From Hansschlegelia quercus (GTDB taxonomy: Bacteria; Pseudomonadota; Alphaproteobacteria; Rhizobiales; Methylopilaceae), in NCBI RefSeq assembly GCF_004310425.1, contig NZ_SIUB01000002.1:372001-436000 (forward strand): a stretch of DNA of 64,000 bases. The letters run 5' to 3'. Under the pieces are notes generated by a model. It worked only from the letters and a program-made list of their open reading frames with translations. It did not search any database and had not been told where the DNA came from. Position numbers and translations under genes: made by a program. Positions 1 to 64,000 of the stretch are shown here, one piece after another; position 1 is the first letter of the stretch, and each line of letters starts with the position of its first letter.

Positions 1-1362
1 GATCCCAAGCGCCTTGAGCTTCCTGTGAAGCGCCGAGCGCTCCATGCCGATGAACTCGGCCGTGCGTGAGATGTTGCCGCCAAACCGGCTGATCTGGGCA
101 AGCAGATACTGCCGCTCAAAGATTTCGCGCGCCTCGCGCAGCGCCAGGCCCATCAACTGTTCGCCCCCCGCTCCGCTCGGCGTCGGCGGCACCATGGTGC
201 CGATTTCGGAAGGCAGCATGTCCGCATTGACGACCACGTCGGCGTCGCCCCCGGCGAGGATCATCAGGCGTTCGACATTGTTGCGGAGCTGGCGGACGTT
301 GCCCGGCCAGTCATGGCTCTGGAGAACGGCCATCGCGTCCTCGCCGATCTTGCGCTTCGGCAATCCGGTCGCGGAGGAAATCTGGTCGAGGAAAAACTCG
401 ATCAGCTCCGGGATATCTTCGCGCCGCTCGGCGAGGCCGGGAACGCGGACCGGCACAACGGCCAGCCGGTGAAACAGATCTTCGCGGAAGCGACCCTCGG
501 CGATCTCCTGCTCGAGGTTCCGCGAGGAGGAGGAGATGATCCTGACGTCGACCTGCACCTTGGTGGCGCCATTCAGTCGCGTGAAGGTCTGGTCGACGAG
601 AACGCGCAGGATACGGTTCTGCGTCTCGCGCGGCATGTCCGCAACTTCGTCGATGAACAGCGTGCCGCCATGCGCCTCCTCGAGCGCGCCGACCTTCCTT
701 GAGCCGTTCTCTGCGCCTTCAACGCCGAACAGCTCCTCCTCCATCCGCTCCGGCGTGATCGCGGCGGCGTTGATCAGCACGAACGGTCCCCGCGCCCGCG
801 CTGACTTCGCGTGGATCATGCGCGCCGCCAGCTCCTTTCCGGAGCCGGAAGGTCCCGCGATCAGGATACGGCTGTTGGTCGGCGCAACGCGGTCAAGCGC
901 GCCGCGAAGCTGATTCAGTACCGTCGACTTGCCGACGAGCTTGGTGGTCTGCGCGGAGCCGCGGCGCAAATCCTTCAGCTCGCGCTTGAGAGCAAAGGAT
1001 TCGAGCGCCCGCTGCGCGATCAGCACCAGCCGGTCGGCCTTGAAAGGCTTCTCGATGAAATCGTAGGCGCCCGACTTGATGGCTGAAACCGCGGTCTCGA
1101 TGTTTCCGTGACCGGAGATCATGACGATCGGGATTTCGGGGTGATCCTTGTGGATCGCGTCCAGAATCTCCAGACCGTCGAGCTTCGAGCCTTGCAGCCA
1201 GATGTCGAGAAAGACGAGTTGCGGGCGGCGCTTGGCGATCTCCGCCAGCGCCTCGTCGGAATTCCGCGCCGTGCGCGTCCCGTGGCCTTCGTCCTGGAGG
1301 ATGCCGGCCACGAGTTCGCGGATGTCGGCCTCGTCGTCGACGATGAGGATGTCGGTCGCCAT
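1..1362 (-). CDS. ntrX: Nitrogen/redox response regulator NtrX (3' end cut by window edge)
   Basis: Response regulator partner of the membrane kinase NtrY. The frame opens at an ATG at 1362 and runs off the window after 454 codons. The last visible residues (MERSALHRKLKALGI) are the recognition helix of a Fis-type HTH, so only a few residues are missing. Seen: receiver domain with phosphoacceptor Asp53 (VFLDIWLQG), Walker A GPSGSGKE at about 170-177, Walker B GGTLFIDEVAD at about 232-242, and the Fis HTH from about 418. The sigma-54 loop GAFTGA is absent; after ELFG the sequence reads VEGAENGSRKVGALEE. Sigma-54-dependent activation is therefore doubtful, and direct sigma-70-type regulation is the likelier inference. 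It lies 44 bp downstream of ntrY, probably in the same operon. Confidence 0.93.
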   Translation of the reverse strand, partial: MATDILIVDDEADIRELVAGILQDEGHGTRTARNSDEALAEIAKRRPQLVFLDIWLQGSKLDGLEILDAIHKDHPEIPIVMISGHGNIETAVSAIKSGAYDFIEKPFKADRLVLIAQRALESFALKRELKDLRRGSAQTTKLVGKSTVLNQLRGALDRVAPTNSRILIAGPSGSGKELAARMIHAKSARARGPFVLINAAAITPERMEEELFGVEGAENGSRKVGALEEAHGGTLFIDEVADMPRETQNRILRVLVDQTFTRLNGATKVQVDVRIISSSSRNLEQEIAEGRFREDLFHRLAVVPVRVPGLAERREDIPELIEFFLDQISSATGLPKRKIGEDAMAVLQSHDWPGNVRQLRNNVERLMILAGGDADVVVNADMLPSEIGTMVPPTPSGAGGEQLMGLALREAREIFERQYLLAQISRFGGNISRTAEFIGMERSALHRKLKALGI

Positions 1363-1406
1363 GAGGAAAAAACGGTCTCCGAAAGAAGCTGTCGGTTGAA
1401 AGGATT

Positions 1407-3635
1407 TCAGGCTGCGGGGGCCGCTGGCGCGGGCGCGGATTGCTCGGTGCGGGCCTTGAACCAGAGCCGCACCATTGCGCCGCGGCCGCCTTCGGCCACA
1501 GCGGGCGCGTCGAGCAACTCCACACCGCCTCCGTGCTCCTCCATGATCTTCCCCACGATTGCGAGGCCGAGCCCCGTGCCCTTCTCGCGGGTGGTCATAT
1601 AGGGCTCGAGCAGCCTTTGCCGATTCTCCACCGGAAGCCCGGCCCCGTTATCGACCACCTCGACGACCGCGGAATCGCCCTCGCGACGGACGAATACGTC
1701 GATCCGACCCTCGCCGTTCACGCCTTCCGGCGTGGCGTGCACGGATTCCGTCGCGTTCTTGACGATGTTCGTCACAGCCTGCGCGATCAGCCGCCGGTCG
1801 AACTTGGCCTTTACCGGCTGATCGGCCCCGTGCGCTTCGATGGCGATGTCGGGGTAGCCGACGCGCATCATGAACACGCCTTGGCGGACGACGTTCGCGA
1901 GATCCTCCTCCTCGATCGTCGGTTTCGGCATGCGCGCGAAAGACGAGAACTCGTCCACCATCCGCTTGATGTCGTCGACCTGCCGGATGATTGTGTCCGT
2001 GCACTGCTCGAAGATCTCGCGCTCGTCGACGATCACCTTTCCGTATTTGCGGCGGATGCGCTCCGCGGAGAGCTGGATCGGCGTCAGCGGGTTCTTGATC
2101 TCGTGGGCGATGCGGCGCGCGACGTCGGCCCAGGCGGAGGTTCGCTGCGCGGAGACGAGCTCGGTGATGTCGTCGAGCGTCACGACGTAACCGTGCTCGT
2201 CGGCGGTCGACGTCTCGGTCGTGAACCGCACGTTGAGGACGCGTTCGCGCCCTCCCCTCAGCAGGGTCACCTGCCCCTGAACCAGCCGCTGAGAGCGCCC
2301 GATGGCGGCGTCGATCATGGGTCCGAGCTCGGGCGCAGCCTCGCGGAGGCGGCGGCCGAGCAGCGTCTCCTCGGGCTCGCCGACGATCTTCTCCGCCATC
2401 CGGTTCATCAGAGTGACCGCGCCTGCGGGATCGATGCCGATGACGCCCGCGCTGACGCCGGCGAGCATCGCCTCGGTGAAGCGCCGACGGCTGTCCATCT
2501 GGTCGGCGGCCTCCACCAGCCTGTTCCGCTGGCTGCGAAGCTCCGAGGTCATCTTGTTGAAGGTCTCCGCCAGCGCGCCGAGATCGCCCTCGTTCCGGGC
2601 GATCGGGACCTGCACGTAAAGATCGCCCTGGCTGACTTGGTCGGCCGCCGTGATCAGGCGCCGGATGGGCGAGGCCAGGCGGTTGGCGAAAGCGAGGCCA
2701 AGCCAGATGGCGGCCAGCAGCAGCGACAGCGAGACGAGCAGATAGAGCAGCGCGAAGGTGGCCTGGATCCGCGGCCTTCGGAGCGTCAGTGAGTTGTACT
2801 CGTTCGACCCCTGCTCGACGAGCTGCATGTAGGTGTTCGCGCGGGGATCGACGGGCCTCGCGACGAAGAGCACGAGGTCGTCATAGTTCTCAAGCTTGAG
2901 CACCGCGCCGATTGCGTTCTGCTTGCCCGGCGCGAGCAGCGTCGGCTCGTCGGTCGGGGCGCTGTCGATGTCGACCTGCGGAGGGTGCGGAAAGTCGCGC
3001 CCGATGTTGATCTTGGCGCGCTCGACCACGGTCATGTCGCGCTTCAGCAGTTGCGCCTCGGGAAGACCGCGAATGGTCGCCTGCGCGGTGAAGAACTCGG
3101 CGAAGCGCTGCCGGTCGTTGTCAAACAGCGGACGGGCGCGGTTGACGTCGTTCGCCATGGCGAGGATCTCGCCGCGGATCGAGCGGGCGTGCTCGTTCAG
3201 GTAAGCGCGCGCGACCACAAGCGAATTGTCGACGATCTCGCGGACGCGGGTCGAGAACCAGCTGTCGAAGCCCTTGTCGATCGTGACGAGCGCGAACACC
3301 GCGAGCAAGGCTGCAGGCGCGACCGCGACAATGGAGAACAGGGCGACCAGCCGTCCATGGATCTGCGATCCGGCCTGAGCGCGCCAGCGCGCCAGCACGA
3401 AGCCGCGCACCTCCCAGATGATGATGATCACGAGCAGCGCTACGAAACCGCCGTTCACGATGATCGCGATCTGGCTCGCCTGCTCCGTCGGCTCGATGTC
3501 CGCTCGGCCGGTGAGCACCACGAACGAGACGAGCGCCGAGATCAGCGCTGCGACGACGCAGATCGGCCCGACAAGGCCAGGACCACGGCGCTCGCGCGGG
3601 GCGTTCGGCTCAGATTGTAAAGCGGCGTCGGCCAA
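1407..3635 (-). CDS. ntrY: Membrane sensor histidine kinase NtrY
   Basis: 742-residue sensor kinase expected to phosphorylate NtrX in response to nitrogen or redox state. The N-terminus has three closely spaced hydrophobic segments (about 20-43, 56-82, 93-120). A periplasmic loop of about 170 residues and a fourth segment (about 290-317) follow. Then come HAMP (about 318-371), a PAS-like region (about 380-490), the HisKA box HEIKNPLTPIQLSAER with the phosphorylated His at about 515, and a HATPase with N box NIVKNATESV, G1 DNGAGLP and G2 GTGLGLAIV. The layout and length are normal for alphaproteobacterial NtrY. In many relatives ntrBC precedes ntrYX; here the gene upstream encodes a LysM protein instead, 124 bp away, so ntrYX probably has its own promoter in that gap. 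Confidence 0.95.
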   Translation of the reverse strand: MADAALQSEPNAPRERRGPGLVGPICVVAALISALVSFVVLTGRADIEPTEQASQIAIIVNGGFVALLVIIIIWEVRGFVLARWRAQAGSQIHGRLVALFSIVAVAPAALLAVFALVTIDKGFDSWFSTRVREIVDNSLVVARAYLNEHARSIRGEILAMANDVNRARPLFDNDRQRFAEFFTAQATIRGLPEAQLLKRDMTVVERAKINIGRDFPHPPQVDIDSAPTDEPTLLAPGKQNAIGAVLKLENYDDLVLFVARPVDPRANTYMQLVEQGSNEYNSLTLRRPRIQATFALLYLLVSLSLLLAAIWLGLAFANRLASPIRRLITAADQVSQGDLYVQVPIARNEGDLGALAETFNKMTSELRSQRNRLVEAADQMDSRRRFTEAMLAGVSAGVIGIDPAGAVTLMNRMAEKIVGEPEETLLGRRLREAAPELGPMIDAAIGRSQRLVQGQVTLLRGGRERVLNVRFTTETSTADEHGYVVTLDDITELVSAQRTSAWADVARRIAHEIKNPLTPIQLSAERIRRKYGKVIVDEREIFEQCTDTIIRQVDDIKRMVDEFSSFARMPKPTIEEEDLANVVRQGVFMMRVGYPDIAIEAHGADQPVKAKFDRRLIAQAVTNIVKNATESVHATPEGVNGEGRIDVFVRREGDSAVVEVVDNGAGLPVENRQRLLEPYMTTREKGTGLGLAIVGKIMEEHGGGVELLDAPAVAEGGRGAMVRLWFKARTEQSAPAPAAPAA

Positions 3636-3759
3636 TGCGGCTCTCGAGCGAGGTGGAGACGAACGGATATGAGGCCCTGAGGTGAATCACCTCAAGCGCT
3701 GATGCGTCCGTACCACACTGTTGTCGGAATGCGACAACTTCGCGGCGGTCGTTGGCTCG

Positions 3760-5112
3760 TTAATTCGGCGAGGGGCCGGTCGGCACGACGAAGATCTGGC
3801 CGGGATAGATCAGGTTGGGGTTGCGGATCTGAGCGTCGTTCGCCGCGAAGATGACGGTGTAGCGCTGCCCCGCTCCATAGCTCCGGCGCGAAATGCTCCA
3901 GAGGCTGTCGCCCCTCTTCACCGTCACGGAATCGAGCGTCGGCACCACGGCGTCGGCGGCGCTCGCCGTCTGCGACGCCTGCGCCTGGTTCTCGCTGCTC
4001 TGGCCTGAGGCGCCGGACTCGCCTGCCGACGGCGCCACGCTGCCTGGGGCCGCGGCTGCGACGTCAGATCGATAGGCGAATTTGGCGAGAGCGCGCGACA
4101 AGACGCGGCCGGCTTCGTCCTCGACCTGGTCGACGCGCAGGTCGTACTCGCCGGGCGAGAGGCCATGGTCGACGCGTAACGACCACGCGCCGGCCGGGCT
4201 CGCGATGGGAGCGGCGATGAAGGAGCCGTTCAGGTAGATCCTGAGCAGCGCGCCCGGAGGCGCCGAGCCCTGCACGAAGAAGCGGCCGCCCTCGGCGTCG
4301 ACCGCCCCTACGGTCAAAGGCCGCGAGGCCGCCGCCGCGCTTGCGGACGCCGGCTTCTCCGCGGGCCTCGGCATAGCGAGGACGCGCGACGGCTGCCCGG
4401 GCGCGTTCAGGACGACCACGACCTCCTTTGAGGGCGGCTGCGGCACGGAGACCGTCACGGTCTGCTCCGACACCGAAATCTGGCCGTCCGGCGTGCGGAC
4501 TCTTAGGCTCAGGACGTGATCGCCGGGGGGCAGCGGCGGAGGGACCATGCTCCACGATCCCTCGGCGTCCGCCACAACGCGGTCATGCGTACGGCCGTTC
4601 GCCATCAGTTCGACGGAGCAGCCGGACGAGCAACGCCCGGCAATAACGGACTCGCCCGACGGCTCCACGCGCACGATGTCGAAGGTCGCCAAGGGCGCAG
4701 CGCCTTGCGTCTTGCCGCGATCCACTTTCGGAGATGTCGAGGATGCGCCGGCCGGCGCAGGCGGCGTCTGGGCCGTGGCGGCCGGGTTTGCTGACGGCGT
4801 GTTCGGTTGCGCGCTGCGCTCCGAGGGCGTTTCCGCCTGAGGGGCGCCTTGGGCCTGCTGCGAGGGGATCGGCTGCCGTTGCTCCGACTGCGGCGCCGGC
4901 GGCGGCAGTCGATCCGCCTTCTGCGCCGGCGCCTGGGTGAAGTCGCCGAGCCAGTCCATTGGACCCTGGCCGCTGCGCGGCATGAGTACGGCGAGCAGCG
5001 CAATCGCGATGACGATCGACGCGCCCAAGATCAATCCGGTCCGAATTCTGGTGTTCATGCCCCGATACGCTTTCAACCCGAAACGCGACGATGAGCCGCC
5101 ACCGAAACTCAT
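3760..5112 (-). CDS. Membrane-anchored LysM peptidoglycan-binding protein
   Basis: About 450 residues. A short cytoplasmic N-terminus is followed by one membrane segment (LILGASIVIAIALLAVLM, about residues 27-44) and a Pro/Ala/Gln-rich linker to about 130. Two stretches resemble Ig-like or Big-type beta domains (around GESVIAGRCSSGCSVELM and PPGALLRIYLNGSFIAAP). The C-terminal LysM domain (VKRGDSLWSISRRSYG to NPNLIYPGQIFVVP) should bind glycan chains in the periplasm. I chose the ATG at 5112; a TTG 15 bp upstream and an ATG at 5058 (MNTRIRTG) are in frame and possible. Its exact role is unknown. The family is common in Hyphomicrobiales, and the two cysteines of RCSSGC may form a disulfide. 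Confidence 0.85.
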   Translation of the reverse strand: MSFGGGSSSRFGLKAYRGMNTRIRTGLILGASIVIAIALLAVLMPRSGQGPMDWLGDFTQAPAQKADRLPPPAPQSEQRQPIPSQQAQGAPQAETPSERSAQPNTPSANPAATAQTPPAPAGASSTSPKVDRGKTQGAAPLATFDIVRVEPSGESVIAGRCSSGCSVELMANGRTHDRVVADAEGSWSMVPPPLPPGDHVLSLRVRTPDGQISVSEQTVTVSVPQPPSKEVVVVLNAPGQPSRVLAMPRPAEKPASASAAAASRPLTVGAVDAEGGRFFVQGSAPPGALLRIYLNGSFIAAPIASPAGAWSLRVDHGLSPGEYDLRVDQVEDEAGRVLSRALAKFAYRSDVAAAAPGSVAPSAGESGASGQSSENQAQASQTASAADAVVPTLDSVTVKRGDSLWSISRRSYGAGQRYTVIFAANDAQIRNPNLIYPGQIFVVPTGPSPN

Positions 5113-5238
5113 GTCATAAACCCACAAAAAACACTGTTCTACACTTGGACCGTCTGCGCCAGCGCCGAGGCCGCCGCGGCGCTTCGACCAACCGAGGACG
5201 GCTTGACCACGCGCGGCCTGCTAAGGCTCACTCACCGC

Positions 5239-5844
5239 ATGTCACGAATCCGAACAGTCTGCGTTTATTGCGGCTCGAGCCCAGGGGCGCGGCCGCAGCA
5301 TATGCAAGCCGCCGAGGCCCTCGGCAAAGCGCTCGCGGAGGCCGGCATCGGGCTGGTCTATGGCGGGGGCAATATCGGCCTGATGGGCGGCATCGCCCGG
5401 GCGACCTTGGCGCATGGCGGCCATGTCACTGGAATCATTCCGCGATTCCTCGTCGAGCGCGAGGCGATGCTGGCCGACGTTCAGGAGCTGATCGTCACCG
5501 CCGACATGCACGAGCGGAAGCGCTTGATGTTCGAGCGCTCCGACGCCTTCGTAGCGCTGCCGGGCGGCATCGGCACGCTCGAGGAGCTTGTCGAGCAGCT
5601 GACCTGGGTCCAGCTCGGCCGCCACGACAAGCCGATCCTGATGCTCGATCTCGACGGCTTCTGGTCGCCGCTCATCGCCCTGTTCGATCACATGACGACC
5701 GAAGGCTTCCTGCGGCAGGGCGCCGAGGTGCCCTTCGTCGTCACGAGCGAGGTCGAGGAGATCATCCCGGCGCTGCTGCGGGCCGCGCCGGTGATCGAGG
5801 AGCTGATGGACGAGCGCGAAGGCGCTCCGATCGATCAGTTCTAA
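5239..5844 (+). CDS. LOG family protein (nucleoside 5'-monophosphate phosphoribohydrolase type)
   Basis: 201 residues, annotated in many genomes as a TIGR00730 Rossmann-fold protein. Family members release the free base from nucleoside 5'-monophosphates; plant and bacterial LOG proteins activate cytokinins, while in most bacteria the physiological substrate is unclear. Seen: CVYCGSSPG near the N-terminus, the glycine-rich YGGGNIGLMGGIA, and the diagnostic MHERKRLMFERSDAF followed by LPGGIGTLEEL, which carries the PGGxGTxxE active-site motif. The ATG at 5239 places the first beta strand normally; an in-frame TTG at 5203 would add 12 unconserved residues. The gene stands alone, divergent from the LysM gene and convergent with the DUF815 ATPase (3-bp gap). 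Confidence 0.9.
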   Translation: MSRIRTVCVYCGSSPGARPQHMQAAEALGKALAEAGIGLVYGGGNIGLMGGIARATLAHGGHVTGIIPRFLVEREAMLADVQELIVTADMHERKRLMFERSDAFVALPGGIGTLEELVEQLTWVQLGRHDKPILMLDLDGFWSPLIALFDHMTTEGFLRQGAEVPFVVTSEVEEIIPALLRAAPVIEELMDEREGAPIDQF

Positions 5845-5847
5845 GGG

Positions 5848-6732
5848 CTATTGGCCCTCGCGGCCGGCGGTTTCCTGGATGAACTGCCAGGCGACCCGAC
5901 CTGAGCGGGAGCCGCGCGTGGTCGCCCATTCGAGCGCCTGCCGACGGAGCTCCTCGGGATCGATCCCGAGCCCGAGGCTCTGGGCGTAGCCGCGAACCAT
6001 CTCGAGATATTCGTCCTGACTGCAGCGGTGGAAACCGAGCCACAGGCCGAATCTGTCGGACAGCGAGACCTTCTCCTCGACCGCCTCGCCAGGATTGATC
6101 GCCGTCGAGCGCTCGTTCTCGATCATCTCGCGGGCGAGCAGATGACGGCGGTTCGAGGTGGCGTAGAGCAGCACGTTCTCGGGCCGTCCCTCCACGCCGC
6201 CGTCGAGCACGGCCTTCAGCGACTTGTAGGACGTGTCCTCGAGGTCGAACGAGAGATCGTCGCAGAACAGAAGAAAGGGGAACGGCGCGGCCGCGAGCAG
6301 CCCCATCAGGATGGGAAGCGTCTCGATGTCCTCACGGTGGATCTCGATCAGCTTGAGCTTCGGCTTGCCTTCTTTCTCGAGCGCTGCCGCGACCTCGGCG
6401 TGGCACGCCTTGACGAGGCTTGACTTGCCCATCCCCCGCGCGCCCCAGAGCAGCGCGTTATTGGCGGGCCGCCCGCGCGCGAAACGGGTGGTGTTATCGA
6501 GCAGCTGATCGCGGACGCGGTCGATTCCTTTCAACAGCCCCATCGCAACTCGCGAGACCTTCGCCACCGGATGGAGGCTCTTCTCCGCCGCCCGCCAGAC
6601 AAAGGCGTCGGCCGCTTCGAAATCGGGCGCGTCCACTCGCGGCGGCGCCATGCGATCCAGCGCATCGGCGATGCGCTCGAGCAGGGCGTCGCGGGTATCG
6701 GTTGCGGGCATGGAATAGAAGGGATCGGACAC
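5848..6732 (-). CDS. DUF815 family AAA+ ATP-binding protein
   Basis: About 294 residues. P-loop ATPase of the DUF815 family, broadly conserved in alphaproteobacteria with no settled function. Seen: Walker A GARGMGKSSLVK, Walker B FLLFCDDLSFD, then a sensor-like TSNRRHLLAREM. I chose the GTG at 6732 because GGAG lies 7 bp upstream; an ATG at 6711 (MPATDTRD) is an alternative, and a longer reading to 6828 lacks a ribosome-binding site. In many Hyphomicrobiales this gene sits beside yajC-secDF, as here (divergent). That suggests a conserved neighbourhood but does not prove a role in export. Confidence 0.85.
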   Translation of the reverse strand: MSDPFYSMPATDTRDALLERIADALDRMAPPRVDAPDFEAADAFVWRAAEKSLHPVAKVSRVAMGLLKGIDRVRDQLLDNTTRFARGRPANNALLWGARGMGKSSLVKACHAEVAAALEKEGKPKLKLIEIHREDIETLPILMGLLAAAPFPFLLFCDDLSFDLEDTSYKSLKAVLDGGVEGRPENVLLYATSNRRHLLAREMIENERSTAINPGEAVEEKVSLSDRFGLWLGFHRCSQDEYLEMVRGYAQSLGLGIDPEELRRQALEWATTRGSRSGRVAWQFIQETAGREGQ

Positions 6733-6816
6733 TGAAACGCTCCGCTCTAGGAGCGCGCTAGGTAACTCTGCGAACCGGCCTCGTCCACCACGCCGACCGG
6801 GGTTCGGACGCGTGAT

Positions 6817-6844
6817 TTGATTTCGCAAGGCTCGTGGCTATAGT
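6817..6844 (+). promoter_or_regulatory. Candidate sigma-70 promoter of yajC-secD-secF
   Basis: A TTGATT hexamer at 6817-6822 and TATAGT at 6839-6844 are separated by 16 bp, close to the housekeeping consensus. They lie about 100 bp upstream of the yajC ATG. The leader that follows contains a 14-bp perfect palindrome (6860-6873, CCGGGCATGCCCGG) that could fold into a hairpin. Confidence 0.5.
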
Positions 6845-6943
6845 CCGCGCCGCTTCGGCCCGGGCATGCCCGGCCGTCCTGTTTTCAGCGGTTGAAGCCG
6901 GCTCCCAAGAGCGAGGCGCTCATACCCCGCCATCGGAGCTTCC

Positions 6944-7291
6944 ATGTTCGTCACATCCGCCTTTGCGCAAGGGGCGTCCGGCGCCGCTCCCGGCGGCACG
7001 GATTTCCTGATCCAGCTCCTGCCGTTCATCCTGATCTTCGTCATCATGTGGTTCCTGATCCTGCGGCCGCAGCAGAAGCGGGCGAAGGCTCATCAGGAGA
7101 TGATCAAGAACGTGCGGCGCGGCGACACGATCGTGACGTCGGGCGGGATCATCGCCAAGGTCTCGAAGGTGGTGGACGACACCGAGATCCAGATCGAGAT
7201 CGCGGACAATGTCCGCGCGCGCCTCGCCCGTTCGATGATCGCGGAAGTCCGCACGAAGGGCGAACCGGTCAAGACCGACCCGGCCGCCTGA
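6944..7291 (+). CDS. yajC: Preprotein translocase subunit YajC
   Basis: 115-residue inner-membrane partner of SecDF. A short periplasmic N-terminus is followed by one membrane helix (FLIQLLPFILIFVIMWFLIL, about 22-41). Then comes the family's cytoplasmic signature RPQQKRAKAHQEM and the SH3-like segment VRRGDTIVTSGGIIAKV. It is the first gene of the yajC-secD-secF operon, 52 bp before secD. Length and motifs are typical. Confidence 0.97.
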   Translation: MFVTSAFAQGASGAAPGGTDFLIQLLPFILIFVIMWFLILRPQQKRAKAHQEMIKNVRRGDTIVTSGGIIAKVSKVVDDTEIQIEIADNVRARLARSMIAEVRTKGEPVKTDPAA

Positions 7292-7343
7292 ACCAAGAAG
7301 TCGAAGCCCGCCTTAAGAAGCGGGAATAAAGGCCAACGCCTAG

Positions 7344-8954
7344 ATGCTGTACTTCTCAAAATGGAAGACGATCGCCGTGCTCGCGCTCTGCGCGCTCGGC
7401 GTGCTGTTCGCGCTGCCCAACGTCCTGCCGCAGTCGGTGCGCGACGCCTATCCGTCCTGGTTCCCGGCGCGGACTATCGTGCTCGGCCTCGATCTACAGG
7501 GCGGCTCGCAACTGTTGCTCGAGGTCGACGCCAATGCGTTGAGGCGTTCGCGCGCCGACGCGCTGCGGGAGGACGTCCGGCGGGCGCTGCGCGAAGCGCG
7601 GATCGGCACGACCTCGATCGCACTGAACGGTCAGACCGTCGCGGCCACGCTGCGCGACCCATCGCAACTCGACCTGGCGCTTGAAAAGCTCCGTCCGCTG
7701 GCCGCTCCGCAGACGCAGTCGCTGTTCGGCGGTGCGGGACCTGCGGAAGCCGAGATCGCGAGCCGCGACGGCAACGTCGTGACGGCGACGCTCAGCGAAC
7801 AGGCGATCCAGGCCCGTGTGCGTGGCGCCGTCGACCAGTCGTTGAAGATCGTGGACCGGCGCGTGAACGAGACCGGCACGGTCGAGCCCTCGATCCAGCG
7901 CCAAGGCGCGGACCGCATCCTGCTGCAGGTTCCAGGCCTTCAGGATCCGCAGCGGTTGAAGGCCATTCTCGGCCAAGTCGCGAAGCTCGAGTTCCGCCTC
8001 GTCGATCTGTCGATGCCGCCCGAGCAGGCGGCGGCTGGCCGCCCGCCCGAGGGCTCCGAGGTGCTTCAGGAGGAGCGTGGCGGCCAGATTGCGCCGATCC
8101 TCATCGAGAAGCGCGTCATGGTGTCGGGCGAGGATCTGACCGACGCGCAAGCGACCTTCAGCTCGCAGGACCGCCAGCCGGTCGTCTCGTTCAAGTTCAA
8201 CACCAAGGGCGCCCGAGAATTCTCCGCAGCCACGCAGGCGAATGTCGGCAAGCCGTTCGCGATCGTGCTCGACAACAAGGTGATCTCGGCGCCTCGCATC
8301 AACGAGCCGATCACCGGCGGACAGGGCCAGATCTCCGGCAACTTCACGGTCGAGAGCGCGAACGACCTGGCGGTGCTGCTGCGCGCGGGCGCCCTGCCCG
8401 CTCCGCTGACCGTTATCGAAGAACGCACCGTCGGCCCAGGCCTCGGTCAGGATTCGATCACGGCCGGCACGCGCGCCACGTGGTACGCGGCGATCTTCGT
8501 TGTGATCTTCATGTTCGCCACCTATGGCGTGTTCGGCTTCATCGCCAACATCGCTCTCGTGGTTCACGTCATCTTCATCTTCGCGCTGATGTCGCTGCTC
8601 GGCGCGACGCTGACGCTCCCTGGCATCGCCGGAATCGTGCTGACGATCGGCACGGCGGTCGACAGTAACGTGTTGATCTATGAGCGCATCCGTGAGGAGT
8701 TCCGCTCCGGCCGCAGCATGGTCTCGTCGATCGAGGCGGGCTTCAAGCACGCCTTCGCCGTCATCATCGATTCGAACTCGACCATGGCGATCGCCGCCAT
8801 CATCCTCTTCCTTCTCGGCTCCGGCCCCGTCCGCGGCTTCGCCGTGGTCTTCCTCCTCGGCATCGTCACGACCGTAATCACGGCGGTGACGATGACGCGG
8901 ATGATGATCGCGCTGTGGTATCGCCGCACGCGGCCGACCACGCTTCCGTTCTGA
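7344..8954 (+). CDS. secD: Protein translocase subunit SecD
   Basis: 536-residue RND-family subunit that, with SecF, uses the proton gradient to help pull secreted proteins through SecYEG. Seen: N-terminal helix (TIAVLALCALGVLFALP), the signature GLDLQGGSQLLLEVD at about residue 50, a periplasmic P1 domain with VDRRVNETGTVEPSIQRQG, and five C-terminal helices including the conserved GIVLTIGTAVDSNVLIYERI. The ATG at 7344 gives the normal N-terminus. secF follows 20 bp downstream. Confidence 0.97.
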   Translation: MLYFSKWKTIAVLALCALGVLFALPNVLPQSVRDAYPSWFPARTIVLGLDLQGGSQLLLEVDANALRRSRADALREDVRRALREARIGTTSIALNGQTVAATLRDPSQLDLALEKLRPLAAPQTQSLFGGAGPAEAEIASRDGNVVTATLSEQAIQARVRGAVDQSLKIVDRRVNETGTVEPSIQRQGADRILLQVPGLQDPQRLKAILGQVAKLEFRLVDLSMPPEQAAAGRPPEGSEVLQEERGGQIAPILIEKRVMVSGEDLTDAQATFSSQDRQPVVSFKFNTKGAREFSAATQANVGKPFAIVLDNKVISAPRINEPITGGQGQISGNFTVESANDLAVLLRAGALPAPLTVIEERTVGPGLGQDSITAGTRATWYAAIFVVIFMFATYGVFGFIANIALVVHVIFIFALMSLLGATLTLPGIAGIVLTIGTAVDSNVLIYERIREEFRSGRSMVSSIEAGFKHAFAVIIDSNSTMAIAAIILFLLGSGPVRGFAVVFLLGIVTTVITAVTMTRMMIALWYRRTRPTTLPF

Positions 8955-8974
8955 CGCGGAGCCGGAGACACGTC

Positions 8975-9943
8975 ATGCGCCTCATCCGCATCTTCCCCGA
9001 CGACAGCAAGTTCCGCTTCACGCGCTGGCGCGCGCTGAGCTTCCCGTTTTCGGCCGCGATTTCCGTGCTGACCCTCGTCCTGTTCCTGACGGTCGGCCTG
9101 AATTTCGGAATCGACTTCACGGGCGGCACGCTGATCGAGATGCAGGCCAAGGCTGGCCATGCCGACATCGGCGCGGTGCGCGAGGCGGCGCATTCGTTCG
9201 AGGTCGGCGAAGTCGAGGCTCAGGAGTTCGGCCAGGGCGGCCAGATTTCGCTGCGCTTCCGGACCCAGCCCGGTGGCGAGCAGGCCCAGAGCGCGCTTGT
9301 CTCGCGTGCCCGCGAGACGTTCGAGAAGGACTTCGAGATCCGCCGGGTCGAGACCGTGGGCCCGCGAGTCTCCGGCGAGCTCGTTCAGTCCGGCACGCTC
9401 GGTGTCGTGCTCTCGATCGTCGCCGTGCTCGGCTATCTCTGGTTCCGCTTCGAGCTGAATCTCGCGATCGGCGCGGTCATTGGCACCTTGCACGACATCG
9501 TGCTGACGGTCGGCTTCTTCCTGATCACCCAGGAAGAGTTCAACATGACCTCGATCGCTGCGATCCTCACGATCGTGGGCTATTCACTGAACGAGACTGT
9601 GGTCGTGTTCGACCGCACGCGCGAGCTGCTGCGCAAGTACAAGAACTTGCCGACGGAAGAGCTGCTCGATCTCTCGATCAACCATACGATGTCGCGCACC
9701 GTGATGACCGCGACGACCACCGCTTTGTCGCTGCTCGCGCTGGTGCTGTTCGGCGGGCAGGCAATCCAGGGCTTCGCCAACGTGATGCTGTTCGGCGTGG
9801 TGATCTGCACCTATTCCGCGATCTTCGTCTCCTCGCCCATGCTGATCTATCTTGGCGTGACGACTTCGACGCGCGCGGCGGCCGACGACAAGGCGGACGC
9901 TGCGGCCAAGGCTGCGAGCTTGAGCAAGCCCGGCGCGGCCTAG
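8975..9943 (+). CDS. secF: Protein translocase subunit SecF
   Basis: 322-residue partner of SecD in the inner membrane. Seen: N-terminal helix, the family motif NFGIDFTGGTLIEMQ, the periplasmic domain with RRVETVGPRVSGEL, then helices carrying GYSLNETVVVFDRTRELLR, the SecF counterpart of the SecD proton-path motif. The ATG at 8975 has GGAG 9 bp upstream; a longer in-frame opening reaching into secD is not needed. The C-terminal tail (TSTRAAADDKADAAAKAA) is Ala-rich and variable. Confidence 0.97.
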   Translation: MRLIRIFPDDSKFRFTRWRALSFPFSAAISVLTLVLFLTVGLNFGIDFTGGTLIEMQAKAGHADIGAVREAAHSFEVGEVEAQEFGQGGQISLRFRTQPGGEQAQSALVSRARETFEKDFEIRRVETVGPRVSGELVQSGTLGVVLSIVAVLGYLWFRFELNLAIGAVIGTLHDIVLTVGFFLITQEEFNMTSIAAILTIVGYSLNETVVVFDRTRELLRKYKNLPTEELLDLSINHTMSRTVMTATTTALSLLALVLFGGQAIQGFANVMLFGVVICTYSAIFVSSPMLIYLGVTTSTRAAADDKADAAAKAASLSKPGAA

Positions 9944-9988
9944 AGGCGCGGTCAATCCTTCCGGCCTGAAATATCGTAACATCAGGCC

Positions 9989-10366
9989 ATGTCCCAGGAC
10001 GACCGCCATCTTCCCGGCCGCTACAGGATCGACGCCTATGGCGGCGGCGGCTTTCGCTTCGCCGACCTCTCGCATCGAGGCTCGCTGCTTTGCCTGCCGT
10101 CGGGCATGCGGGCCTGGGGCCCCACGGACCCCTCGCAGCTCGACGAGGCGGCGTTCGCGCGGGCGCTCGGTGAGGCCGGCGAGATCGATACGTTGCTGGT
10201 TGGCACAGGACCCGACATCGCTCCCCTGAAGAAGCCGCTTCGCGAGACGCTGAAAGCCAGCGGCATCGTCGCGGAAGCCATGGCGACGGGCGCTGCCGTT
10301 CGCACCTGGAACGTGCTGCTTGCAGAGGGCCGCCGCGTCGCCGCGGCGTTGATCGCCGTCTCGTGA
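9989..10366 (+). CDS. Mth938-like domain protein (DUF498)
   Basis: 125 residues. Small single-domain protein of the Mth938/NDUFAF3 family. Seen: YGGGGFRFADLSHRGSLLCL, then GEIDTLLVGTGPDIAPL and a C-terminal GAAVRTWNVLLAEGRRVAAA, all family-typical. The eukaryotic relative NDUFAF3 helps assemble respiratory complex I; the bacterial role is unproven. Its stop overlaps the start of the next gene (GTGA), a squalene-synthase-like protein of the NDUFAF6 type, so two possible complex I assembly homologues are translationally coupled here, just after secF. Confidence 0.9.
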   Translation: MSQDDRHLPGRYRIDAYGGGGFRFADLSHRGSLLCLPSGMRAWGPTDPSQLDEAAFARALGEAGEIDTLLVGTGPDIAPLKKPLRETLKASGIVAEAMATGAAVRTWNVLLAEGRRVAAALIAVS

Positions 10367-11205
10367 GCGAGGCGCCGGACGCCGTCGCAGCCATCGTCCG
10401 GGGGGCCGACTTCACGGCTTTCGCGGCCGCGCAGTTTGCGCCAGCCGACGCTCGCCCGCATCTCCTCGCGCTCCGCGCCTTTGACGCCGAACTCGCGCGC
10501 GTGCGGAGCATCGTCAGCGATCCCACGATCGGAGAAATCCGCCTGCAATGGTGGCGCGATGCGCTGGAGAGCCCTGAACGCGCCGACGCAGTCGCCCATC
10601 CCGTCGCGCGAGCGCTGGAAGCGGCTATCGCATTCGGACGCCTTCCTCGTGAGCCGCTGTTGCGACTCGTCGACGCCCGAACAGACGATTTGTATGACGA
10701 TCCGATCCCGACGCTCCACGAGTTCGAAGGCCGGCTCGGCGCCACCCATTCCGCGGTGATCCGTCTCGGAAGTCTGATCCTCGGCCATGGCCGCGATCCC
10801 GGCGGCGCAGAGGCGGCCGGCTTCGGTGGGGTCGCGCAGGGACTGACTCGGCTGCTCGCAGAGCTTCCTGCGGACGCCTCGCGCGGCCGCCTGATGATGC
10901 CTGCCGAGACCATGGCGACCCATGGCGTCCTGCGCGAAGACGTGCTCTCCGGAAAGGACACGCTGCAGCTTGCTGCTGCCGCGGCGGAGCTTCGCGCTTT
11001 CGCTCTTGGCCGCCTCGCAGAGGCGCGCGCCGCCTTTGAAGACGTCGATCCTGTCGCCGCGCCGGCCTTCCTCCCGCTCGCGACACTCCCTGGGACCCTG
11101 CGTACGCTCGATCGGCGGACCCCGCTTACGGCGTCAGGCGAGCCGGCGCGATGGCGCGTTCTCTTTCGGCTATGGAAGGCCAGCCGCCGGTCGCCGCCCT
11201 TTTGA
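10363..11205 (+). CDS. Squalene/phytoene synthase-like protein (NDUFAF6 type)
   Basis: 280 residues with the all-helical squalene/phytoene synthase fold signature (EIRLQWWRDALES, GGVAQGLTRLLAELP, RGRLMMPAE). The two aspartate-rich motifs that bind diphosphate-Mg in true synthases are not intact: the first site reads RAFDAELARV, and the second lacks the Asp pair near LLAELPADASRGR. This matches the NDUFAF6 branch (complex I assembly) better than a terpenoid enzyme, an inference from motif loss. The GTG start overlaps the stop of the Mth938-like gene by 4 bp, so the two are coupled. Confidence 0.85.
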   Translation: MSEAPDAVAAIVRGADFTAFAAAQFAPADARPHLLALRAFDAELARVRSIVSDPTIGEIRLQWWRDALESPERADAVAHPVARALEAAIAFGRLPREPLLRLVDARTDDLYDDPIPTLHEFEGRLGATHSAVIRLGSLILGHGRDPGGAEAAGFGGVAQGLTRLLAELPADASRGRLMMPAETMATHGVLREDVLSGKDTLQLAAAAAELRAFALGRLAEARAAFEDVDPVAAPAFLPLATLPGTLRTLDRRTPLTASGEPARWRVLFRLWKASRRSPPF

Positions 11206-11210
11206 AAGAC

Positions 11211-11241
11211 AAAACCCGGCGCGGGCGCGAGCCGGCCGGGT
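11211..11241 (-). terminator. Rho-independent terminator of the nlpD-like gene
   Basis: On the minus strand, a 7-bp GC stem (ACCCGGC at 11214-11220 pairing with GCCGGGT at 11235-11241) is followed by TTTTG, 22 bp beyond the stop of the M23/LysM lipoprotein gene. The loop is long (14 nt), which lowers confidence. It may also stop transcription from the convergent squalene-synthase-like gene. Confidence 0.5.
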
Positions 11242-11262
11242 GTCTTGGCCGATCTAGAGCGA

Positions 11263-12489
11263 TCAGGCGTTGGGCAGATGGTCGAGCGGGTTGACCGTCG
11301 TGGCGCCCTTGCGAACCTCGAAGTGTAGCTGCGGGCTGCTGACGTTGCCGCTCGCGCCGGATTTCGCGATCACCTGGCCGCGACGCACCGTGTCGCCGCG
11401 CTTCACGTCGAGCGCGCTGTTGTGAGCATAGGCCGTGACCCAGCCGTTCGAGTGGCGGATCAGCACGAGGTTGCCGAAGCCCTTGAGTTCGCTGCCGGCA
11501 TAGGCGACCACGCCGTCGTCGGAAGCCTTGACCTCTGTCCCTTCCGGCACCGCGATATTGACGCCGTCGTTGGAGGCGCCGCTCGCCTTGGAGCCGTAGC
11601 CCGAGATGACGCGGCCACGCACCGGCCAGCGGAATGACGGACCTGCGGGCGCGGCGGCCTGGGCGGGCTCCTCCACCTTGAGCGAAGCCGTCTTAACGCT
11701 GTCGTTCGGCTGCGGGGCGGAGACCGCCGGCTTCGGCGCCGCGGCGAACGCCTGCTTGTCTTCAGCGGGAGCAGCTACGCTCGGCTTCAGCGCGGGCGCC
11801 GCGGCGGTCTTGGCGGGCTCCATGCCCTTGGCCTGCGGTCCGGTGACGAACTGCATCTTGCCCTCGCCCGCGGGGGCGGGCTTTGCGATCGGCGCCTGCG
11901 CCATTCGCGGAGCCGCCGCGACGGGCGCGGCCTGAGCCTGATGGACTGTCGCGCCGGCGTAGCCGGGGATGATGAGCTGCTGGCCGGGTGTGACGTCGTT
12001 CGCGTTCTGCAGGTTGTTCGCCTGGAGAATCGCGCTCGCAGGAACGCCGTATCGATTGGCGAGGGTATTCACGGTTTCGCCGCGGCCGACGGTGATCGCG
12101 GTCCCGCCGGAGCTGGACCAGCTGGTTGCCGTCCTGACGCCACCATGAACCGGCGGAAGCGCACCGGTCGAGCGAGGTTCGGAAGCGGAGGGTCGATAAC
12201 CTGAGTCGGCGTTCCGCTCGTAGCCCCGGAGTGGACGGTCCTGCGCGGCGCTCGGCGCGGAAAGCGGGGCGCGTTCGACGCGGCTCGAAGGCGCCGCCCG
12301 AATGCCGCCCGTATATTCCGGCTCACGCTTCGGCGCAGGCTCGGCTTCCGAGGTGCTGAAGGGGTTTCCGAAGGGATCCCCGAAACGCGACGTATCGGAG
12401 CTGCAGGCCCCGAGGGCGCTTGCGCCGAGAACCACGAAAGCGGCGCGCGCCAGAATTTCCGAACGCAGGACCGGAACGAATTTACGCAT
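11263..12489 (-). CDS. nlpD: LysM-M23 lipoprotein, NlpD-like murein hydrolase activator
   Basis: 408 residues from the ATG at 12489. Lipobox LGAC puts the lipidated Cys at position 29. An Ala/Pro-rich linker flanks a LysM domain (VGRGETVNTLANRYG to TPGQQLIIPG), and an M23 domain ends the protein (GVNIAVPEGTEV, VTAYAHNSALDV, SSPQLHFEVR). The zinc ligands are degenerate: the usual HxGxD is NDGVN and the usual HLHFE is QLHFE. It is therefore expected to activate an amidase rather than cut peptidoglycan itself, as known for E. coli NlpD and EnvC. In related genomes this gene often follows pcm; here it sits, reversed, before tatA. Confidence 0.88.
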   Translation of the reverse strand: MRKFVPVLRSEILARAAFVVLGASALGACSSDTSRFGDPFGNPFSTSEAEPAPKREPEYTGGIRAAPSSRVERAPLSAPSAAQDRPLRGYERNADSGYRPSASEPRSTGALPPVHGGVRTATSWSSSGGTAITVGRGETVNTLANRYGVPASAILQANNLQNANDVTPGQQLIIPGYAGATVHQAQAAPVAAAPRMAQAPIAKPAPAGEGKMQFVTGPQAKGMEPAKTAAAPALKPSVAAPAEDKQAFAAAPKPAVSAPQPNDSVKTASLKVEEPAQAAAPAGPSFRWPVRGRVISGYGSKASGASNDGVNIAVPEGTEVKASDDGVVAYAGSELKGFGNLVLIRHSNGWVTAYAHNSALDVKRGDTVRRGQVIAKSGASGNVSSPQLHFEVRKGATTVNPLDHLPNA

Positions 12490-12782
12490 CTGGGACACTC
12501 GCGACCTACCGACCGACATGCCGATAGTAAAAGCGCGTTGAGGTAAACGGACGGTTATCCTCGCGGCGAAAGCCCGGCAAATCCGGGAATTCTCTTCAGC
12601 ATCCTGAAGGCGGCGAAGCGAGCGGCCTCTCGGCGTGCGCCACAGCCGGTCATGACGACGGCGTGACATTCAGGCCGAGCGGAGGTCCTTGTGTTCCTAG
12701 GCGGCGGGACCTAGTTTCCATTCACGACTGACGGTTCCGGCCCGCCTTAGCGGCCGCGTGGAGCCGATCGAGAGGAAAAGTT

Positions 12783-13028
12783 ATGAGCATCACGCATTGG
12801 CTGGTCGTCGGAGTGCTCGTCCTGCTGCTGTTCGGCGGCCGCGGCAAGATTTCCGACATTATGGGCGACATGGCCAAGGGCATCAAAAGCTTCAAGAAGG
12901 GACTGACCGAGGAGGACGACGTCGCCGAGGGCATGTCCCAGCACCGCCCTACACAGACGATCGACCATCGTGCCGACGCGCCGGTCCGTTCCAGCGTCAA
13001 TCAGCCGGTCGACGGCCGCCAGTCCTGA
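12783..13028 (+). CDS. tatA: Sec-independent translocase TatA
   Basis: 81 residues. Pore-forming component of the twin-arginine pathway for folded proteins. Seen: N-terminal membrane helix ([16 protein letters not shown]), the hinge [22 protein letters not shown], which is the amphipathic helix of TatA, and an acidic then polar tail. GAGAGGAAAAG directly upstream is a good ribosome-binding site. It is the first gene of tatABC-serS-surE-pcm. Confidence 0.96.
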
Positions 13029-13108
13029 TCCTATAGAGGTCCGCCCGGAGGGCGCGCGTCTGTCGCGCGCGCCGCTCCGTCGCGTCTATCGCCGGCGGCC
13101 CGTCCTCA

Positions 13109-13594
13109 ATGTTCGACATCGCTTGGTCTGAATTCCTCGTCGTCGCGGTGGTCGCGCTCGTAGTCGTGGGTCCAAAGGACCTGCCTGCGCTGCTGCGGAC
13201 CGTCGGCAAGACGGTCGCGACGCTCCGTCGTATGGCGGGCGATTTCCAGTCCCAGTTCAATGAAGCGCTCAAGGAAGCGGAGCTCGACGAGCTGCAGCGC
13301 GACATCACGGGTCTGAAGAACAAGGCGTCTACGTTCGGCGGCGGCGTGCCGGACCCGATCAAGATGGCGCGGGACGAAATCCACAGCGCCCTTTCCTATA
13401 AGCCGCCGTCGGCGCTCGCCGGCGACAAAGCGGAAACCGCAGCCGATGCGCCTTCGGCCCTCGCGCCCCCTCCTCCAGAGATCGAGCCGGGAACGCTCCC
13501 GTCTCCGGCGGGCGGGCCCGAGAGTCGGTCCCTTGCTGCTCCGGCCGTGGCGAAGCCGGATGACGAGACCATTCCGCCTGGAGCGCTGTCGTGA
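13109..13594 (+). CDS. tatB: Sec-independent translocase TatB
   Basis: 161 residues. Substrate-receptor component that pairs with TatC. Seen: MFDIAWSEFLVVAVVALVVV, then GPKDLPALLRTVGKTVATLR, with the Glu (E8), Gly-Pro hinge and amphipathic helix typical of TatB. A long Pro/Ala-rich C-terminal tail follows (about 95-161). It overlaps tatC by 4 bp (GTGA), so the two are coupled. Confidence 0.96.
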   Translation: MFDIAWSEFLVVAVVALVVVGPKDLPALLRTVGKTVATLRRMAGDFQSQFNEALKEAELDELQRDITGLKNKASTFGGGVPDPIKMARDEIHSALSYKPPSALAGDKAETAADAPSALAPPPPEIEPGTLPSPAGGPESRSLAAPAVAKPDDETIPPGALS

Positions 13595-14379
13595 GCCAGG
13601 AGGACATCGACGCGACGCGCGCTCCGCTCATTGAGCACCTCGTCGAACTGCGTTCGCGCCTGATCAAGTCGATCCTGGCCTTCGTCGTGGCCTTTGCAGT
13701 CTGCTTTTCGGTAGCGGGCCACATCTTCAACCTGCTGCTGGTGCCTTACGAGATCGCGGCGGGCTCCGCCGAGGCGATCCGGCTGCAGTACACGGCGCCG
13801 CAGGAATTCTTCATCACCCAGATCAAGCTCGCGATGTTCGGCGCGGGCTTCATCTCGTTCCCGCTGGTCGCCAACCAGATCTACAAATTCGTCGCGCCTG
13901 GCCTCTACAAGAACGAGCGCTCCGCCTTTCTGCCTTATCTGATCGCGACCCCTGTCCTCTTCCTCATGGGCGCGGCCTTCGTCTATTTCGTCGCAATGCC
14001 GCTCGCGATGCGGTTCTTCCTGTCGATGCAGCAGGCCGGCGGCGACGGCCATGCGTCGATCGAACTGATCGCCAAGACGAGCGAGTACCTCTCGCTCGTG
14101 ATGACGCTGATCTTCGCCTTCGGCATCTGCTTCCAAACGCCGGTGATCCTCACACTCCTCGCGCGCGCCGGTTTCATCGATTCGGCCTGGCTGATCTCAA
14201 AGCGGCGCTATGCGATCGTGGTGGTGTTCGCGGTGGCGGCGGTGCTGACGCCGCCGGACGTCATCAGCCAGGTCGCGCTTGCCCTGCCTACAGTGCTTCT
14301 CTACGAAGCCTCGATTTTCGTGGTGAAGATGATCGAGAAAAAGCGGGCACAGGCCGAGGCTGAAGAGAAGTCGGAGTAG
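13591..14379 (+). CDS. tatC: Sec-independent translocase TatC
   Basis: 262 residues. Polytopic core of the Tat receptor that recognises the twin-arginine signal. Seen: the cytoplasmic N-terminal signature PLIEHLVELRSRLIKSIL, six hydrophobic segments, and the first periplasmic loop ending in FFITQIKLAMFGAGFISFPL. The GTG start overlaps the tatB stop. Length and topology are standard; the C-terminal tail (EKKRAQAEAEEKSE) is charged. Confidence 0.97.
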   Translation: MSQEDIDATRAPLIEHLVELRSRLIKSILAFVVAFAVCFSVAGHIFNLLLVPYEIAAGSAEAIRLQYTAPQEFFITQIKLAMFGAGFISFPLVANQIYKFVAPGLYKNERSAFLPYLIATPVLFLMGAAFVYFVAMPLAMRFFLSMQQAGGDGHASIELIAKTSEYLSLVMTLIFAFGICFQTPVILTLLARAGFIDSAWLISKRRYAIVVVFAVAAVLTPPDVISQVALALPTVLLYEASIFVVKMIEKKRAQAEAEEKSE

Positions 14380-14440
14380 GCCGGGCGACGTTCTGCGCAC
14401 TTGACGGTCGATGCCTCGCAACCCCGGACCCCAATTTCTC

Positions 14441-15721
14441 ATGCACGACATCCGCCTAATTCGAGACGATCCCGACAGCTTCGACCGCGGCCTCGCGCGG
14501 CGCGCCATCACGCCTCAGAGCGCGCGGTTGATCGCGATCGACGAGCGGCGGCGGGAAATCATCGGCCGGCTGCAGACAATGCAGGAGCGCCGCAACGCGG
14601 CGTCCAAAGAAGTCGGGCAGGCGAAGGCCGCGAAGGACGAAGCTCGCGCCGCCGCATTGATCGAAGAGGTCGGCCGTCTGAAGCAGGACGCGCCGGCCGC
14701 CGAAGCCGAATTAGCCGCGATCGAGCAGGAGCTGACGGCGACGCTCGCCGAAATCCCGAACATACCGCTCGCGGAAGTTCCCGACGGCCCGGATGAGACG
14801 GCGAATGTCGAACTTCACCGCGTCGGAAGCCCGCGCGAGATCCACGATCCGAAGGCGCATTACGAGCTTGGCGAGGCGCTAGGTCTGATCGACTTCGAGG
14901 CTGCGAGCCGCATGTCCGGCGCTCGCTTCGCCGTCTTGAAGGGTCAGGTCGCGCGGCTTGAGCGGGCGCTGGCCTCCTTCATGCTGGACCTGCACACCAG
15001 CGAGCACGGCTACACGGAGATTGCGCCGCCGCTGCTGGTGCGCGACGAGGCGATGTTCGGCACGGCGCAGTTGCCGAAATTCGCCGATGACCAGTTCCGC
15101 GCAAGCTTCGATTTCTGGCTGATCCCGACGGCTGAGGTGTCGCTCACCAACCTCGTGCGAGAGCAGATCCTCGGCGAGGCCGAGCTGCCGCTGCGCGTCA
15201 CCGCGGGCACACCCTGCTTTCGCGCAGAAGCGGGCTCCGCCGGGCGCGACACGCGCGGACTGATCCGCCAGCACCAGTTCACCAAGGTCGAGCTGGTCTC
15301 CGTCACTGCCCCGGATAAGGCGCTGGAGGAGCACGAGCGCATGCTCGCCTGCGCTGAAGAGGTGCTGAAGCGGCTGGACTTGCCCTTCCGCACGGTCACG
15401 CTGTGCGCGGGCGATATGGGCTTCTCCTCCCAGAAGACCTACGACATCGAGGTCTGGCTGCCGGCGCAGAACACCTACCGTGAGATTTCCAGCTGCTCGG
15501 TCTGCGGCGACTTTCAGGCGCGCCGCATGAACGCTCGGTTCCGCCCGGCGGACGGCAAGGGCACGCGCTTCGTCCATACGCTGAACGGCTCCGGCGTCGC
15601 GGTCGGCCGCGCGCTGGTCGCCGTGCTCGAGAACTACCAGGAGGAGGATGGCTCGATCGCTGTGCCCCCGGCGTTGAAGAGCTACATGGGCGGGCTTGAG
15701 CGGATCGAGCGCGCCTCGTGA
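14441..15721 (+). CDS. serS: Serine--tRNA ligase
   Basis: 426 residues, class II synthetase that charges tRNA-Ser and serves tRNA-Sec where that exists. Seen: N-terminal coiled coil (about 30-105), motif 2 [20 protein letters not shown] and FTKVEL, and motif 3 [20 protein letters not shown] chose the ATG at 14441 ([11 protein letters not shown]), the conserved N-terminus; an upstream in-frame ATG at 14411 would add 10 unconserved residues. surE overlaps its end by 4 bp. Confidence 0.97.
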
Positions 15722-16485
15722 GAATCCTGCTCACCAACGATGACGGCGTTAACGCGCCGGGGCTCGCCGCGCTAGAGGACATCGCTAACGCCCTGTCCGA
15801 CGACGTATGGGTCGTCGCGCCCGAGACCGACCAGTCCGGCGCCTCGCACTCAATCTCACTGAGCGATCCGCTTCGCCTTCGAGAAGTCGGCGACAAGCGA
15901 TTCGCCGTCCGAGGCACGCCGAGCGACTGCGTTATCATGGGCGTGCGGCACGTGCTCGCCGACAAGCGTCCGGACCTCGTGCTCTCCGGCGTCAACCGCG
16001 GCCAGAACGTAGCGGAGGACGTGACCTATTCCGGCACGATCGCCGGCGCGATCGAAGCGACGATCCTCGGGGTTCCTGCGATCGCCTTGTCGCAGAACTT
16101 CAATCGCGAGCGCGAACTCGAGGACATGTTCGCAGCGGCGCGCACGCACGGGCCTGATGTCGTCGAGCGGATCATGAAGGCCGGCTTCAGCCGTGACCGG
16201 CTGGTGAACGTGAATTTTCCGGGTTGCGAAGCGGACGAGGTCGAGGGCGTCGAGGTGACGGCGCAGGGCCAGCGCGATCAGGAGCTTCTGAAGATCGAGG
16301 GTCGCGCGGACGGCCGGGGCAACCCCTATTTCTGGATCGTCTTCGGCCGTGGCCAATACGAGATCGCGGACGGCACGGACCTCGCCGCGATCCGCGCGCG
16401 CCGGATCTCGGTGACGCCGCTCAAGATCGACTTGACGGACGCCGAGATGTTCGACGGACTGCGCAAAGTGTTTGCGGATTCCTAG
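15718..16485 (+). CDS. surE: 5'/3'-nucleotidase SurE
   Basis: 255-residue metal-dependent nucleoside-monophosphate phosphatase linked to stationary-phase survival. Seen: [13 protein letters not shown] (metal-binding Asp-Asp), GTPSDCV, and [20 protein letters not shown]. The GTG start overlaps the serS stop (GTGA). In many bacteria surE and pcm form a conserved pair, and pcm follows here after 18 bp. Confidence 0.96.
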
Positions 16486-16503
16486 AACCCGCCGGAGGAT
16501 GCG

Positions 16504-17184
16504 ATGAGCGGCTTCGATCTCGCGGATCCCGCTCTCGACGACCGCGAGCGGACACGCCGCGCCGAGCTCGTCCTATCGCTTAGAAGCCGCGGGGTGTTGC
16601 ACACCCGCACGCTCAAGGCGATCGAGACCATTCCGCGCGCGCTGTTCACGCCGTCGCGGTTCCGAGACGTCGCCTATGTCGACCGCTCGCTGCCGATAGC
16701 CTGCGGCCAGACGCTCGAAGCCCCCTCCACAATCGCGACCATGCTGGACGGGCTCGGCGTCGGCGACCTCGACACGGTTCTCGAGATCGGCTGCGGCTCG
16801 GGTTACGTGACCGCCATCCTGTCGCGCCTCGCGCGCCGCGTCGTGGCGGTCGAGCGGTTTCAAACGCTCGCTGAGAACGCCGAGCGACGTCTCGCCGATC
16901 TCGGCGGCGCCGACGGCGTGACGATCCATGTCGGCGACGGCGCGCTTGGCTGGCCGTCGCCAAGTCCTTACGAGCGGATTCTCGTATCCGCCGCGGTCAA
17001 AGCGCCGCCTTCCGCGTTGCTCAACCAGCTGAAGCCCGGCGGGACAATGCTGGCGCCGATCGGCGACGCTGACGGCCAGCGTCTGACCCGTATCGTGAAG
17101 AACAAGGACGGCTCGCTGGATGAGACGACGATCGGCGTCGCCCGTGCGCAGCCGATGATGGCGGGCGTCGCGGCGGGGCTTTGA
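16504..17184 (+). CDS. pcm: Protein-L-isoaspartate O-methyltransferase
   Basis: 226 residues. SAM-dependent repair enzyme that methylates L-isoaspartyl residues in damaged proteins. Seen: SLPIACGQTLEAPSTIATML, which forms the substrate and SAM-binding region of the family, and the SAM motif I VLEIGCGSGYVTAIL. It is the last gene of the tat-serS-surE-pcm run. A hairpin 18 bp beyond the stop separates it from the convergent porin gene. Confidence 0.94.
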   Translation: MSGFDLADPALDDRERTRRAELVLSLRSRGVLHTRTLKAIETIPRALFTPSRFRDVAYVDRSLPIACGQTLEAPSTIATMLDGLGVGDLDTVLEIGCGSGYVTAILSRLARRVVAVERFQTLAENAERRLADLGGADGVTIHVGDGALGWPSPSPYERILVSAAVKAPPSALLNQLKPGGTMLAPIGDADGQRLTRIVKNKDGSLDETTIGVARAQPMMAGVAAGL

Positions 17185-17201
17185 CGCCTCCATACGAGAA
17201 A

Positions 17202-17227
17202 GGGCGTCCCGCTCGTGCGAGACGCCC
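17202..17227 (-). terminator. Rho-independent terminator of the OprB porin gene
   Basis: A 7-bp stem (GGGCGTC at 17202-17208 with GACGCCC at 17221-17227) can extend inward and is followed on the minus strand by TTTCTC. It begins 27 bp past the porin stop. It may act in both directions between the convergent pcm and porin genes, though the plus-strand tail (CTCTTC) is poor in T. Confidence 0.6.
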
Positions 17228-17253
17228 CTCTTCATACGCATATCGCTGTCAGA

Positions 17254-18615
17254 TCAGAACGCGACCTGGGTCCGGAAACCGATGACCTTGGCGTCCTTCA
17301 GCCTGCGGTTCGGACGATCCGGATCCGGATCGCCGCCGCCCGGGCGAACGACATACTGGAAGTAGGGCTGCAGGTTCAGCCAGCCCGTAATCTTGGCTTG
17401 GTACGACGCCTCGATCACCATTTCAGCCCTGTGCAGCGGGTCGCCGGCGGCGCGGTCGAGGTCGCGCTGGTCCTTGCTGATGTGGGCGTAGGCAAAGGCG
17501 ACGCCGAACAAATCGTCCGGCCGGCCGGGCGTGAAGCCCTTGGCGTTGAAGCCGAGGTCGAAGTACCAGTCGATCAGGTTGCGGTTTTCCTGCGGCGTGA
17601 CGACGGCGCGAGCGAAGACCGACAGGCTCTGCTCCGGCGAAGGCGTCGGGTTCTTCAGATCGCCGCCGTCGCCGCCGCCCTGCCAGACGGTCTGATCGAT
17701 GACGCCGTAGAGCGCGTAGTCGCCCTTTCGCCGGATCGGATCCCCGGCGCCGTCCACGCGCGAGATGTCATCAAAGTGCAGCGAGTTGTACCACGCGCCG
17801 GCCTTGTAGGTGCCCGGCAGGCCTCCGAAGTCCGCCTTGTAGATCAGTTCGCCGATCGCGAACGTGCCGTCGTTGGTCGGGAAGTCCGTGTTGTGCTTGT
17901 TGAAGTCGTCGCGCCCCGCCGGATCGCCATTGTAAACGCCGGCCTGCACGCTGAACGCGTCGTTGAACTCGTATGAGACGTGGACGCCCGGCGTCGGCAC
18001 CGGATAGGCAGGGCCGCCGCTGGGGAGATCTGTACCGTTGAGGCCGGGCCAGCCGAAGGTCGAGTTCACGAACAGCGCCGCCGTCTCGCTGACGACGAAG
18101 TCGCCGTCGGCCGCGAGCTGACCGATCTTGATCTGGAGCTTGTCGTCCAGCAGCTTCTGCTTGAAATAGACCTCGCCGAGCAGGTTGGCGTGCTCGGCCT
18201 CGATGTTCGAGATCGTCAGCAGATTGCCGGTCTCGTTGGCCGTGATGCCCTGCCCGCGGATGAAGTAAGCGCCGGCGTAGAACTCGCCGCCGGTCCAGCC
18301 GACGATCTTCTCGAGATCGAGGGTGAGGCCCAGCTGGAGCAGGCCGGTGAAGCCCTTGCCCTTCTTGAGGCCGCCGCCGAGATTGTAGGAGCTGTCGGCG
18401 GTGACGTCGGCGTCGAATTCGATGCCGAAGTCTCGCAGTTTGGTGCGTGCGCCGCCCCAATCGCCTGTCAGCTTGTCGCGTTCGAAGAGGTCGCCCGTGA
18501 GTTTGGCCGGGGCATCGTCATCGGCATAGGCGGGCGCGACGAAGGCCGCGGAGGCCAACAGCGCGGCGGCGATCCCGAGGCCGGCGGATCGTGTTACGAA
18601 GTTCGCCATCGTCAT
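17254..18615 (-). CDS. OprB-family carbohydrate-selective porin
   Basis: 453 residues. Outer-membrane barrel of the OprB family, which admits sugars and similar small solutes. Seen: a signal peptide (SAGLGIAAALLASAAFVAPAYA, cleavage after AYA), then LTGDLFERDKLTGDWGGART, which is the diagnostic OprB N-terminus, alternating amphipathic strands, and a C-terminal Phe (IGFRTQVAF). The first ATG at 18615 has GGGGAA 8 bp upstream; a second ATG 6 bp later is possible. It is monocistronic, with a terminator on the pcm side. The substrate cannot be read from sequence. Confidence 0.92.
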   Translation of the reverse strand: MTMANFVTRSAGLGIAAALLASAAFVAPAYADDDAPAKLTGDLFERDKLTGDWGGARTKLRDFGIEFDADVTADSSYNLGGGLKKGKGFTGLLQLGLTLDLEKIVGWTGGEFYAGAYFIRGQGITANETGNLLTISNIEAEHANLLGEVYFKQKLLDDKLQIKIGQLAADGDFVVSETAALFVNSTFGWPGLNGTDLPSGGPAYPVPTPGVHVSYEFNDAFSVQAGVYNGDPAGRDDFNKHNTDFPTNDGTFAIGELIYKADFGGLPGTYKAGAWYNSLHFDDISRVDGAGDPIRRKGDYALYGVIDQTVWQGGGDGGDLKNPTPSPEQSLSVFARAVVTPQENRNLIDWYFDLGFNAKGFTPGRPDDLFGVAFAYAHISKDQRDLDRAAGDPLHRAEMVIEASYQAKITGWLNLQPYFQYVVRPGGGDPDPDRPNRRLKDAKVIGFRTQVAF

Positions 18616-18865
18616 TACGCAGTTCCCCGAAAGGATCGACGCGCGACCGGCGTCGATGCTCGACGCTCCCGCCAGCGCCGCCAGAAACCACTAAGCGAAA
18701 TTCTGGAGAAGGCGAATAACGTTCTAGGCTTCGAGGCCTTCCGGCGTAACGAAACCGTGAGGCTCGATACAATTATACAACAAGAAAACGCAGTTTATAT
18801 TTAGACTTACTCTAAGAACGACAGCCGAGACTGCGGGCGAGAGCAGATCGTCGAGCCAATATGAA
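18616..18865. other. Porin-porin intergenic region with AT-rich candidate promoter
   Basis: 250 bp with no credible gene. The stretch 18765-18815 is strikingly AT-rich for this genome. On the minus strand it contains a perfect TATAAT (18772-18777) with no good -35 at the right distance, about 155 bp upstream of the OprB start. The long leader this implies could carry regulation, but I see no clear hairpin or known riboswitch in it. Confidence 0.35.
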
Positions 18866-18892
18866 AACGGCCCCGCCTAAGGCGGGGCCGTT
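18866..18892 (-). terminator. Strong Rho-independent terminator of the Omp2-type porin gene
   Basis: A perfect 12-bp stem (AACGGCCCCGCC / GGCGGGGCCGTT) with a 3-nt loop. On the minus strand it runs into TTTTC, 25 bp past the porin stop. The plus strand also ends in CCTTTTCG, so it can work in both directions. Confidence 0.9.
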
Positions 18893-18916
18893 CCTTTTCG
18901 TTCGATCCGATGAGGA

Positions 18917-20170
18917 TCAGAAATCGCGCTGGACGCGCATGCGGCCGATGAACTCGTCCTTCTTGCGGAGCGCATAGACGTCGGACGTGTTGGTGTTCTT
19001 GACGTAGTTCACCTCACCGCCGATATCGAGCTTCTTGACCGGCGTCCAGATCAGGTTGGTCGTCAGACCATACGCAGCCCAATCCTGACCAGCGGCCTTC
19101 ACATTGACGTTGATGTAAGTGCCCTGGAAGGCAGAGCGCCACTTCGGATCCCAGTAGTGAAGAAGGCCGAGGTTGAAGGCGTAGCCTTCGGTCTTGCGGA
19201 TGTTGCCGCCGCCGTCGACCTCGAAGTCAGAGAGGCGGTTGCCGCGGTCGACGTTCTGCGTCTGGGCGATACCGAACACCGAGTCGCCGGTCTGGCCGAC
19301 ACCGAGATAGGACAGCGAGCCGGAGCTGTACGCCGCCGTACCGTAGACGAAGTCGCCCTTGGCGAGCGAAGGCAGGTTCACCTTCACGCCCACCTGACCG
19401 CCGTAGCCCCAAGCGGTGTCGCGGCCGCCGAGCTCGTTCGTGATGTTATGAGCGAAGCCCGAAATCTGCGCCTCGCCCCAGCCCTGCTGAACGCGGACGT
19501 TGCCGACAATGTCGGGGAACTTCTGCTCGTTGTAGTTCGAACCAACCGAACCCGGGAGACCGGCGAGCGTGGCGGAGCGACGAGCGGTGCCGTCCTCGAC
19601 CGCGATGCTGGCAGAGAAGCCACCGCCGAAATCAGCAGTATAGGCGAGAACCGAGAGGGTGCGGTCCGAGATGAAGGGGTTCGTAAAGGTCGGATAGGGC
19701 TTGAAGTCCCAGAACGAGTCCGTGAGACCAGCCGTCAGGCCGGCGAACTGCACGAAAGCCTTGTCGAAGATCGAGTCGTCGCCGACGCCGACGTCGGTCG
19801 CAGCGGCCAAGCCGAGAGCGCCGGACTGGCGCTGGAACTGAGCGCGGATGTAAGTGCGAACCGTGCCGTATTCCGTGTCGGTGCGCGCGTCGAACCACAG
19901 ACGGGCGCGCGTCCGGAAGCCGACATTGTTGTTCGGCTTGACGCCGGCGTTGTTCTTCACGACCTCGCCGACAGACACGTCGAGGCGGGCGAAGCCGCCG
20001 ATCTGAAGGCAGGTGTCGCTGCCCGGAATGTAGAAAAAGCCCGCGCCGTAAGCGTCGCAGACCTTCACGTACTCGACGGGCTCGGCGCCCGGCAGATCGG
20101 CAGCCTGTGCGCCGGTCAGCGCAACGAAGGCGGCGGCGGAGCCAAGCGCCAGGCTCTTGACGAGATTCAT
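18917..20170 (-). CDS. Alphaproteobacterial major porin (Omp2/RopA, Porin_2 family)
   Basis: 417 residues. General trimeric porin of the Hyphomicrobiales type. Seen: signal peptide (LALGSAAAFVALTGAQA, cleavage before ADLPGAEPVEYVKVC), the family hallmark YVKVCDAYGAGFFYIPGSDT with Cys residues flanking the first loop, IGGFARLDV as first strand, and a C-terminal aromatic residue (MRVQRDF). GGAGG lies 7 bp before the ATG. It is probably abundant, judging by the strong terminator and ribosome-binding site. Confidence 0.94.
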   Translation of the reverse strand: MNLVKSLALGSAAAFVALTGAQAADLPGAEPVEYVKVCDAYGAGFFYIPGSDTCLQIGGFARLDVSVGEVVKNNAGVKPNNNVGFRTRARLWFDARTDTEYGTVRTYIRAQFQRQSGALGLAAATDVGVGDDSIFDKAFVQFAGLTAGLTDSFWDFKPYPTFTNPFISDRTLSVLAYTADFGGGFSASIAVEDGTARRSATLAGLPGSVGSNYNEQKFPDIVGNVRVQQGWGEAQISGFAHNITNELGGRDTAWGYGGQVGVKVNLPSLAKGDFVYGTAAYSSGSLSYLGVGQTGDSVFGIAQTQNVDRGNRLSDFEVDGGGNIRKTEGYAFNLGLLHYWDPKWRSAFQGTYINVNVKAAGQDWAAYGLTTNLIWTPVKKLDIGGEVNYVKNTNTSDVYALRKKDEFIGRMRVQRDF

Positions 20171-20546
20171 TGTAGTCCTCCAACCCCGAAAGTCACAGCG
20201 GATCGTATCGACTGAGGCGTTGCGCCCCGGCCATGGTCGTCAGTCTTGACCGTCGACCCCCGACGATCCCCTGCGGCGCGTTTCCTTGCCGCAAAACGAC
20301 CATATGCGTGGCGATCGATGGCGCAAGCGTGATCATGTTTGTGACGGTTCCAGTCAGGGCCTTTGGCTTCCGCTGTGGCTGGAATGCCACTGAAAGAGGC
20401 GCCCTGAGGCCCGGATCGGGCTCTAAAATTGTCCAGTCGCGGCGAACCTTCCCGTTCCCGCGGCGCCGGCTCGCCTCATTCCTGCCACGCGAGATTCGGC
20501 TATGAACCGCGCCGGCCGTCATCCGCGCCGGTCTTAAGGAGACACG
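20171..20546. other. Divergent intergenic region upstream of the Omp2-type porin
   Basis: 376 bp between the porin (minus) and a small membrane-protein gene (plus), with no convincing gene. A weak minus-strand promoter is possible: TTGCGC at 20321-20326 and TATGGT at 20299-20304, spacing 16, about 130 bp upstream of the porin start. Major porin leaders are frequent targets of small RNAs, but I can identify none here. The right edge holds AAGGAGACACG, the ribosome-binding site of the downstream gene. Confidence 0.3.
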
Positions 20547-20894
20547 ATGAGCGAAGATCGTCCGGTCGGGCGCGCCGCCTTTCTTGGCGGCCTCCTCTCC
20601 TTTGTTGCGCTCGTCGCCTGCTCCGTCGTCGGCGTAGGCCACAGCCGCTCGCTCGAAGGAGACGCTAATCTCCAATACTGGATCGTGGTCGGGCTGACGG
20701 CCGCGACGATCGCAGGCGTGACCTTCGCCCTGTCGCGGGAACGCGCGCGAACAGGCCTCGGCGAGGCCGCCCGCAAGGCAGGCGTCGCGCTCGCCGCGAT
20801 CGGGCTTGTCCTGTTCATCTGGGAGACGATCGCGATCGGCTTCGGAGCGGAGTCGGCGCCGGTTCTTTGGCTCATCCGCGCCTTCAAAGGCTAA
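20547..20894 (+). CDS. Small inner-membrane protein of unknown function
   Basis: 115 residues that I do not recognise. There are three hydrophobic segments: about 8-30 (AAFLGGLLSFVALVACSVVG), 46-62 (YWIVVGLTAATIAGVTF) and 78-98 (AGVALAAIGLVLFIWETIAI). The loop after the second is Arg-rich (SRERARTGL), suggesting it faces the cytoplasm. A strong ribosome-binding site (AAGGAGACACGATG) and normal codon use support a real gene. It lies upstream of the B12 riboswitch and so is probably not part of the cobalamin operon. Confidence 0.7.
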   Translation: MSEDRPVGRAAFLGGLLSFVALVACSVVGVGHSRSLEGDANLQYWIVVGLTAATIAGVTFALSRERARTGLGEAARKAGVALAAIGLVLFIWETIAIGFGAESAPVLWLIRAFKG

Positions 20895-20954
20895 ACCGGC
20901 CGCGCCCTTGTGCGCATTGCGAGGCGCGTTCGCCCCTGATAGGCCTAGCTGATC

Positions 20955-21165
20955 AGCCTTAGGTTCCCGTGAGGGATCAAAAGGGAATTCGGTGAGGGCC
21001 AAAGGCCCGATTCCGGAGCTGCCCCCGCAACTGTGAGCGGAGAGCGGCGCGCCATAGATAGCCACTGCGCTTGATTATGCGCGGGAAGGCCGGCGCGACC
21101 GCCGCGACCCGCGAGCCAGGAGACCTGCCTGAGGCGTCAACGCCTGAATGCCCTCGGTGGGAGGG
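20955..21165 (+). promoter_or_regulatory. Cobalamin (B12) riboswitch
   Basis: The region holds the ordered conserved elements of the adenosylcobalamin riboswitch: TTAGGTTCCCG, GGGAATTCGGTG, GCTGCCCCCGCAACTGTGAG, GGAAGGCCGGCGCGACCGC, and the B12 box GAGCCAGGAGACCTGCC at about 21113-21130. The downstream arm (CCCTCGGTGGGAGGG) ends just before the cbtB ribosome-binding region. When the ligand is bound it should reduce expression of cbtB-cbtA and, through tight coupling, probably cobU through cobQ. Boundaries are approximate. Confidence 0.95.
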
Positions 21166-21178
21166 CTGGAGACCTGAA

Positions 21179-21358
21179 ATGCGCACTGCTTCCTCAATCA
21201 CACGTCCCGTCGCCCTCACGTCGGCCCATGCGCTGCCGATCCTGTTCGCCGCGCTGCTCGGCGTGGTGCTGATCGCAGGCGCCGGCTTCGCGTCGACGCC
21301 CGCGCTTCACAACGCGGCGCACGACCAGCGCCATTCCATTGGCTTCCCCTGCCACTGA
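21179..21358 (+). CDS. cbtB: Cobalt transporter small subunit CbtB
   Basis: 59 residues. Single-helix partner of CbtA in predicted B12-regulated cobalt uptake. Seen: one membrane helix (ALPILFAALLGVVLIAGAGF) and the family's C-terminal histidine motif HNAAHDQRHSIGFPCH, a likely cobalt ligand cluster. I chose the ATG at 21179, immediately after the riboswitch; a longer in-frame reading from 21071 would translate the riboswitch itself and is rejected. cbtA follows 11 bp later. Confidence 0.93.
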   Translation: MRTASSITRPVALTSAHALPILFAALLGVVLIAGAGFASTPALHNAAHDQRHSIGFPCH

Positions 21359-21369
21359 GGGGAACCGCC

Positions 21370-22074
21370 ATGCACCTCTTCCGCAACATCGTCTTCATCG
21401 CGGCTCTTGTGGGCCTCGGCGCCGGTCTCGTGCTGACCGTTCTGCAGCATTTCGGCACGCAGCCGCTCATCGTGCAGGCTGAGGTCTTCGAGCAGGCGAA
21501 CGCCGCGAAGGCCGAGGCGGCGCCGCATGAACACCCGGCGGGCGCGGCCGAGCATCATCACGACGAGGCGGCGTGGGAGCCCGCCGACGGCGCCGAGCGC
21601 TTCGGCTGGACGCTGGTCGCCAACATCGTGGCGGGCGTCGGCTTCGCGCTGCTGCTGGTCGCCGCGAGCGAGCTCAAGGGCGGCCTGACCTCCTGGCGCG
21701 AGGGCCTGCTCTGGGGTCTCGCCGGCTTCCTCGTCTTCACGCTCGCGCCGAGCGTCGGCCTGCCGCCGGAAGCGCCGGGCGTCGAAGGCGCTCCGCTTAT
21801 GGACCGGCAGATCTGGTGGGTGGCGACAGCGATCGCCACCGCGGCCGGCTTGGCGCTCATCGTCTATGGCCGTTCGCCACTGACAGCGGTCGCAGCCGTA
21901 GCGCTGATCGCAGCGCCTCATGTCATCGGGGCGCCGCAGCCGAGCGAGCCCCCTGCGATCCCGCACGCGCTCGAGCACGGCTTCGTGGTCGCCGTCATCG
22001 TGACGGGTTTCCTGTTCTGGGCGACGCTTGGAACGCTGGCGGGCGCGTTGCGCAACCGCTTCGTCGAAGCCTGA
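21370..22074 (+). CDS. cbtA: Cobalt transporter subunit CbtA
   Basis: 234 residues, polytopic membrane protein. Seen: about five hydrophobic segments, the first at IVFIAALVGLGAGLVLTVLQ. A His-rich periplasmic stretch after it (EHPAGAAEHHHDEAAWEP, about 56-73) is probably metal-binding. AGLPPEAPG-type loops (VGLPPEAPGVEGAPL) are family-typical. The CbtAB role in cobalt uptake is a comparative-genomics assignment based on B12 riboswitch control, which this locus also shows. Confidence 0.92.
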   Translation: MHLFRNIVFIAALVGLGAGLVLTVLQHFGTQPLIVQAEVFEQANAAKAEAAPHEHPAGAAEHHHDEAAWEPADGAERFGWTLVANIVAGVGFALLLVAASELKGGLTSWREGLLWGLAGFLVFTLAPSVGLPPEAPGVEGAPLMDRQIWWVATAIATAAGLALIVYGRSPLTAVAAVALIAAPHVIGAPQPSEPPAIPHALEHGFVVAVIVTGFLFWATLGTLAGALRNRFVEA

Positions 22075-22081
22075 GGCGGCG

Positions 22082-22627
22082 TTGCCTGCGCAGCCGCGCG
22101 GGCGCGACGTCAGCCTGATCATCGGCGGCGCGCGCTCGGGCAAGAGCCGTTTCGCCGAAGGCCTCGCGACGGCGACGGGACTTCCCGTCGCCTATGTTGC
22201 GACTGCACGGGGCGACGATGCGGAGATGCGCGAGCGCATCGCGCGCCACCGCGCGGAGCGCCCGGCTTCGTGGACGACGATCGAAGTTCCCTTGGCGCTT
22301 TCTCGCGCCATTCTGACCGAAGCGGCCCCTGCCCGCGTGGTTCTCGTCGACTGCCTTACGCTTTGGCTGACTAACGTCATGCTTGGCAATCTGGACGTTG
22401 AGCATGAAGCGGATGGCTTGCTGGCGGCGCTCGGCGCCTCCGCCGGGCCTGTCGTCCTCGTGTCGAACGAGGTCGGCTACGGCATCGTGCCCGACAACGC
22501 CCTCGCCCGCGCGTTTCGGGATCATCAGGGTCGCCTCAATCAGCGCGTGGCGGGCCTCGCCTCGCGCGTGACGCTGGTCGCGGCCGGCCTTCCTCTCGAC
22601 CTCAAGCTTCCGAAGGAAGCCGCATGA
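22082..22627 (+). CDS. cobU: Adenosylcobinamide kinase / adenosylcobinamide-phosphate guanylyltransferase
   Basis: 181 residues (also called CobP). It phosphorylates adenosylcobinamide and transfers GMP to it, a late step of nucleotide-loop assembly. Seen: P-loop GGARSGKSRFAEG, VDCLTLWLTNVML and NEVGYGIVPDNALARAFRD, all catalytic motifs of the family. The start is a TTG at 22082 with GAGG 5 bp upstream; the frame stays open further into cbtA, but no conserved residues lie there. It overlaps cobW by 4 bp (ATGA). Confidence 0.93.
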   Translation: MPAQPRGRDVSLIIGGARSGKSRFAEGLATATGLPVAYVATARGDDAEMRERIARHRAERPASWTTIEVPLALSRAILTEAAPARVVLVDCLTLWLTNVMLGNLDVEHEADGLLAALGASAGPVVLVSNEVGYGIVPDNALARAFRDHQGRLNQRVAGLASRVTLVAAGLPLDLKLPKEAA

Positions 22628-23664
22628 CCGTTCCTCACAAAATCCCCGCGACCGTCGTCACCGGCTTTCTCGGCGCCGGCAAGACGACCCTGATCCGCCA
22701 CCTCCTGCAGAACGCCGGCGGCCGGAAGATCGCGCTTATCGTCAACGAGTTCGGTGATGTCGGGATCGACGGCGAGCTGCTTGCCGCCTGCGGCAGCGAC
22801 GCCTGCCGTGAGGAAGACATCGTCGAGCTCGCAAACGGCTGCATCTGCTGCACGGTCGCCGACGACTTCATCCCGACGATGGAGAAAATTCTCGCCCGCA
22901 ATCCGGCGCCGGATCACATCGTCATCGAGACCTCAGGCCTCGCTCTGCCCCAGCCGCTCGTCCGGGCTTTTCGCTGGCCTGAGATCGCGACGCGCGTGAC
23001 GGTCGACGGCGTGGTGACCGTCGTCGACGGACCCGCGGTGCGCGACGGGCGCTTCGCCCATGACGAGGAGGCGGTGGCGGCCCAGCGCGCCGCCGACCCG
23101 AACGTCGACCATGAAGATCCGATCGAGGAGCTGTTCGAGGATCAGGTGCGCGCCGCCGATCTCATCGTGCTCCACAAGGCCGACCTGATGAACGAGGCCG
23201 ACGTCGAGCGGGTGAAGACCGACGTGCTCGAGCATACCAGCGAGGGGGTCCGCGTCGTTGCCGCCTCGAACGGCATTTTGCCCGCCGAAGTGCTGCTGGG
23301 ACTCGCCTCGGGGGTCGAGGACAAGATCGACGCGCGGCCGACAACTCATGAGCTGGAGGGCGAGGTCCAGCACGATCACGACGATTTCGAGAGCTTCATC
23401 GCCGAGACGCCGGAGGCCGCCGACGTCGCGGAGCTCGAGGCGCGCGTGCGCAAGGTGCTGGAGACGCACGACGTGCTGCGTCTGAAGGGCTTCGTTCCCG
23501 TGAAGAACAAGGCCGCGCGGCTCGTCGTGCAGGCCGTCGGAACCCGCGTCGATAGCTATTTTGACCGCGGCTGGCGCGAGGGCGAGCCCCGCGTCGGGCG
23601 GTTGGTGGTGATCGGCGAGAAGGGCGTGGACCGCGCCGCGATCGAGAAGGCTTTGGCGGGGTGA
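22624..23664 (+). CDS. cobW: Cobalamin biosynthesis GTPase CobW
   Basis: 346 residues. G3E-family GTPase thought to deliver cobalt to the chelatase. Seen: Walker A TGFLGAGKTTLIRHLL, the metal-binding motif NGCICCTVADDF with CxCC, the guanine motif HKADLMNEADV, and a CobW C-terminal domain from about 230. Acidic and His-rich stretches (EGEVQHDHDDFESF) may also bind metal. It lies directly before cobN, whose cobalt insertion step it would serve. Confidence 0.95.
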   Translation: MTVPHKIPATVVTGFLGAGKTTLIRHLLQNAGGRKIALIVNEFGDVGIDGELLAACGSDACREEDIVELANGCICCTVADDFIPTMEKILARNPAPDHIVIETSGLALPQPLVRAFRWPEIATRVTVDGVVTVVDGPAVRDGRFAHDEEAVAAQRAADPNVDHEDPIEELFEDQVRAADLIVLHKADLMNEADVERVKTDVLEHTSEGVRVVAASNGILPAEVLLGLASGVEDKIDARPTTHELEGEVQHDHDDFESFIAETPEAADVAELEARVRKVLETHDVLRLKGFVPVKNKAARLVVQAVGTRVDSYFDRGWREGEPRVGRLVVIGEKGVDRAAIEKALAG

Positions 23665-23668
23665 GCTG

Positions 23669-26600
23669 ATGCATCTCCTGAAGGCCCAGGGACAGCCGAT
23701 CGGCGACGGAACGGAGGCGGTCGATCTCGACCTGTCGCCCGCCGACGTGGTCGTGGTGTCCGCGGCCGACACGGAGATTGCAGGCCTCGCCCGCGCTCAG
23801 GCGGCGCTTGGGCCGCGCGCCCCGAGCTTGCGCCTCGCGAGCCTCCAGAAGCTCCGGCACAACATGTCCGTCGATCTCTTCCTCGAAAAGACGGTGGCGC
23901 GTTCGAAGCTGCTCGTGCTGCGGCTGCTTGGCGGCGAATCTTACTGGCCCTATGGGCTCGACGAAGCGTTGCGCGTCGCGCGGGCGAACGGCGTGACGGT
24001 CGCGGCAATGCCCGGCTGCGGCAACCCCGACCCAGATCTTATCGCGCGCTCGACCTGCGCGGCCGAGGATTCCGAGCGGCTGTGGCGGATGTTGGTCGAG
24101 GGCGGGCCGGACAATCTGGCTGCGGCCCTCGGCGGCTTCCACGCGCTGCTCGACGGCCGCAGCGTTCCGGAAGCCGCGCGGCCGATCCCGCCGGCGGGCC
24201 TTTATTGGCCGGGCGTGGCCAGTCCCTCGCTTGAGGACCTGCGCGCGCGCTGGCCAAAGGACGCCGCCGTCGCGCCGATCGTGTTCTACCGCGCCCAGCT
24301 ACAGGCCGGCGACGTCGCGCCGGTCGAGGCGCTGATCGCAGCCTTGACCGAGCATGGGCTCGGCGCTTTGCCGATCTACGTCTCGTCCCTCAAGGAGGCG
24401 GACGCGGCGCGCTTCGTGCGCAAGATCTTCGCCGAGGCGAAGACGTCCGTTGTGCTGAACGCCACAGCCTTCGCCGTCTCCAAGCCTGGGGCCGTCTGGG
24501 AGCCGACGCCGCTCGATTCGGCCGACGCGCCGGTCCTGCAGGTGGTGTTCGCCGGTATGGATCGCGCGACCTGGACAGCCTCTCCCCGCGGTCTCGGCGC
24601 GCGCGACCTCGCAATGAGCGTGTCGCTGCCCGAGATCGACGGGCGGATCATGACGCGCGCCGTGGCGTTCAAGTCCGCCGGACGGTTCGACGCCGCGACC
24701 GAGACCGAGATCGTCGCGCTGGAGCCCCTGCCCGATCGGATCGCGTTCGTCGCGAATCTCGCCGCGAACTGGGCGCGGTTGCGGAGAACGCCGCGGCCGG
24801 AGCGACGCGTCGCGTTGATCCTGGCGAACTACCCGACCGGCGCCGCACGCCTTGCAAACGGCGTCGGTCTCGACACGCCGGCGAGCACGGCGGTGATGCT
24901 CCGGGCGTTGCAGGAAGCGGGCTACGCCGCGGACAGCGCGCCGGAGGACGGCGCTGCCGTCGTGCGCGAAATGACCGAGGCTCTGACGGCCTCCGTTTCG
25001 TGTGCCCGCGGAAGCCGCGCGGGAGCGGAAGTTCTGCCGCTCGCAGCTTATCTCAGCTTCCTCGACGCCCTGCCCTCGGCCTCGCGCGCAAAGATGCTCG
25101 CGCGCTGGGGAGCGCCCGAGAGCGACCCAACCTTCGATCCCGCGATCGGCGGCTTCCGTCTGGCGATCCGCCGCTACGGCGCCCTCGCCCTCGGCGTGCA
25201 GCCCTCGCGCGGCTTCGACGTCGATTCCAAGGCCGCGCATCACGATCCCGATCTGCCGCCGCCGCACGGCCATCTCGCGTTTTACGCCTGGCTCCGCGAA
25301 AGCTTCGGCGCGCAAGCGGTCGTCCATGTCGGCAAGCACGGAAATCTCGAATGGCTGCCGGGCAAGTCGCTCGCTTTGTCGGAGGAGTGCTTCCCCGAGA
25401 TCGCGCTCGGGCCCCTGCCCCATATCTATCCTTTCATCGTCAACGATCCCGGCGAGGGCGCGGCGGCTAAGCGGCGGACGTCCGCCGTCATTGTCGACCA
25501 TCTGACCCCGCCGCTTGCCCGCGCCGAAGGCTCCGCGGCGTTGCGTGAGGTCGAGACGCTGGTCGACGAATACGCCGAGGCGCAGGGGCTCGACCCGCGC
25601 CGCGCCACTAGCCTCGCCAAGGAGATTCTGGCGCGCGCCGCGGACCTCGGCCTCGACCGGGATTGCGGCTTCTCGATCGCCGACGACCCGGAAGACGCAC
25701 TGACTAAGCTTGACGCCTTCCTGTGCGAAGTGAAGGAGCTTCAAGTCCGCAACGGCCTGCACGTCTTCGGCCGTTCCCCGGAGGGCCTGAAGCGCGGCGA
25801 ACTGCTGGTGGCGCTGACGCGCAGCCCGCGGGGCCCGCGCCCGCAGGACGCCTCGCTGACCCGCGCGCTCGCGGCCGATCTTGGCCTCGACGGGTTCGAT
25901 CCGCTGAAGCCCGATTTCGCCGCGCGATGGGACGGGCCGAAGCCGCAGGCGCTGGCCGACGTCTCGGACGCGCCGTGGCGGAGCGAAGGCGATACAGTCG
26001 AGCGGCTAGAGATGCTGGCGCTTCGGCTGGTGGAGGACGTCGCGCCCGCCGAAAACCTGCAGCGGACGTCCGCCGTCCTCGCCGAAATCGTAGAAGTCGT
26101 CGCGCCGCGGGTGGACGCCTCGGGCGCGGCCGAGATCGCCGGCCTGCTCGCGGCCCTCGACGGCCGCTTCGTTGCGCCCGGCCCGTCCGGCGCCCCTACC
26201 CGCGCGCGGCTCGACGCGCTGCCGACGGGGCGCAACTTCTTCGCGCTTGATCCCCGCTCCGCCCCAACCGAAGCGGCGTGGCGGCTCGGGCGCGTCGCCG
26301 CCGACACGCTTTGCCGCCGCCATTTTCAGGACAATGGCGAGTGGCCGCGCCGGCTCGCGATCTCCGCCTGGGGCACGGCCAACATGCGCACCGGCGGCGA
26401 CGACGTCGCGCAGGCGCTGGCGCTGATCGGCGTGGCCCCGCGTTGGGAAGCGGGTTCATCGCGCGTCGTCGCTCTGGAGATCATGCCGCTCTCGGAGCTG
26501 CGCCGGCCGCGCGTCGACGTGCTGTTCCGCATCTCCGGCTTCTTTCGGGACGCTTTCCCCTACCAGATCGACCTGATCGACGAGGCGATGCGGCTTGCGG

Positions 26601-27382
26601 GCGGGCTCGACGAGGATGACGAAGCGAACCCGATCGCCGCACGGTTCCGGACGGAAGCCGGCCCCTCGATCTTCGGCGCCGCCCCCGGCGCCTACGGGAC
26701 GGGCCTCGCGCCGCTGCTGAACGAGGGCGCCTGGGAGACGCGGGCGGAACTCGCCGACGCCTATCTCGCGGCGAGCGGTTTCGCCTATTCGCAAGGCGTG
26801 GAGGGCGCCCCCGCCCGCTCGGCGCTCGACGCGATGGCGAAGGGCGTCGACGCCGTCGTGCAAACCCAGGACGCGCGCGAGTTCGATCTTTTGGACAGCG
26901 ACGACGTCCATGAATTCGCCGGTGGGCTTTCCGCGGCGGTCGAGCGGCTCTCAGGAACGGCGCCGAAAATCTATCACCTAGACACCTCGCGCACGGAGAC
27001 GCCGGTCGTTCGCAGCCTCGGCGAAGAAATCGCGCTGATCGTGCGGGCCCGTGCGACGAACCCCAAATGGATCGCAGCGATGCGGGAGCACGGCCACAAA
27101 GGCGCCGCGGAAATGCTCGCGACGGTGACGAACCTTGCCGGGTTCGCCGCGACGACGGATGCGGTCGGCAGCCACCAGTTTGACGCGCTCTACGATTCCT
27201 ATCTCGGCGACGAAGAGACCCGCGGGTTCATCTCGGAGACGAACCCCGCGGCGCTCGAAGCCATGGCCCGCGCGTTCCTCGACGCCGAGCGGCGCGGATT
27301 CTGGCACCCTAAGCGTAACAGCGCGCGGGACGAGCTCACCGCCCTCGCCGGCCGCCCCTTTGAACAGGACGCAATGCGATGA
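23669..27382 (+). CDS. cobN: Cobaltochelatase subunit CobN
   Basis: 1,237 residues. Large subunit of the ATP-dependent aerobic cobaltochelatase CobNST, which inserts cobalt into hydrogenobyrinate diamide. Seen: the magnesium-chelatase-H-like core with HGKHGNLEWLPGK-type motif (VHVGKHGNLEWLPGKSLALS) and GPLPHIYPFIVNDPGEG, a conserved pair in CobN/BchH. SAWGTANMRTGGDDVAQ near residue 900 is also typical. cobS and cobT are not in the window. It starts 5 bp after cobW and ends overlapping cobO (ATGA). Confidence 0.96.
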   Translation: MHLLKAQGQPIGDGTEAVDLDLSPADVVVVSAADTEIAGLARAQAALGPRAPSLRLASLQKLRHNMSVDLFLEKTVARSKLLVLRLLGGESYWPYGLDEALRVARANGVTVAAMPGCGNPDPDLIARSTCAAEDSERLWRMLVEGGPDNLAAALGGFHALLDGRSVPEAARPIPPAGLYWPGVASPSLEDLRARWPKDAAVAPIVFYRAQLQAGDVAPVEALIAALTEHGLGALPIYVSSLKEADAARFVRKIFAEAKTSVVLNATAFAVSKPGAVWEPTPLDSADAPVLQVVFAGMDRATWTASPRGLGARDLAMSVSLPEIDGRIMTRAVAFKSAGRFDAATETEIVALEPLPDRIAFVANLAANWARLRRTPRPERRVALILANYPTGAARLANGVGLDTPASTAVMLRALQEAGYAADSAPEDGAAVVREMTEALTASVSCARGSRAGAEVLPLAAYLSFLDALPSASRAKMLARWGAPESDPTFDPAIGGFRLAIRRYGALALGVQPSRGFDVDSKAAHHDPDLPPPHGHLAFYAWLRESFGAQAVVHVGKHGNLEWLPGKSLALSEECFPEIALGPLPHIYPFIVNDPGEGAAAKRRTSAVIVDHLTPPLARAEGSAALREVETLVDEYAEAQGLDPRRATSLAKEILARAADLGLDRDCGFSIADDPEDALTKLDAFLCEVKELQVRNGLHVFGRSPEGLKRGELLVALTRSPRGPRPQDASLTRALAADLGLDGFDPLKPDFAARWDGPKPQALADVSDAPWRSEGDTVERLEMLALRLVEDVAPAENLQRTSAVLAEIVEVVAPRVDASGAAEIAGLLAALDGRFVAPGPSGAPTRARLDALPTGRNFFALDPRSAPTEAAWRLGRVAADTLCRRHFQDNGEWPRRLAISAWGTANMRTGGDDVAQALALIGVAPRWEAGSSRVVALEIMPLSELRRPRVDVLFRISGFFRDAFPYQIDLIDEAMRLAGGLDEDDEANPIAARFRTEAGPSIFGAAPGAYGTGLAPLLNEGAWETRAELADAYLAASGFAYSQGVEGAPARSALDAMAKGVDAVVQTQDAREFDLLDSDDVHEFAGGLSAAVERLSGTAPKIYHLDTSRTETPVVRSLGEEIALIVRARATNPKWIAAMREHGHKGAAEMLATVTNLAGFAATTDAVGSHQFDALYDSYLGDEETRGFISETNPAALEAMARAFLDAERRGFWHPKRNSARDELTALAGRPFEQDAMR

Positions 27383-27981
27383 CCGAAGATCCCGCCCGCT
27401 ATGCGGAGAAGATGAAGGCGCGAAAGGCTCATCAGGACAAGATCGTCGCCGAGCGGCAGTCGGAGAAGGGTCTGCTCATCGTCCACACGGGCAAGGGCAA
27501 GGGCAAATCAACCGCGGCCTTCGGCATGGCGATGCGCGCGATCGCTCACGGCATGAAAGTCGGCGTGGTGCAGTTCATCAAGGGGCCGTGGGAGAGCGGA
27601 GAGCGCGACCTACTTCGGAAGTTCCCCAGCCAAGTCGAGGTCCACGCCATGGGCGAGGGCTTCACCTGGGAGACGCAGGACCGCGAGCGCGACGTCCGCG
27701 CCGCGCAGCAGGCGTGGGAGATGTCGAAGCGCTTCATCGCCGATCCCGACGTTCGGCTGGTCATTCTCGACGAGCTGAACATCGTGCTGCGCTACGACTA
27801 CCTCGACCTCGACGAGGTGCTCGCCGCGATCGCCGCGCGGCCTGCCGACACCCACGTCGTTGTCACCGGCCGCAACGCCAAGGAGCCGATGATCGACGCG
27901 GCCGACCTCGTCACCGAGATGACGCAGGTGAAGCACCCGTTCCGCGACGGTGTGAAGGCGCAGGCCGGAATCGAGTTTTGA
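27379..27981 (+). CDS. cobO: Corrinoid adenosyltransferase CobO
   Basis: 200 residues. Transfers the adenosyl group of ATP to reduced cobalt of corrinoids (BtuR/CobA type). Seen: the reversed P-loop region [20 protein letters not shown], then [15 protein letters not shown], and the Walker B-like [18 protein letters not shown]. Length and motifs are typical. It overlaps cobN and precedes cobQ by about 50 bp. Confidence 0.96.
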
Positions 27982-28030
27982 GGCTGAGCCGTCAATCGCT
28001 TTGCTGCGGCCGGGATCACGGATCACCCGC

Positions 28031-29503
28031 GTGACGCGCCCTACCCCAGCAATCATGTTCCAGGGCACCGGCTCCAACGTCGGCAAGTCGCTGATCGTCG
28101 CGGGGCTCTGCCGGGCGTTCGCGCGGCGCGGCCTGTCCGTCGCGCCGTTCAAGCCGCAGAACATGTCGAACAACGCCGCTGTGACGGCCGACGGCGGCGA
28201 AATCGGTCGCGCGCAGGCCTTACAGGCGCGGGCGGCCGGGCTCGAGCCGATGATCGACATGAACCCGGTGCTGCTGAAGCCCGAGAGCGAGACCGGCAGC
28301 CAAGTCGTCGTGCAGGGGCGCCGCGTGGGCTCCTATCGCGGACGCGCCTATACCGCGCTCAAGCCGACACTCATGCCGGCGGTGCTAGAAAGCTTCGACC
28401 GGCTCTCGGCGGGCCGGGACCTGATGATCGTCGAGGGCGCGGGCAGCGCGGCGGAGGTCAATCTTCGCGCAGGCGACATCGCGAATATGGGCTTCGCCGC
28501 GTCGGCCGGCGTCCCGGTCGTTCTCGTCGGCGACGTCGACCGCGGCGGGGTCATCGCGACTCTCGTCGGCGCGCACGCTTTGCTCCCGCCCGACGACCGC
28601 GCCCGCGTAAAAGGCTATCTGATCAATCGCTTCCGCGGCGACGTCTCTTTGTTCGACGATGGCCTCGCAGCGATTTCCTCAAACACCGGATGGTCTTCGT
28701 TCGGGATCGTGCCTTGGTTCTCGGAGGCCGGGAAATTGCCGGCGGAAGATTCGGCGGATCTCGCCTCCAGAGCGCGCGGCAGTGGACAGGGAGCAAAGAT
28801 CGTCGCGCTCGCTTTGCCCCGCATCGCGAATTTCGATGACCTCGACCCACTTTCGCTGGAGCCGGGCGTTTCGCTCGAACTCCTGGCGCTCGGCGCGCCC
28901 ATTCCCGTCGACGCGTCGCTTGTGCTGATCCCCGGTTCGAAGGCCACGATCGCCGATCTCGCGGCCCTTAAAGGCTGCGGCTGGGAGGCGGACATCCGCG
29001 CGCACGTCCGGCGCGGCGGCAGGGTTTTCGGGCTCTGCGGCGGATACCAGATGCTTGGCCGCACGGTTGCGGATCCTGACGGCGTCGAAGGCGAGCCTGG
29101 CGTCGCCGAAGGGCTCGGGCTGCTCGACGTCGAGACGACGCTCACGGGCGACAAGACGCTCGCGCGCGTGTTCGGCCGCCACGAGGCGAGCGGCGCGCGC
29201 GTCGAGGCCTATGAGATCCATCTCGGCCGCACCTCCGGGCCAGACACGGCGCGCGCGCCCTTCGTCATCGACGGCCGGCCTGAAGGCGCGGTTTCTGCAG
29301 ATGGCCGCGTCGCCGGGACCTATCTCCACGGCGTGTTCGCGGCGGACGGCTTCCGCAAGGCGTTTCTTGAGACGCTCGGCGTCGGGGCGGGAGGGTTCGG
29401 CTACGATTCGACGGTGGACGAGACGCTGGACCGATTGGCCGAGCATCTCGAAGCGCATCTCGATCTTGATGCGCTGCTCACGATTGCGCGCGGTCGGCGC
29501 TAA
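28031..29503 (+). CDS. cobQ: Cobyric acid synthase CobQ
   Basis: About 490 residues. Glutamine- and ATP-dependent amidation of adenosylcobyrinate a,c-diamide at four sites. Seen: [20 protein letters not shown] at the N-terminus, the synthetase signature [20 protein letters not shown], and a C-terminal class I glutaminase domain with nucleophile Cys in [13 protein letters not shown] His completes the triad near TYLHGVFA. I chose the GTG at 28031; an in-frame TTG at 28001 would add 10 residues. It is probably the last gene of the riboswitch operon. Confidence 0.95.
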
Positions 29504-29526
29504 AGAAGGTCGCTCGGCACGGGTTT

Positions 29527-29634
29527 GCGTGCTTCGAGACGCGCCTTCGGCGCTCCTCAGAATGACGAGGTCTGAGACGCCTCAACGGTCCTCATGCTGA
29601 GGAGCCGGCCTTAGGCCGGCGTCTCGAAGCACGC
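29527..29634. repeat. Intergenic inverted-repeat element, about 108 bp (element A)
   Basis: Perfect 16-bp terminal inverted repeats (GCGTGCTTCGAGACGC at 29527-29542 and its complement at 29619-29634) flank two inner hairpins. One of these is GCCGGCC-TTA-GGCCGGC. CTCCTCAGAATGACGAGG and CCTCATGCTGAGGAG lie between. It sits between the convergent cobQ and cobD. The pattern resembles short palindromic repeats scattered through Hyphomicrobiales genomes, and it may also end transcription from both sides. Confidence 0.8.
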
Positions 29635-29642
29635 ATGCTCTC

Positions 29643-30683
29643 TCAGCCGAGCGCGACCAAAACAGCGAGCGCCGCCGCCGGAATCGCCGCATGGAGGGCG
29701 CAGGATGCGACGAACAGCTTTAGCGCCCGCCCGATATCCTCGGGGGCCGCTTCCTGCCGGCCAAGCCCGTTCATCCAGGGATCGTCGACGGCGACGCCCG
29801 AGTAGATGCGCGGTCCGCCGAGCGCGAGACCGAGGGCCCCGCCCATCGCCGATTCCGGCCAGCCGGCGTTGGGCGACGCGTGACGGCTCGCATCGCATCG
29901 CATCGCCGCCAAGGCCGCGCGCGCGTCGCGCCCTGTTAGCGCGGCGGCCGCAGTGACGACAAGGCCCGAGAGCCTTGCCGGCGCGAGGTTTACGAGATCG
30001 TCGAAGCGCGCGGAGGCCCAACCGAAGGCCCGATGCCGCTCGGTCTTGTGGCCGATCATGCTGTCGAGGGTGTTGATCGCCTTGTAGGCGAATAGGCCCG
30101 GCAGGCCGAACAGCAGGCACCAGAACGCCGGCGCCACGACGCCGTCGGCGAAGTTCTCCGCAAGCGATTCGATCGCTGCGCGTGAGACGCCGGCCTCGTC
30201 GAGCCGTTTCGGGTCGCGTCCGACGATCATCGACACGGCCTGGCGCGCCGCGCCAAGCCCGCCCGCGAAGGCGTCGCGCACGGCGGCGACGTGGTCATGG
30301 AGGCTGCGCTGCGCAATCAGCGTCGCCGCGATAACCCCTTCGATCAGGAAGCCGTAGGGCATCGACGCGAAGGTCCAGGCGAGCAGCCAGCCGACCGCCG
30401 CAGCCGCGGTGACGACGAGGGTGAGCGTCAGGACGCCGCGGCGGCGTCTCTCGCTCTCGTCCAGCTCGAGCCTGTTGAGCTTCCTGTCGAGGAAACCGAT
30501 CGCGCGTCCGATGATGACGACAGGATGTGCGAGCCGCCGCCACAGCCAGTTCGGGTCTCCGAAGACCGCGTCGAGAGCGAGCGCGATCAGCAGGATGGCG
30601 GCGTGATAGGCGATGTCCAAGGCGTCGAAGCTCCGGCGGCGGATGGGCGGCGGACCGTCGTCCGAGTCAGGGCCACGGGTCAA
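29643..30683 (-). CDS. cobD: Adenosylcobinamide-phosphate synthase CobD/CbiB
   Basis: 346 residues. Membrane enzyme that attaches the aminopropanol arm to adenosylcobyrate. Seen: AILLIALALDAVFGDPNWLW with the family's LxLDxxxGDP, AHPVVIIGRAIGFLD, then ESLAENFADGVVAPAFW, the catalytic-region signature, and DSMIGHKTERHRAFGWASAR. About five membrane segments. The start is uncertain: TTG at 30683 with AAGG 5 bp upstream, or TTG at 30620 (MDIAYHAA), which gives the usual N-terminal length. It is convergent with cobQ and divergent from the DUF1636 gene. Confidence 0.92.
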   Translation of the reverse strand: MTRGPDSDDGPPPIRRRSFDALDIAYHAAILLIALALDAVFGDPNWLWRRLAHPVVIIGRAIGFLDRKLNRLELDESERRRRGVLTLTLVVTAAAAVGWLLAWTFASMPYGFLIEGVIAATLIAQRSLHDHVAAVRDAFAGGLGAARQAVSMIVGRDPKRLDEAGVSRAAIESLAENFADGVVAPAFWCLLFGLPGLFAYKAINTLDSMIGHKTERHRAFGWASARFDDLVNLAPARLSGLVVTAAAALTGRDARAALAAMRCDASRHASPNAGWPESAMGGALGLALGGPRIYSGVAVDDPWMNGLGRQEAAPEDIGRALKLFVASCALHAAIPAAALAVLVALG

Positions 30684-30742
30684 CGCGGCCTTCGCTGCGT
30701 TTTCGTTGGCGGACGCGCCGCGCGATCCGCTAAACGGACGGC

Positions 30743-31144
30743 ATGTCCGTTACGACCGTCATCACCATCTGCAGCACCTGCCGGCCCGAAGGCGCTCTAG
30801 AAGACGCCGAACGTCCAGGCGCGGCCCTCGGCCGGGCGGTCGCGCGCGCTCTGGCGGCGTGCGGCCCCGAGGTTGAGGTCCAAGCGCGGGCGATCGCATG
30901 TCTTTCCGCCTGCTCAAGGGCCTGTTCCGTCGCCGTCGCGTCGCCCGGCAAATTCTCCTACGTGGTCGGCAACCTTCTCGCCGAGGACGCCGACGCGGTC
31001 GTCGCCTTTGCAATCGCCCATGCAAAGAGCGCCGACGGCGTGCCGCCTTGGCGCGAACGGCCCGAAAAGGTGCGCAAGAATACACTTTCGCGCGTGCCCC
31101 CGGCGGATGCGGCGCACGCTCTCGTGACGGCGATCGAAAGGTGA
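30743..31144 (+). CDS. DUF1636 Cys-rich protein, cobalamin-associated
   Basis: 133 residues. Family of unknown function found mostly in or near alphaproteobacterial cobalamin loci; the fold is thought to be thioredoxin-like ferredoxin. Seen: ICSTCRPEG at the N-terminus and ARAIACLSACSRACSVA in the middle, giving five cysteines that could hold a metal or Fe-S cluster. The usual closing segment VPPWRERPEKVRKNTLSRVP is present. It is divergent from cobD with only 59 bp between them, so the two may share regulation. No riboswitch fits in that gap. Confidence 0.88.
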   Translation: MSVTTVITICSTCRPEGALEDAERPGAALGRAVARALAACGPEVEVQARAIACLSACSRACSVAVASPGKFSYVVGNLLAEDADAVVAFAIAHAKSADGVPPWRERPEKVRKNTLSRVPPADAAHALVTAIER

Positions 31145-31148
31145 CCCT

Positions 31149-31254
31149 GGCCGTCATCCCGACCGAGCTAAGCGAGAGCCGGATCATTCTTAGGGAAGCG
31201 CTCTATTCCGACGACGATCCCGACTCGGCCTGCCGGTCGTCCGGGATGGCGGCC
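31149..31254. repeat. Inverted-repeat element, about 106 bp, overlapping the 3' end of ruvX (element C)
   Basis: The arms GGCCGTCATCCCGAC (31149-31163) and GTCCGGGATGGCGGCC (31239-31254) are near-perfect inverted repeats. The inner parts (ACCGAGCTAAGCGAGAGCCGG and CGACTCGGCCTGCCGGTCG) resemble GTCATCCCGG-type palindromic repeats of Hyphomicrobiales. The right half, 31203-31254, is also the last coding part of ruvX. Confidence 0.65.
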
Positions 31255-31733
31255 GTATTTCGCCTGATCGCCGACAGGCGGTCGAGCGCGCCCTGCAGGA
31301 TGTAGGCGGCGGCAAGCCGGTCGACGCTTTCCGCGCGCTTCTTGCGGCTGGTGTCGAAGGAGATCATCAGCCGCTCGACAGCCGCCGTCGACAAACGCTC
31401 GTCCCAGAACCCAATGAGCAGCGGCGTGCGGTTCGCGAGGTTGCGGGCAAAGGCGCGCGTCGCCTGCGCGCGTGGGCCCTCAGTGCCGTCCATGTTGACG
31501 GGCAGTCCCAGCAGCAGTCCCACGCAGTTTCGGCTGGCGGCGATCGCCAGCAGGCGGTCGACGTCGGGCGTGAACTTCTTCCGCGCGATCGTCTCCAGTG
31601 GCGAAGCGACGGTGCGGGCGGGATCCGACACCGCGACGCCGAGCGTCTTCGTGCCGAGGTCGAGACCGGCGATCGAGCCGCGCTCCGGCAAAGCGGCGGC
31701 GAAGGCCTCGAAGTCATCGATAACAGTCGTCAT
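31203..31733 (-). CDS. ruvX: Holliday junction resolvase-like RuvX (YqgF)
   Basis: 176 residues. RNase H-fold nuclease of the YqgF family, implicated in pre-16S rRNA 5'-end maturation and formerly called a Holliday junction resolvase. Seen: IAGLDLGTKTLGVAVSDP with the first catalytic Asp, LLGLPVNMDGTEGPRAQ, WDERLSTAAVERLM with catalytic Asp-Glu, and the final Asp region ESVDRLAAAYILQGALD. The last 17 or so residues (AAIPDDRQAESGSSSE) lie beyond the conserved domain and are encoded by an inverted-repeat arm, so the C-terminus was probably altered by the repeat. Confidence 0.94.
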   Translation of the reverse strand: MTTVIDDFEAFAAALPERGSIAGLDLGTKTLGVAVSDPARTVASPLETIARKKFTPDVDRLLAIAASRNCVGLLLGLPVNMDGTEGPRAQATRAFARNLANRTPLLIGFWDERLSTAAVERLMISFDTSRKKRAESVDRLAAAYILQGALDRLSAIRRNTAAIPDDRQAESGSSSE

Positions 31734-31835
31734 CGGCGCGGCTTAGCATGGGCGCCGCGGGCGCGTCCGCTTGCTTCCCGTGTTCAACCGCTTAGTTCTT
31801 CCGCACGGACCAGACATTCCGGACAAGGACCGCTC

Positions 31836-32549
31836 ATGCGAATCACCTGGTACGGCCATTCCGCTTTCAGGCTGGAGTTTGGATCAAGCGTGCTGATGCT
31901 GGATCCTTTCCTGCAAAATGGCGTCTTCAAGGGTGACAGGGCGGCGGCGGCGGCAGGAGCGACCCACGTGCTGCTGACCCACGGTCACTTCGATCATGTC
32001 GGCGACACCATCGAGATCGCGAAGGCGAATGGCGCGACCTTGATCGCCGACGCCGACCTCGGCGGATGGCTGAACGCGCAGGGCGTCGAAAAGCTGGAGC
32101 CGATGAACACCGGCGGCTCCATCTCGCTGCCGGGCCTCAAGATCACGATGACACAGGCGCTGCACTCATCCGGCAAGCTGGGCGATGACGGGGTCTCGCA
32201 ATATCTCGGCGATCCCCACGGCTTCATCATCGCCCCCGACGGCGAGGACGAGCCGGTGGTCTACGCCATGGGCGACACCGGGATCTTCGGCGACATGAAG
32301 CTCATCAACGAGCTCTATGCCCCGACCATCGGCTTCGTGCCGATCGGCGACCGCTTCACCATGGGCGCGAAGACCGCGGCCTACGCCTGCCGCCACTTCT
32401 TCGACTTCGACGTCGTGGTGCCGTGTCATTACGGCACATTCCCAATCATCGATCCTTCCGCCGAGCGCTTCACCGAGCTGATGGACAGCGTGCGCGGGAC
32501 GACGGTGAAGGTTCCCGAGATTGGGGTGGCCTTCGAGACCGACAGCTGA
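31836..32549 (+). CDS. UPF0173 metal-dependent hydrolase (metallo-beta-lactamase fold)
   Basis: 237 residues. MBL-fold hydrolase of the UPF0173/YtkL family; the substrate is unknown. Seen: [12 protein letters not shown] at the N-terminus, the zinc motif [10 protein letters not shown] (His49, His51, Asp53, His54), [19 protein letters not shown] with the bridging Asp, and PCHYGTFP with the last His. Monocistronic, divergent from ruvX, 79 bp before gatC. A neighbour of gatCA in many Hyphomicrobiales, without a known functional link. Confidence 0.93.
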
Positions 32550-32628
32550 GGCGTCGCGTTGCGAGGCCGAAGGCCTGCGTGTTAAAGCGCGCGCGGTCTC
32601 CCTACGCTGCGCTTTTCCAAGGGTCTTG

Positions 32629-32916
32629 ATGTCCGTCGACGAAACAACCGTCCGCCGCGTGGCGAGGCTGGCGCGCATTGCCGTCGCCGATCACGAGGTT
32701 CCGAAGCTCGCGACGGAACTGGCCGCGATCCTCGCATTCGTCGAAGAGCTGTCGGAGCTGAACGTCGAGGGCGTGCCTCCGATGACGAGCGTGATCCCGA
32801 CAGCGCTGACCTTACGCGAGGATGTCGTGAACGACGGCGAAGACGCCGAGAAGGTGCTCGCCAACGCCCCGGCGCGCGAGGCGGACTTCTTCGTCGTCCC
32901 GAAGGTGGTGGAATGA
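32629..32916 (+). CDS. gatC: Asp/Glu-tRNA(Asn/Gln) amidotransferase subunit C
   Basis: 95 residues. Small subunit of GatCAB, which converts misacylated Glu-tRNA(Gln) and Asp-tRNA(Asn). Seen: [19 protein letters not shown] at the N-terminus and the conserved [19 protein letters not shown], then [11 protein letters not shown] chose the ATG at 32629, which gives the canonical start. It overlaps gatA by 4 bp (ATGA). Confidence 0.95.
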
Positions 32917-34391
32917 GCGGGCCCCTCGACCTCACCTTTGCGGAAGCGCGCAAGGCGATGAAGGCGGGCGAGATTTCGCCCTCGGAGCTGACGCGCGCTT
33001 ATGTCGAGGCGGCTGAACAGGGCCGCGGCCTCAACGCCTACGTGCTGGAGACGCCTGAGATCGCGCTGGTGCGCGCCAAGGCGTCCGACGATCGCATGGT
33101 GAAGGGCGAGGCCGGCGCGCTCGAGGGCCTGCCGCTCGGCGTCAAGGACCTGTTCTGCACGACCGGCGTGCGCACCACCGCCTGCTCGAAGATTCTTGGC
33201 GACTTCACGCCGCCTTATGAAAGCCACGTCACGGACCTCATGCGCCGGGCAGGCGCGGTGATGCTGGGCAAGCTGAACAACGACGAATTCGCCATGGGCT
33301 CGGCGAACGAGACCTCCTGCTTCGGCCCGCCCGTGAATCCATGGCGGCGCAGCGGCTCGGACGCGAAGATGGTGGCCGGCGGCTCGTCGGGCGGCTCCGC
33401 TGCGGCGGTCGCCGCGAAGCTCTGCCTCGGCGCCACCGCCACCGACACCGGCGGCTCGATCCGGCAGCCCGCGGCCTTTACCGGCACCGTCGGCATCAAG
33501 CCGACCTATGGCCGCTGCTCGCGCTGGGGCATCGTGGCCTTCGCCTCCTCGCTGGATCAGGCCGGTCCGATCGCCCGCGACGTGCGCGACGCAGCCATTA
33601 TGCTGGGCGCTATGGCCGGTCATGACCCACGCGACTCGACCTCGGTCGACCGCGCCGTGCCGGACTACGAGGCGGCGGTCGGGCGTTCCGTGAAAGGCCT
33701 CAGGATCGGGCTGCCGCGCGAATACCGCGTCGACGGCATGCCGGCCGAGATCGACGCGCTTTGGACCAGGGGCGCTGAGGCGTTGAAGGCCGCGGGCGCC
33801 GAGATCGTCGACATCTCCCTGCCCCACACGAAGTACGCCCTGCCCGCTTATTACATCGTGGCGCCCGCCGAGGCCTCGTCGAACCTCGCCCGCTATGACG
33901 GCGTGCGCTACGGCGCGCGCGTTCCCGGCCGAGACATCACCGAGATGTACGAGAATACCCGCGCCGCAGGCTTCGGCCCCGAGGTGCGCCGCCGCATCAT
34001 GATCGGCGCCTATGTGCTCTCCGCCGGCTATTACGACGCCTATTACGTCCGCGCTCAACAGGTCCGCACGCTGATCAAGCGCGACTTCGAGACGGTGTTC
34101 GCCGATGGCGTCGACGCCATCCTGACGCCGGCGACGCCGTCGGCCGCCTTCGGGATCGGCGAGAAGGCCGACGCCTCGCCTGTCGAGATGTACCTCAACG
34201 ACGTCTTCACGGTGACGGTGAACATGGCCGGACTTCCCGGCATCGCCGTACCGGCGGGCCTTTCATCCGAAGGCCTGCCGCTCGCGCTGCAACTCGTCGG
34301 GCGGCCGTTCGATGAAGAGACGCTGTTCGCCGCCGGCTCGGTCATCGAGCAGGCGGCGGGCGGTCCGATCAGCCCTGAGCGCTGGTGGTGA
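32913..34391 (+). CDS. gatA: Asp/Glu-tRNA(Asn/Gln) amidotransferase subunit A
   Basis: 492 residues. Amidase-signature subunit that releases ammonia from glutamine. Seen: catalytic Lys in [14 protein letters not shown], cis-Ser region [18 protein letters not shown], and nucleophile Ser in [16 protein letters not shown], so the Ser-cisSer-Lys triad is intact. Coupled to gatC upstream, with a 4-bp overlap (GTGA) to a chorismate-mutase-like gene downstream. Confidence 0.97.
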
Positions 34392-34687
34392 CGGAGCGGC
34401 CGACTTACGCGTCGATGGACGAGGTCCGCGCCGCGATCGACGCGCTCGACGCCGAAATCATGCCGCTGGTCGCTGAGCGCGCGCATTGCATCACCGAAGC
34501 CGCCCGGTTGAAGGGCGATCCGGAGATCGCGCTGGTGCCGTGGCGCGTCGAAGAGGTCGCCGCCAACGCCCGGCGACTCGCCGAGGCGAACGGGCTCGAT
34601 CCCGACCTCGCGGAGAAACTCTGGCGCGCGATGATGACCGAGTTCATCGCCCACGAGCGCGCGCTGATGGAGCGGGCGCAAGGCTGA
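34388..34687 (+). CDS. Chorismate mutase, AroQ/PchB-like
   Basis: 99 residues, all-helical AroQ fold. It aligns along its whole length with the PchB type (isochorismate pyruvate lyase with weak mutase activity): [19 protein letters not shown], the flexible-loop Lys in [27 protein letters not shown] and an IAHE near the end. Expected active-site residues Arg14, Arg31, Lys42 and Arg53 are all present. Mutase or lyase cannot be decided; no salicylate or siderophore genes are nearby. The GTG at 34388 overlaps the gatA stop; a GTG one codon earlier is possible. It sits between gatA and gatB. Confidence 0.85.
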
Positions 34688-34773
34688 CGCTCTCCACCGA
34701 ATTGTGCTGCGCGCCTGGAAGGCGCTAGGAAACCTCAAGCGAACGACATCCCTCGGAAGGCCCGCCTCCCCCG

Positions 34774-36252
34774 ATGAACGCCCCGTCCAAAACGCCTGCC
34801 TCCTCCAAGCTCATCGCCGGCGCGACCGGGGATTGGGAGCTTGTCATCGGGCTCGAAATCCATGCGCAGGTCACGTCCGAGGCGAAGCTGTTCTCGGGCT
34901 CGTCCACCGCGTTCGGCGCGAGCCCGAACAGCCATGTCAGCCTCGTCGACGCGGCGATGCCCGGCATGCTGCCGGTGCTGAACCATGAGTGCGTGCGGCA
35001 GGCGATCCGCACGGGGCTCGGCGTCAACGCGCGCATCAACCTGCAGTCGACCTTCGACCGGAAAAACTACTTTTATCCGGACCTGCCGCAGGGCTACCAG
35101 ATCTCGCAGTTCAAGAGCCCGATCGTCGGCGAGGGTGAGGTCGTCGTGGATCTCGGCGAAGGCGAGAGCGTCACGGTCGGCATCGAGCGCATCCACCTCG
35201 AGCAGGACGCCGGCAAGTCGATCCACGATCAGGATCCGAAAAGCTCGTTTGTCGACCTGAACCGCTCCGGCGTCGCGCTGATGGAGATCGTGTCAAAGCC
35301 GGATCTGCGCTCCTCCGACGAGGCCAAGGCGTACGTCCAGAAGCTCCGCACCATCCTTCGCTATATCGGCTCCTGCGATGGCGACATGGAGAAGGGCAAC
35401 CTGCGCGCCGACGTGAACGTCTCGGTCCGCCGCCCCGGCGATCCCTTCGGCACGCGTTGCGAGATCAAGAACGTCAACTCCATCCGCTTCATCGGCCAGG
35501 CGATCGAAGTCGAGGCCCGCCGGCAGATCGAAATTCTGGAGGACGGCGGCTCGATCGATCAGGAGACGCGGCTGTTCGACCCCGGCAAGGGCGAGACGCG
35601 CGCCATGCGCTCGAAGGAAGAGGCGCATGATTACCGCTACTTCCCCGACCCGGATCTGCTGCCGCTCGTCGTCGAGCAGGCCGAGGTCGACGCGCTCAAG
35701 GCCGCTTTGCCCGAACTGCCGGACGAGAAAAAGGCCCGCTTCATCCGCGACTACGGCGTCACCGCCTACGACGCGATGGTGCTGACGCTGGAGCGCGAAT
35801 CCGCGGACTTCTTCGAGGCCGTCGCCAAAGGCCGGGACGCCAAGCTCGCCGCCAATTGGGTGATCAACGAGCTGTTCGGCCGCCTGAACAAGCAGGGGGT
35901 CGGGATCGAGGACAGCCCGCTTTCGGCGGACCAGCTCGGCGGACTGGTCGATCTCGTGACCGAGGGCGTGATCTCCGGCAAGATTGCGAAGGACCTGTTC
36001 GAGATCCTCTGGAGCGAAGGCGGCGATCCGCGCGCGCTCGTCGAGTCGCGTGGCCTCAGGCAGGTCACCGATACCGGCGCGATCGAAAAGGTCGTGGATG
36101 AGGTGATCGCCGCGAACCCGGACAAGGTCGAGCAGGCGCGCGCCAAGCCGACCCTGATCGGCTGGTTCGTCGGGCAGGTGATGAAGGCGTCCGGCGGCAA
36201 GGCGAACCCGCAGGCCGTCAACGACATCCTGAAGGCGAAGCTCGGGATCTGA
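34774..36252 (+). CDS. gatB: Asp/Glu-tRNA(Asn/Gln) amidotransferase subunit B
   Basis: 492 residues. Kinase/transferase subunit that activates the misacylated tRNA and receives ammonia from GatA. Seen: [20 protein letters not shown] at the N-terminal cradle, [11 protein letters not shown], the [12 protein letters not shown] metal/ATP region, and the C-terminal YqeY-like tail domain ([20 protein letters not shown]). Separated from the chorismate-mutase-like gene by 86 bp. Confidence 0.97.
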
Positions 36253-36280
36253 CCGGCTTCGAGGACGAGCGGCGGGTTTG

Positions 36281-36754
36281 ATGGACGCGCTGGACGCATT
36301 CCACGCCGAAACGGCCATTCGGCTCGTGGCTGCGACCCTGTGCGGCGTCGTCATCGGGTTCAACCGCGACCTGAAGGACAAGTCCGCCGGCGTGCGCACG
36401 CTCGGGCTCGTCTCGCTCGGCGCGTGCCTGGTCTCGCTCGCGGCGCTGAGCGATCCCGGTCTGCGAAACGAGCCGGGTGCGCTGAGCCGAGTCGTTCAAG
36501 GCATTCTTCAGGGCGTGCTGACCGGCGTCGGCTTCATCGGCGCCGGCGTGATCCTCAAACCGGCGCCAGACGCCGGAAGAGCCCGTGGATTGACTACCGC
36601 AGCGGCGGTTTGGCTGACGGCCGCTCTCGAGATCGCCTGCGCGATCGGCAAATGGCAGCTCGTCGTGATGGGCGTCGTTCTCGCGCTCGTCGTGCTGTCG
36701 CTGCCACGACGCCTTTCGCGAAAGCTGGCGCGCGAGTCCGACGATGAAGACTGA
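36281..36754 (+). CDS. MgtC/SapB family membrane protein
   Basis: 157 residues, about four membrane helices. Seen: AIRLVAATLCGVVIGFNRDL, the conserved KSAGVRTLGLVSLGACLVSL, GVLTGVGFIGAGVIL and TTAAAVWLTAALEIACAIG, all matching the MgtC core. The C-terminal ACT-like domain of longer MgtC proteins is absent. In pathogens MgtC supports growth at low Mg2+ and inside macrophages; the function in this context is unknown. It starts 28 bp after gatB and ends just before a bidirectional terminator. Confidence 0.9.
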   Translation: MDALDAFHAETAIRLVAATLCGVVIGFNRDLKDKSAGVRTLGLVSLGACLVSLAALSDPGLRNEPGALSRVVQGILQGVLTGVGFIGAGVILKPAPDAGRARGLTTAAAVWLTAALEIACAIGKWQLVVMGVVLALVVLSLPRRLSRKLARESDDED

Positions 36755-36771
36755 CGAGCGAGCCTAAGAAA

Positions 36772-36800
36772 AAGCCCCCGTCCATGGAGGACGAGGGCTT
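36772..36800. terminator. Bidirectional Rho-independent terminator
   Basis: A 12-bp stem (AAGCCCCCGTCC at 36772-36783 with GGACGAGGGCTT at 36789-36800, one wobble) and 5-nt loop. On the minus strand it is followed by TTTTTC. It separates mgtC from the convergent Gly/Tyr-rich protein gene. Confidence 0.85.
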
Positions 36801-36824
36801 CATCATTCTTGGATCGTCCGCAGG

Positions 36825-37343
36825 TCAGCAGGGACGATAGCGGATCACCTTGATCGGGTAGCCATGCCGATCGCGCTGACGCGAGATCACCTGGCACTCG
36901 GCCCCGCCGTAGTAGGCGCGGGTATAGCCGCGACGATAAGGCCGGTCGTAGTAGCTGTATGGACGGCCGTAATAGCCGTCGTCGTAATAGTACCCGTCGC
37001 CATAGCCGTAACCGTAGCGATAGGGGCTTGCGATCGCAGCCCCGGCGGCGAGACCGAGAATGCCGGCTGCCGCGTAGCCGCCATAGTAGCCCCGATGACG
37101 ACCATAGCCGCCATAATAGCGTCCGCCGCCGCCCCAGCCGCTTCTATAGCCGCGACCGCCGCCGCCCCAGCCGCGCCCGCCACCGCCACCACCCCAGCCG
37201 TGGCGAACTTCCTGGATGTCGCTCATTTTCACGCCGCCGACGGTCGGCTCCGACTTGGCGGAAGCCGCCATCGCCGGCATCGAGCCTGCGACCACGCCGA
37301 GCGCCGAGACGCCCGCAATCAGTGCGTTACGAAATGAAGTCAT
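36825..37343 (-). CDS. Secreted Gly/Tyr-rich low-complexity protein
   Basis: 172 residues. Seen: a clear signal peptide ([20 protein letters not shown], cleavage after SMPAMA), a polar stretch to about 48, then Gly/Trp/Arg-rich repeats ([15 protein letters not shown]), a short hydrophobic patch ([15 protein letters not shown]), a Tyr/Gly/Asp-rich block ([20 protein letters not shown]), and a C-terminal module [23 protein letters not shown] bounded by two cysteines. I chose the ATG at 37343, which has GGGAGATG upstream; the frame is open much further back but there runs antisense to pyrB. The function is unknown; similar short envelope proteins occur widely in Hyphomicrobiales. Confidence 0.8.
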
Positions 37344-37529
37344 GAAACATCTCCCAACGCTCGTCCGGAGCGGCTCCGCCGATCCCCGGATGACGTCTTT
37401 GCGCCGGGCGCCTGTGAGCGCCCGCCGCGTTTTGCCTCTCGTAACGAAAAATGGTGCTTGCGAAGCCGTGGACAAGAGCGCGCGAAGACTTGCCGCGCAT
37501 GCATTCGCAAGCGTAAAGACCCGGCCTTG

Positions 37530-38483
37530 ATGGAGCCTGAGCCGAACCCCTTGTTCGTCTTCCCCCACCGGCATCTGCTTGGGGTCGCAGGCCTGTCGCC
37601 GCAGGATATCGAGGGGCTGCTCGCGGCGGCCGAGGATGCGGTTGCTCTCTCCCGCCAATTCGAGAAGAAGCGGGTGAGCCTGCGCGGCCGCACGCAGATC
37701 AATTTGTTCTTCGAAAATTCGACCAGGACGCAATCGTCCTTCGAGATCGCGGGCAAGCGACTCGGGGCCGACGTGATGAACATGTCGGTCGGCTCCTCCT
37801 CCATCAAGAAGGGCGAGACGGTGCTCGACACCGCGGCGACCCTGAACGCAATGCGGCCCGATATCATCGTCGTGCGCCATCATGCTGCTGGCGCGGTCGC
37901 CCTGCTCGCGCAGAAGGTCGACTGCTCGGTGATCAATGCCGGCGACGGCGCGCACGAACACCCGACGCAAGCCCTGCTCGACGCGCTCACCATCAAGCGC
38001 GCCAAGGGCCGGATCGAAGGCCTCGTGGTCGCGATCTGCGGCGACGTGCTGCACAGCCGTGTGGCGCGATCCAACATCATCTTGCTGAACGCGCTCGGCG
38101 CGCGGGTGCGCGTTGTGGCGCCCTCGACGCTGTTACCGGCGGGCGTCGAGCGGTTGGGCGTGACAACCTATCGCACGATGCGCGAGGGCCTGAAGGACGC
38201 CGACGTGGTGATGATGCTGCGCCTGCAGCTCGAGCGGATGGACGGCTCCTACGTGCCTTCCGTGAAGGAGTATTTCGCGCATTTCGGCCTCGACGCGCAG
38301 AAACTCGCCTACGCCAAGCCCGACGCCGTGGTCATGCACCCCGGACCGATGAACCGCGGCGTCGAGATCGCGTCGGAGGTCGCGGACGGCCCACGCTCGC
38401 TGATCCGCGATCAAGTCGAGATGGGCGTCGCCGTCCGGATGGCAGTGCTCGAGGCTCTCGGAGGGCGTCTGCGCAATGCGTGA
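37530..38483 (+). CDS. pyrB: Aspartate carbamoyltransferase catalytic subunit
   Basis: 317 residues. Makes N-carbamoyl-aspartate in pyrimidine synthesis. Seen: carbamoyl-phosphate loop [36 protein letters not shown], and the aspartate loop [15 protein letters not shown] chose the ATG at 37530 ([18 protein letters not shown]), which gives the normal length. It overlaps the dihydroorotase-like pyrC by 8 bp, as in pyrBC' operons where a non-catalytic partner is needed to hold the PyrB dodecamer. No pyrI is seen. Confidence 0.96.
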
Positions 38484-39795
38484 CGCGGCCCCTCCCCCAC
38501 CGCCCCGGGCGCTGTTCGTGGACGCGCGGCTGATCTGCCCGGCGAGCGGGCTTGACGAAGTCGGCGCGCTGCTCGTCGACGACGGCAAGATCGCGGCCGT
38601 CGGGCGCGACGCGCAAGGTCAGGTCGACGGCGCCGAGATCGTCTCCTGCCGCGGCCAAATTCTCGCGCCCGGCCTGATCGATGTCGGGGCCTTCGTGGGC
38701 GAGCCCGGCGCCGAGCACCGCGAGACCATCGCCACAGCGAGCGAGGCGGCGGCTGCGGGCGGCGTGACCACGATCGTCACCCGGCCCGACACGACCCCGT
38801 CGGTCGATGCCCCTGAGATTGTCGACTACCTCAAGCGTCGCGCCCGCGACACGGCGTCGGTCAACGTCCATCCGATGGCGGCCCTCACCAAGGGGCTGGC
38901 TGGCAAGGAGATGACGGAGATCGGGCTGCTGCTCGAAGCCGGTGCCGTCGCCTTTTCGGACGGGCCGCGGACGATCGCGAGCGCCCGCGTCATGCGCCGC
39001 GCGATGACCTACGCGCGGGATTTCGACGCGCTCGTCTGCTGCCATGTCGAGGACGCCGACCTGACCGCCGGCGGCGCGATGAACGAGGGCGAGTTCGCCT
39101 CCCGCCTCGGTCTGCCCGGCCGGCCCAAGGCCGCCGAAGCGCTGATCCTCGAACGCGACATCCGGCTCGCGGCGCTGACCGGCGCGCGTTACCACGCGAG
39201 CCTCATCACCTGTGCGGAAAGCGTCGCAATCATCGCAAAGGCCAAGGCCGATGGCCTGCCCGTCACCTGCGGGGCCTCGATCGCGCATCTGACGCTGAAC
39301 GAGAACGACGTCGGCGAGTACCGCACGTTCTTCAAGCTTTCGCCGCCGCTGCGGCATGAGGATGACCGTCTTGCGCTCGTTCAGGCCCTCGCCGAGGGCG
39401 TGATCGACATCGTCGTGTCCGCTCACGATCCGCAGGACGTCGAGACCAAGCGCCGGCCGTTCGCCGAGGCCGAGGACGGCGCGATCGGGCTCGAGACGAT
39501 GCTCGCTGCCGGCTTGCGCCTCGTCCATTCCGGAGAGGTCCCGCTGGCGCGCCTGCTCGCCGCCATGTCGACGCGGCCCGCAGCGCTTCTCGGGCTGCCC
39601 GGCGGGTCCCTGAAAGTCGGTGCGCCGGCCGATCTCGTGGTGATCGATCCGGACGCCCCTTGGGTCCTCGACGCGGCCAGCCTGCGGTCCAAGTCGAAGA
39701 ACACGCCTTTCGATGGCGCCCGGCTTTCGGGTCGTGCGACGCGGACTGTCGTTGCGGGGCGCACCGTGCACGCATACGGTCGCCCTTCGGGATAA
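38476..39795 (+). CDS. Dihydroorotase-like PyrC' (probably non-catalytic)
   Basis: 439 residues. Class I dihydroorotase fold, translated in an 8-bp overlap with pyrB. The zinc motif DxHxHxREPG reads [10 protein letters not shown] (residues 69-78), so both His ligands and the substrate-binding Arg are gone. The VTCEVTPHH region reads VTCGASIAH, and the catalytic Asp motif TDHAPH is SAHDPQ. The scaffold is kept ([37 protein letters not shown]). Known parallel: Pseudomonas PyrC', which is inactive but needed for PyrB assembly. An active pyrC should exist elsewhere in the genome. Confidence 0.9.
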
Positions 39796-39836
39796 CAGCC
39801 GGCTGCGCAGGCGGACCGGCTCGGGATTTGTTCGCT

Positions 39837-40445
39837 ATGACGCCGTTGCTTGTCGCGGTCGCGCTCGGCTACCTGCTGGGGTCGATTCCGTTCGGCGTCA
39901 TCGTCACCTATATCGGTGACGGGCGCGACATCCGCACCATCGGCTCGGGGAATATCGGCACCACCAACGTGCTGCGAACCGGGCGCAAGAGCCTGGCGGC
40001 GCTCACCCTCCTCGGCGATATGCTGAAGGCGACGGTCGCGGTCTTGATCGCGAACCATTTCTGGGGCCCGACCGCTGGCCTTGCGGCCGGCGCCGCCGCC
40101 TTCATCGGCCACGTCTTCCCCGTCTGGCTGAAGTTTCGCGGCGGCAAGGGAGTCGCGACCTATCTCGGCGCTCTGATCGGCGTCGTCTGGCCGGCCGCGC
40201 TGGTTTTCGCCGCCGCCTGGATCCTGATCGCGAAGACGACGCGCTATTCCTCGCTCTCGGCGCTGATCGCGAGCCTCGCCGCGCCGGTCGCCGTCGCGAT
40301 CTTCGACGCGGTCAACCCGACAGCGCTGGTCTTCGCCGGATTGTCCGCGCTGATCTGGGCGTTCCACAGGGACAACATCGCCCGGCTGCTCGCGGGCGAA
40401 GAAGGCCGGATCGGTCAGCGCGCTGCCGCGGCTGAAGAAGGCTGA
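39837..40445 (+). CDS. plsY: Glycerol-3-phosphate acyltransferase PlsY
   Basis: 202 residues. Inner-membrane acyltransferase that moves acyl groups from acyl-phosphate to glycerol-3-phosphate. Seen: [32 protein letters not shown] (motif 1), [15 protein letters not shown] (motif 2), and a later [16 protein letters not shown] (motif 3 region), with about five membrane helices. The ATG at 39837 is the first that fits the conserved start. Its stop overlaps the dprA ATG by one base (TGATG). Confidence 0.95.
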
Positions 40446-41578
40446 TGCAGACCGGCGGCAGGCTTAGCGACGAGCAGCGGATCGCGTGGCTGCGCCTGAT
40501 CCGCTCCGAAAATGTCGGCCCCCACAGCTTTCGAAGTCTCGTCAATCATTTCGGCGGAGCGGCGGCCGCGCTCGAAGCGCTGCCCTCACTTGCGCGCCGC
40601 GGTGGCCGCGGCGGCGCCGTCTGTTCTCGCGAACAGGCCGAGGACGAGCTTGCAGAGATCGGCCGGCGCGGCGCGCGGCTGATCGCGGTCGGCGAACAGG
40701 ATTATCCCGCAGCGCTCGCAGCAGCCGAGGGCGCACCGCCGGTGATCACCGTCGCCGGATCGGTCGAGTCGTTCCAGCGTCCCGCAGTGGCGATTGTCGG
40801 AGGGCGGAACGCCTCCTCAGCAGGACGTTCCTTCGCAGGGCAGATCGCGTCGGAACTCGGCGCAGCTGGCTGGCTGATCGTCTCTGGCCTCGCGCGCGGT
40901 ATCGACGCCGCCGCTCATTCAGCTTCGCTGAGGAGCGGCACGGCCGCGGTCTTCGCAGGCGGGCTCGACTGTCTCTATCCGCCCGAGCATGCGGATCTCG
41001 CGCGCCGCATCGTCAACGAGGGCGCGCTCGTCACCGAGATGCCGATGGGCTGGCAGCCGCGTGGCCGCGACTTCCCGCGCCGCAACCGGATCATCGCAGG
41101 CATGTCGCTGGGCACGGTGGTCGTGGAGGCGGCGACCCGATCCGGGTCGCTGATCACCGCGCGGCTCGCGAACGAACTCGGCCGCGAGGTCATGGCGGCG
41201 CCCGGATCTCCGCTCGATCCGCGCTGCGAGGGTTCGAATCACCTGCTGCGGGAGGGCGCCACCTTCGTCACGCGCTCCGACGACGTGATCGAGGCTCTGA
41301 GCCGGTTGATCGACCGTGGACCGCCCCCGCCGCCGCCAATTTCGCTTGCACAGGCCGGCGCGGCGGGCTTCGACGATCGCGAGCCGGAGGAGGATGACCG
41401 CTCGCGCATCATCGCCTTGCTGGGGCCCTCGCCCGCGATGGTCGACGACCTCATTCGCCATTCCGGCGCCGACGCGCGAACGGTGCAGATCGTGTTGCTG
41501 GAGCTGGAGCTCGCCGGTCGGCTCGATCGGCACGCTGGAGGGCGGGTGCGGCTAAGAGCCTTCGAGGATTGGGCCTGA
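40445..41578 (+). CDS. dprA: DNA-processing protein DprA
   Basis: 377 residues. Loads RecA onto incoming single-stranded DNA in natural transformation, though it is also kept in species not known to be competent. Seen: an N-terminal SAM-like helical part (LRLIRSENVGPHSFRSLVNH), the Rossmann core with VAIVGGRNASSAGRSFAG, IVSGLARGIDAAAHSASLRS, GGLDCLYPPEHADL and FPRRNRIIAGMSLGTVVVEA. A C-terminal winged-helix domain starts from about residue 318 (SRIIALLGPSPAMVDDLIRH). It overlaps the opposite small gene by 27 bp. Confidence 0.95.
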   Translation: MQTGGRLSDEQRIAWLRLIRSENVGPHSFRSLVNHFGGAAAALEALPSLARRGGRGGAVCSREQAEDELAEIGRRGARLIAVGEQDYPAALAAAEGAPPVITVAGSVESFQRPAVAIVGGRNASSAGRSFAGQIASELGAAGWLIVSGLARGIDAAAHSASLRSGTAAVFAGGLDCLYPPEHADLARRIVNEGALVTEMPMGWQPRGRDFPRRNRIIAGMSLGTVVVEAATRSGSLITARLANELGREVMAAPGSPLDPRCEGSNHLLREGATFVTRSDDVIEALSRLIDRGPPPPPPISLAQAGAAGFDDREPEEDDRSRIIALLGPSPAMVDDLIRHSGADARTVQIVLLELELAGRLDRHAGGRVRLRAFEDWA

Positions 41579-41764
41579 GTTGTCGTCCTCAGCCCGCCGG
41601 GCCTCGGTTTCGGCTTCAAGCCGGGCCATGTCGAGGAGATAGGCGAGCGTCGCCAAGTCGTTCTTGCGGGCGAGCTGCCTCAGAGCGGCCGCCATCGCCG
41701 CCACATAGGAGGCCGTGTCCCGACGGGTGTAAGGCGGCAGTCGACGTCGCGATAGTCGATCCAT
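41552..41764 (-). CDS. Small conserved hypothetical protein
   Basis: 70 residues, convergent with and overlapping the last 27 bp of dprA. I do not recognise a named domain. Seen: a basic N-terminus (MDRLSRRRLPPYTRRD), then a predicted amphipathic helical stretch (YVAAMAAALRQLARKND and LLDMARLEAETEARRAED). GGGGG lies 4 bp before the ATG at 41764. Similar small helical proteins sit near dprA/topA in other Hyphomicrobiales to my recollection. The function is unknown. Confidence 0.65.
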   Translation of the reverse strand: MDRLSRRRLPPYTRRDTASYVAAMAAALRQLARKNDLATLAYLLDMARLEAETEARRAEDDNSGPILEGS

Positions 41765-41950
41765 GGCGCCCCCACTGAGTTGCACAATCTATGATGGCTA
41801 TATCTTAGATTGCAGGTTGTCCGGTAGCGCAACCTCCAACTCGCGGGAGTTGGCGACGAGCGTCAGCAGAACGGTTATTTGACACGAGGGGGCGCCTCTC
41901 CCATTTTCCGCCGCCGCCGGGTGCGGATCGGCGAAAGGCTCACATTCCCC

Positions 41951-44572
41951 ATGAACAGTGTCGTCATCGTCGAATCGCCTGCCAAGGCGAAGACGATCAA
42001 CAAGTATCTTGGCTCGGACTACGAGGTGTTCGCCTCGTATGGCCACGTCCGCGATCTGCCAGCCAAGGACGGCTCGGTCGATCCCGACGCCGATTTCCAC
42101 ATGCTCTGGGAGGTGGACGGCAAGTCGGCCTCGCGGCTGAACGAGATCGTTCGCGCCGTGAAAGGCGCCGATAAGCTGATTTTGGCGACCGACCCCGACC
42201 GCGAGGGCGAGGCGATCTCCTGGCACGTCCTTGAGGTTCTGCGCGCCAAGAAGGCGATCAAGGACCAGCCGATCGAGCGGGTGGTGTTCAACGCCATCAC
42301 CAAGCAGTCGATTCTCGACGCGATGAAGAAGCCGCGCGAGATCGATGTCGGCCTCGTCGACGCCTATCTCGCCCGCCGCGCTCTGGACTATCTCGTCGGC
42401 TTCAACCTCTCGCCGGTCCTGTGGCGCAAGCTGCCCGGCGCACGCTCCGCCGGGCGCGTCCAGTCGGTCGCGCTGAGGCTGGTCTGCGACCGCGAGTCGG
42501 AAATAGAACGTTTCGTTCCTCGCGAGTACTGGTCGCTGATCGCGCATCTCGCGACGCCGAAGGGCGACGCATTCGAGGCGCGGATCTCGGCGGCCGACGG
42601 AAAGAAGCTCGGCCGTCTCGACATCGCCGACGAGGCGACGGCGACCGCGCTGAAGAAGGCGGTCGAGGCCTCAGACCTTAAGGTCTCCTCCGTCGAGGCC
42701 AAGCCCGGCCGACGTAACCCGCAGCCGCCGTTCACCACCTCGACGCTGCAACAGGAGGCTTCGCGCAAGCTCGGCCTCGCGCCGAACCGCACGATGCAAA
42801 TCGCGCAGCGGCTCTACGAAGGCGTCGACATCGGCGGCGAAACGGTCGGCCTCATCACCTATATGCGCACCGACGGCGTCGACATGGCGCCGGAGGCGAT
42901 CACGGCCGTCCGCTCCCTCATCGGCTCGGACTACGGCTCTCGTTACGTGCCGGAGAGCCCCCGCAAATACACGGTCAAAGCGAAGAACGCGCAGGAGGCC
43001 CACGAGGCCGTACGCCCGACCGACCCGACCCGCTCGCCGAAGGAAATGGCGAAGCGCCTCGACGAGGATCAGGCGCGTCTCTATGACCTGATCTGGAAGC
43101 GCACCGTGGCGAGCCAGATGGAATCGGCGGAAGTCGAGCGCACGACGGTCGACATCGCGGCGACCGGCTCCGGCCGGGCGATCGAACTCCGCGCCACCGG
43201 CACGGTCGTGACCTTCGACGGGTTTCTCGCGCTCTATCAGGAAGGGCGCGACGACGAAGAGGACGACGAGACGAAGCGCCTGCCCGCGATGGCCGGCGGC
43301 GACGCCCTCCGTCGCGACGGTCCGGTCTCCTCGACCCAGCACTTCACCGAGCCGCCTCCCCGCTACACGGAAGCGGCGCTCGTGAAGCGCATGGAGGAGC
43401 TCGGCATCGGCCGGCCCTCGACCTACGCGGCCACGCTCGGCGTTCTGCGCGATCGCGAATACGTCAAGCTCGACAAGAAGCGCCTCGTCCCTGACGACAA
43501 AGGGCGACTGGTGACGGCCTTCCTGCAGAGCTTCTTCAAGCGCTACGTCGAATATGACTTTACGGCGGGGCTGGAAGAGCAGCTCGACAAGATTTCGAAC
43601 AATGAACTCGACTGGAAAGAGGTGCTCCGCGCCTTCTGGAAGGAGTTCACCGGCGCTGTCGACGCGACCAAGGAACTCCGGGTCACGGAGGTGCTGGACG
43701 CGCTCAACGAGATCCTCGGCCCCTACATCTTCCCTGCGAAGGCCGACGGCTCCGATCCCCGGATCTGCCCGACCTGCGGCAACGGCAGACTGTCGCTGAA
43801 GCTCGGCAAGTTCGGCTCGTTCGTCGGCTGCTCGAACTACCCGGAATGCCGCTACACGCGGCCTCTGGGCGGGGAACTCGAGGGCGAGGAGGGCTCGGCG
43901 GCCGGTCCGGACGGCGTAAAGGTCCTGGGCGTCGACCCCGCGACCTCCCTCGAGGTCTCGTTGCGGGCCGGCCGCTTCGGTCCTTACGTCCAGCTCGGAG
44001 AGCCGGTGGAGAAGGAGAAGCCGAAACGCGCCTCCCTGCCAAAGGGGTGGTCCGCGGCCGATCTCGACCTCGAAGGGGCGCTCAAGCTCCTGACGCTGCC
44101 GCGTCTCGTCGGCGCTCACCCCGAGACCGGCAAGCCGATCGAGGCGAATATCGGTCGTTACGGCCCCTACGTCTCCCATGACGGCGTCTATGCGAATCTC
44201 GACTCAGCGGAAGAAGTCTTCACCGTCGGCCTCAACCGCGCGGTGTCGGTCATCGCGGAGAAGAAGGAGAAGCGCGGCGGCCGTGGACAGGCGGCTGCCG
44301 GACGCGTGGTCGGCGACCATCCCGAAGGCGGCCCGGTCACCGTTCACGCCGGGCGCTACGGGCCTTACGTCAAGCACGGCTCGATCAACGCCACGCTGCC
44401 GCAAGGATCGGACCCCGAGACGCTGACGCTGGAGCAGGCGTTGCCGATCATCGCGGCGAAGGCCGCCAGCGGGCCGTCGAAGAAGCCGGCTCGCAAAGCG
44501 GCCGCAAAGAAGGCCGCGCCGAAGAAGACGGCCGCTAAGAAAGCTTCGACCAAGAAGACGGCGGCGGGATAG
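41951..44572 (+). CDS. topA: DNA topoisomerase I
   Basis: 873 residues. Type IA topoisomerase that relaxes negative supercoils. Seen: Toprim domain with VVIVESPAKAKTINKYLG and ATDPDREGEAISWH, the catalytic Tyr in VGLITYMRTDGVDM, and LGIGRPSTYAATL. A C-terminal zinc ribbon (CPTCGNGRLSLKLGKFGSF then CSNYPEC, about 605-640) is followed by further repeats of the topoisomerase C-terminal type (GRYGPYVSHDG, GRYGPYVKHGS) and a lysine-rich tail (KKTAAKKASTKKTAAG). The ATG at 41951 gives the conserved start. Confidence 0.97.
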   Translation: MNSVVIVESPAKAKTINKYLGSDYEVFASYGHVRDLPAKDGSVDPDADFHMLWEVDGKSASRLNEIVRAVKGADKLILATDPDREGEAISWHVLEVLRAKKAIKDQPIERVVFNAITKQSILDAMKKPREIDVGLVDAYLARRALDYLVGFNLSPVLWRKLPGARSAGRVQSVALRLVCDRESEIERFVPREYWSLIAHLATPKGDAFEARISAADGKKLGRLDIADEATATALKKAVEASDLKVSSVEAKPGRRNPQPPFTTSTLQQEASRKLGLAPNRTMQIAQRLYEGVDIGGETVGLITYMRTDGVDMAPEAITAVRSLIGSDYGSRYVPESPRKYTVKAKNAQEAHEAVRPTDPTRSPKEMAKRLDEDQARLYDLIWKRTVASQMESAEVERTTVDIAATGSGRAIELRATGTVVTFDGFLALYQEGRDDEEDDETKRLPAMAGGDALRRDGPVSSTQHFTEPPPRYTEAALVKRMEELGIGRPSTYAATLGVLRDREYVKLDKKRLVPDDKGRLVTAFLQSFFKRYVEYDFTAGLEEQLDKISNNELDWKEVLRAFWKEFTGAVDATKELRVTEVLDALNEILGPYIFPAKADGSDPRICPTCGNGRLSLKLGKFGSFVGCSNYPECRYTRPLGGELEGEEGSAAGPDGVKVLGVDPATSLEVSLRAGRFGPYVQLGEPVEKEKPKRASLPKGWSAADLDLEGALKLLTLPRLVGAHPETGKPIEANIGRYGPYVSHDGVYANLDSAEEVFTVGLNRAVSVIAEKKEKRGGRGQAAAGRVVGDHPEGGPVTVHAGRYGPYVKHGSINATLPQGSDPETLTLEQALPIIAAKAASGPSKKPARKAAAKKAAPKKTAAKKASTKKTAAG

Positions 44573-44604
44573 CTGGCGCGGCGAATCTATCGCGCCGCCG
44601 TTGC

Positions 44605-44706
44605 GCCCCGGCCTTGAGCCGGGGCCCAGAACCGCAGACAATCGGGGTCCGTAGCGTCAGCATCTTCCAATTTTGGCGTGTCTGGGTCTCGGCTCAAGGC
44701 CGAGAC
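44605..44706. repeat. Intergenic inverted-repeat element, about 102 bp (element B)
   Basis: The arms GCCCCGGCCTTGAGCCGGGG (44605-44624, then CCCAGA) and the complement of TCTGGGTCTCGGCTCAAGGC (44681-44700, then CGAGAC) are 26-bp inverted repeats. They differ at four positions in a way that keeps each arm's own hairpin (CCGG...CCGG) paired. It resembles CCCGGCTCAAGGCCGGG repeats common in Hyphomicrobiales. It sits between topA and rnr and contains an apparent early start for rnr, which I reject. Confidence 0.8.
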
Positions 44707-44747
44707 GCGCACGCAGCGCTTCCCGCGGCACGATCGAAAGCGCTCTG

Positions 44748-47099
44748 TTGTCCAAGCCTTTTTCACGCAAGCCCAAGACCGACCTTCCCGCCTCCGCTCT
44801 GCGCACGCGCGGCCTTCCCTCGCGCGACGAGCTCGTCGCCTTCATCACCGAACAGGGCGGCAAGATCGGCAAGCGCGAGATCGCGCGCGCCTTCCGCATC
44901 ACCGGCGATGACCGTATCGCGCTAAAGGACATGCTCCAGGAGCTCGCGGACGACGGGGTCGTCGGTCGCCGCGGCAAGAAGATCAGCCGCGCAGGCCACC
45001 TGCCCTCCGTGACGCTGGGCGACGTGATCGGCCGGGATCGCGACGGCGAGCTGATCGCGACGCCGGTCGAATGGGACGAGGACGAACTGGGCCCGGCGCC
45101 GAAGATCCTTGTCGACGTGCCCGCCCGTGGCCGCAAGCCCGGCATGGTCCCCGGCGTCGGCGATCGCGTCCTTGTCCGTGTCGAGCCGCTGGATGAGGTC
45201 GAGCCCGGCGGCGCCACACATCATGGCCGCGTCATCAAGGTGCTGTCGAAGCAGTCTGCGCGCGTGCTCGGCATCTTCCGCGGGCTGCCCGACGGCTCAG
45301 GCCGGCTCGTGCCCGTAGACAAGAAGAACGCCGGCCGCGAACTCGCGATCTCCGCCGATGATTCCGGCGGGGCGAGCGATGGCGACCTGATCGCCGCCGA
45401 CATCGTGAAGCAGGGCCGCTACGGGTTGCCGGCTGCGAGGGTGCGGGAGCGGCTGGGCTCGCTGAAGAGCGAGCGCGCCGTCAGCCTGATCGCGATCCAT
45501 ACGCATCAGATCCCTCATGTCTTCCCGGCTGCGGCGCTGGCCGAGGCGGAAGCGGCGCCGGCCGCCTCGATGCGCGGTCGCGAGGATTGGCGGCGGCTGC
45601 CGCTGGTCACGATCGATCCCGCGGACGCAAAGGATCACGACGACGCTGTCCATGCGGAGGCTGATCCCGCCCCCGATAATCCGGGCGGCTTCATCGTCAC
45701 CGTCGCCATCGCGGACGTAGCGGGTTACGTCAGGCCCGGATCGGCGCTCGACCGCGAGGCGCTGGAGCGCGGCAATTCGGTCTATTTCCCCGACCGGGTC
45801 GTGCCAATGCTGCCCGAGCGCATCTCCAACGACCTCTGCTCTCTGAAGGAGAAGGTGAACCGTCCGGCGCTCGCCGTACGGATGTATCTCGGGAAGGGCG
45901 GACGGAAGATTCGCCATTCCTTCCACCGCGTGATGATGAAGTCGGCGGCGAAGCTCTCCTACACCCAGGCGCAGGCGGCGATCGACGGCGCGCCCGACGA
46001 CGCCACCGGGCCGCTGCTGGAGACCGTGCTCCGGCCGCTATGGGACGCCTATGCGGCGCTCAAGAACGCCCGCGACGTCCGTGGGCCGCTCGACCTCGAC
46101 CTACCCGAGCGCAAGCTCCTGCTGAAGCCCGACGGTTCGGTCGATCGGGTGATCGTGCCCGCGCGCCTCGACGCCCACAAGCTGATCGAGGAGTTCATGA
46201 TCCAGGCGAACGTCGCGGCGGCCGAGACGCTGGAGGCGAAGCGCACGCCGCTCGTCTACCGCGTCCACGATGCGCCCTCGCTCGAAAAGCTCGAGGCGTT
46301 GCGCGAGCTGCTCAAGACGCTGGACACGGAGTTCCCGAAGTCGGGCAATCTGAGACCGTCGCATTTCAACGGCATACTGAGACGGATGGCGGACACCGAG
46401 AACGCGACCCTCATCAACGAGGTGGTGCTGCGCACGCAGGCGCAGGCCGAATACGCCTCCGACAATTACGGCCATTTTGGCCTGAACCTGCGCCGTTACG
46501 CGCACTTCACCTCGCCGATCCGCCGCTACGCCGACCTGATCGTCCACCGGGCGCTGATCCGCGCGCTCGACCTCGGGACAGACGGACTGCCCGACGGAAC
46601 GACGCCGGACACGCTGGGTGAAATCGGCGCGCGCATCTCCGCCGCCGAGCGTCGCGCAATGGCGGCCGAGCGTGAGACGGTCGATCGGCTTATCGCGCAT
46701 TTCCTCTCCGATCAGGTCGGCGCGACCTTCTCGGGGCGCATCGCGGGCGTCACCCGCTCGGGGCTGTTCGTGAAGCTCGACGACACCGGCGCGGACGGCT
46801 TCATCCCCGCCGCGACGCTCGGTGACGACTATTTCGTGCATGACGAAGCTGCGCGGGCGCTCGTCGGCGAACGGACAGGTGAAAGTTTCCGCTTGGGAGA
46901 CCATGTGGACGTGAAGCTGATCGACGCCGCTCCGGTCGCAGGCGCCTTGCGCTTCGAGATGCTTTCGGAGGGCCGCCCCGGAAAGGTGGCCGGCCGCGGC
47001 AAGCGCGGCATGAGGCGGATGGCCGCCACGACGTCAGGCTCGCGAGGCCCGAGCGGGCCCTACAAGCCCGGTCCGAAAAAAGCGAAGGGACGGCGATGA
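44748..47099 (+). CDS. rnr: Ribonuclease R
   Basis: About 783 residues. Processive 3'-5' exoribonuclease of the RNase II family. Seen: an N-terminal winged-helix region (LVAFITEQGGKIGKREIARA), cold-shock-like domains, the RNB catalytic site TIDPADAKDHDDAVHAE with its Asp cluster, SPIRRYADLIVHRAL, and a C-terminal S1 domain (GRIAGVTRSGLFVKLDDTG), followed by a basic tail. The only usable start downstream of the upstream repeat is the TTG at 44748 (MSKPFSRKPKTDLP). An in-frame TTG at 44673 lies inside the repeat. It overlaps the DUF983 gene by 4 bp. Confidence 0.93.
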   Translation: MSKPFSRKPKTDLPASALRTRGLPSRDELVAFITEQGGKIGKREIARAFRITGDDRIALKDMLQELADDGVVGRRGKKISRAGHLPSVTLGDVIGRDRDGELIATPVEWDEDELGPAPKILVDVPARGRKPGMVPGVGDRVLVRVEPLDEVEPGGATHHGRVIKVLSKQSARVLGIFRGLPDGSGRLVPVDKKNAGRELAISADDSGGASDGDLIAADIVKQGRYGLPAARVRERLGSLKSERAVSLIAIHTHQIPHVFPAAALAEAEAAPAASMRGREDWRRLPLVTIDPADAKDHDDAVHAEADPAPDNPGGFIVTVAIADVAGYVRPGSALDREALERGNSVYFPDRVVPMLPERISNDLCSLKEKVNRPALAVRMYLGKGGRKIRHSFHRVMMKSAAKLSYTQAQAAIDGAPDDATGPLLETVLRPLWDAYAALKNARDVRGPLDLDLPERKLLLKPDGSVDRVIVPARLDAHKLIEEFMIQANVAAAETLEAKRTPLVYRVHDAPSLEKLEALRELLKTLDTEFPKSGNLRPSHFNGILRRMADTENATLINEVVLRTQAQAEYASDNYGHFGLNLRRYAHFTSPIRRYADLIVHRALIRALDLGTDGLPDGTTPDTLGEIGARISAAERRAMAAERETVDRLIAHFLSDQVGATFSGRIAGVTRSGLFVKLDDTGADGFIPAATLGDDYFVHDEAARALVGERTGESFRLGDHVDVKLIDAAPVAGALRFEMLSEGRPGKVAGRGKRGMRRMAATTSGSRGPSGPYKPGPKKAKGRR

Positions 47100-47551
47100 G
47101 CGCGGACGTGACGATCTCCGGATCTCCCGGAGCGCTCGAAGAGCGGCCGGTGGGACGATCGATCGGGCGCGGCGCGAAGCTGCGTTGCCCGCGATGCGGG
47201 AAGGGCAAGATATTCGACGGTTATCTCAAGGTTCATCCCGTCTGCGCCGTCTGCGGCGAGGAACTGCACCACCAACGCGCGGACGACGCGCCGCCTTACA
47301 TCGTCATTTCGGTGGTGGCCCACATCGTGATCGGCGGCTTGCTGTCGGTGGAGACCACCTATCATCCTCCGGCCTGGGTGCAGATGGCCATCTGGCTGCC
47401 GGCGACGGTGATCCTGTCGCTCGCCATGCTGCCCTCCGTGAAAGGCGCGCTGATCGGCCTGCAATGGGCGCTCAGGATGCACGGCTTCGGCGGCGAAGGC
47501 GAAGACGGCGCCCTCCGCGACGGCGGGCTGAAGCCGGACAGTCCGGTGTGA
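47096..47551 (+). CDS. DUF983 zinc-ribbon membrane protein
   Basis: 151 residues. Seen: a zinc-ribbon pair, LRCPRCGKGKIFDGYLKV and HPVCAVCGEELHHQRADDAP, followed by two membrane helices (VISVVAHIVIGGLLSVE and IWLPATVILSLAMLPSVKG). DUF983 members cluster with cytochrome oxidase genes in other species, but no such genes are here and the function is unproven. The start overlaps the rnr stop and its own stop overlaps the NUDIX start, so rnr-DUF983-NUDIX is a translationally coupled set. Confidence 0.9.
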   Translation: MSADVTISGSPGALEERPVGRSIGRGAKLRCPRCGKGKIFDGYLKVHPVCAVCGEELHHQRADDAPPYIVISVVAHIVIGGLLSVETTYHPPAWVQMAIWLPATVILSLAMLPSVKGALIGLQWALRMHGFGGEGEDGALRDGGLKPDSPV

Positions 47552-48264
47552 GCGCCCTCTCCGTCACGGCGGCTTCAAAACAGGCGCCGAAGCGGCTGCC
47601 GATCCGCGATGCGGCGACCGTCATGCTGATCGATGCGTCGGGACGCGAGCCGAAGGTGCTTATGGGCCGCCGGCACGAGGGCGTTCGCTTCATGCCGGGC
47701 AAGTACGTCTTCCCGGGCGGGCGCGTGGAGCGGGCCGACGGCCTCGTCAGCGTCGCGGCCCCCTACCCGCCGCATGTCGAGCGTCGATTGAAGCATGGCG
47801 TCCGCCGCGCCACCGCTTCCCGGGTGAAGGCCTACGGCCTCGCCGCCATTCGGGAGCTTGCGGAAGAGACCGGACTGATGATCGGCCAGCGCGGCGTGGC
47901 GTTTCGCGCCCGCGGGGACGCCTGGGCGCCGTTCGTCGAGGCGGGTATCGCGCCGTCGCTCGACGGGCTGCATTTCGTCGCGCGCGCGATCACGCCGCCC
48001 GGTCGGCCAAGGCGCTTCGACACCCGCTTCTTCGCAGCCGACGCCAGCCTGATCGCCGCGCGCCGCGAGGGCGTAATCCATGCGGACGCCGAGTTGGTGG
48101 AACTCTGCTGGCCGACGCTCGCGGAGGCGCGCTCTCTCGATCTTCCCGCGATCACGCGGCTGATCCTCGTCGATCTCGAAGCGCGGCTGGAGGACGGCCT
48201 GGAGCGCGACCAACCGACCCCATTCTATCGGCGCGGATCGCAGTCAGCGCGCGAACTCGTATGA
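47548..48264 (+). CDS. NUDIX hydrolase
   Basis: 238 residues. NUDIX superfamily pyrophosphohydrolase, probably of the CoA/ADP-sugar or NUDT8-like group; the substrate is not deducible. Seen: GRRHEGVRFMPGKYVFPGGR, which is the strand before the box, and the helix AAIRELAEETGLMIG with the metal-binding REUxEExGU pattern. The insertion between the two is longer than usual (about 50 residues). The GTG start overlaps the DUF983 stop (GTGA). Confidence 0.88.
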   Translation: MSALSVTAASKQAPKRLPIRDAATVMLIDASGREPKVLMGRRHEGVRFMPGKYVFPGGRVERADGLVSVAAPYPPHVERRLKHGVRRATASRVKAYGLAAIRELAEETGLMIGQRGVAFRARGDAWAPFVEAGIAPSLDGLHFVARAITPPGRPRRFDTRFFAADASLIAARREGVIHADAELVELCWPTLAEARSLDLPAITRLILVDLEARLEDGLERDQPTPFYRRGSQSARELV

Positions 48265-48335
48265 GGCGTTGACCACGGCGCTCTACCGCCGCGGCCGCTG
48301 GCTTTCAGACGGCCGGTGTGCTCTTGCCTCTCGCC

Positions 48336-49493
48336 ATGCTTCATCAGTCTACCTCAACCCCCGCCGACCGCCTTGGGATCGCGGCCGCGATCGGATGCAT
48401 CACGCTTGCCGGCGTCAGCCTCAGCCTTTCGGTGCCGCTGCTCGCGCTGGCGATGGAGGCGCGTGGGGCGTCGGGTTCGATGATCGGCGCGAACACCGCG
48501 CTTGCAGGTCTCGCCGTCATGATCGTCGCGCCGCTGCTGCCGCGGCTCGCTGCCATCTTCGGGGTGACCTCGCTGCTTCTAGGAGCACTTGCGCTCGGCG
48601 CGGCGACCAGCGTCGCGTTCTACTTCGTCGAGCCGCTCTGGGCGTGGTTCCCCTTGCGCTTCCTGTTCGGCGGCGCATTCGCCACGTTGTTCGTGGTCTC
48701 GGAATTCTGGATCAACGCCGCTGCGCCCCCGAAGTCGCGCGGCCTCGTCATGGGTCTTTACGGCACGGCGCTCTCGGTCGGCTTCTCCGCAGGACCGGCG
48801 ATCGTGGCCTGGACGGGGCTGACCAGCTTCACGCCTTACGCGATATGCGCTGCCCTGTTCGCGCTGGCCGCCTTCCCTGTGTTCGCCGCCGGCGGCTCCG
48901 CGCCGCGGATCGAACGTCCTGAGGCCGGGCGCGGCGTCCTGTTCTTTATCAGGCTCGCCCCTGCCGCCACTCTCGCGGGCTTTACCTTCGGCGCCATCGA
49001 GACCGGCGGCTTCACCTTCCTGCCGATCTACGGCGTTCGCATCGGCCTGACGCCTGGCGAGGCGACGCTGCTCGGCTCCGCTGTCGCGATCGGCAACGTC
49101 CTGTGGCAGATGCCGATCGGTCTGTTGAGCGACCGAATGGACCGCCGCCTCCTGCTGCTGCTGATCGGCGTCCTCGGCCTCGCCGGGGCGCTCGCGATTC
49201 CTTACGTTTCGCAGTGGCCGATCCCGTTCTACGTCATGCTGGCGCTGTGGGGCGGTGCGGTCTCGGGGCTCTACACCGTCGGGCTGGCGCTCATCGGCTC
49301 GCGATTCTCAGGGGTAGACCTCGCCACCGCCAACGCAGCTTTTGTCGTGATGTACTCGCTCGGCATGCTCGTCGGGCCGCCGGTCCTCGGCGCTGGCTTC
49401 GACGTCTGGAACCCGCACGGCGCGCCGCTCGCCATGGCCGCGATCCTGCTCGCCTATATCGTGCTAATCGCGAGACGCCGGCGCGCGCCTTGA
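48336..49493 (+). CDS. MFS transporter
   Basis: About 385 residues with twelve hydrophobic segments. Seen: a helix 2-3 loop without a strong MFS A-motif, a helix with FRFLFGGAFATLFVVSEFWI-like sequence (LRFLFGGAFATLFVVSEFWI), LVMGLYGTALSVGFSAGPAI, a central GLLSDRMDRRLLLLLIG (A-motif of the second half), and a C-terminal PVLGAGFDVWNPHG. It resembles YcaD-type permeases; the substrate is unknown. I chose the ATG at 48336; a GTG at 48318 would add six residues. Confidence 0.85.
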   Translation: MLHQSTSTPADRLGIAAAIGCITLAGVSLSLSVPLLALAMEARGASGSMIGANTALAGLAVMIVAPLLPRLAAIFGVTSLLLGALALGAATSVAFYFVEPLWAWFPLRFLFGGAFATLFVVSEFWINAAAPPKSRGLVMGLYGTALSVGFSAGPAIVAWTGLTSFTPYAICAALFALAAFPVFAAGGSAPRIERPEAGRGVLFFIRLAPAATLAGFTFGAIETGGFTFLPIYGVRIGLTPGEATLLGSAVAIGNVLWQMPIGLLSDRMDRRLLLLLIGVLGLAGALAIPYVSQWPIPFYVMLALWGGAVSGLYTVGLALIGSRFSGVDLATANAAFVVMYSLGMLVGPPVLGAGFDVWNPHGAPLAMAAILLAYIVLIARRRRAP

Positions 49494-49517
49494 CATCAGA
49501 GGCTACGTGAGTAGGTT
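49490..49517 (+). promoter_or_regulatory. Candidate promoter of rpmG
   Basis: A perfect TTGACA at 49490-49495, overlapping the MFS stop codon, is followed after 16 bp by TAGGTT at 49512-49517. Strong ribosomal-protein promoters in alphaproteobacteria often show TTGAC with a weak -10. It is about 70 bp upstream of the rpmG ATG. Confidence 0.5.
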
Positions 49518-49585
49518 GCGCGCTCGCTCGATTTCATACGATTGCGGCGCGCGTTCCTCGCGGCCGCCCGCCCGAGGTTCTCGTC

Positions 49586-49753
49586 ATGGCGAAGGCCGCC
49601 AACATCAAGATCAAGCTGCTGAGCACGGCCGACACCGGCTTCTTCTACGTGACCAGCAAGAACTCTCGCACGAAGACCGAGAAGATGGTGCTCAAGAAGT
49701 ACGATCCGGTCGCGCGCAAGCACGTCGAGTTCAAGGAGACCAAGATCAAGTGA
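49586..49753 (+). CDS. rpmG: 50S ribosomal protein L33
   Basis: 55 residues ([20 protein letters not shown] to EFKETKIK). Small ribosomal protein near the E site of the 50S subunit. Seen: the family core [19 protein letters not shown] and [15 protein letters not shown]. It lacks the zinc-binding cysteines of the Cys+ type, so it is a C-minus L33. Length and sequence are standard. A strong bidirectional terminator follows 37 bp after the stop. Confidence 0.97.
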
Positions 49754-49789
49754 TCTCAGATCGCTGATCCAGGTTCACGACCTCGAATG

Positions 49790-49818
49790 AAAAAGGCGGC
49801 CTCCGGGGCCGCCTTTTT
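49790..49818. terminator. Strong bidirectional terminator between rpmG and pleD
   Basis: A perfect 12-bp stem (AAAAAGGCGGCC / GGCCGCCTTTTT) with 5-nt loop, flanked by A-runs and T-runs on both strands, between two convergent genes. Confidence 0.93.
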
Positions 49819-49844
49819 GTTTGCCGTGGGTTTGGGCGTCGCCG

Positions 49845-51218
49845 TCAGGCGGCGTCCGCGACGACCCGGTTGCGGCCCTCGGCCTTCGCCTTGTAGAGCG
49901 CGACGTCGGCGCGCTTCAGAAGCGTCGCGGCCTCGTCCTGAGGGCCGTTGAGGCTGGCGACGCCGACGGAGACCGTGACGTCGAGCAGGCGCGCGCCGCG
50001 GCCGAGCTCGAATCGGGTCGCCGAGCACTTCGTGCGAATGCGCTCGGCGACGACGCGCGCCACCGCAGCGTCCGTCTCGGGCATGATCACCACGAACTCC
50101 TCGCCGCCGAGCCGGCACGCGAGGTCGATGCCGCGCACGCTGGCCTTCAGGCGCCGCGAGAACTCGCGCAGCACCTCGTCGCCGCCGTCGTGTCCGTAGG
50201 TATCGTTGACGCGCTTGAAGTAGTCGATGTCGACCACGAGCGCGGACAACGGACGGTCGCGGCTCACCGCCTGATCGATGAGGCTCTGGAGATGGGTCTC
50301 CATGTAGCGGCGATTGTGCAGGCCGGTCAGCCCGTCGGTGACGGCGAGCTCCATGCTGTTCTGCAGGTTCGAGCGCAGGCGATCCGTGTAGCGACGGCGC
50401 TTCACCTGCGTCCGGATTCGCGCCTTGAGCTCGTTCGGCTCGACCGGCCGTATCAGATAGTCGTTGACGCCGACCTCTAGGCCGCGAAGCACGCGGGCAT
50501 TCTGGTCCGGCGCGGCGATCAACACCACGGGGGTCATGCGCGTGCGCTCGAGCGAACGGATCTGCGCGCACAGTCGCAGCGCGTCGTAGTTCTCCAGCGA
50601 CAGCGCGACGATCACGACGTCGAAATCGCCTTCCGCAACCCGGAACAGCGCCTCCTGCGGATCGCCTTCGATCTCCACCGTCTGCTCGCCTTCGAGCGCG
50701 AGGGCAATCCGCTCCGAAGAGCTTTCGCGGTCGTCGACGACAAGGACCCGCCCGTCGCGGCCGGTGTCGGCGATCGCCGCAATCAGGGCGTCCGACATGC
50801 CGATCTCACGAGTGGTCTGAGCGCGCAGGCGCAGCTCGTCGCCGAGCATCTTGAGACGCGTGAGCGACCGCACTCTCGCCATCAGCGCGATGTCGGCGAC
50901 TGGCTTCGTCAGGAAGTCGTCCGCCCCGGCTTCAAGACCTTGCAGCCGGTCGGACGGCTGGTCGAGGGCAGTGATGATGATGACCGGGATGTGGTGGGTC
51001 TGCGGGTCGGCCTTCAGCCGTCGGCACACCTCGAATCCGTCCATCCCCGGCATCATCACGTCGAGCAGGACGATGTCGCACTGAGCCCGAGCGCAGACGT
51101 CGAGCGCCTCCTGCCCCGTGGCGGCGGTGATCACGTCGAAATATTCGGCGGTGAGCCGGGCTTCGAGAAGTTTGAGGTTGGCGGCGATGTCGTCGACGAC
51201 CAGGATCCGAGCGGTCAT
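49845..51218 (-). CDS. pleD: Cell-cycle diguanylate cyclase response regulator PleD
   Basis: 457 residues, the length of Caulobacter PleD. Makes c-di-GMP when phosphorylated and controls polar development. Seen: receiver 1 with Asp53 (CDIVLLDVMMPGMDGF), a second receiver-like domain that has lost its phospho-Asp (DVVIVALSLENYD, adaptor), and a GGDEF domain with active site RLGGEEFVVIMPET. The product-inhibition site RGID lies five residues before GGEEF, so it should be active and feedback-inhibited. I chose the ATG at 51218, 8 bp after divK. Confidence 0.96.
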   Translation of the reverse strand: MTARILVVDDIAANLKLLEARLTAEYFDVITAATGQEALDVCARAQCDIVLLDVMMPGMDGFEVCRRLKADPQTHHIPVIIITALDQPSDRLQGLEAGADDFLTKPVADIALMARVRSLTRLKMLGDELRLRAQTTREIGMSDALIAAIADTGRDGRVLVVDDRESSSERIALALEGEQTVEIEGDPQEALFRVAEGDFDVVIVALSLENYDALRLCAQIRSLERTRMTPVVLIAAPDQNARVLRGLEVGVNDYLIRPVEPNELKARIRTQVKRRRYTDRLRSNLQNSMELAVTDGLTGLHNRRYMETHLQSLIDQAVSRDRPLSALVVDIDYFKRVNDTYGHDGGDEVLREFSRRLKASVRGIDLACRLGGEEFVVIMPETDAAVARVVAERIRTKCSATRFELGRGARLLDVTVSVGVASLNGPQDEAATLLKRADVALYKAKAEGRNRVVADAA

Positions 51219-51226
51219 TCGTCGGC

Positions 51227-51598
51227 TCACCCTTCCCCGAGGAAATGACGCACGGTCTCGAGAAACTTCGAAACCGAGATCGGCTTTGAAAGATAGGCCT
51301 CGCAGCCCCCTCCGCGGATGCGCTCCTCGTCTCCCTTCATGGCGAAGGCCGTGACGGCGATCACCGGGATGGGCCGCGTACGTTCGTCCTCCTTCAGCCA
51401 CCGCGTGACGTCGAGGCCGGAGACCTCGGGCAATTGGATGTCCATGAGGATGAGGTCGGGCATGCGGGTGCGGGCGAGCTCAAGCGCCTCGATGCCGTTC
51501 CGTGTCTCGATGGTGGCGTAGCCATGCGCCTCCAGGAGATCGTGGAAGAGCTTCATGTTGAGCTCGTTGTCTTCTACGATCAGGACGGTTTTCGGCAT
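51227..51598 (-). CDS. divK: Single-domain response regulator DivK
   Basis: 123 residues. Receiver-only regulator acting through the DivJ/PleC-CckA network in alphaproteobacterial cell division. Seen: [20 protein letters not shown], phosphoacceptor Asp53 in [34 protein letters not shown] with the switch Thr, and the Lys of [13 protein letters not shown]. It is first in the divK-pleD operon, as in Caulobacter. The frame stays open far upstream of the ATG at 51598, but that part is non-conserved. Confidence 0.96.
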
Positions 51599-51751
51599 AC
51601 TGACTGCACTCCACCGTGCCGGACGCAAAGGGCGAGGCGCCGTGCGCCCCCGGAAGGTAGGGACGCGCTCGCCAGCGTTCGATGAGCCGCCGCGATATGT
51701 CGTTCTTTCACAAAACTCTAGCGAACATTCCTTGCGAAAAGGCGAACGGAC

Positions 51752-52042
51752 ATGCTGAAGACCCCGAACGTCGATCCGTCGGCGGAAGACATCGGGGCGC
51801 GAGCGCTCGGCTTCCTCGCGCAGGATATGCAGCGGCTTGGCCGCTTCCTCGCTTTGTCCGGCCTTGAACCCTCGACGATCCGGGCGGCCGCGCGTGAGCC
51901 GGGCTTTACAGCCGCCGTACTCGATCATCTGCTGACGGACGAGCGCCTTCTGCTCGCCTTTGCGGAGGCCGAAGGTCTTCGGCCGGAGGCGGTGGCGGAC
52001 GCCCGCCGCCGGCTGACCGGCGACGCAGATCCCGTGGGCTGA
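51752..52042 (+). CDS. DUF3572 family protein
   Basis: 96 residues, helical, function unknown. Seen: [20 protein letters not shown] and [20 protein letters not shown], then [15 protein letters not shown], the DUF3572 core. It is divergent from divK with 153 bp between, and 10 bp before dinB with which it is probably co-transcribed. The same order (divK, DUF3572, dinB) is common in Hyphomicrobiales. Confidence 0.9.
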
Positions 52043-52052
52043 TCGGACAGCC

Positions 52053-53318
52053 GTGGCGCAGCCCTTCGCCTTCTGCCGGGACTGCCTCGCCGAGGCGGCG
52101 GCGGGGCCGCGCTGCCTGCGCTGCGGAAGCCCACGGATCGCACGGCATCGCGAGCTTGCGACGCTCTCGATCGCTCATGTCGACTGCGACGCCTTCTTCG
52201 CCACGATCGAGAAGCGCGACGACCCGTCGCTCGCCGAAAAGCCGGTGATCATCGGCGGCGGCAAGCGCGGCGTCGTTTCGACCGCCTGCTACATCGCGCG
52301 GATCCGCGGCGTGAAGTCCGCCATGCCGATGTTCAAGGCGCTGAAGCTGTGCCCCGATGCGGTGGTCGTGAAGCCGAACTTCGCGAAGTATGTCGAAGCG
52401 AGCCGCGCGGTGAAGGCCAAGATGCTGGCGCTCACTCCGCTCGTAGAGCCGCTGTCGATCGACGAGGCGTTTCTCGATCTTTCCGGCACGGCGGCGCTGC
52501 ACAAGGCGCCGCCCGCGCTGACGCTCGCGCGATTCGCGCAGGAGGTGGAGCGGGACGTCGGGATCACGGTCTCCGTCGGCCTCGCGAGCAACAAGTTCCT
52601 CGCCAAGATCGCGTCCGACCTCGACAAGCCGCGCGGCTTCGCCTGCCTCTCGATCAATGAGGCTTCGGCCTTCCTGAGCGACCGGCCGATCGGCTTCCTA
52701 TGGGGCGTCGGACCCGCCTTCGCCGATCAGTTGGCCCGCGACGGGCTGCGCACGATAGGCGACCTTCAGCGCGCCGACCCACGCGACCTGGCGCGGCGCT
52801 ACGGCGAAGGAGGCCTGAGGCTCTCGCGCCTTGCCTTCGGCAAGGACGACCGCTCGGTCCAACCGGATCGCGCGCGCAAAAGCGTGGGGGCGGAGACCAC
52901 TTTCGACGTCGATGTGACGGCTGCCGACGAGCTGGAGGCGCGACTTTGGCGACTTTGCGAGAAGGTCGCGGCGCGGCTCCGGGCCGATGAGATCGCCGGC
53001 TCGACCGTCACGCTGAAGCTCAAGACGACGGATTTCCGGCTGCGAACCCGCGCGCACGCCTTGCCCTCGCCGACCCTGCTCGCCGGACGGATCTTCGAGG
53101 CCGCGCGCGGCATGCTGAAGCGCGAAGCGAACGGCACGGCGTTCCGGCTGATCGGGGTGTCGATCTCGGATCTGCGGCCGGGAACGGACGCCGACCCACC
53201 GGATCTGGAGCGGCGAACGGAAAAGCTCGGCGCGATCGAAACCGCGATGGCGAAGCTTCGGGCGCGGTTCGGCGACGATTCGGTTGAGCGGGCGTTTGCG
53301 CACCGGCCGCGGCGGTAG
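52053..53318 (+). CDS. dinB: DNA polymerase IV (DinB, Y family)
   Basis: 421 residues. Translesion polymerase. Seen: an N-terminal Cys4 motif ([20 protein letters not shown], Cys8, 11, 21, 24), absent from E. coli DinB but usual in this clade, [19 protein letters not shown] with the catalytic Asp, AFLDLSG preceded by LSIDE (catalytic Asp-Glu), the thumb and a little-finger domain from about 255. GTG start at 52053. The stop is immediately adjacent to the stop of the convergent eipB gene. Confidence 0.95.
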
Positions 53319-54152
53319 TCAGGGGCATGCCTTCGAGGCGGGCAGGAACTCCAGCTCCTTCAGGTCGCCATCGAGGATGAACTCCCCGTAGTCGATGCGG
53401 AGCGCGCGGCTGACGCCGTTGGCGTAGAGCTCGAAGCTCATCTCGTAGTCCGGGGTGCGCTCGCCGTCTTCCGCCTTGTCCTGTTGAAAATAGCTGATCG
53501 TGACGGGCCAATGCGGCTGCCCGACGAGCTCCTTCACGCGCGCCGGCTCCTCCAGCCCGGGCTCCGGAGCGTCACTCCGCTTCCCGATCACGCTCAGCGT
53601 GTCGAAGCTTTTGTCCCCCGCCTCCGACCCGTCATAGACGCTCGCCTCGAGCAGCGACTCGCCGCGCTGCGCGGCCTCGATGATCCGGATTAGGTGCTCG
53701 GTCGGAAACAGCGTCTTCTTGTCGAAGGCGTTCGACGTCTTCTCGGGCTTGGTCGTGCTGACGTTCACGCCATCAGACGCGCGCTCGGCATGGCCGTCGG
53801 TATCGCGGTCGAGCTTCTGGTTCAGGAAGTTCTGCGCCGCGAACTTGAAGCTCTTCGCCGCGCCGTCCTCCCAGGTCTTCGAGCGCAAATCAGAGACGTT
53901 GGTGTCGCCGCCCTCGCTCGCGATCTCCGTGACCTGCCGGAAATTCAGCGCGTAACCGCCGCAGGAATCGCCCTTGAACTCGTAGACGATGCGCCCCCTC
54001 ACCTGCTCGACCTGGGTGGAGCCGCGGGTGGAGCGCAGCTTCAGCTCGTAGACCGCGCGATGCGCCACAAGGGGAGCGGCGGCGAATGCGGGCTCGGCCA
54101 GCGCGAGAAGCGCCAGCGCGCCGGCGGCGGCGATGCGGAATGGGATGATCAC
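53319..54152 (-). CDS. eipB: Cell-envelope integrity protein EipB (DUF1849)
   Basis: About 277 residues. Periplasmic beta-spiral protein; Brucella EipB maintains envelope integrity and virulence. Seen: signal peptide (RIAAAGALALLALAEPAFAA), LVAHRAVYELKLR, VYEFKGDSCGGYALNFRQVT with Cys64, LFPTEHLIRIIEAAQRGE, WPVTISYFQQDKAEDGERTP and a C-terminal SKACP with Cys276. Brucella EipB has a conserved disulfide linking equivalent positions. I chose the GTG at 54152 because it gives a normal signal peptide; the frame continues upstream without a better start. Confidence 0.9.
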   Translation of the reverse strand: MIIPFRIAAAGALALLALAEPAFAAAPLVAHRAVYELKLRSTRGSTQVEQVRGRIVYEFKGDSCGGYALNFRQVTEIASEGGDTNVSDLRSKTWEDGAAKSFKFAAQNFLNQKLDRDTDGHAERASDGVNVSTTKPEKTSNAFDKKTLFPTEHLIRIIEAAQRGESLLEASVYDGSEAGDKSFDTLSVIGKRSDAPEPGLEEPARVKELVGQPHWPVTISYFQQDKAEDGERTPDYEMSFELYANGVSRALRIDYGEFILDGDLKELEFLPASKACP

Positions 54153-54275
54153 GTGTGATGCGGCCTCGTCGTCATGCCGTTTCCATTGTGCGGCGCGCTC
54201 GGCTAAAGGCAATGCGGAGGGCCGCCGAACGGCGATAAGCCTGAACCTCCAATGGCGTGAAGAAGGGTTGAGATT

Positions 54276-54740
54276 ATGGCCGGAGCGATCGACAAGCGAC
54301 TTCAGGAGCTCGGCGTAACCCTGCCCGACGCGCCGGCGCCGGCTGCGAACTACATCCCGGCCGTGCTGTCCGGCTCCATGCTCTACGTCTCCGGCCAGCT
54401 CCCCTTCGGCCCGGGCGGACTGGCGCTTACCGGCACGCTTGGCGCGGGCGTCTCGATTGAGGACGCGAACAAGGCCGCGAAGCTCTGCGCCATCAACATC
54501 CTATCGCAGGCAAAATCGGTTCTGGGCGATCTCGACCGCATCGCGCGGATCGTGAAGCTCACGGGCTTCGTAGCCTCCACCGCGGATTTTGGCGATCAGC
54601 CGAAGGTGATGAACGGCGCGTCCGACTTCCTCGTCGAGGTTCTGGGCGACAAGGGCCGGCACGCCCGCTCCGCGGTCGGCGTGGCGGCGCTGCCGCTGAA
54701 CGCGGCGGTCGAAGTCGAAGCGATCATCGAAGTCGCCTGA
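54276..54740 (+). CDS. RidA/YjgF family enamine/imine deaminase
   Basis: 154 residues. Members clear reactive 2-aminoacrylate and similar enamines. Seen: ELGVTLPDAPAPAANYIPAV, LYVSGQLPFGPGG, AKLCAINILSQAKSVLGDLD, RIVKLTGFVASTADFGDQPK and ARSAVGVAALPLNAAVEVEA with the catalytic Arg. This is the longer RidA subgroup common in proteobacteria. The exact substrate is unknown. The GDPD gene follows after 7 bp, likely the same transcript. Confidence 0.93.
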   Translation: MAGAIDKRLQELGVTLPDAPAPAANYIPAVLSGSMLYVSGQLPFGPGGLALTGTLGAGVSIEDANKAAKLCAINILSQAKSVLGDLDRIARIVKLTGFVASTADFGDQPKVMNGASDFLVEVLGDKGRHARSAVGVAALPLNAAVEVEAIIEVA

Positions 54741-54747
54741 GCCAGCG

Positions 54748-55506
54748 ATGGGGGCGCTTGACTGGCTCTTCGCGCGCCCGATTGCCCATCGCGGCCTGCA
54801 CGATCGTGCGGCCGGAATTATCGAGAACACCCCGACCGCCGTCTCGCGCGCGATCGACGCCGGTTACGGCGTCGAGATCGACGTGCGCGAAACGGCGGAC
54901 GGGGGAATGGTCGTTATTCATGACGCCGTCCTCGACCGCCTGTCGGCTGAGACCGGCAGGATCGCCGTGAAGACCGTCGCCGAGCTCCGCCGGATCCCGA
55001 TCGCGCATTCCGGCGATCTCCTCTGGACGCTCGAAGACTGCCTCGACCTCGTGGGAGGCCGTGTCCCCCTTGTCGTCGAGATCAAAAGCCCGCGAAAGCA
55101 GGGCGTGGAGCATGCTCGCCGCGTCGCCGAACGTGTCGCGGAGCGGAGCGCCCAAGTGGCTTTGAAGTCGTTCAATCCCCGCGCCGTTCGCGTGGCGAAG
55201 CTCTATGCGCCTGCGATCCCGTGCGGCTTGGTGGGCCATGAGATCAAACTGGATCCAGCGGCCGGAAAGCCTCGCGGGGCGCGGGGACGCGCGCTTGCGA
55301 AAGCCCTCCGTTCTCCTCGGATCGACGAGATCGATTTCCTCTCCTGGGACATCGAGGACATCGATCGGCCCGAGGTCGCGGTAGCCCGGGCCTCCGGCAA
55401 GCCCGTGATGTGTTGGACCGTCAAGAGCCCGGCTGATCGGACGCGCGCCCTTGTTCATGCCGACCAGATAGTCTTCGAAGGTTTTCTACCCGATCAGAAC
55501 CGGTAA
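54748..55506 (+). CDS. Glycerophosphodiester phosphodiesterase
   Basis: 252 residues, TIM-barrel GDPD. Seen: PIAHRGLHDRAAGIIENT with catalytic His and Arg, YGVEIDVRETADGGMVVIHD with the metal-binding Glu, Asp and His, and LVVEIKSPRKQG. No signal peptide is seen, so it is probably cytosolic and acts on glycerophosphodiesters from phospholipid turnover. It follows ridA by 7 bp. Its last 13 bp overlap the stop end of the convergent barrel gene. Confidence 0.94.
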   Translation: MGALDWLFARPIAHRGLHDRAAGIIENTPTAVSRAIDAGYGVEIDVRETADGGMVVIHDAVLDRLSAETGRIAVKTVAELRRIPIAHSGDLLWTLEDCLDLVGGRVPLVVEIKSPRKQGVEHARRVAERVAERSAQVALKSFNPRAVRVAKLYAPAIPCGLVGHEIKLDPAAGKPRGARGRALAKALRSPRIDEIDFLSWDIEDIDRPEVAVARASGKPVMCWTVKSPADRTRALVHADQIVFEGFLPDQNR

Positions 55507-56294
55507 CCGACGCCGATCTGCCCGCCGGTCTCGTCCATGGCGTCGCGACCATATGGCGTGAAGAAGGCGGCGCCGAAGAGCTGCATCCGCTCGGTGAGAT
55601 CGTAGAACAGCGCGCCCTGAAGCTTCGCGATCCGCTGGCGCAATGGGTAGCGGCCGCTCCAACGCCCGGCGCCGATCGTGTTGAAGCTCTGGACGAGAGC
55701 GAGCCATCTTGGAGCGACCCGCAGCCCCACCGTGGCGTCGAGCCGCACTTCATCGGCCGGCGCCTTGCTGCGCCAGCGATAGCCAGCCTCGAAATCGGCG
55801 AAGCCCGCTATGCCGAAGGCTTCGAAGCTACGCTGGATCAGCCCGCGGACGTCGACCTGATCGTCGGTCTCGCCAATCGCAGCTACGCCTTCCTTCGCGC
55901 GCGCGCCAGCGACCACGACCGAGCCTTGCGCCGAGGCGATCCACGGCCCCTCATTGAACAGGCGGATGCGGGCGCCGAGTTCGGAACGTCCGAGGCCCTG
56001 CCGCTCGTGCCGACCGCCATCCTCGGCGCTGATCTTTTCAAGCTCGGTCGAGCCGAACAGCGTGACGCCGTCGCGAACGCCGTATTCGACGAAGACCGGC
56101 GTGTCGTACTTGGTGTAGCGGCCGCGCGGCTGACGCCGGCCCGTCGTATCGAAATAACGGTCGCCGTCGGTCATCAGCCCGGAAACGAAGAGCTTCACCT
56201 CGCCCCGCGGCAGAGTGTACGCGCCGGCTAATGCGGAGCTGGAGATCAACGCGGCCAGCAGGCCCCCGCCAATCTGCGACATGAAATACGCCAT
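55494..56294 (-). CDS. Predicted outer-membrane beta-barrel protein
   Basis: 266 residues. Seen: a signal peptide (SQIGGGLLAALISSSALAGA), then a strand-rich body with regular alternation and aromatic girdles (VKLFVSGLMTDGDRYFD, PVFVEYGVRDGVTLFG, SELGARIRLFNEGPW, VGLRVAPRWLALVQSF) and a C-terminal GQIGVGYRF ending in Phe, the barrel-assembly signature. I cannot assign a named family; it loosely resembles MetA/phenol-type transporters in layout. GGGGG lies upstream of the ATG at 56294. It is 99 bp downstream of the Hpt gene on the same strand and could be read from the tam transcript. Confidence 0.75.
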   Translation of the reverse strand: MAYFMSQIGGGLLAALISSSALAGAYTLPRGEVKLFVSGLMTDGDRYFDTTGRRQPRGRYTKYDTPVFVEYGVRDGVTLFGSTELEKISAEDGGRHERQGLGRSELGARIRLFNEGPWIASAQGSVVVAGARAKEGVAAIGETDDQVDVRGLIQRSFEAFGIAGFADFEAGYRWRSKAPADEVRLDATVGLRVAPRWLALVQSFNTIGAGRWSGRYPLRQRIAKLQGALFYDLTERMQLFGAAFFTPYGRDAMDETGGQIGVGYRF

Positions 56295-56393
56295 GCCAGC
56301 ACGCCCCCGCGGCCGGCGCCCCTCCGCCGACAGGGTTGATTTTCACGTACTTCTCGGCAACCGCAAGCTGAATGATTCGGCGGCTTCGCCGAT

Positions 56394-56717
56394 TTACGCG
56401 GCTGATCCCGGCAGCGCGCCGAGCGCGGCGGACAGCTTCGCAGCCCTGTCGGGGGCGAGGGGCCCTTGAGGCGGGGCCATGACCTCGGCTTCCAGCTCGC
56501 TCGCGCGTTGGCCGAGCATCGCGAGGCCGATGGTTGGCGCAGAGCCCGCAATGTTGTGGAGCTTCAGCCGAAGCGCGTGACGTGCAGGCTCGCCGTCCGC
56601 CGCCACCGCGCGCTGCGCGAGCGCCGCCATCTCCTGGGCCTTACTCGGCAGGCTGTCGACGAAACGCTGCCTGACGACCGCAATGCGTTGCGCGAGCTCT
56701 TCTTTCCGGTCGGTCAT
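56394..56717 (-). CDS. Stand-alone Hpt (histidine phosphotransfer) domain protein
   Basis: 107 residues, all-helical. The core LRLKLHNIAGSAPTIGLAML with candidate phospho-His54 and the following GQRASELEAEVM match the Hpt motif, where the His is followed by LaGsa and a Gly. No kinase or receiver domain is attached, and no partner kinase is within 5 kb. It starts 16 bp after the tamB stop, so it is almost certainly in the tamA-tamB operon. The partner and output are unknown. Confidence 0.85.
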   Translation of the reverse strand: MTDRKEELAQRIAVVRQRFVDSLPSKAQEMAALAQRAVAADGEPARHALRLKLHNIAGSAPTIGLAMLGQRASELEAEVMAPPQGPLAPDRAAKLSAALGALPGSAA

Positions 56718-56733
56718 GGCTCCGCGCGTCCTC

Positions 56734-59700
56734 TCAGTAGTCCCACTCCGCGGCGACGCCCGCTGAGGCGTTGCCGGCGGCGCCCGCCTGGCCGCGCGCC
56801 TTGATGTGGTCCGTGAGATTGACGTCGAGCGTCACGCCGGTGTCCTCCGGCGTCGTGCCGGTCGAGAAGCCGAGATAGATGTTGTCGGAGATGTAGCGTC
56901 CGATGCCGAGCCCGAAGAGGCCGTCGCCGCCGCCGGATGCGATGTCCAGGCTGTCCACGCCGAGCCCCTTGCGCAAGCCTTCGAGCGGCCCGCCCCCGCC
57001 TCCGCCGACGCCGCTGTACTGTGCGACGGCCTGAGCAAGCGAGATCGCCTGACCGGGCGTCAGCTCGCCCGACGCCTTGTTGAACAACAGGCGAGCCAGG
57101 ACTTCGTCGGTCGGCAGCGTCGGGTTCGAGCCGAACGTAATCTGCGGCGCGGACGCCGTGCCGGTGATCAGCACCTGCGCGGTCACGTCCTTGGCCTGCG
57201 TCTCCGCGACGAAGTCCAGTGTCGGGTCGAGGTCGCCTGCGAACGCCACTGCCCCGCGCGTGAACTCCAGCCTGTGGCCCAGCACAGAGATGTTGCTGCG
57301 GCCCTCACGAAGCTGGAACGCGCCGACGGGAACAGGGGCGGCGGAGGTGCCGGTGATTTTGATCTGGGCGCCCGCCTCCGCGTTCATGCCAAGTCCGCGG
57401 ATGAAGATGCGATCGTTCGCCTGCACCGTGATGTCGAGCGTGGCGACGAAGGCGTCTTGGGTCTTCGCAGTCTTCTTGCCCGCGTTGACCGAGCCATACT
57501 GCTTCAGGACCGCCTTCGGCGCGCCTTGATGCCGGACGTCCGGCAGAGGCGTATAGCGGGCCGGGATCTTGTCGGGGATCTGGATCTCGACCGATCTCGT
57601 CCGGATCGTGCCGGTGACGACAGGTCGGCGCGCGAGCGGCCCCTGGAGCCTGAGATCGGCGTCGGTGATGGCCGTCACGATGTCGGTGCCGACAACTTCG
57701 GCATTGCTGGCGTTGAAGCGGATCTCGCCTGGGAAGCCGGCATCCGGGTTCACGGCGACGCGGCCGGAGCCTGAGATCGACCCGCCGTTGCGCGTGGTGG
57801 CCTTGAGCGACCGGACCTCGATGTTCGTGCCATTCGCCGCGATCGAAGCTGTCATGCCCTTCAGCTGAAGGCCGGCGGCGCGGTTGAAGTACGACCCGTT
57901 TGCGAGCGATCCGGCGCCGTTGATCCGCGGCGCGGAAGTCGGACCGCCGACCCTTACGTCGAAGCTCGCCTGCCCGTCGATACGGTCGCCCGAGACGGAC
58001 AGCGTGTCGTTGAGGAAGGCGAGCGGCGCCTTGCCCGCGACAGCGAGATCGAGGTCGCCCGCGCCGAGCGGGGCGGAGCCGCGCGCTGTCACGCTCAACC
58101 CCCGGGCGGCGGTCACGGTGGTGTCGGTTGTGACCCGCTTGCCCTGAAGCGCGCCCTTCGAGTCGATCTGGGCGACAGGCACGCCGGCGCTGCGGGTCGC
58201 CGCTGTTGAGAGCCCCGAGACCTTGAGAGAGTAGGTCCCGGTCGGGGCCGAAACCGGCCCGCCGACCTTGGCGTCGCCCGTCAGCGTGCCGTTTGCGCCA
58301 AGCCCGGGAGAAAAAGCGTTCGCGAGCGAGAGCGGCACGGCGCGGATCGCAACCGTTACGTCGAGATTGCCGGTCGAGCCGAGCGGCGCCGAACCGTTGG
58401 CGGTGACACGCAAGCCGCCCCCGCCGGTGACGGCGGTGTCGGTGGTCGCGCGCCCGTCGGCGAGCGTTCCCTTGGTGACGATCTCGAGCGGAGGAACGCC
58501 TCGGGCCTGCGCGCTCGTCAGGCCGGTGACGCGGAAGTCGTACGAGCCGGTCGGGGCCTTGATCGGTCCACCGACCTTGGCGCCGCCTACAAGCCGGCCA
58601 GCGAGTCCGAGGCTCGGCATTACGGCGTTGGCGATCGACAGCGGCAGCTCCGGCACGTCGATGTCGACGGCAAGGTCGCCGTCCCCGAGCGGGATCGCGC
58701 CCTTGGCGGTCGCCCGCACGCCGGCGCCGGTGATCGCGGTGTCGGTGGTCACGCGCTGACCTTCCAGCGCGCCCTTGGTGGTGATCTGCAGTGGCGCGAG
58801 GCCTTTGGCCTGTGCGGCGGTGAGGCCGGTGACCGTCAGGTCGTAGTCGCCGCGCGGCGCGTTGAGCGGGCCGGCGACGTTCGCCCTCCCCTTGAGCTCG
58901 CCGCCGAGTCCAAGCGCAGGCTGGAAGGCGTTGGCGAGCGCGAGCGGCAGCCGCTCGATGGCCACCGCCATATCGAGATCGCCCTGCCCCAGCGGCGCCG
59001 AGCCTTTGGCGGTCGCCTGAATGCCGCCGCCGCCGGCAATCGTGGTGTCGGTGGTTACGCGCTCGCCCTGGAGCTCCCCCTTTGTCGTCACCTGTAGCGC
59101 GGGCACGCCCTTGGCGGCTGCCGACAGCAGGTCGGAGATGCGCAAATCGTAGGAGCCGCGCGGCGCGTCGATCGGGCCGGCGACGGTGGCGTCGCCCTGC
59201 AGCTTGCCGCTCAGACCAAGATCAGGCCGGAAGCCGTTCGCAAGCGCCAGCGGCAGCTCGCGGATCGCGACGGCCATATCGAGGTCGCCTTTTCCGAGCG
59301 GCGCCGAGCCTTTCGCGGAAACGTTGATCCCGCCCTGCCCGTTGATCGTCGTATCGGTGGTGACGCGGTCGCCCTGAAGCGCGCCCTTGGCGACGACGGC
59401 CAGGGGCGGCACGCTCTTGGCCTGGGCCGCCACGAGACCGTCGATCGCGACGTCGTAGGTTCCGACCGGCCGCGCTACGGGGCCCGCGAGCTTCACGTCG
59501 CCGCGCAGCGTGCCGTCGAGGCCGAGGTCGGGGACAAAGGCGTTGGCGAGCGCGAGCGGCAGCTTCCCGATCGCGACGGCCAGATCGAGGTCGCCCTGCC
59601 CGATCGGCGCCGAGCCCTTGGCGGTCGCTTCGATCCCGCCGCCGCCTGTGATGGCCGCGTCGGTCGTCACGCGCTTCAGATCCGTCGCGCCCTTCGCCGT

Positions 59701-62700
59701 GACCTGTACCGGCGCGACGCCTTTGGCGCGACCGGATGTAAGGTCGACGACCGTGACGTCGTAATCGACGGCTGGCGCCTTGGCCGTGCCGCCGATGCGG
59801 GCGACGCCGCGCATGCCGCCTTCGATCTCGACGCCCGGCGCGAAGGCGTTCGCGTATTTCAGAGGCAGCGTGCGGAGGTTGACCGTGAGGTCGATCGGCC
59901 CGTCGCCGAGCGGCGCCGAGCCGTTGGCCGCGAGATCGATGCCGCCGCCTGTCATCGTCGTCTCGGTCGTCGCGCGGCGACCTTCGAGCCCGCCCCTTGT
60001 CATGACCGCGAGCGGCGGCAGGCCAGCGGCGGCGGACGCTTGCAGTTCGGTGATCCGGAGATCGTAGTTCCCGACCGGCGCGTCGATCGGCCCGCGCACG
60101 CGCACGTCGCCGCGGAGCGCGCCCTGCAGGCCAAGATCGGCCTGGACGGCATTGGCGAGCGCGAGCGGGAACTCGCGGATCGTAACCGTCATATCGACGT
60201 CGCCCCGGCCGAGCGGGGCCGAGCCCTTCGCGACGAGGCTGACTCCACCGCCTCCGGTGATGGTGGCGTCAGTCGTAACGCGATCGCCCTCGAGCGCGCC
60301 CTTGGCGGCGACGACCAGGGCCGGAACGCCCTGCGCCCTGGCGCTCGTCAGGTTCGCGATACGGAGATCGTAGGTTCCCTTCGGTCCGGAGACCGGGCCG
60401 GCGATGCGGGCGTCTCCCTGGAGCGCTCCACCGAGCGCGAGGTCGGGCACGAAAGCGTTGGCGAGCGCGAGCGGCACGCTGCGCAGCGCCACCGTCATGT
60501 CGAGATCGCCGTTCCCGAGCGGCGCCGAGCCGTTAGCCACGATACTGAGGCCGCCGGCCCCGGTGACAGTCGTGTCGGTCGTGACGCGATCGCCTTCGAG
60601 CCGGCCCTTGGTCGCGAGCGCCAGCGGCGGGATCTTGGCGTCGCGGAGCTGCGCGATGGAAAGGTCTGAGCCGCGAATGTCGAACACCGCCTGAGGCGCG
60701 GACGCGAGTCCGGTGACTTTGGCGTCGCCCTCGACGAAGCCGCCGAGGCCGAGCTCCGGTGAAAAGGCGTTGCCGAGCGCAAGCGGCAGTTCGCGCAGCG
60801 CCACGTCGAGATCGAGCTGCTGGCCCGCCTTGCCCTTCACGCTCAGCAGGCCGCCATCGATCGCCCGAAGCGCGAACGCGTCGATCGCGATGTCGGAGCC
60901 GATCACCCTGACCTTCGCAGGGCCGGTCAGCCGGGCGGACTTGCCGCCGCCGGTGAGATCGAGCCGCGAGAGGTCGATGCGCGTCTCGGCAGGGGCATAG
61001 ACCACTCGCCCGTCGGCGGCGACGGAGGAGCCTTTGGCGCCTGCGTTCAGCGAGACGTCCATGCCGTCCGGCGCGCCGCGAGCGATGAGGGACACCGTGT
61101 CGACCGCCTGCCCGCCGGCTGCGATCGACGAGCCGTTGACCGTGCCGTCGATCGTCACTTTGCCCGTGGGATCAACCACGGTCGCCGCTACGTCGAAAGC
61201 GCCGATCCGCGCTCCGGAGGCTGCGATATCCGCGCCCTTCGCGCCGATCACGACGCGTTGCACGCCGTTCTCCGTCGACAGCGCGACGTCAGCGTTGAGC
61301 CGCCCCGCGAGCTCGGTCAGCGCGAGCGCGCCGACTTCGGCGAGATCGGGTGAATCCAGCGTGATGCGCCCGGTCGCGAGGCCCTTCGGCGTGACCGACA
61401 GGTCGCCGCGCGCCGTCGTCGAGGCGATCGCCAGGTCGAGACCTTCGAGGCGACGCGCGCCATCGTCTTCAGTGACCAGCCGCCCGGTCCCACGCAGGGG
61501 CTTGCCGTCGAGCGAGCCGCCGAGCCCGAAGGCCGCGCCGAGCGAGCCCGTGACGTCGGTCGCGTCGAGGTCGAGCTTCAGGTCCTTGAGCGCGCGGCCC
61601 ATGACTTCGCCCGAGGGGATCGACAGCGTCGACTTCACGCCGAGATCGTCAAGCCGGCCGGTCAGCGCTGCGTCGACGTGCGCCTGACCCGATGCGCGGG
61701 AATCGAGGCGTGAGACGTCGTCGACGTCCGCCTTCGCAACGACGTTCGCCCGCTCGCGGGTCACCGAACCGTCGGCGGTGACGACCACATGGTCGCCGCG
61801 CGCGTCGAGGCCGGAAATCGTGAAGGCGCCGTCATCGCCTCGGGTCACGCCGCCCTTGATCGTGAGCGAGCCGCCGGTCAGCCCGTCGACCTGCGCGACG
61901 CCGGTCTTCAGCTGGCTCGCCGAGCCGTTGAGGCTCGCCGACAGCCGCGAGAGGTCGTAGGCGAGGTCGAAGTCCGAGGAGAGATCGACGGCGCCGCCGA
62001 GCGCCATGCCGGTCAACGGCGCGACGGTGGCGAGATCGCCGGCCTTGAGGGTCGCGTGGCCCTTCGCGGCTGTGGGCGACACGTCGCCGGCATAGGACGC
62101 CGCGACGTCGGCGAGACGCACGTCGGAGCGCTCGATCGTGGCCTCGCCCTTGAGGTTGGTCACGCCGGCGGCCGATATGTTGAGGGCGCGGCCGAGCGCA
62201 AACATGCGGTCGTCGGCGAACTTCACGCCGTCCGCGTCGGCGTCGATCACGAAGGCGACGCGGGTGTTGTCATCCGAAAGGGCGCCGTTCGGCGTCGCGG
62301 TGAGCTTGATGCGCGCAGTCTCGGCCTGACCCTGCTCCGCGGCGAGGCCGCCGCCGTCGGCGGTCGCCGTGATGACGGGATGATCGAGCGGTCCCTTGGC
62401 CGTCCCGAGCACGCCGAGCGAGGCCCAGCGCAGACCGGGAGGAAGCACCGCCGCGAAGCGCGCGGGATCGCCCGCCTTCACGTCGAAGGAGAGGTCGACC
62501 GTCTCGGCCGCCGTGTCGACTTTGCCGCGCGCGCCGAGGCGGACGGACGGCGCCTCGATCGTGACGTCGGTGAGGTCAATCGGCCCCTCGTCGGGAACGA
62601 GCGCCTCGGCCGAAATCTTCGTCATGCCGTCGACCAGCGGCGTGATCGAAGGATCAACCAGCCGCCCGACGTCGCCATTGATCCCGAGCGTCACGCGCCG

Positions 62701-63522
62701 CGCCCTGCCCTCGCGGGTCACGTCGGCCGCGCCGTCCATGCGTCCTTGGGTTCCTGCGACGACGGCGAGCTGCGCACGAAGCGCGTCGAGCGTGCCGGCG
62801 GCGTCGAGGCCGATGTCGATCGGAGGAAGGCCGGGGATGTTGGCCATGCGCGCGACGAGGCCGCCGGCCGGTTCGCTGCCGCGCAGAGACAGCTCGACCC
62901 CATTGGTCGCGGGGATGAACCGGCCCTTGCCTCCGATCCGGCCGGGGATTGCGTCGATCCGCTTGAGCTCGAACTCCGCGGAGACGCCGTCGGAGGCCTT
63001 GCGCAGGGTGGCGGCCGCGTTCGCCGTCAGCTTGGCGGGCGTCCCGATCACGGGCTGCGCGAGATCAAGCCCGGCGAGGTTGAACTTCTCGAGGTGTATC
63101 TCGATCGGCAGTTCGGGGAACAGCGGCGCGTTCGGGTCCGGCGGCGGCAGGTTTTCGGTTTGCGCCTCGTAGACCGGCTGGCGCGCGACCTTCACCTCGC
63201 CGACGTCGACGAGGTTCACGACGAGCTTGCGGGAATAGAGCTGAAGCGGGGACCAGAGCAGGCGCGCGCGGTCGACTGTCAGCCACTCGCCCTGCCGGTC
63301 GGAAAGCTTCACGTCCTTCAGCGTCAGGTCGTAGGGGAACGAGCCTTCGATGCCGCCGATCGCGATCTTGGTGTCGTCGGAGCTTGCGTATTTCGACGTC
63401 AGGCTCGCGATCGTCGACAGGCCCTGAGCAGTCGACAGGTAGAACAGCGCCGCGCCCAGCACGAGCACAGGGATCAGCAGCAGGATCCCAAGAACGATGA
63501 GGACGCGCTTGAATATGGCCAT
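56734..63522 (-). CDS. tamB: Translocation/assembly module TamB, expanded by nine tandem 102-residue units
   Basis: 2,262 residues against 1,259 in E. coli TamB. It bridges inner and outer membranes and, with TamA, is implicated in barrel insertion and phospholipid transport. Seen: an N-terminal signal anchor (VLIVLGILLLIPVLVLGAAL, about 8-27), AsmA-like/TamB strand-rich sequence to about 911, then nine near-regular units at residues 912-1831 with hallmark blocks LPLALANAFxPDLGL, GxLxGDAxVAGP, RVTTDTxITGGGG and AKGSAPLG, then the conserved C-terminal DUF490 domain (about 1832-2262, ending VAAEWDY). The unit itself is ordinary in alphaproteobacterial TamB; its amplification is not. The TGATG overlap with tamA shows coupling. 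Confidence 0.95.
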   Translation of the reverse strand: MAIFKRVLIVLGILLLIPVLVLGAALFYLSTAQGLSTIASLTSKYASSDDTKIAIGGIEGSFPYDLTLKDVKLSDRQGEWLTVDRARLLWSPLQLYSRKLVVNLVDVGEVKVARQPVYEAQTENLPPPDPNAPLFPELPIEIHLEKFNLAGLDLAQPVIGTPAKLTANAAATLRKASDGVSAEFELKRIDAIPGRIGGKGRFIPATNGVELSLRGSEPAGGLVARMANIPGLPPIDIGLDAAGTLDALRAQLAVVAGTQGRMDGAADVTREGRARRVTLGINGDVGRLVDPSITPLVDGMTKISAEALVPDEGPIDLTDVTIEAPSVRLGARGKVDTAAETVDLSFDVKAGDPARFAAVLPPGLRWASLGVLGTAKGPLDHPVITATADGGGLAAEQGQAETARIKLTATPNGALSDDNTRVAFVIDADADGVKFADDRMFALGRALNISAAGVTNLKGEATIERSDVRLADVAASYAGDVSPTAAKGHATLKAGDLATVAPLTGMALGGAVDLSSDFDLAYDLSRLSASLNGSASQLKTGVAQVDGLTGGSLTIKGGVTRGDDGAFTISGLDARGDHVVVTADGSVTRERANVVAKADVDDVSRLDSRASGQAHVDAALTGRLDDLGVKSTLSIPSGEVMGRALKDLKLDLDATDVTGSLGAAFGLGGSLDGKPLRGTGRLVTEDDGARRLEGLDLAIASTTARGDLSVTPKGLATGRITLDSPDLAEVGALALTELAGRLNADVALSTENGVQRVVIGAKGADIAASGARIGAFDVAATVVDPTGKVTIDGTVNGSSIAAGGQAVDTVSLIARGAPDGMDVSLNAGAKGSSVAADGRVVYAPAETRIDLSRLDLTGGGKSARLTGPAKVRVIGSDIAIDAFALRAIDGGLLSVKGKAGQQLDLDVALRELPLALGNAFSPELGLGGFVEGDAKVTGLASAPQAVFDIRGSDLSIAQLRDAKIPPLALATKGRLEGDRVTTDTTVTGAGGLSIVANGSAPLGNGDLDMTVALRSVPLALANAFVPDLALGGALQGDARIAGPVSGPKGTYDLRIANLTSARAQGVPALVVAAKGALEGDRVTTDATITGGGGVSLVAKGSAPLGRGDVDMTVTIREFPLALANAVQADLGLQGALRGDVRVRGPIDAPVGNYDLRITELQASAAAGLPPLAVMTRGGLEGRRATTETTMTGGGIDLAANGSAPLGDGPIDLTVNLRTLPLKYANAFAPGVEIEGGMRGVARIGGTAKAPAVDYDVTVVDLTSGRAKGVAPVQVTAKGATDLKRVTTDAAITGGGGIEATAKGSAPIGQGDLDLAVAIGKLPLALANAFVPDLGLDGTLRGDVKLAGPVARPVGTYDVAIDGLVAAQAKSVPPLAVVAKGALQGDRVTTDTTINGQGGINVSAKGSAPLGKGDLDMAVAIRELPLALANGFRPDLGLSGKLQGDATVAGPIDAPRGSYDLRISDLLSAAAKGVPALQVTTKGELQGERVTTDTTIAGGGGIQATAKGSAPLGQGDLDMAVAIERLPLALANAFQPALGLGGELKGRANVAGPLNAPRGDYDLTVTGLTAAQAKGLAPLQITTKGALEGQRVTTDTAITGAGVRATAKGAIPLGDGDLAVDIDVPELPLSIANAVMPSLGLAGRLVGGAKVGGPIKAPTGSYDFRVTGLTSAQARGVPPLEIVTKGTLADGRATTDTAVTGGGGLRVTANGSAPLGSTGNLDVTVAIRAVPLSLANAFSPGLGANGTLTGDAKVGGPVSAPTGTYSLKVSGLSTAATRSAGVPVAQIDSKGALQGKRVTTDTTVTAARGLSVTARGSAPLGAGDLDLAVAGKAPLAFLNDTLSVSGDRIDGQASFDVRVGGPTSAPRINGAGSLANGSYFNRAAGLQLKGMTASIAANGTNIEVRSLKATTRNGGSISGSGRVAVNPDAGFPGEIRFNASNAEVVGTDIVTAITDADLRLQGPLARRPVVTGTIRTRSVEIQIPDKIPARYTPLPDVRHQGAPKAVLKQYGSVNAGKKTAKTQDAFVATLDITVQANDRIFIRGLGMNAEAGAQIKITGTSAAPVPVGAFQLREGRSNISVLGHRLEFTRGAVAFAGDLDPTLDFVAETQAKDVTAQVLITGTASAPQITFGSNPTLPTDEVLARLLFNKASGELTPGQAISLAQAVAQYSGVGGGGGGPLEGLRKGLGVDSLDIASGGGDGLFGLGIGRYISDNIYLGFSTGTTPEDTGVTLDVNLTDHIKARGQAGAAGNASAGVAAEWDY
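58030..60789 (-). repeat. Nine tandem 306-bp coding repeats inside tamB
   Basis: The nine units average 102.2 codons over 920 codons. Corresponding blocks recur at a steady interval: on the plus strand the segment GCGTTGGCGAGCGCGAGCGG or a close variant appears near 58928, 59540, 60149 and 60455, which are multiples of 306 bp (303 in the fourth unit). Identity is visible at DNA level, not only protein level, so amplification or gene conversion was recent or is continuing. Unit 4 (LPLKYANAFAPGVEI) and unit 8 are the most divergent. A tenth, decayed copy (APLAFLNDTLSVSG) starts the C-terminal domain. Confidence 0.92.
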
Positions 63523-64000
63523 CAGAACGACTGCCCGATGCTGATGTAGAAGGCGACGCGGGAGTCGTTCTTGCTCTTGCCGACGATTGGCGTCGCGACG
63601 TCGGCTCGGATCGGCCCGATCGCCGTATAGTAGCGCAGGCCGATGCCGGCGCCGACGCGGATGTCTTCCTTGAAGCTGGGAATCGATTTGTCGAACGCTG
63701 CGCCGGCGTCGACGAAGGGCACGACGCCGATCGTGTCCGTCACCTTGATGCGCGCCTCGATCGAGGTCTCGAGCAGGCTGCGGCCGCCGATCGGCTGGTC
63801 TTCGTCACACTCCAGCGCCTTCTTCGGCTTCGGATTGATCGGCGTGCAGAACGGGCTCGCGCTCTGATAGGCGAAGCCGCGGATCGAGCCGCCGCCGCCC
63901 GCGAAGAAGCGGCGGTTCGCCGGCACGTCCTCGAGCGATTTGGGGCCGACCATCGAGCCGAAGCCGATCTTGCCGGCGAGGATGTAGCGCTTGTCCTCGT
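63522..64000 (-). CDS. tamA: Outer-membrane barrel TamA (C-terminal part; start lies beyond the window)
   Basis: About 159 residues are visible, reading from the right edge (EDKRYILAGKIGFGSMVGP) to a stop at 63522. BamA/TamA-type C-terminal barrel strands: FFAGGGGSIRGFAYQSASPF (the conserved GG-RGF loop), VVPFVDAGAAFDKS, GAGIGLRYYTAIGPIRADVA and the terminal VAFYISIGQSF ending in Phe. The N-terminal POTRA domains lie outside. The GGG-SIRGF loop and the GIGLRYYTAIGPIR block identify the Omp85 superfamily, and the TamB partner downstream identifies TamA. Confidence 0.95.
   Translation of the reverse strand, partial: EDKRYILAGKIGFGSMVGPKSLEDVPANRRFFAGGGGSIRGFAYQSASPFCTPINPKPKKALECDEDQPIGGRSLLETSIEARIKVTDTIGVVPFVDAGAAFDKSIPSFKEDIRVGAGIGLRYYTAIGPIRADVATPIVGKSKNDSRVAFYISIGQSF

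Follow-up and report, generated by a model that had tools for sequence, protein, structure and literature searches.

The window analyzed here, a stretch of 64,000 nucleotides from Hansschlegelia quercus, encodes a TamB protein whose central part is built from nine tandem units of ∼102 residues. We consider it probable that inherited in-frame internal duplication of one such module lengthened the lipid groove of TamB, and that this lengthening was uncoupled from envelope width. The gene and its subdivisions are arranged as follows.

56734 to 63522, minus strand: tamB, whole open reading frame, 2262 aa, tamA adjoining
60787 to 63522, minus strand: N-part of TamB, aa 1-912, with the membrane anchor plus N-terminal groove; length hardly varies across the genus
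60475 to 60786, minus strand: unit 1, aa 913-1016, from the unit profile
60169 to 60474, minus strand: unit 2, aa 1017-1118, from the unit profile
59866 to 60168, minus strand: unit 3, aa 1119-1219, from the unit profile
59560 to 59865, minus strand: unit 4, aa 1220-1321, from the unit profile
59254 to 59559, minus strand: unit 5, aa 1322-1423, from the unit profile
58948 to 59253, minus strand: unit 6, aa 1424-1525, from the unit profile
58645 to 58947, minus strand: unit 7, aa 1526-1626, from the unit profile
58336 to 58644, minus strand: unit 8, aa 1627-1729, from the unit profile
58027 to 58335, minus strand: unit 9, aa 1730-1832, from the unit profile
56734 to 58026, minus strand: TamB C-part, aa 1833-2262 and stop codon, contains PF04357
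63522 to 63998, minus strand: 3' end of tamA (Omp85 barrel), cut at the window end (PF01103, E 2.4e-32)

The Pfam TamB family PF04357 was matched at aa 1905-2261 (whole-protein E 1e-57; 196.6 bits versus a cut-off of 22.4), and inspection of the sequence by eye revealed a hydrophobic stretch near aa 7-30 as the N-terminal anchor. tamA lies directly upstream, its last base being the first base of tamB. The Omp85 end spans 63525-63998 in the window, and the matching locus of the relative G010 holds a 655-aa frame with Omp85 and POTRA. PF04357 and the neighboring tamA confirmed the name TamB given in a preliminary description made from the letters alone. As judged from its sequence, the window protein belongs to an ordinary TamAB pair as its TamB subunit, with which PF04357, the anchor and the adjoining tamA all agree. 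For E. coli, contact of the C-terminal end of TamB with TamA is described in PMC12800296.

Using a profile built from the units, the array was delimited to aa 913-1832, with unit starts as listed above; the nine copies previously placed at residues 912-1831 were correct within one or two residues. Each unit scored 133 to 158 bits against the units' own profile, versus <3 bits everywhere in the rest of TamB. Units were 101 to 104 aa long, most frequently 102 aa (306 bp). Self-identity of the array was 36% at a lag of 102 and 40% at a lag of 407 residues, equivalent to four units; for comparison, 200 shuffles gave a best-lag mean of 13% and a maximum of 15%. In pairwise comparisons, the window's units were 39 to 66% identical in protein and 56 to 71% identical in DNA, with NG86 dS values of 0.60 to 1.24. 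The 306-bp period and DNA-level similarity reported earlier were thereby reproduced. Since the units have diverged, Tandem Repeats Finder recovered only 2.6 copies of the 306-bp period (58841-59646), and the near-identical DNA that marks phase-variable repeats was absent from the window's array.

AlphaFold2 models were computed for aa 520-1423 (units 1 to 5; pLDDT 89.0, pTM 0.55) and aa 1063-2262 (units 3 to 9; pLDDT 83.0, pTM 0.44). In both models, each unit comprised a short helix followed by six strands, with a second short helix in some units. Hydropathy alternated along the strands of units 1 to 5 (2.88 versus 1.49 for within-strand shuffles, with 0 of 500 shuffles reaching 2.88) and along those of the N-terminal flank (2.64 versus 1.61). 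Models and alternation together bear out the idea that every added unit contributes the same length of predicted amphipathic β strands. The predicted strand content is consistent with a single groove extended in fixed steps and suggests that the strands continue one sheet across units. Stacked units that fail to continue a single groove, an outcome that would have spoken against the preliminary description, were not seen in the predictions, as judged by secondary structure and model confidence rather than geometry. The model containing the C terminus matched TamAB cryo-EM chains, among them 9xdc_B (E 1.8e-10), as well as the TamB β-taco 5vtg. The model of the N-terminal flank and units 1 to 5 matched TamAB weakly (9xdc_B, E 0.019, Foldseek); its top Foldseek matches were ApoB100 and LptD, which at TM-scores of ≤0.25 were taken to indicate no more than an extended amphipathic sheet. 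Among six matches of the unit profile in solved structures, the best was flagellar hook-associated protein 2 (E 0.35), which we judged to be due to chance. A continuous hydrophobic core is described for E. coli TamB, including a simulation with up to 15 lipids bound (PMC12800296).

Unit number differed widely within the genus. The 12 species with intact frames carried 4, 4, 4, 6, 6, 9, 10, 11, 11, 11, 11 and 12 units, between flanks of nearly fixed length (N-part, 912 to 923 aa; C-part, 428 to 431 aa). TamB length rose by 102.57 aa per unit (r 0.9999), as expected if equal units lengthen the protein in fixed steps. Array length ranged from 412 to 1228 aa (threefold), and the whole protein, up to 2571 aa, differed 1.5-fold. 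All seven species of one clade had 9 to 12 units and all five of the other had 4 or 6, so that no intact array in the genus fell below four units. Counts were equal in the closest species (11 each in G008 and G010; 4 each in G006, G009 and G011), and N-part identity was 91 to 96% in three measured pairs of such species. Outside the genus, most genomes in which the unit was detectable had a single one, in line with the earlier expectation of one or a few in alphaproteobacterial TamB. A second expansion was found in genus g26, with 1, 7, 7, 8 and 8 units per species; this comparison drew on 19 genomes out of 41 with a TamB read. Beyond the window's genus, counts shift with the threshold chosen: for G145, G034, G351, G027, G115, G195, G044, G080 and G254, nine genomes in all, the last weak match lay inside the C-part, and the corrected count is one lower. 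The TamB frame of relatives was chosen for its similarity to the C-part of the window's TamB, and start codons were set by script rules, the starts of G036, G044 and G110 looking doubtful. G007, in which the frame is broken across the array, was left out of the length, tree, AsmA and MCE comparisons.

In a tree of units from 9 of the 12 species (G009, G010 and G011 were left out as near copies), units clustered mostly by position and not by species. The units of the four-unit species G006 fell in with the first, penultimate and final units of long arrays; unit 2 of this species joined unit 2 of G001, G008 and G012 alone. The gains and losses suggested by the comparison were internal to the array. 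Over six species pairs, dN/dS of orthologous units was 0.00 to 0.56, and 40 of 45 values were ≤0.35. As far as sequence comparison can tell, the units are old, largely orthologous by position between species, and under purifying selection. Equal counts in all close relatives together with unit-by-unit orthology had been named beforehand as marks of an old, fixed array; the orthology was largely found, but the counts were not equal, ranging from 4 to 12.

A neutral origin of the length differences has to be weighed against groove lengthening. Once two units had arisen, further internal duplications might have been tolerated, as the sheet simply continues, and fixed by drift, leaving length without function. 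We hold this to be unlikely, even though it fits nearly as well as groove lengthening: growth looks slow and internal, no correlate of unit number is visible inside the genus, and g26 shows a further expansion. Purifying selection on orthologous units, the clean separation of the two clades by unit number and the absence of intact arrays with fewer than four units in the genus nevertheless argue against it.

Unit number had also been proposed to act as a ruler for the width of the periplasm; TamB would then be just long enough to reach TamA. This now appears improbable. Lengths do change by exact whole units, and a match to gap width is suggested in PMC7613979 for eukaryotic repeating β-groove (RBG) bridges and in PMC12436622 for the channel length of MpcD in Hyphomicrobiales. 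As presumed reporters of envelope span, we used the single-MCE protein and an AsmA-like paralogue. Unit number correlated weakly with the length following the MCE domain (rho 0.35, p 0.01 in 52 genomes; rho 0.46, p 0.02 for 24 genus means; both uncorrected for kinship), and threshold-corrected counts gave rho 0.34 and 0.46, respectively, or 0.48 once the window's genus was removed. After the domain, two genomes from the sister genus, G013 and G017, had 320 and 223 residues, respectively, versus 410 to 411 in the window's genus. An MCE match was missing in 2 of 40 genomes (G177 and G022), and in G195 the first of three was taken. Within genera, however, the relationship did not hold up: all 12 species of the window's genus, at 4 to 12 units, had 410 to 411 residues after the domain, all 5 species of g26, at 1 to 8 units, had 340, and rho was 0.10 to 0.20 over 8 species of g61. 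The value of −0.80 within the window's genus stems from a one-residue difference in the MCE protein. The AsmA-like paralogue, near 1200 aa, varied by 71 aa over 11 species (G003 included; G010, with no whole frame seen, left out), the larger gaps lying mostly in a disordered-looking tail. Taken by itself, the correlation of its length with that of TamB (r 0.78) would favor a ruler; we discounted this because the slope is small (0.05 aa per aa), the larger gaps sit mostly in the tail, and the species form two clades. With both the MCE protein and the body of the AsmA paralogue constant, the ruler was not borne out. Scaled from the length of 17.8 to 24.6 nm given for E. coli TamB in PMC11014939, it would demand about 11 to 16 nm of extra periplasm for 12 versus 4 units.

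Slipped recombination that alters unit number within species, likewise raised in the preliminary description, is very improbable. The tandem layout, the 306-bp DNA period and exact DNA matches of up to 15 to 38 bp between units of one species could favor it, and counts do differ between species. Yet positional grouping, internal changes and a longest exact match of no more than 38 bp are evidence, from between-species data, against ongoing slippage, as are the equal counts in the closest species; the largely positional clustering of units from different species likewise shows no trace of homogenization. Arrays seem to have grown by central duplications that were slowly fixed, not as an adjustable repeat. 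An assembly or annotation artefact, to which the broken frame of G007 might point, can practically be dismissed given 12 genomes with intact frames and whole-unit lengths and given that the window's units differ at 34 to 61% of residues, which excludes multiplication or collapse of reads as their source.

Under the preferred reading, that of a groove lengthened by inherited duplication, the central lipid groove would have grown by repeated duplication of a short helix and six β strands. The added modules may carry lipid acyl chains like other regions of TamB, giving a longer conduit that holds more lipid. The extra contour, from the inner-membrane anchor to TamA, would probably be absorbed by supercoiling, tilt or sideways reach; a wider periplasm is not expected, because two other envelope proteins keep their length. 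More tentatively, bridge length itself could be an evolving trait uncoupled from envelope width, with the array setting capacity, flexibility or sideways reach, not span; congeneric TamBs differ in length at constant size of the two others, both of which resemble lipid-transport proteins.

The window's TamB shares with TamB/AsmA-like lipid bridges (E. coli TamB, YhdP) the PF04357 C terminus, a hydrophobic N terminus, an upstream tamA and predicted amphipathic β strands. It differs from E. coli TamB, which is about 1260 aa long, by its nine near-equal tandem modules and a length of 2262 aa. Tandem TamB expansion or variation in unit number was not described in the titles and abstract openings among the matches listed from open-licence literature. 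The single-MCE proteins of Hyphomicrobiales, including MpcD, are likewise proposed lipid channels with large length variation between organisms, but are described as α-helical after the MCE domain (PMC12436622) and, unlike TamB, are constant within the window's genus and g26. For the eukaryotic RBG bridges VPS13 and ATG2, PMC7613979 describes that module number sets groove length, that growth occurs via central duplication and that human VPS13 isoforms have 12, 13 or 15 RBG domains. Common to this superfamily and the window's TamB are tandem β-groove modules, predicted here, whose number sets protein length; however, TamB has six strands and a helix per module versus five strands in RBG domains (PMC7613979), and its module number differs among congeneric species. 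TamB, YhdP and VPS13-type proteins all raise the question of whether a lipid bridge has to be as long as the gap that it spans, and TamBs with 4, 6, 9, 10, 11 or 12 equal modules, otherwise collinear, are a natural length series that makes this question testable. If the uncoupling from envelope width is true, lipid bridges do not have to be stretched tight across the gap. VPS13 was named nowhere among the best 50 PDB matches listed for each AlphaFold2 model; LPD-3 (9cap_A) was matched by the model containing the C terminus, with E 0.006 and a probability of 0.08.

In the window, tamB begins at the last base of tamA, which encodes an Omp85 protein, and its product starts with a hydrophobic stretch (read by eye):

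56734-63522, minus strand: tamB, 2262 residues, an open reading frame with PF04357

PF04357 was found at residues 1905 to 2261 (E = 1e-57, Pfam search). A profile of the repeated unit confirmed the nine tandem units of ∼102 residues noted in the preliminary description, placing them at residues 913 to 1832, each 101 to 104 residues long. The units scored 133 to 158 bits each against their own common profile, and all stretches in the rest of TamB scored below 3 bits. Eighteen positions were invariant across the nine units. Over all pairs in the window, identity was 39 to 66% in protein and 56 to 71% in DNA, with an NG86 dS of 0.60 to 1.24. The Pfam TamB model matched the isolated array at residues 280 to 447 (E = 1.4e-11), so the units are similar to the C-terminal groove of TamB itself. 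The genes at window 54748-55503 (plus strand) and 55494-56294 (minus strand), adjacent to tamB, encode a glycerophosphodiester phosphodiesterase (PF03009, E = 7.7e-23) and a protein that resembles an outer membrane protein by eye, with a Phenol_MetA_deg match below the cut-off.

Among 13 sampled genomes of the genus, 12 had an intact tamB frame. Unit number was four in G006, G009, and G011, six in G003 and G004, nine in the window, 10 in G005, 11 in G002, G008, G010, and G012, and 12 in G001. In these 12 species, 912 to 923 residues preceded the array and 428 to 431 followed it, and TamB length rose with unit number with a slope of 102.57 (r = 0.9999). G007, which had 11 unit matches (one partial) across two frames, was left out; the array of its tamB (L036) is broken into these two frames in a single-contig assembly, and as this is 88% complete, the split is perhaps a sequencing error.

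The order and class were searched with the nine-unit profile, with up to 12 candidate stretches scored in each genome. Of 397 order genomes, 202 had a unit match (E of 0.001), as did 29 of 385 genomes in the class, and all 28 class genomes besides the window's own had one match each, bearing out the earlier claim that the unit is normally few-copy elsewhere. At least four matches occurred in 26 genomes of the order (hand count), 13 of them from the window's genus. Judging from these counts, a single unit is the usual state where the unit is recognizable; in TamBs without a match, it may have diverged too far for the profile. In the sister genus, G013 and G017 had one unit each, and the searches found neither TamB nor a unit match in G014, G015, and G016. 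One of the 13 genomes from outside the genus, G143, had only three matches within TamB itself, whose gene lies on C38, and four in a separate 969-aa frame (G143:C39:182132-183292).

In a tree of the TamB ends, the genus fell into two clades, one with 4, 4, 4, 6, and 6 units and the other with 9 to 12. In a tree of units from 9 of the 12 species, many forks were weak because the units are short; units clustered mostly by position between species, with one group for all first units and another for all last units. In G006, the third unit clustered with the second-last units of long arrays (95/75), and the second unit joined unit 2 of G001, G008, and G012 rather than that of the window, G005, and G002. 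From this grouping by position, the ancestral array of the genus was probably about four units long. In the six-unit species, units 2 and 4 clustered with unit 2 of G006, and units 3 and 5 were 64 to 65% identical between the two species, suggesting duplication of a two-unit block, although the tree did not join units 3 and 5. One-unit differences adjoined unit 7 between the window and G005 and lay at position 3 between G001 and G012, and the unit gains and losses that we infer are all internal. The idea that copy number varies by slipped recombination found no support in this comparison between species: no homogenization was seen in the tree of nine species, exact DNA identity shared by units within one species ran to 15 to 38 bp at most, and the closest species had equal counts. 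In six species pairs, dN/dS was at most 0.35 in 40 of 45 orthologous unit comparisons (maximum, 0.56).

AlphaFold2 models of residues 520 to 1423 (pLDDT, 89.0; pTM, 0.55) and 1063 to 2262 (pLDDT, 83.0; pTM, 0.44) gave every complete unit a short helix followed by six strands, with a second short helix in some. The modeled strands went on into the next unit and into both flanks, and the units probably continue one groove. Apolar/polar strand alternation was equally strong in units 1 to 5 (2.88 versus 1.49 shuffled) and in the part before the array (2.64 versus 1.61 shuffled), values reached by 0 of 500 shuffles in either case. The model including the C terminus matched the TamAB cryo-EM chains 9xdc_B (E = 1.8e-10) and 9xdd_B (E = 1.7e-9), as well as 5vtg, the TamB beta-taco (E = 0.017; probability, 1.00). 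The other model matched ApoB100 (E = 2.2e-7) and LptD (E = 9e-4) best, with TM-scores of at most 0.25, and TamAB at an E of 0.019. At a beta-strand spacing of 0.48 nm, six strands give an estimated rise of at most 2.9 nm per unit. E. coli TamB has about 1260 aa. Its published length is 17.8 nm in an AlphaFold model and 24.6 nm when stretched in a simulation (PMC11014939), and scaling from these values gives an estimated rise of 1.4 to 2.0 nm per unit.

Four species of g26, another genus (family f24), carried arrays of period 107 with 7, 7, 8, and 8 units, and the fifth, G395, carried one; this is a second natural contrast (L073 from G395 versus L044, L069, L070, and L071). In a cross-genus tree including two of the four multi-unit g26 species (G040 and G288), units of the window's genus formed one group (95/92), and those of G040 and G288 clustered with the single unit of G395 and one of G301. 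Most simply, these relationships point to two independent expansions. Alternatively, units may have been lost in G395, which branches as sister to the four multi-unit species (94/95 and 100/100). Besides the two putative expansions, a third genus, g61 (family f18), had 3 to 7 units (3 to 6 after a threshold correction that drops a weak last match inside the C-terminal part) with a period of about 101, and G351 had 9 or 8 with a period of 101. These may be further expansions; their units had no firm place in the tree.

TamB and beta-groove bridges are already known; among the best-matching titles and abstract openings, we found no description of tandem expansion of TamB. According to PMC12800296, E. 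coli TamB has a continuous U-shaped hydrophobic core, which accommodated as many as 15 lipids in simulations, and by analogy each extra module would add a similar stretch of groove. As the envelope span is apparently fixed, surplus length would have to be stored, possibly as supercoil, tilt, or sideways reach, and might provide lipid capacity or slack. It could also be a neutral ratchet, extra length without any benefit. We regard the structural and evolutionary account of the array as fairly likely and any particular benefit of a longer TamB as doubtful. VPS13 has been proposed to have expanded by duplication in its center, and the number of its RBG domains may correspond to the width of the contact (PMC7613979).

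If TamB instead acted as a ruler for periplasm width, as had been proposed, length changes would also be expected in further proteins that span the envelope of these cells. Brucella MpcD has been modeled as an envelope bridge whose start aligns with MlaD (PMC12436622), and single-MCE proteins (PF02470 matches) served as candidate orthologues. With kinship ignored, their length was weakly associated with unit number across 52 genomes (rho = 0.35, p = 0.01) and across the means of 24 genera (rho = 0.46, p = 0.02), with nearly the same values after threshold correction, and they were longer in the window's genus than in the sister genus. Within genera, however, 410 or 411 residues followed the MCE domain in all 12 species compared in the window's genus, and 340 in all five g26 species, with 1, 7, 7, 8, and 8 units. 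In the eight g61 species (922 to 1504 residues), this length showed no clear trend with unit number (rho = 0.10, or 0.20 after correction). The AsmA-like paralogue (1167 to 1238 aa in 11 species) correlated with TamB length (r = 0.78; two clades; L080-L092), but its larger gaps lay mostly in a Pro/Ala-rich tail. Given the near-constant lengths of these other envelope proteins in the window's genus against weak wider associations, a ruler is unlikely at the species scale and conceivable at the genus scale. TamA-like frames, located by motif (Pfam check for that of G010 alone), measured 655 to 707 aa stop to stop in 11 genus relatives and 640 in G013; the motif located none in G017.

The g61 single-MCE proteins (L119, L121, L128, L132, L137, L140, L142, and L143) are 1038 to 1620 aa long against 331 aa for Brucella MpcD, a three- to fivefold difference, and as straight helical needles are probably too long for a periplasm of ∼30 nm (PMC12436622). 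That of G254 appears internally repetitive by eye.
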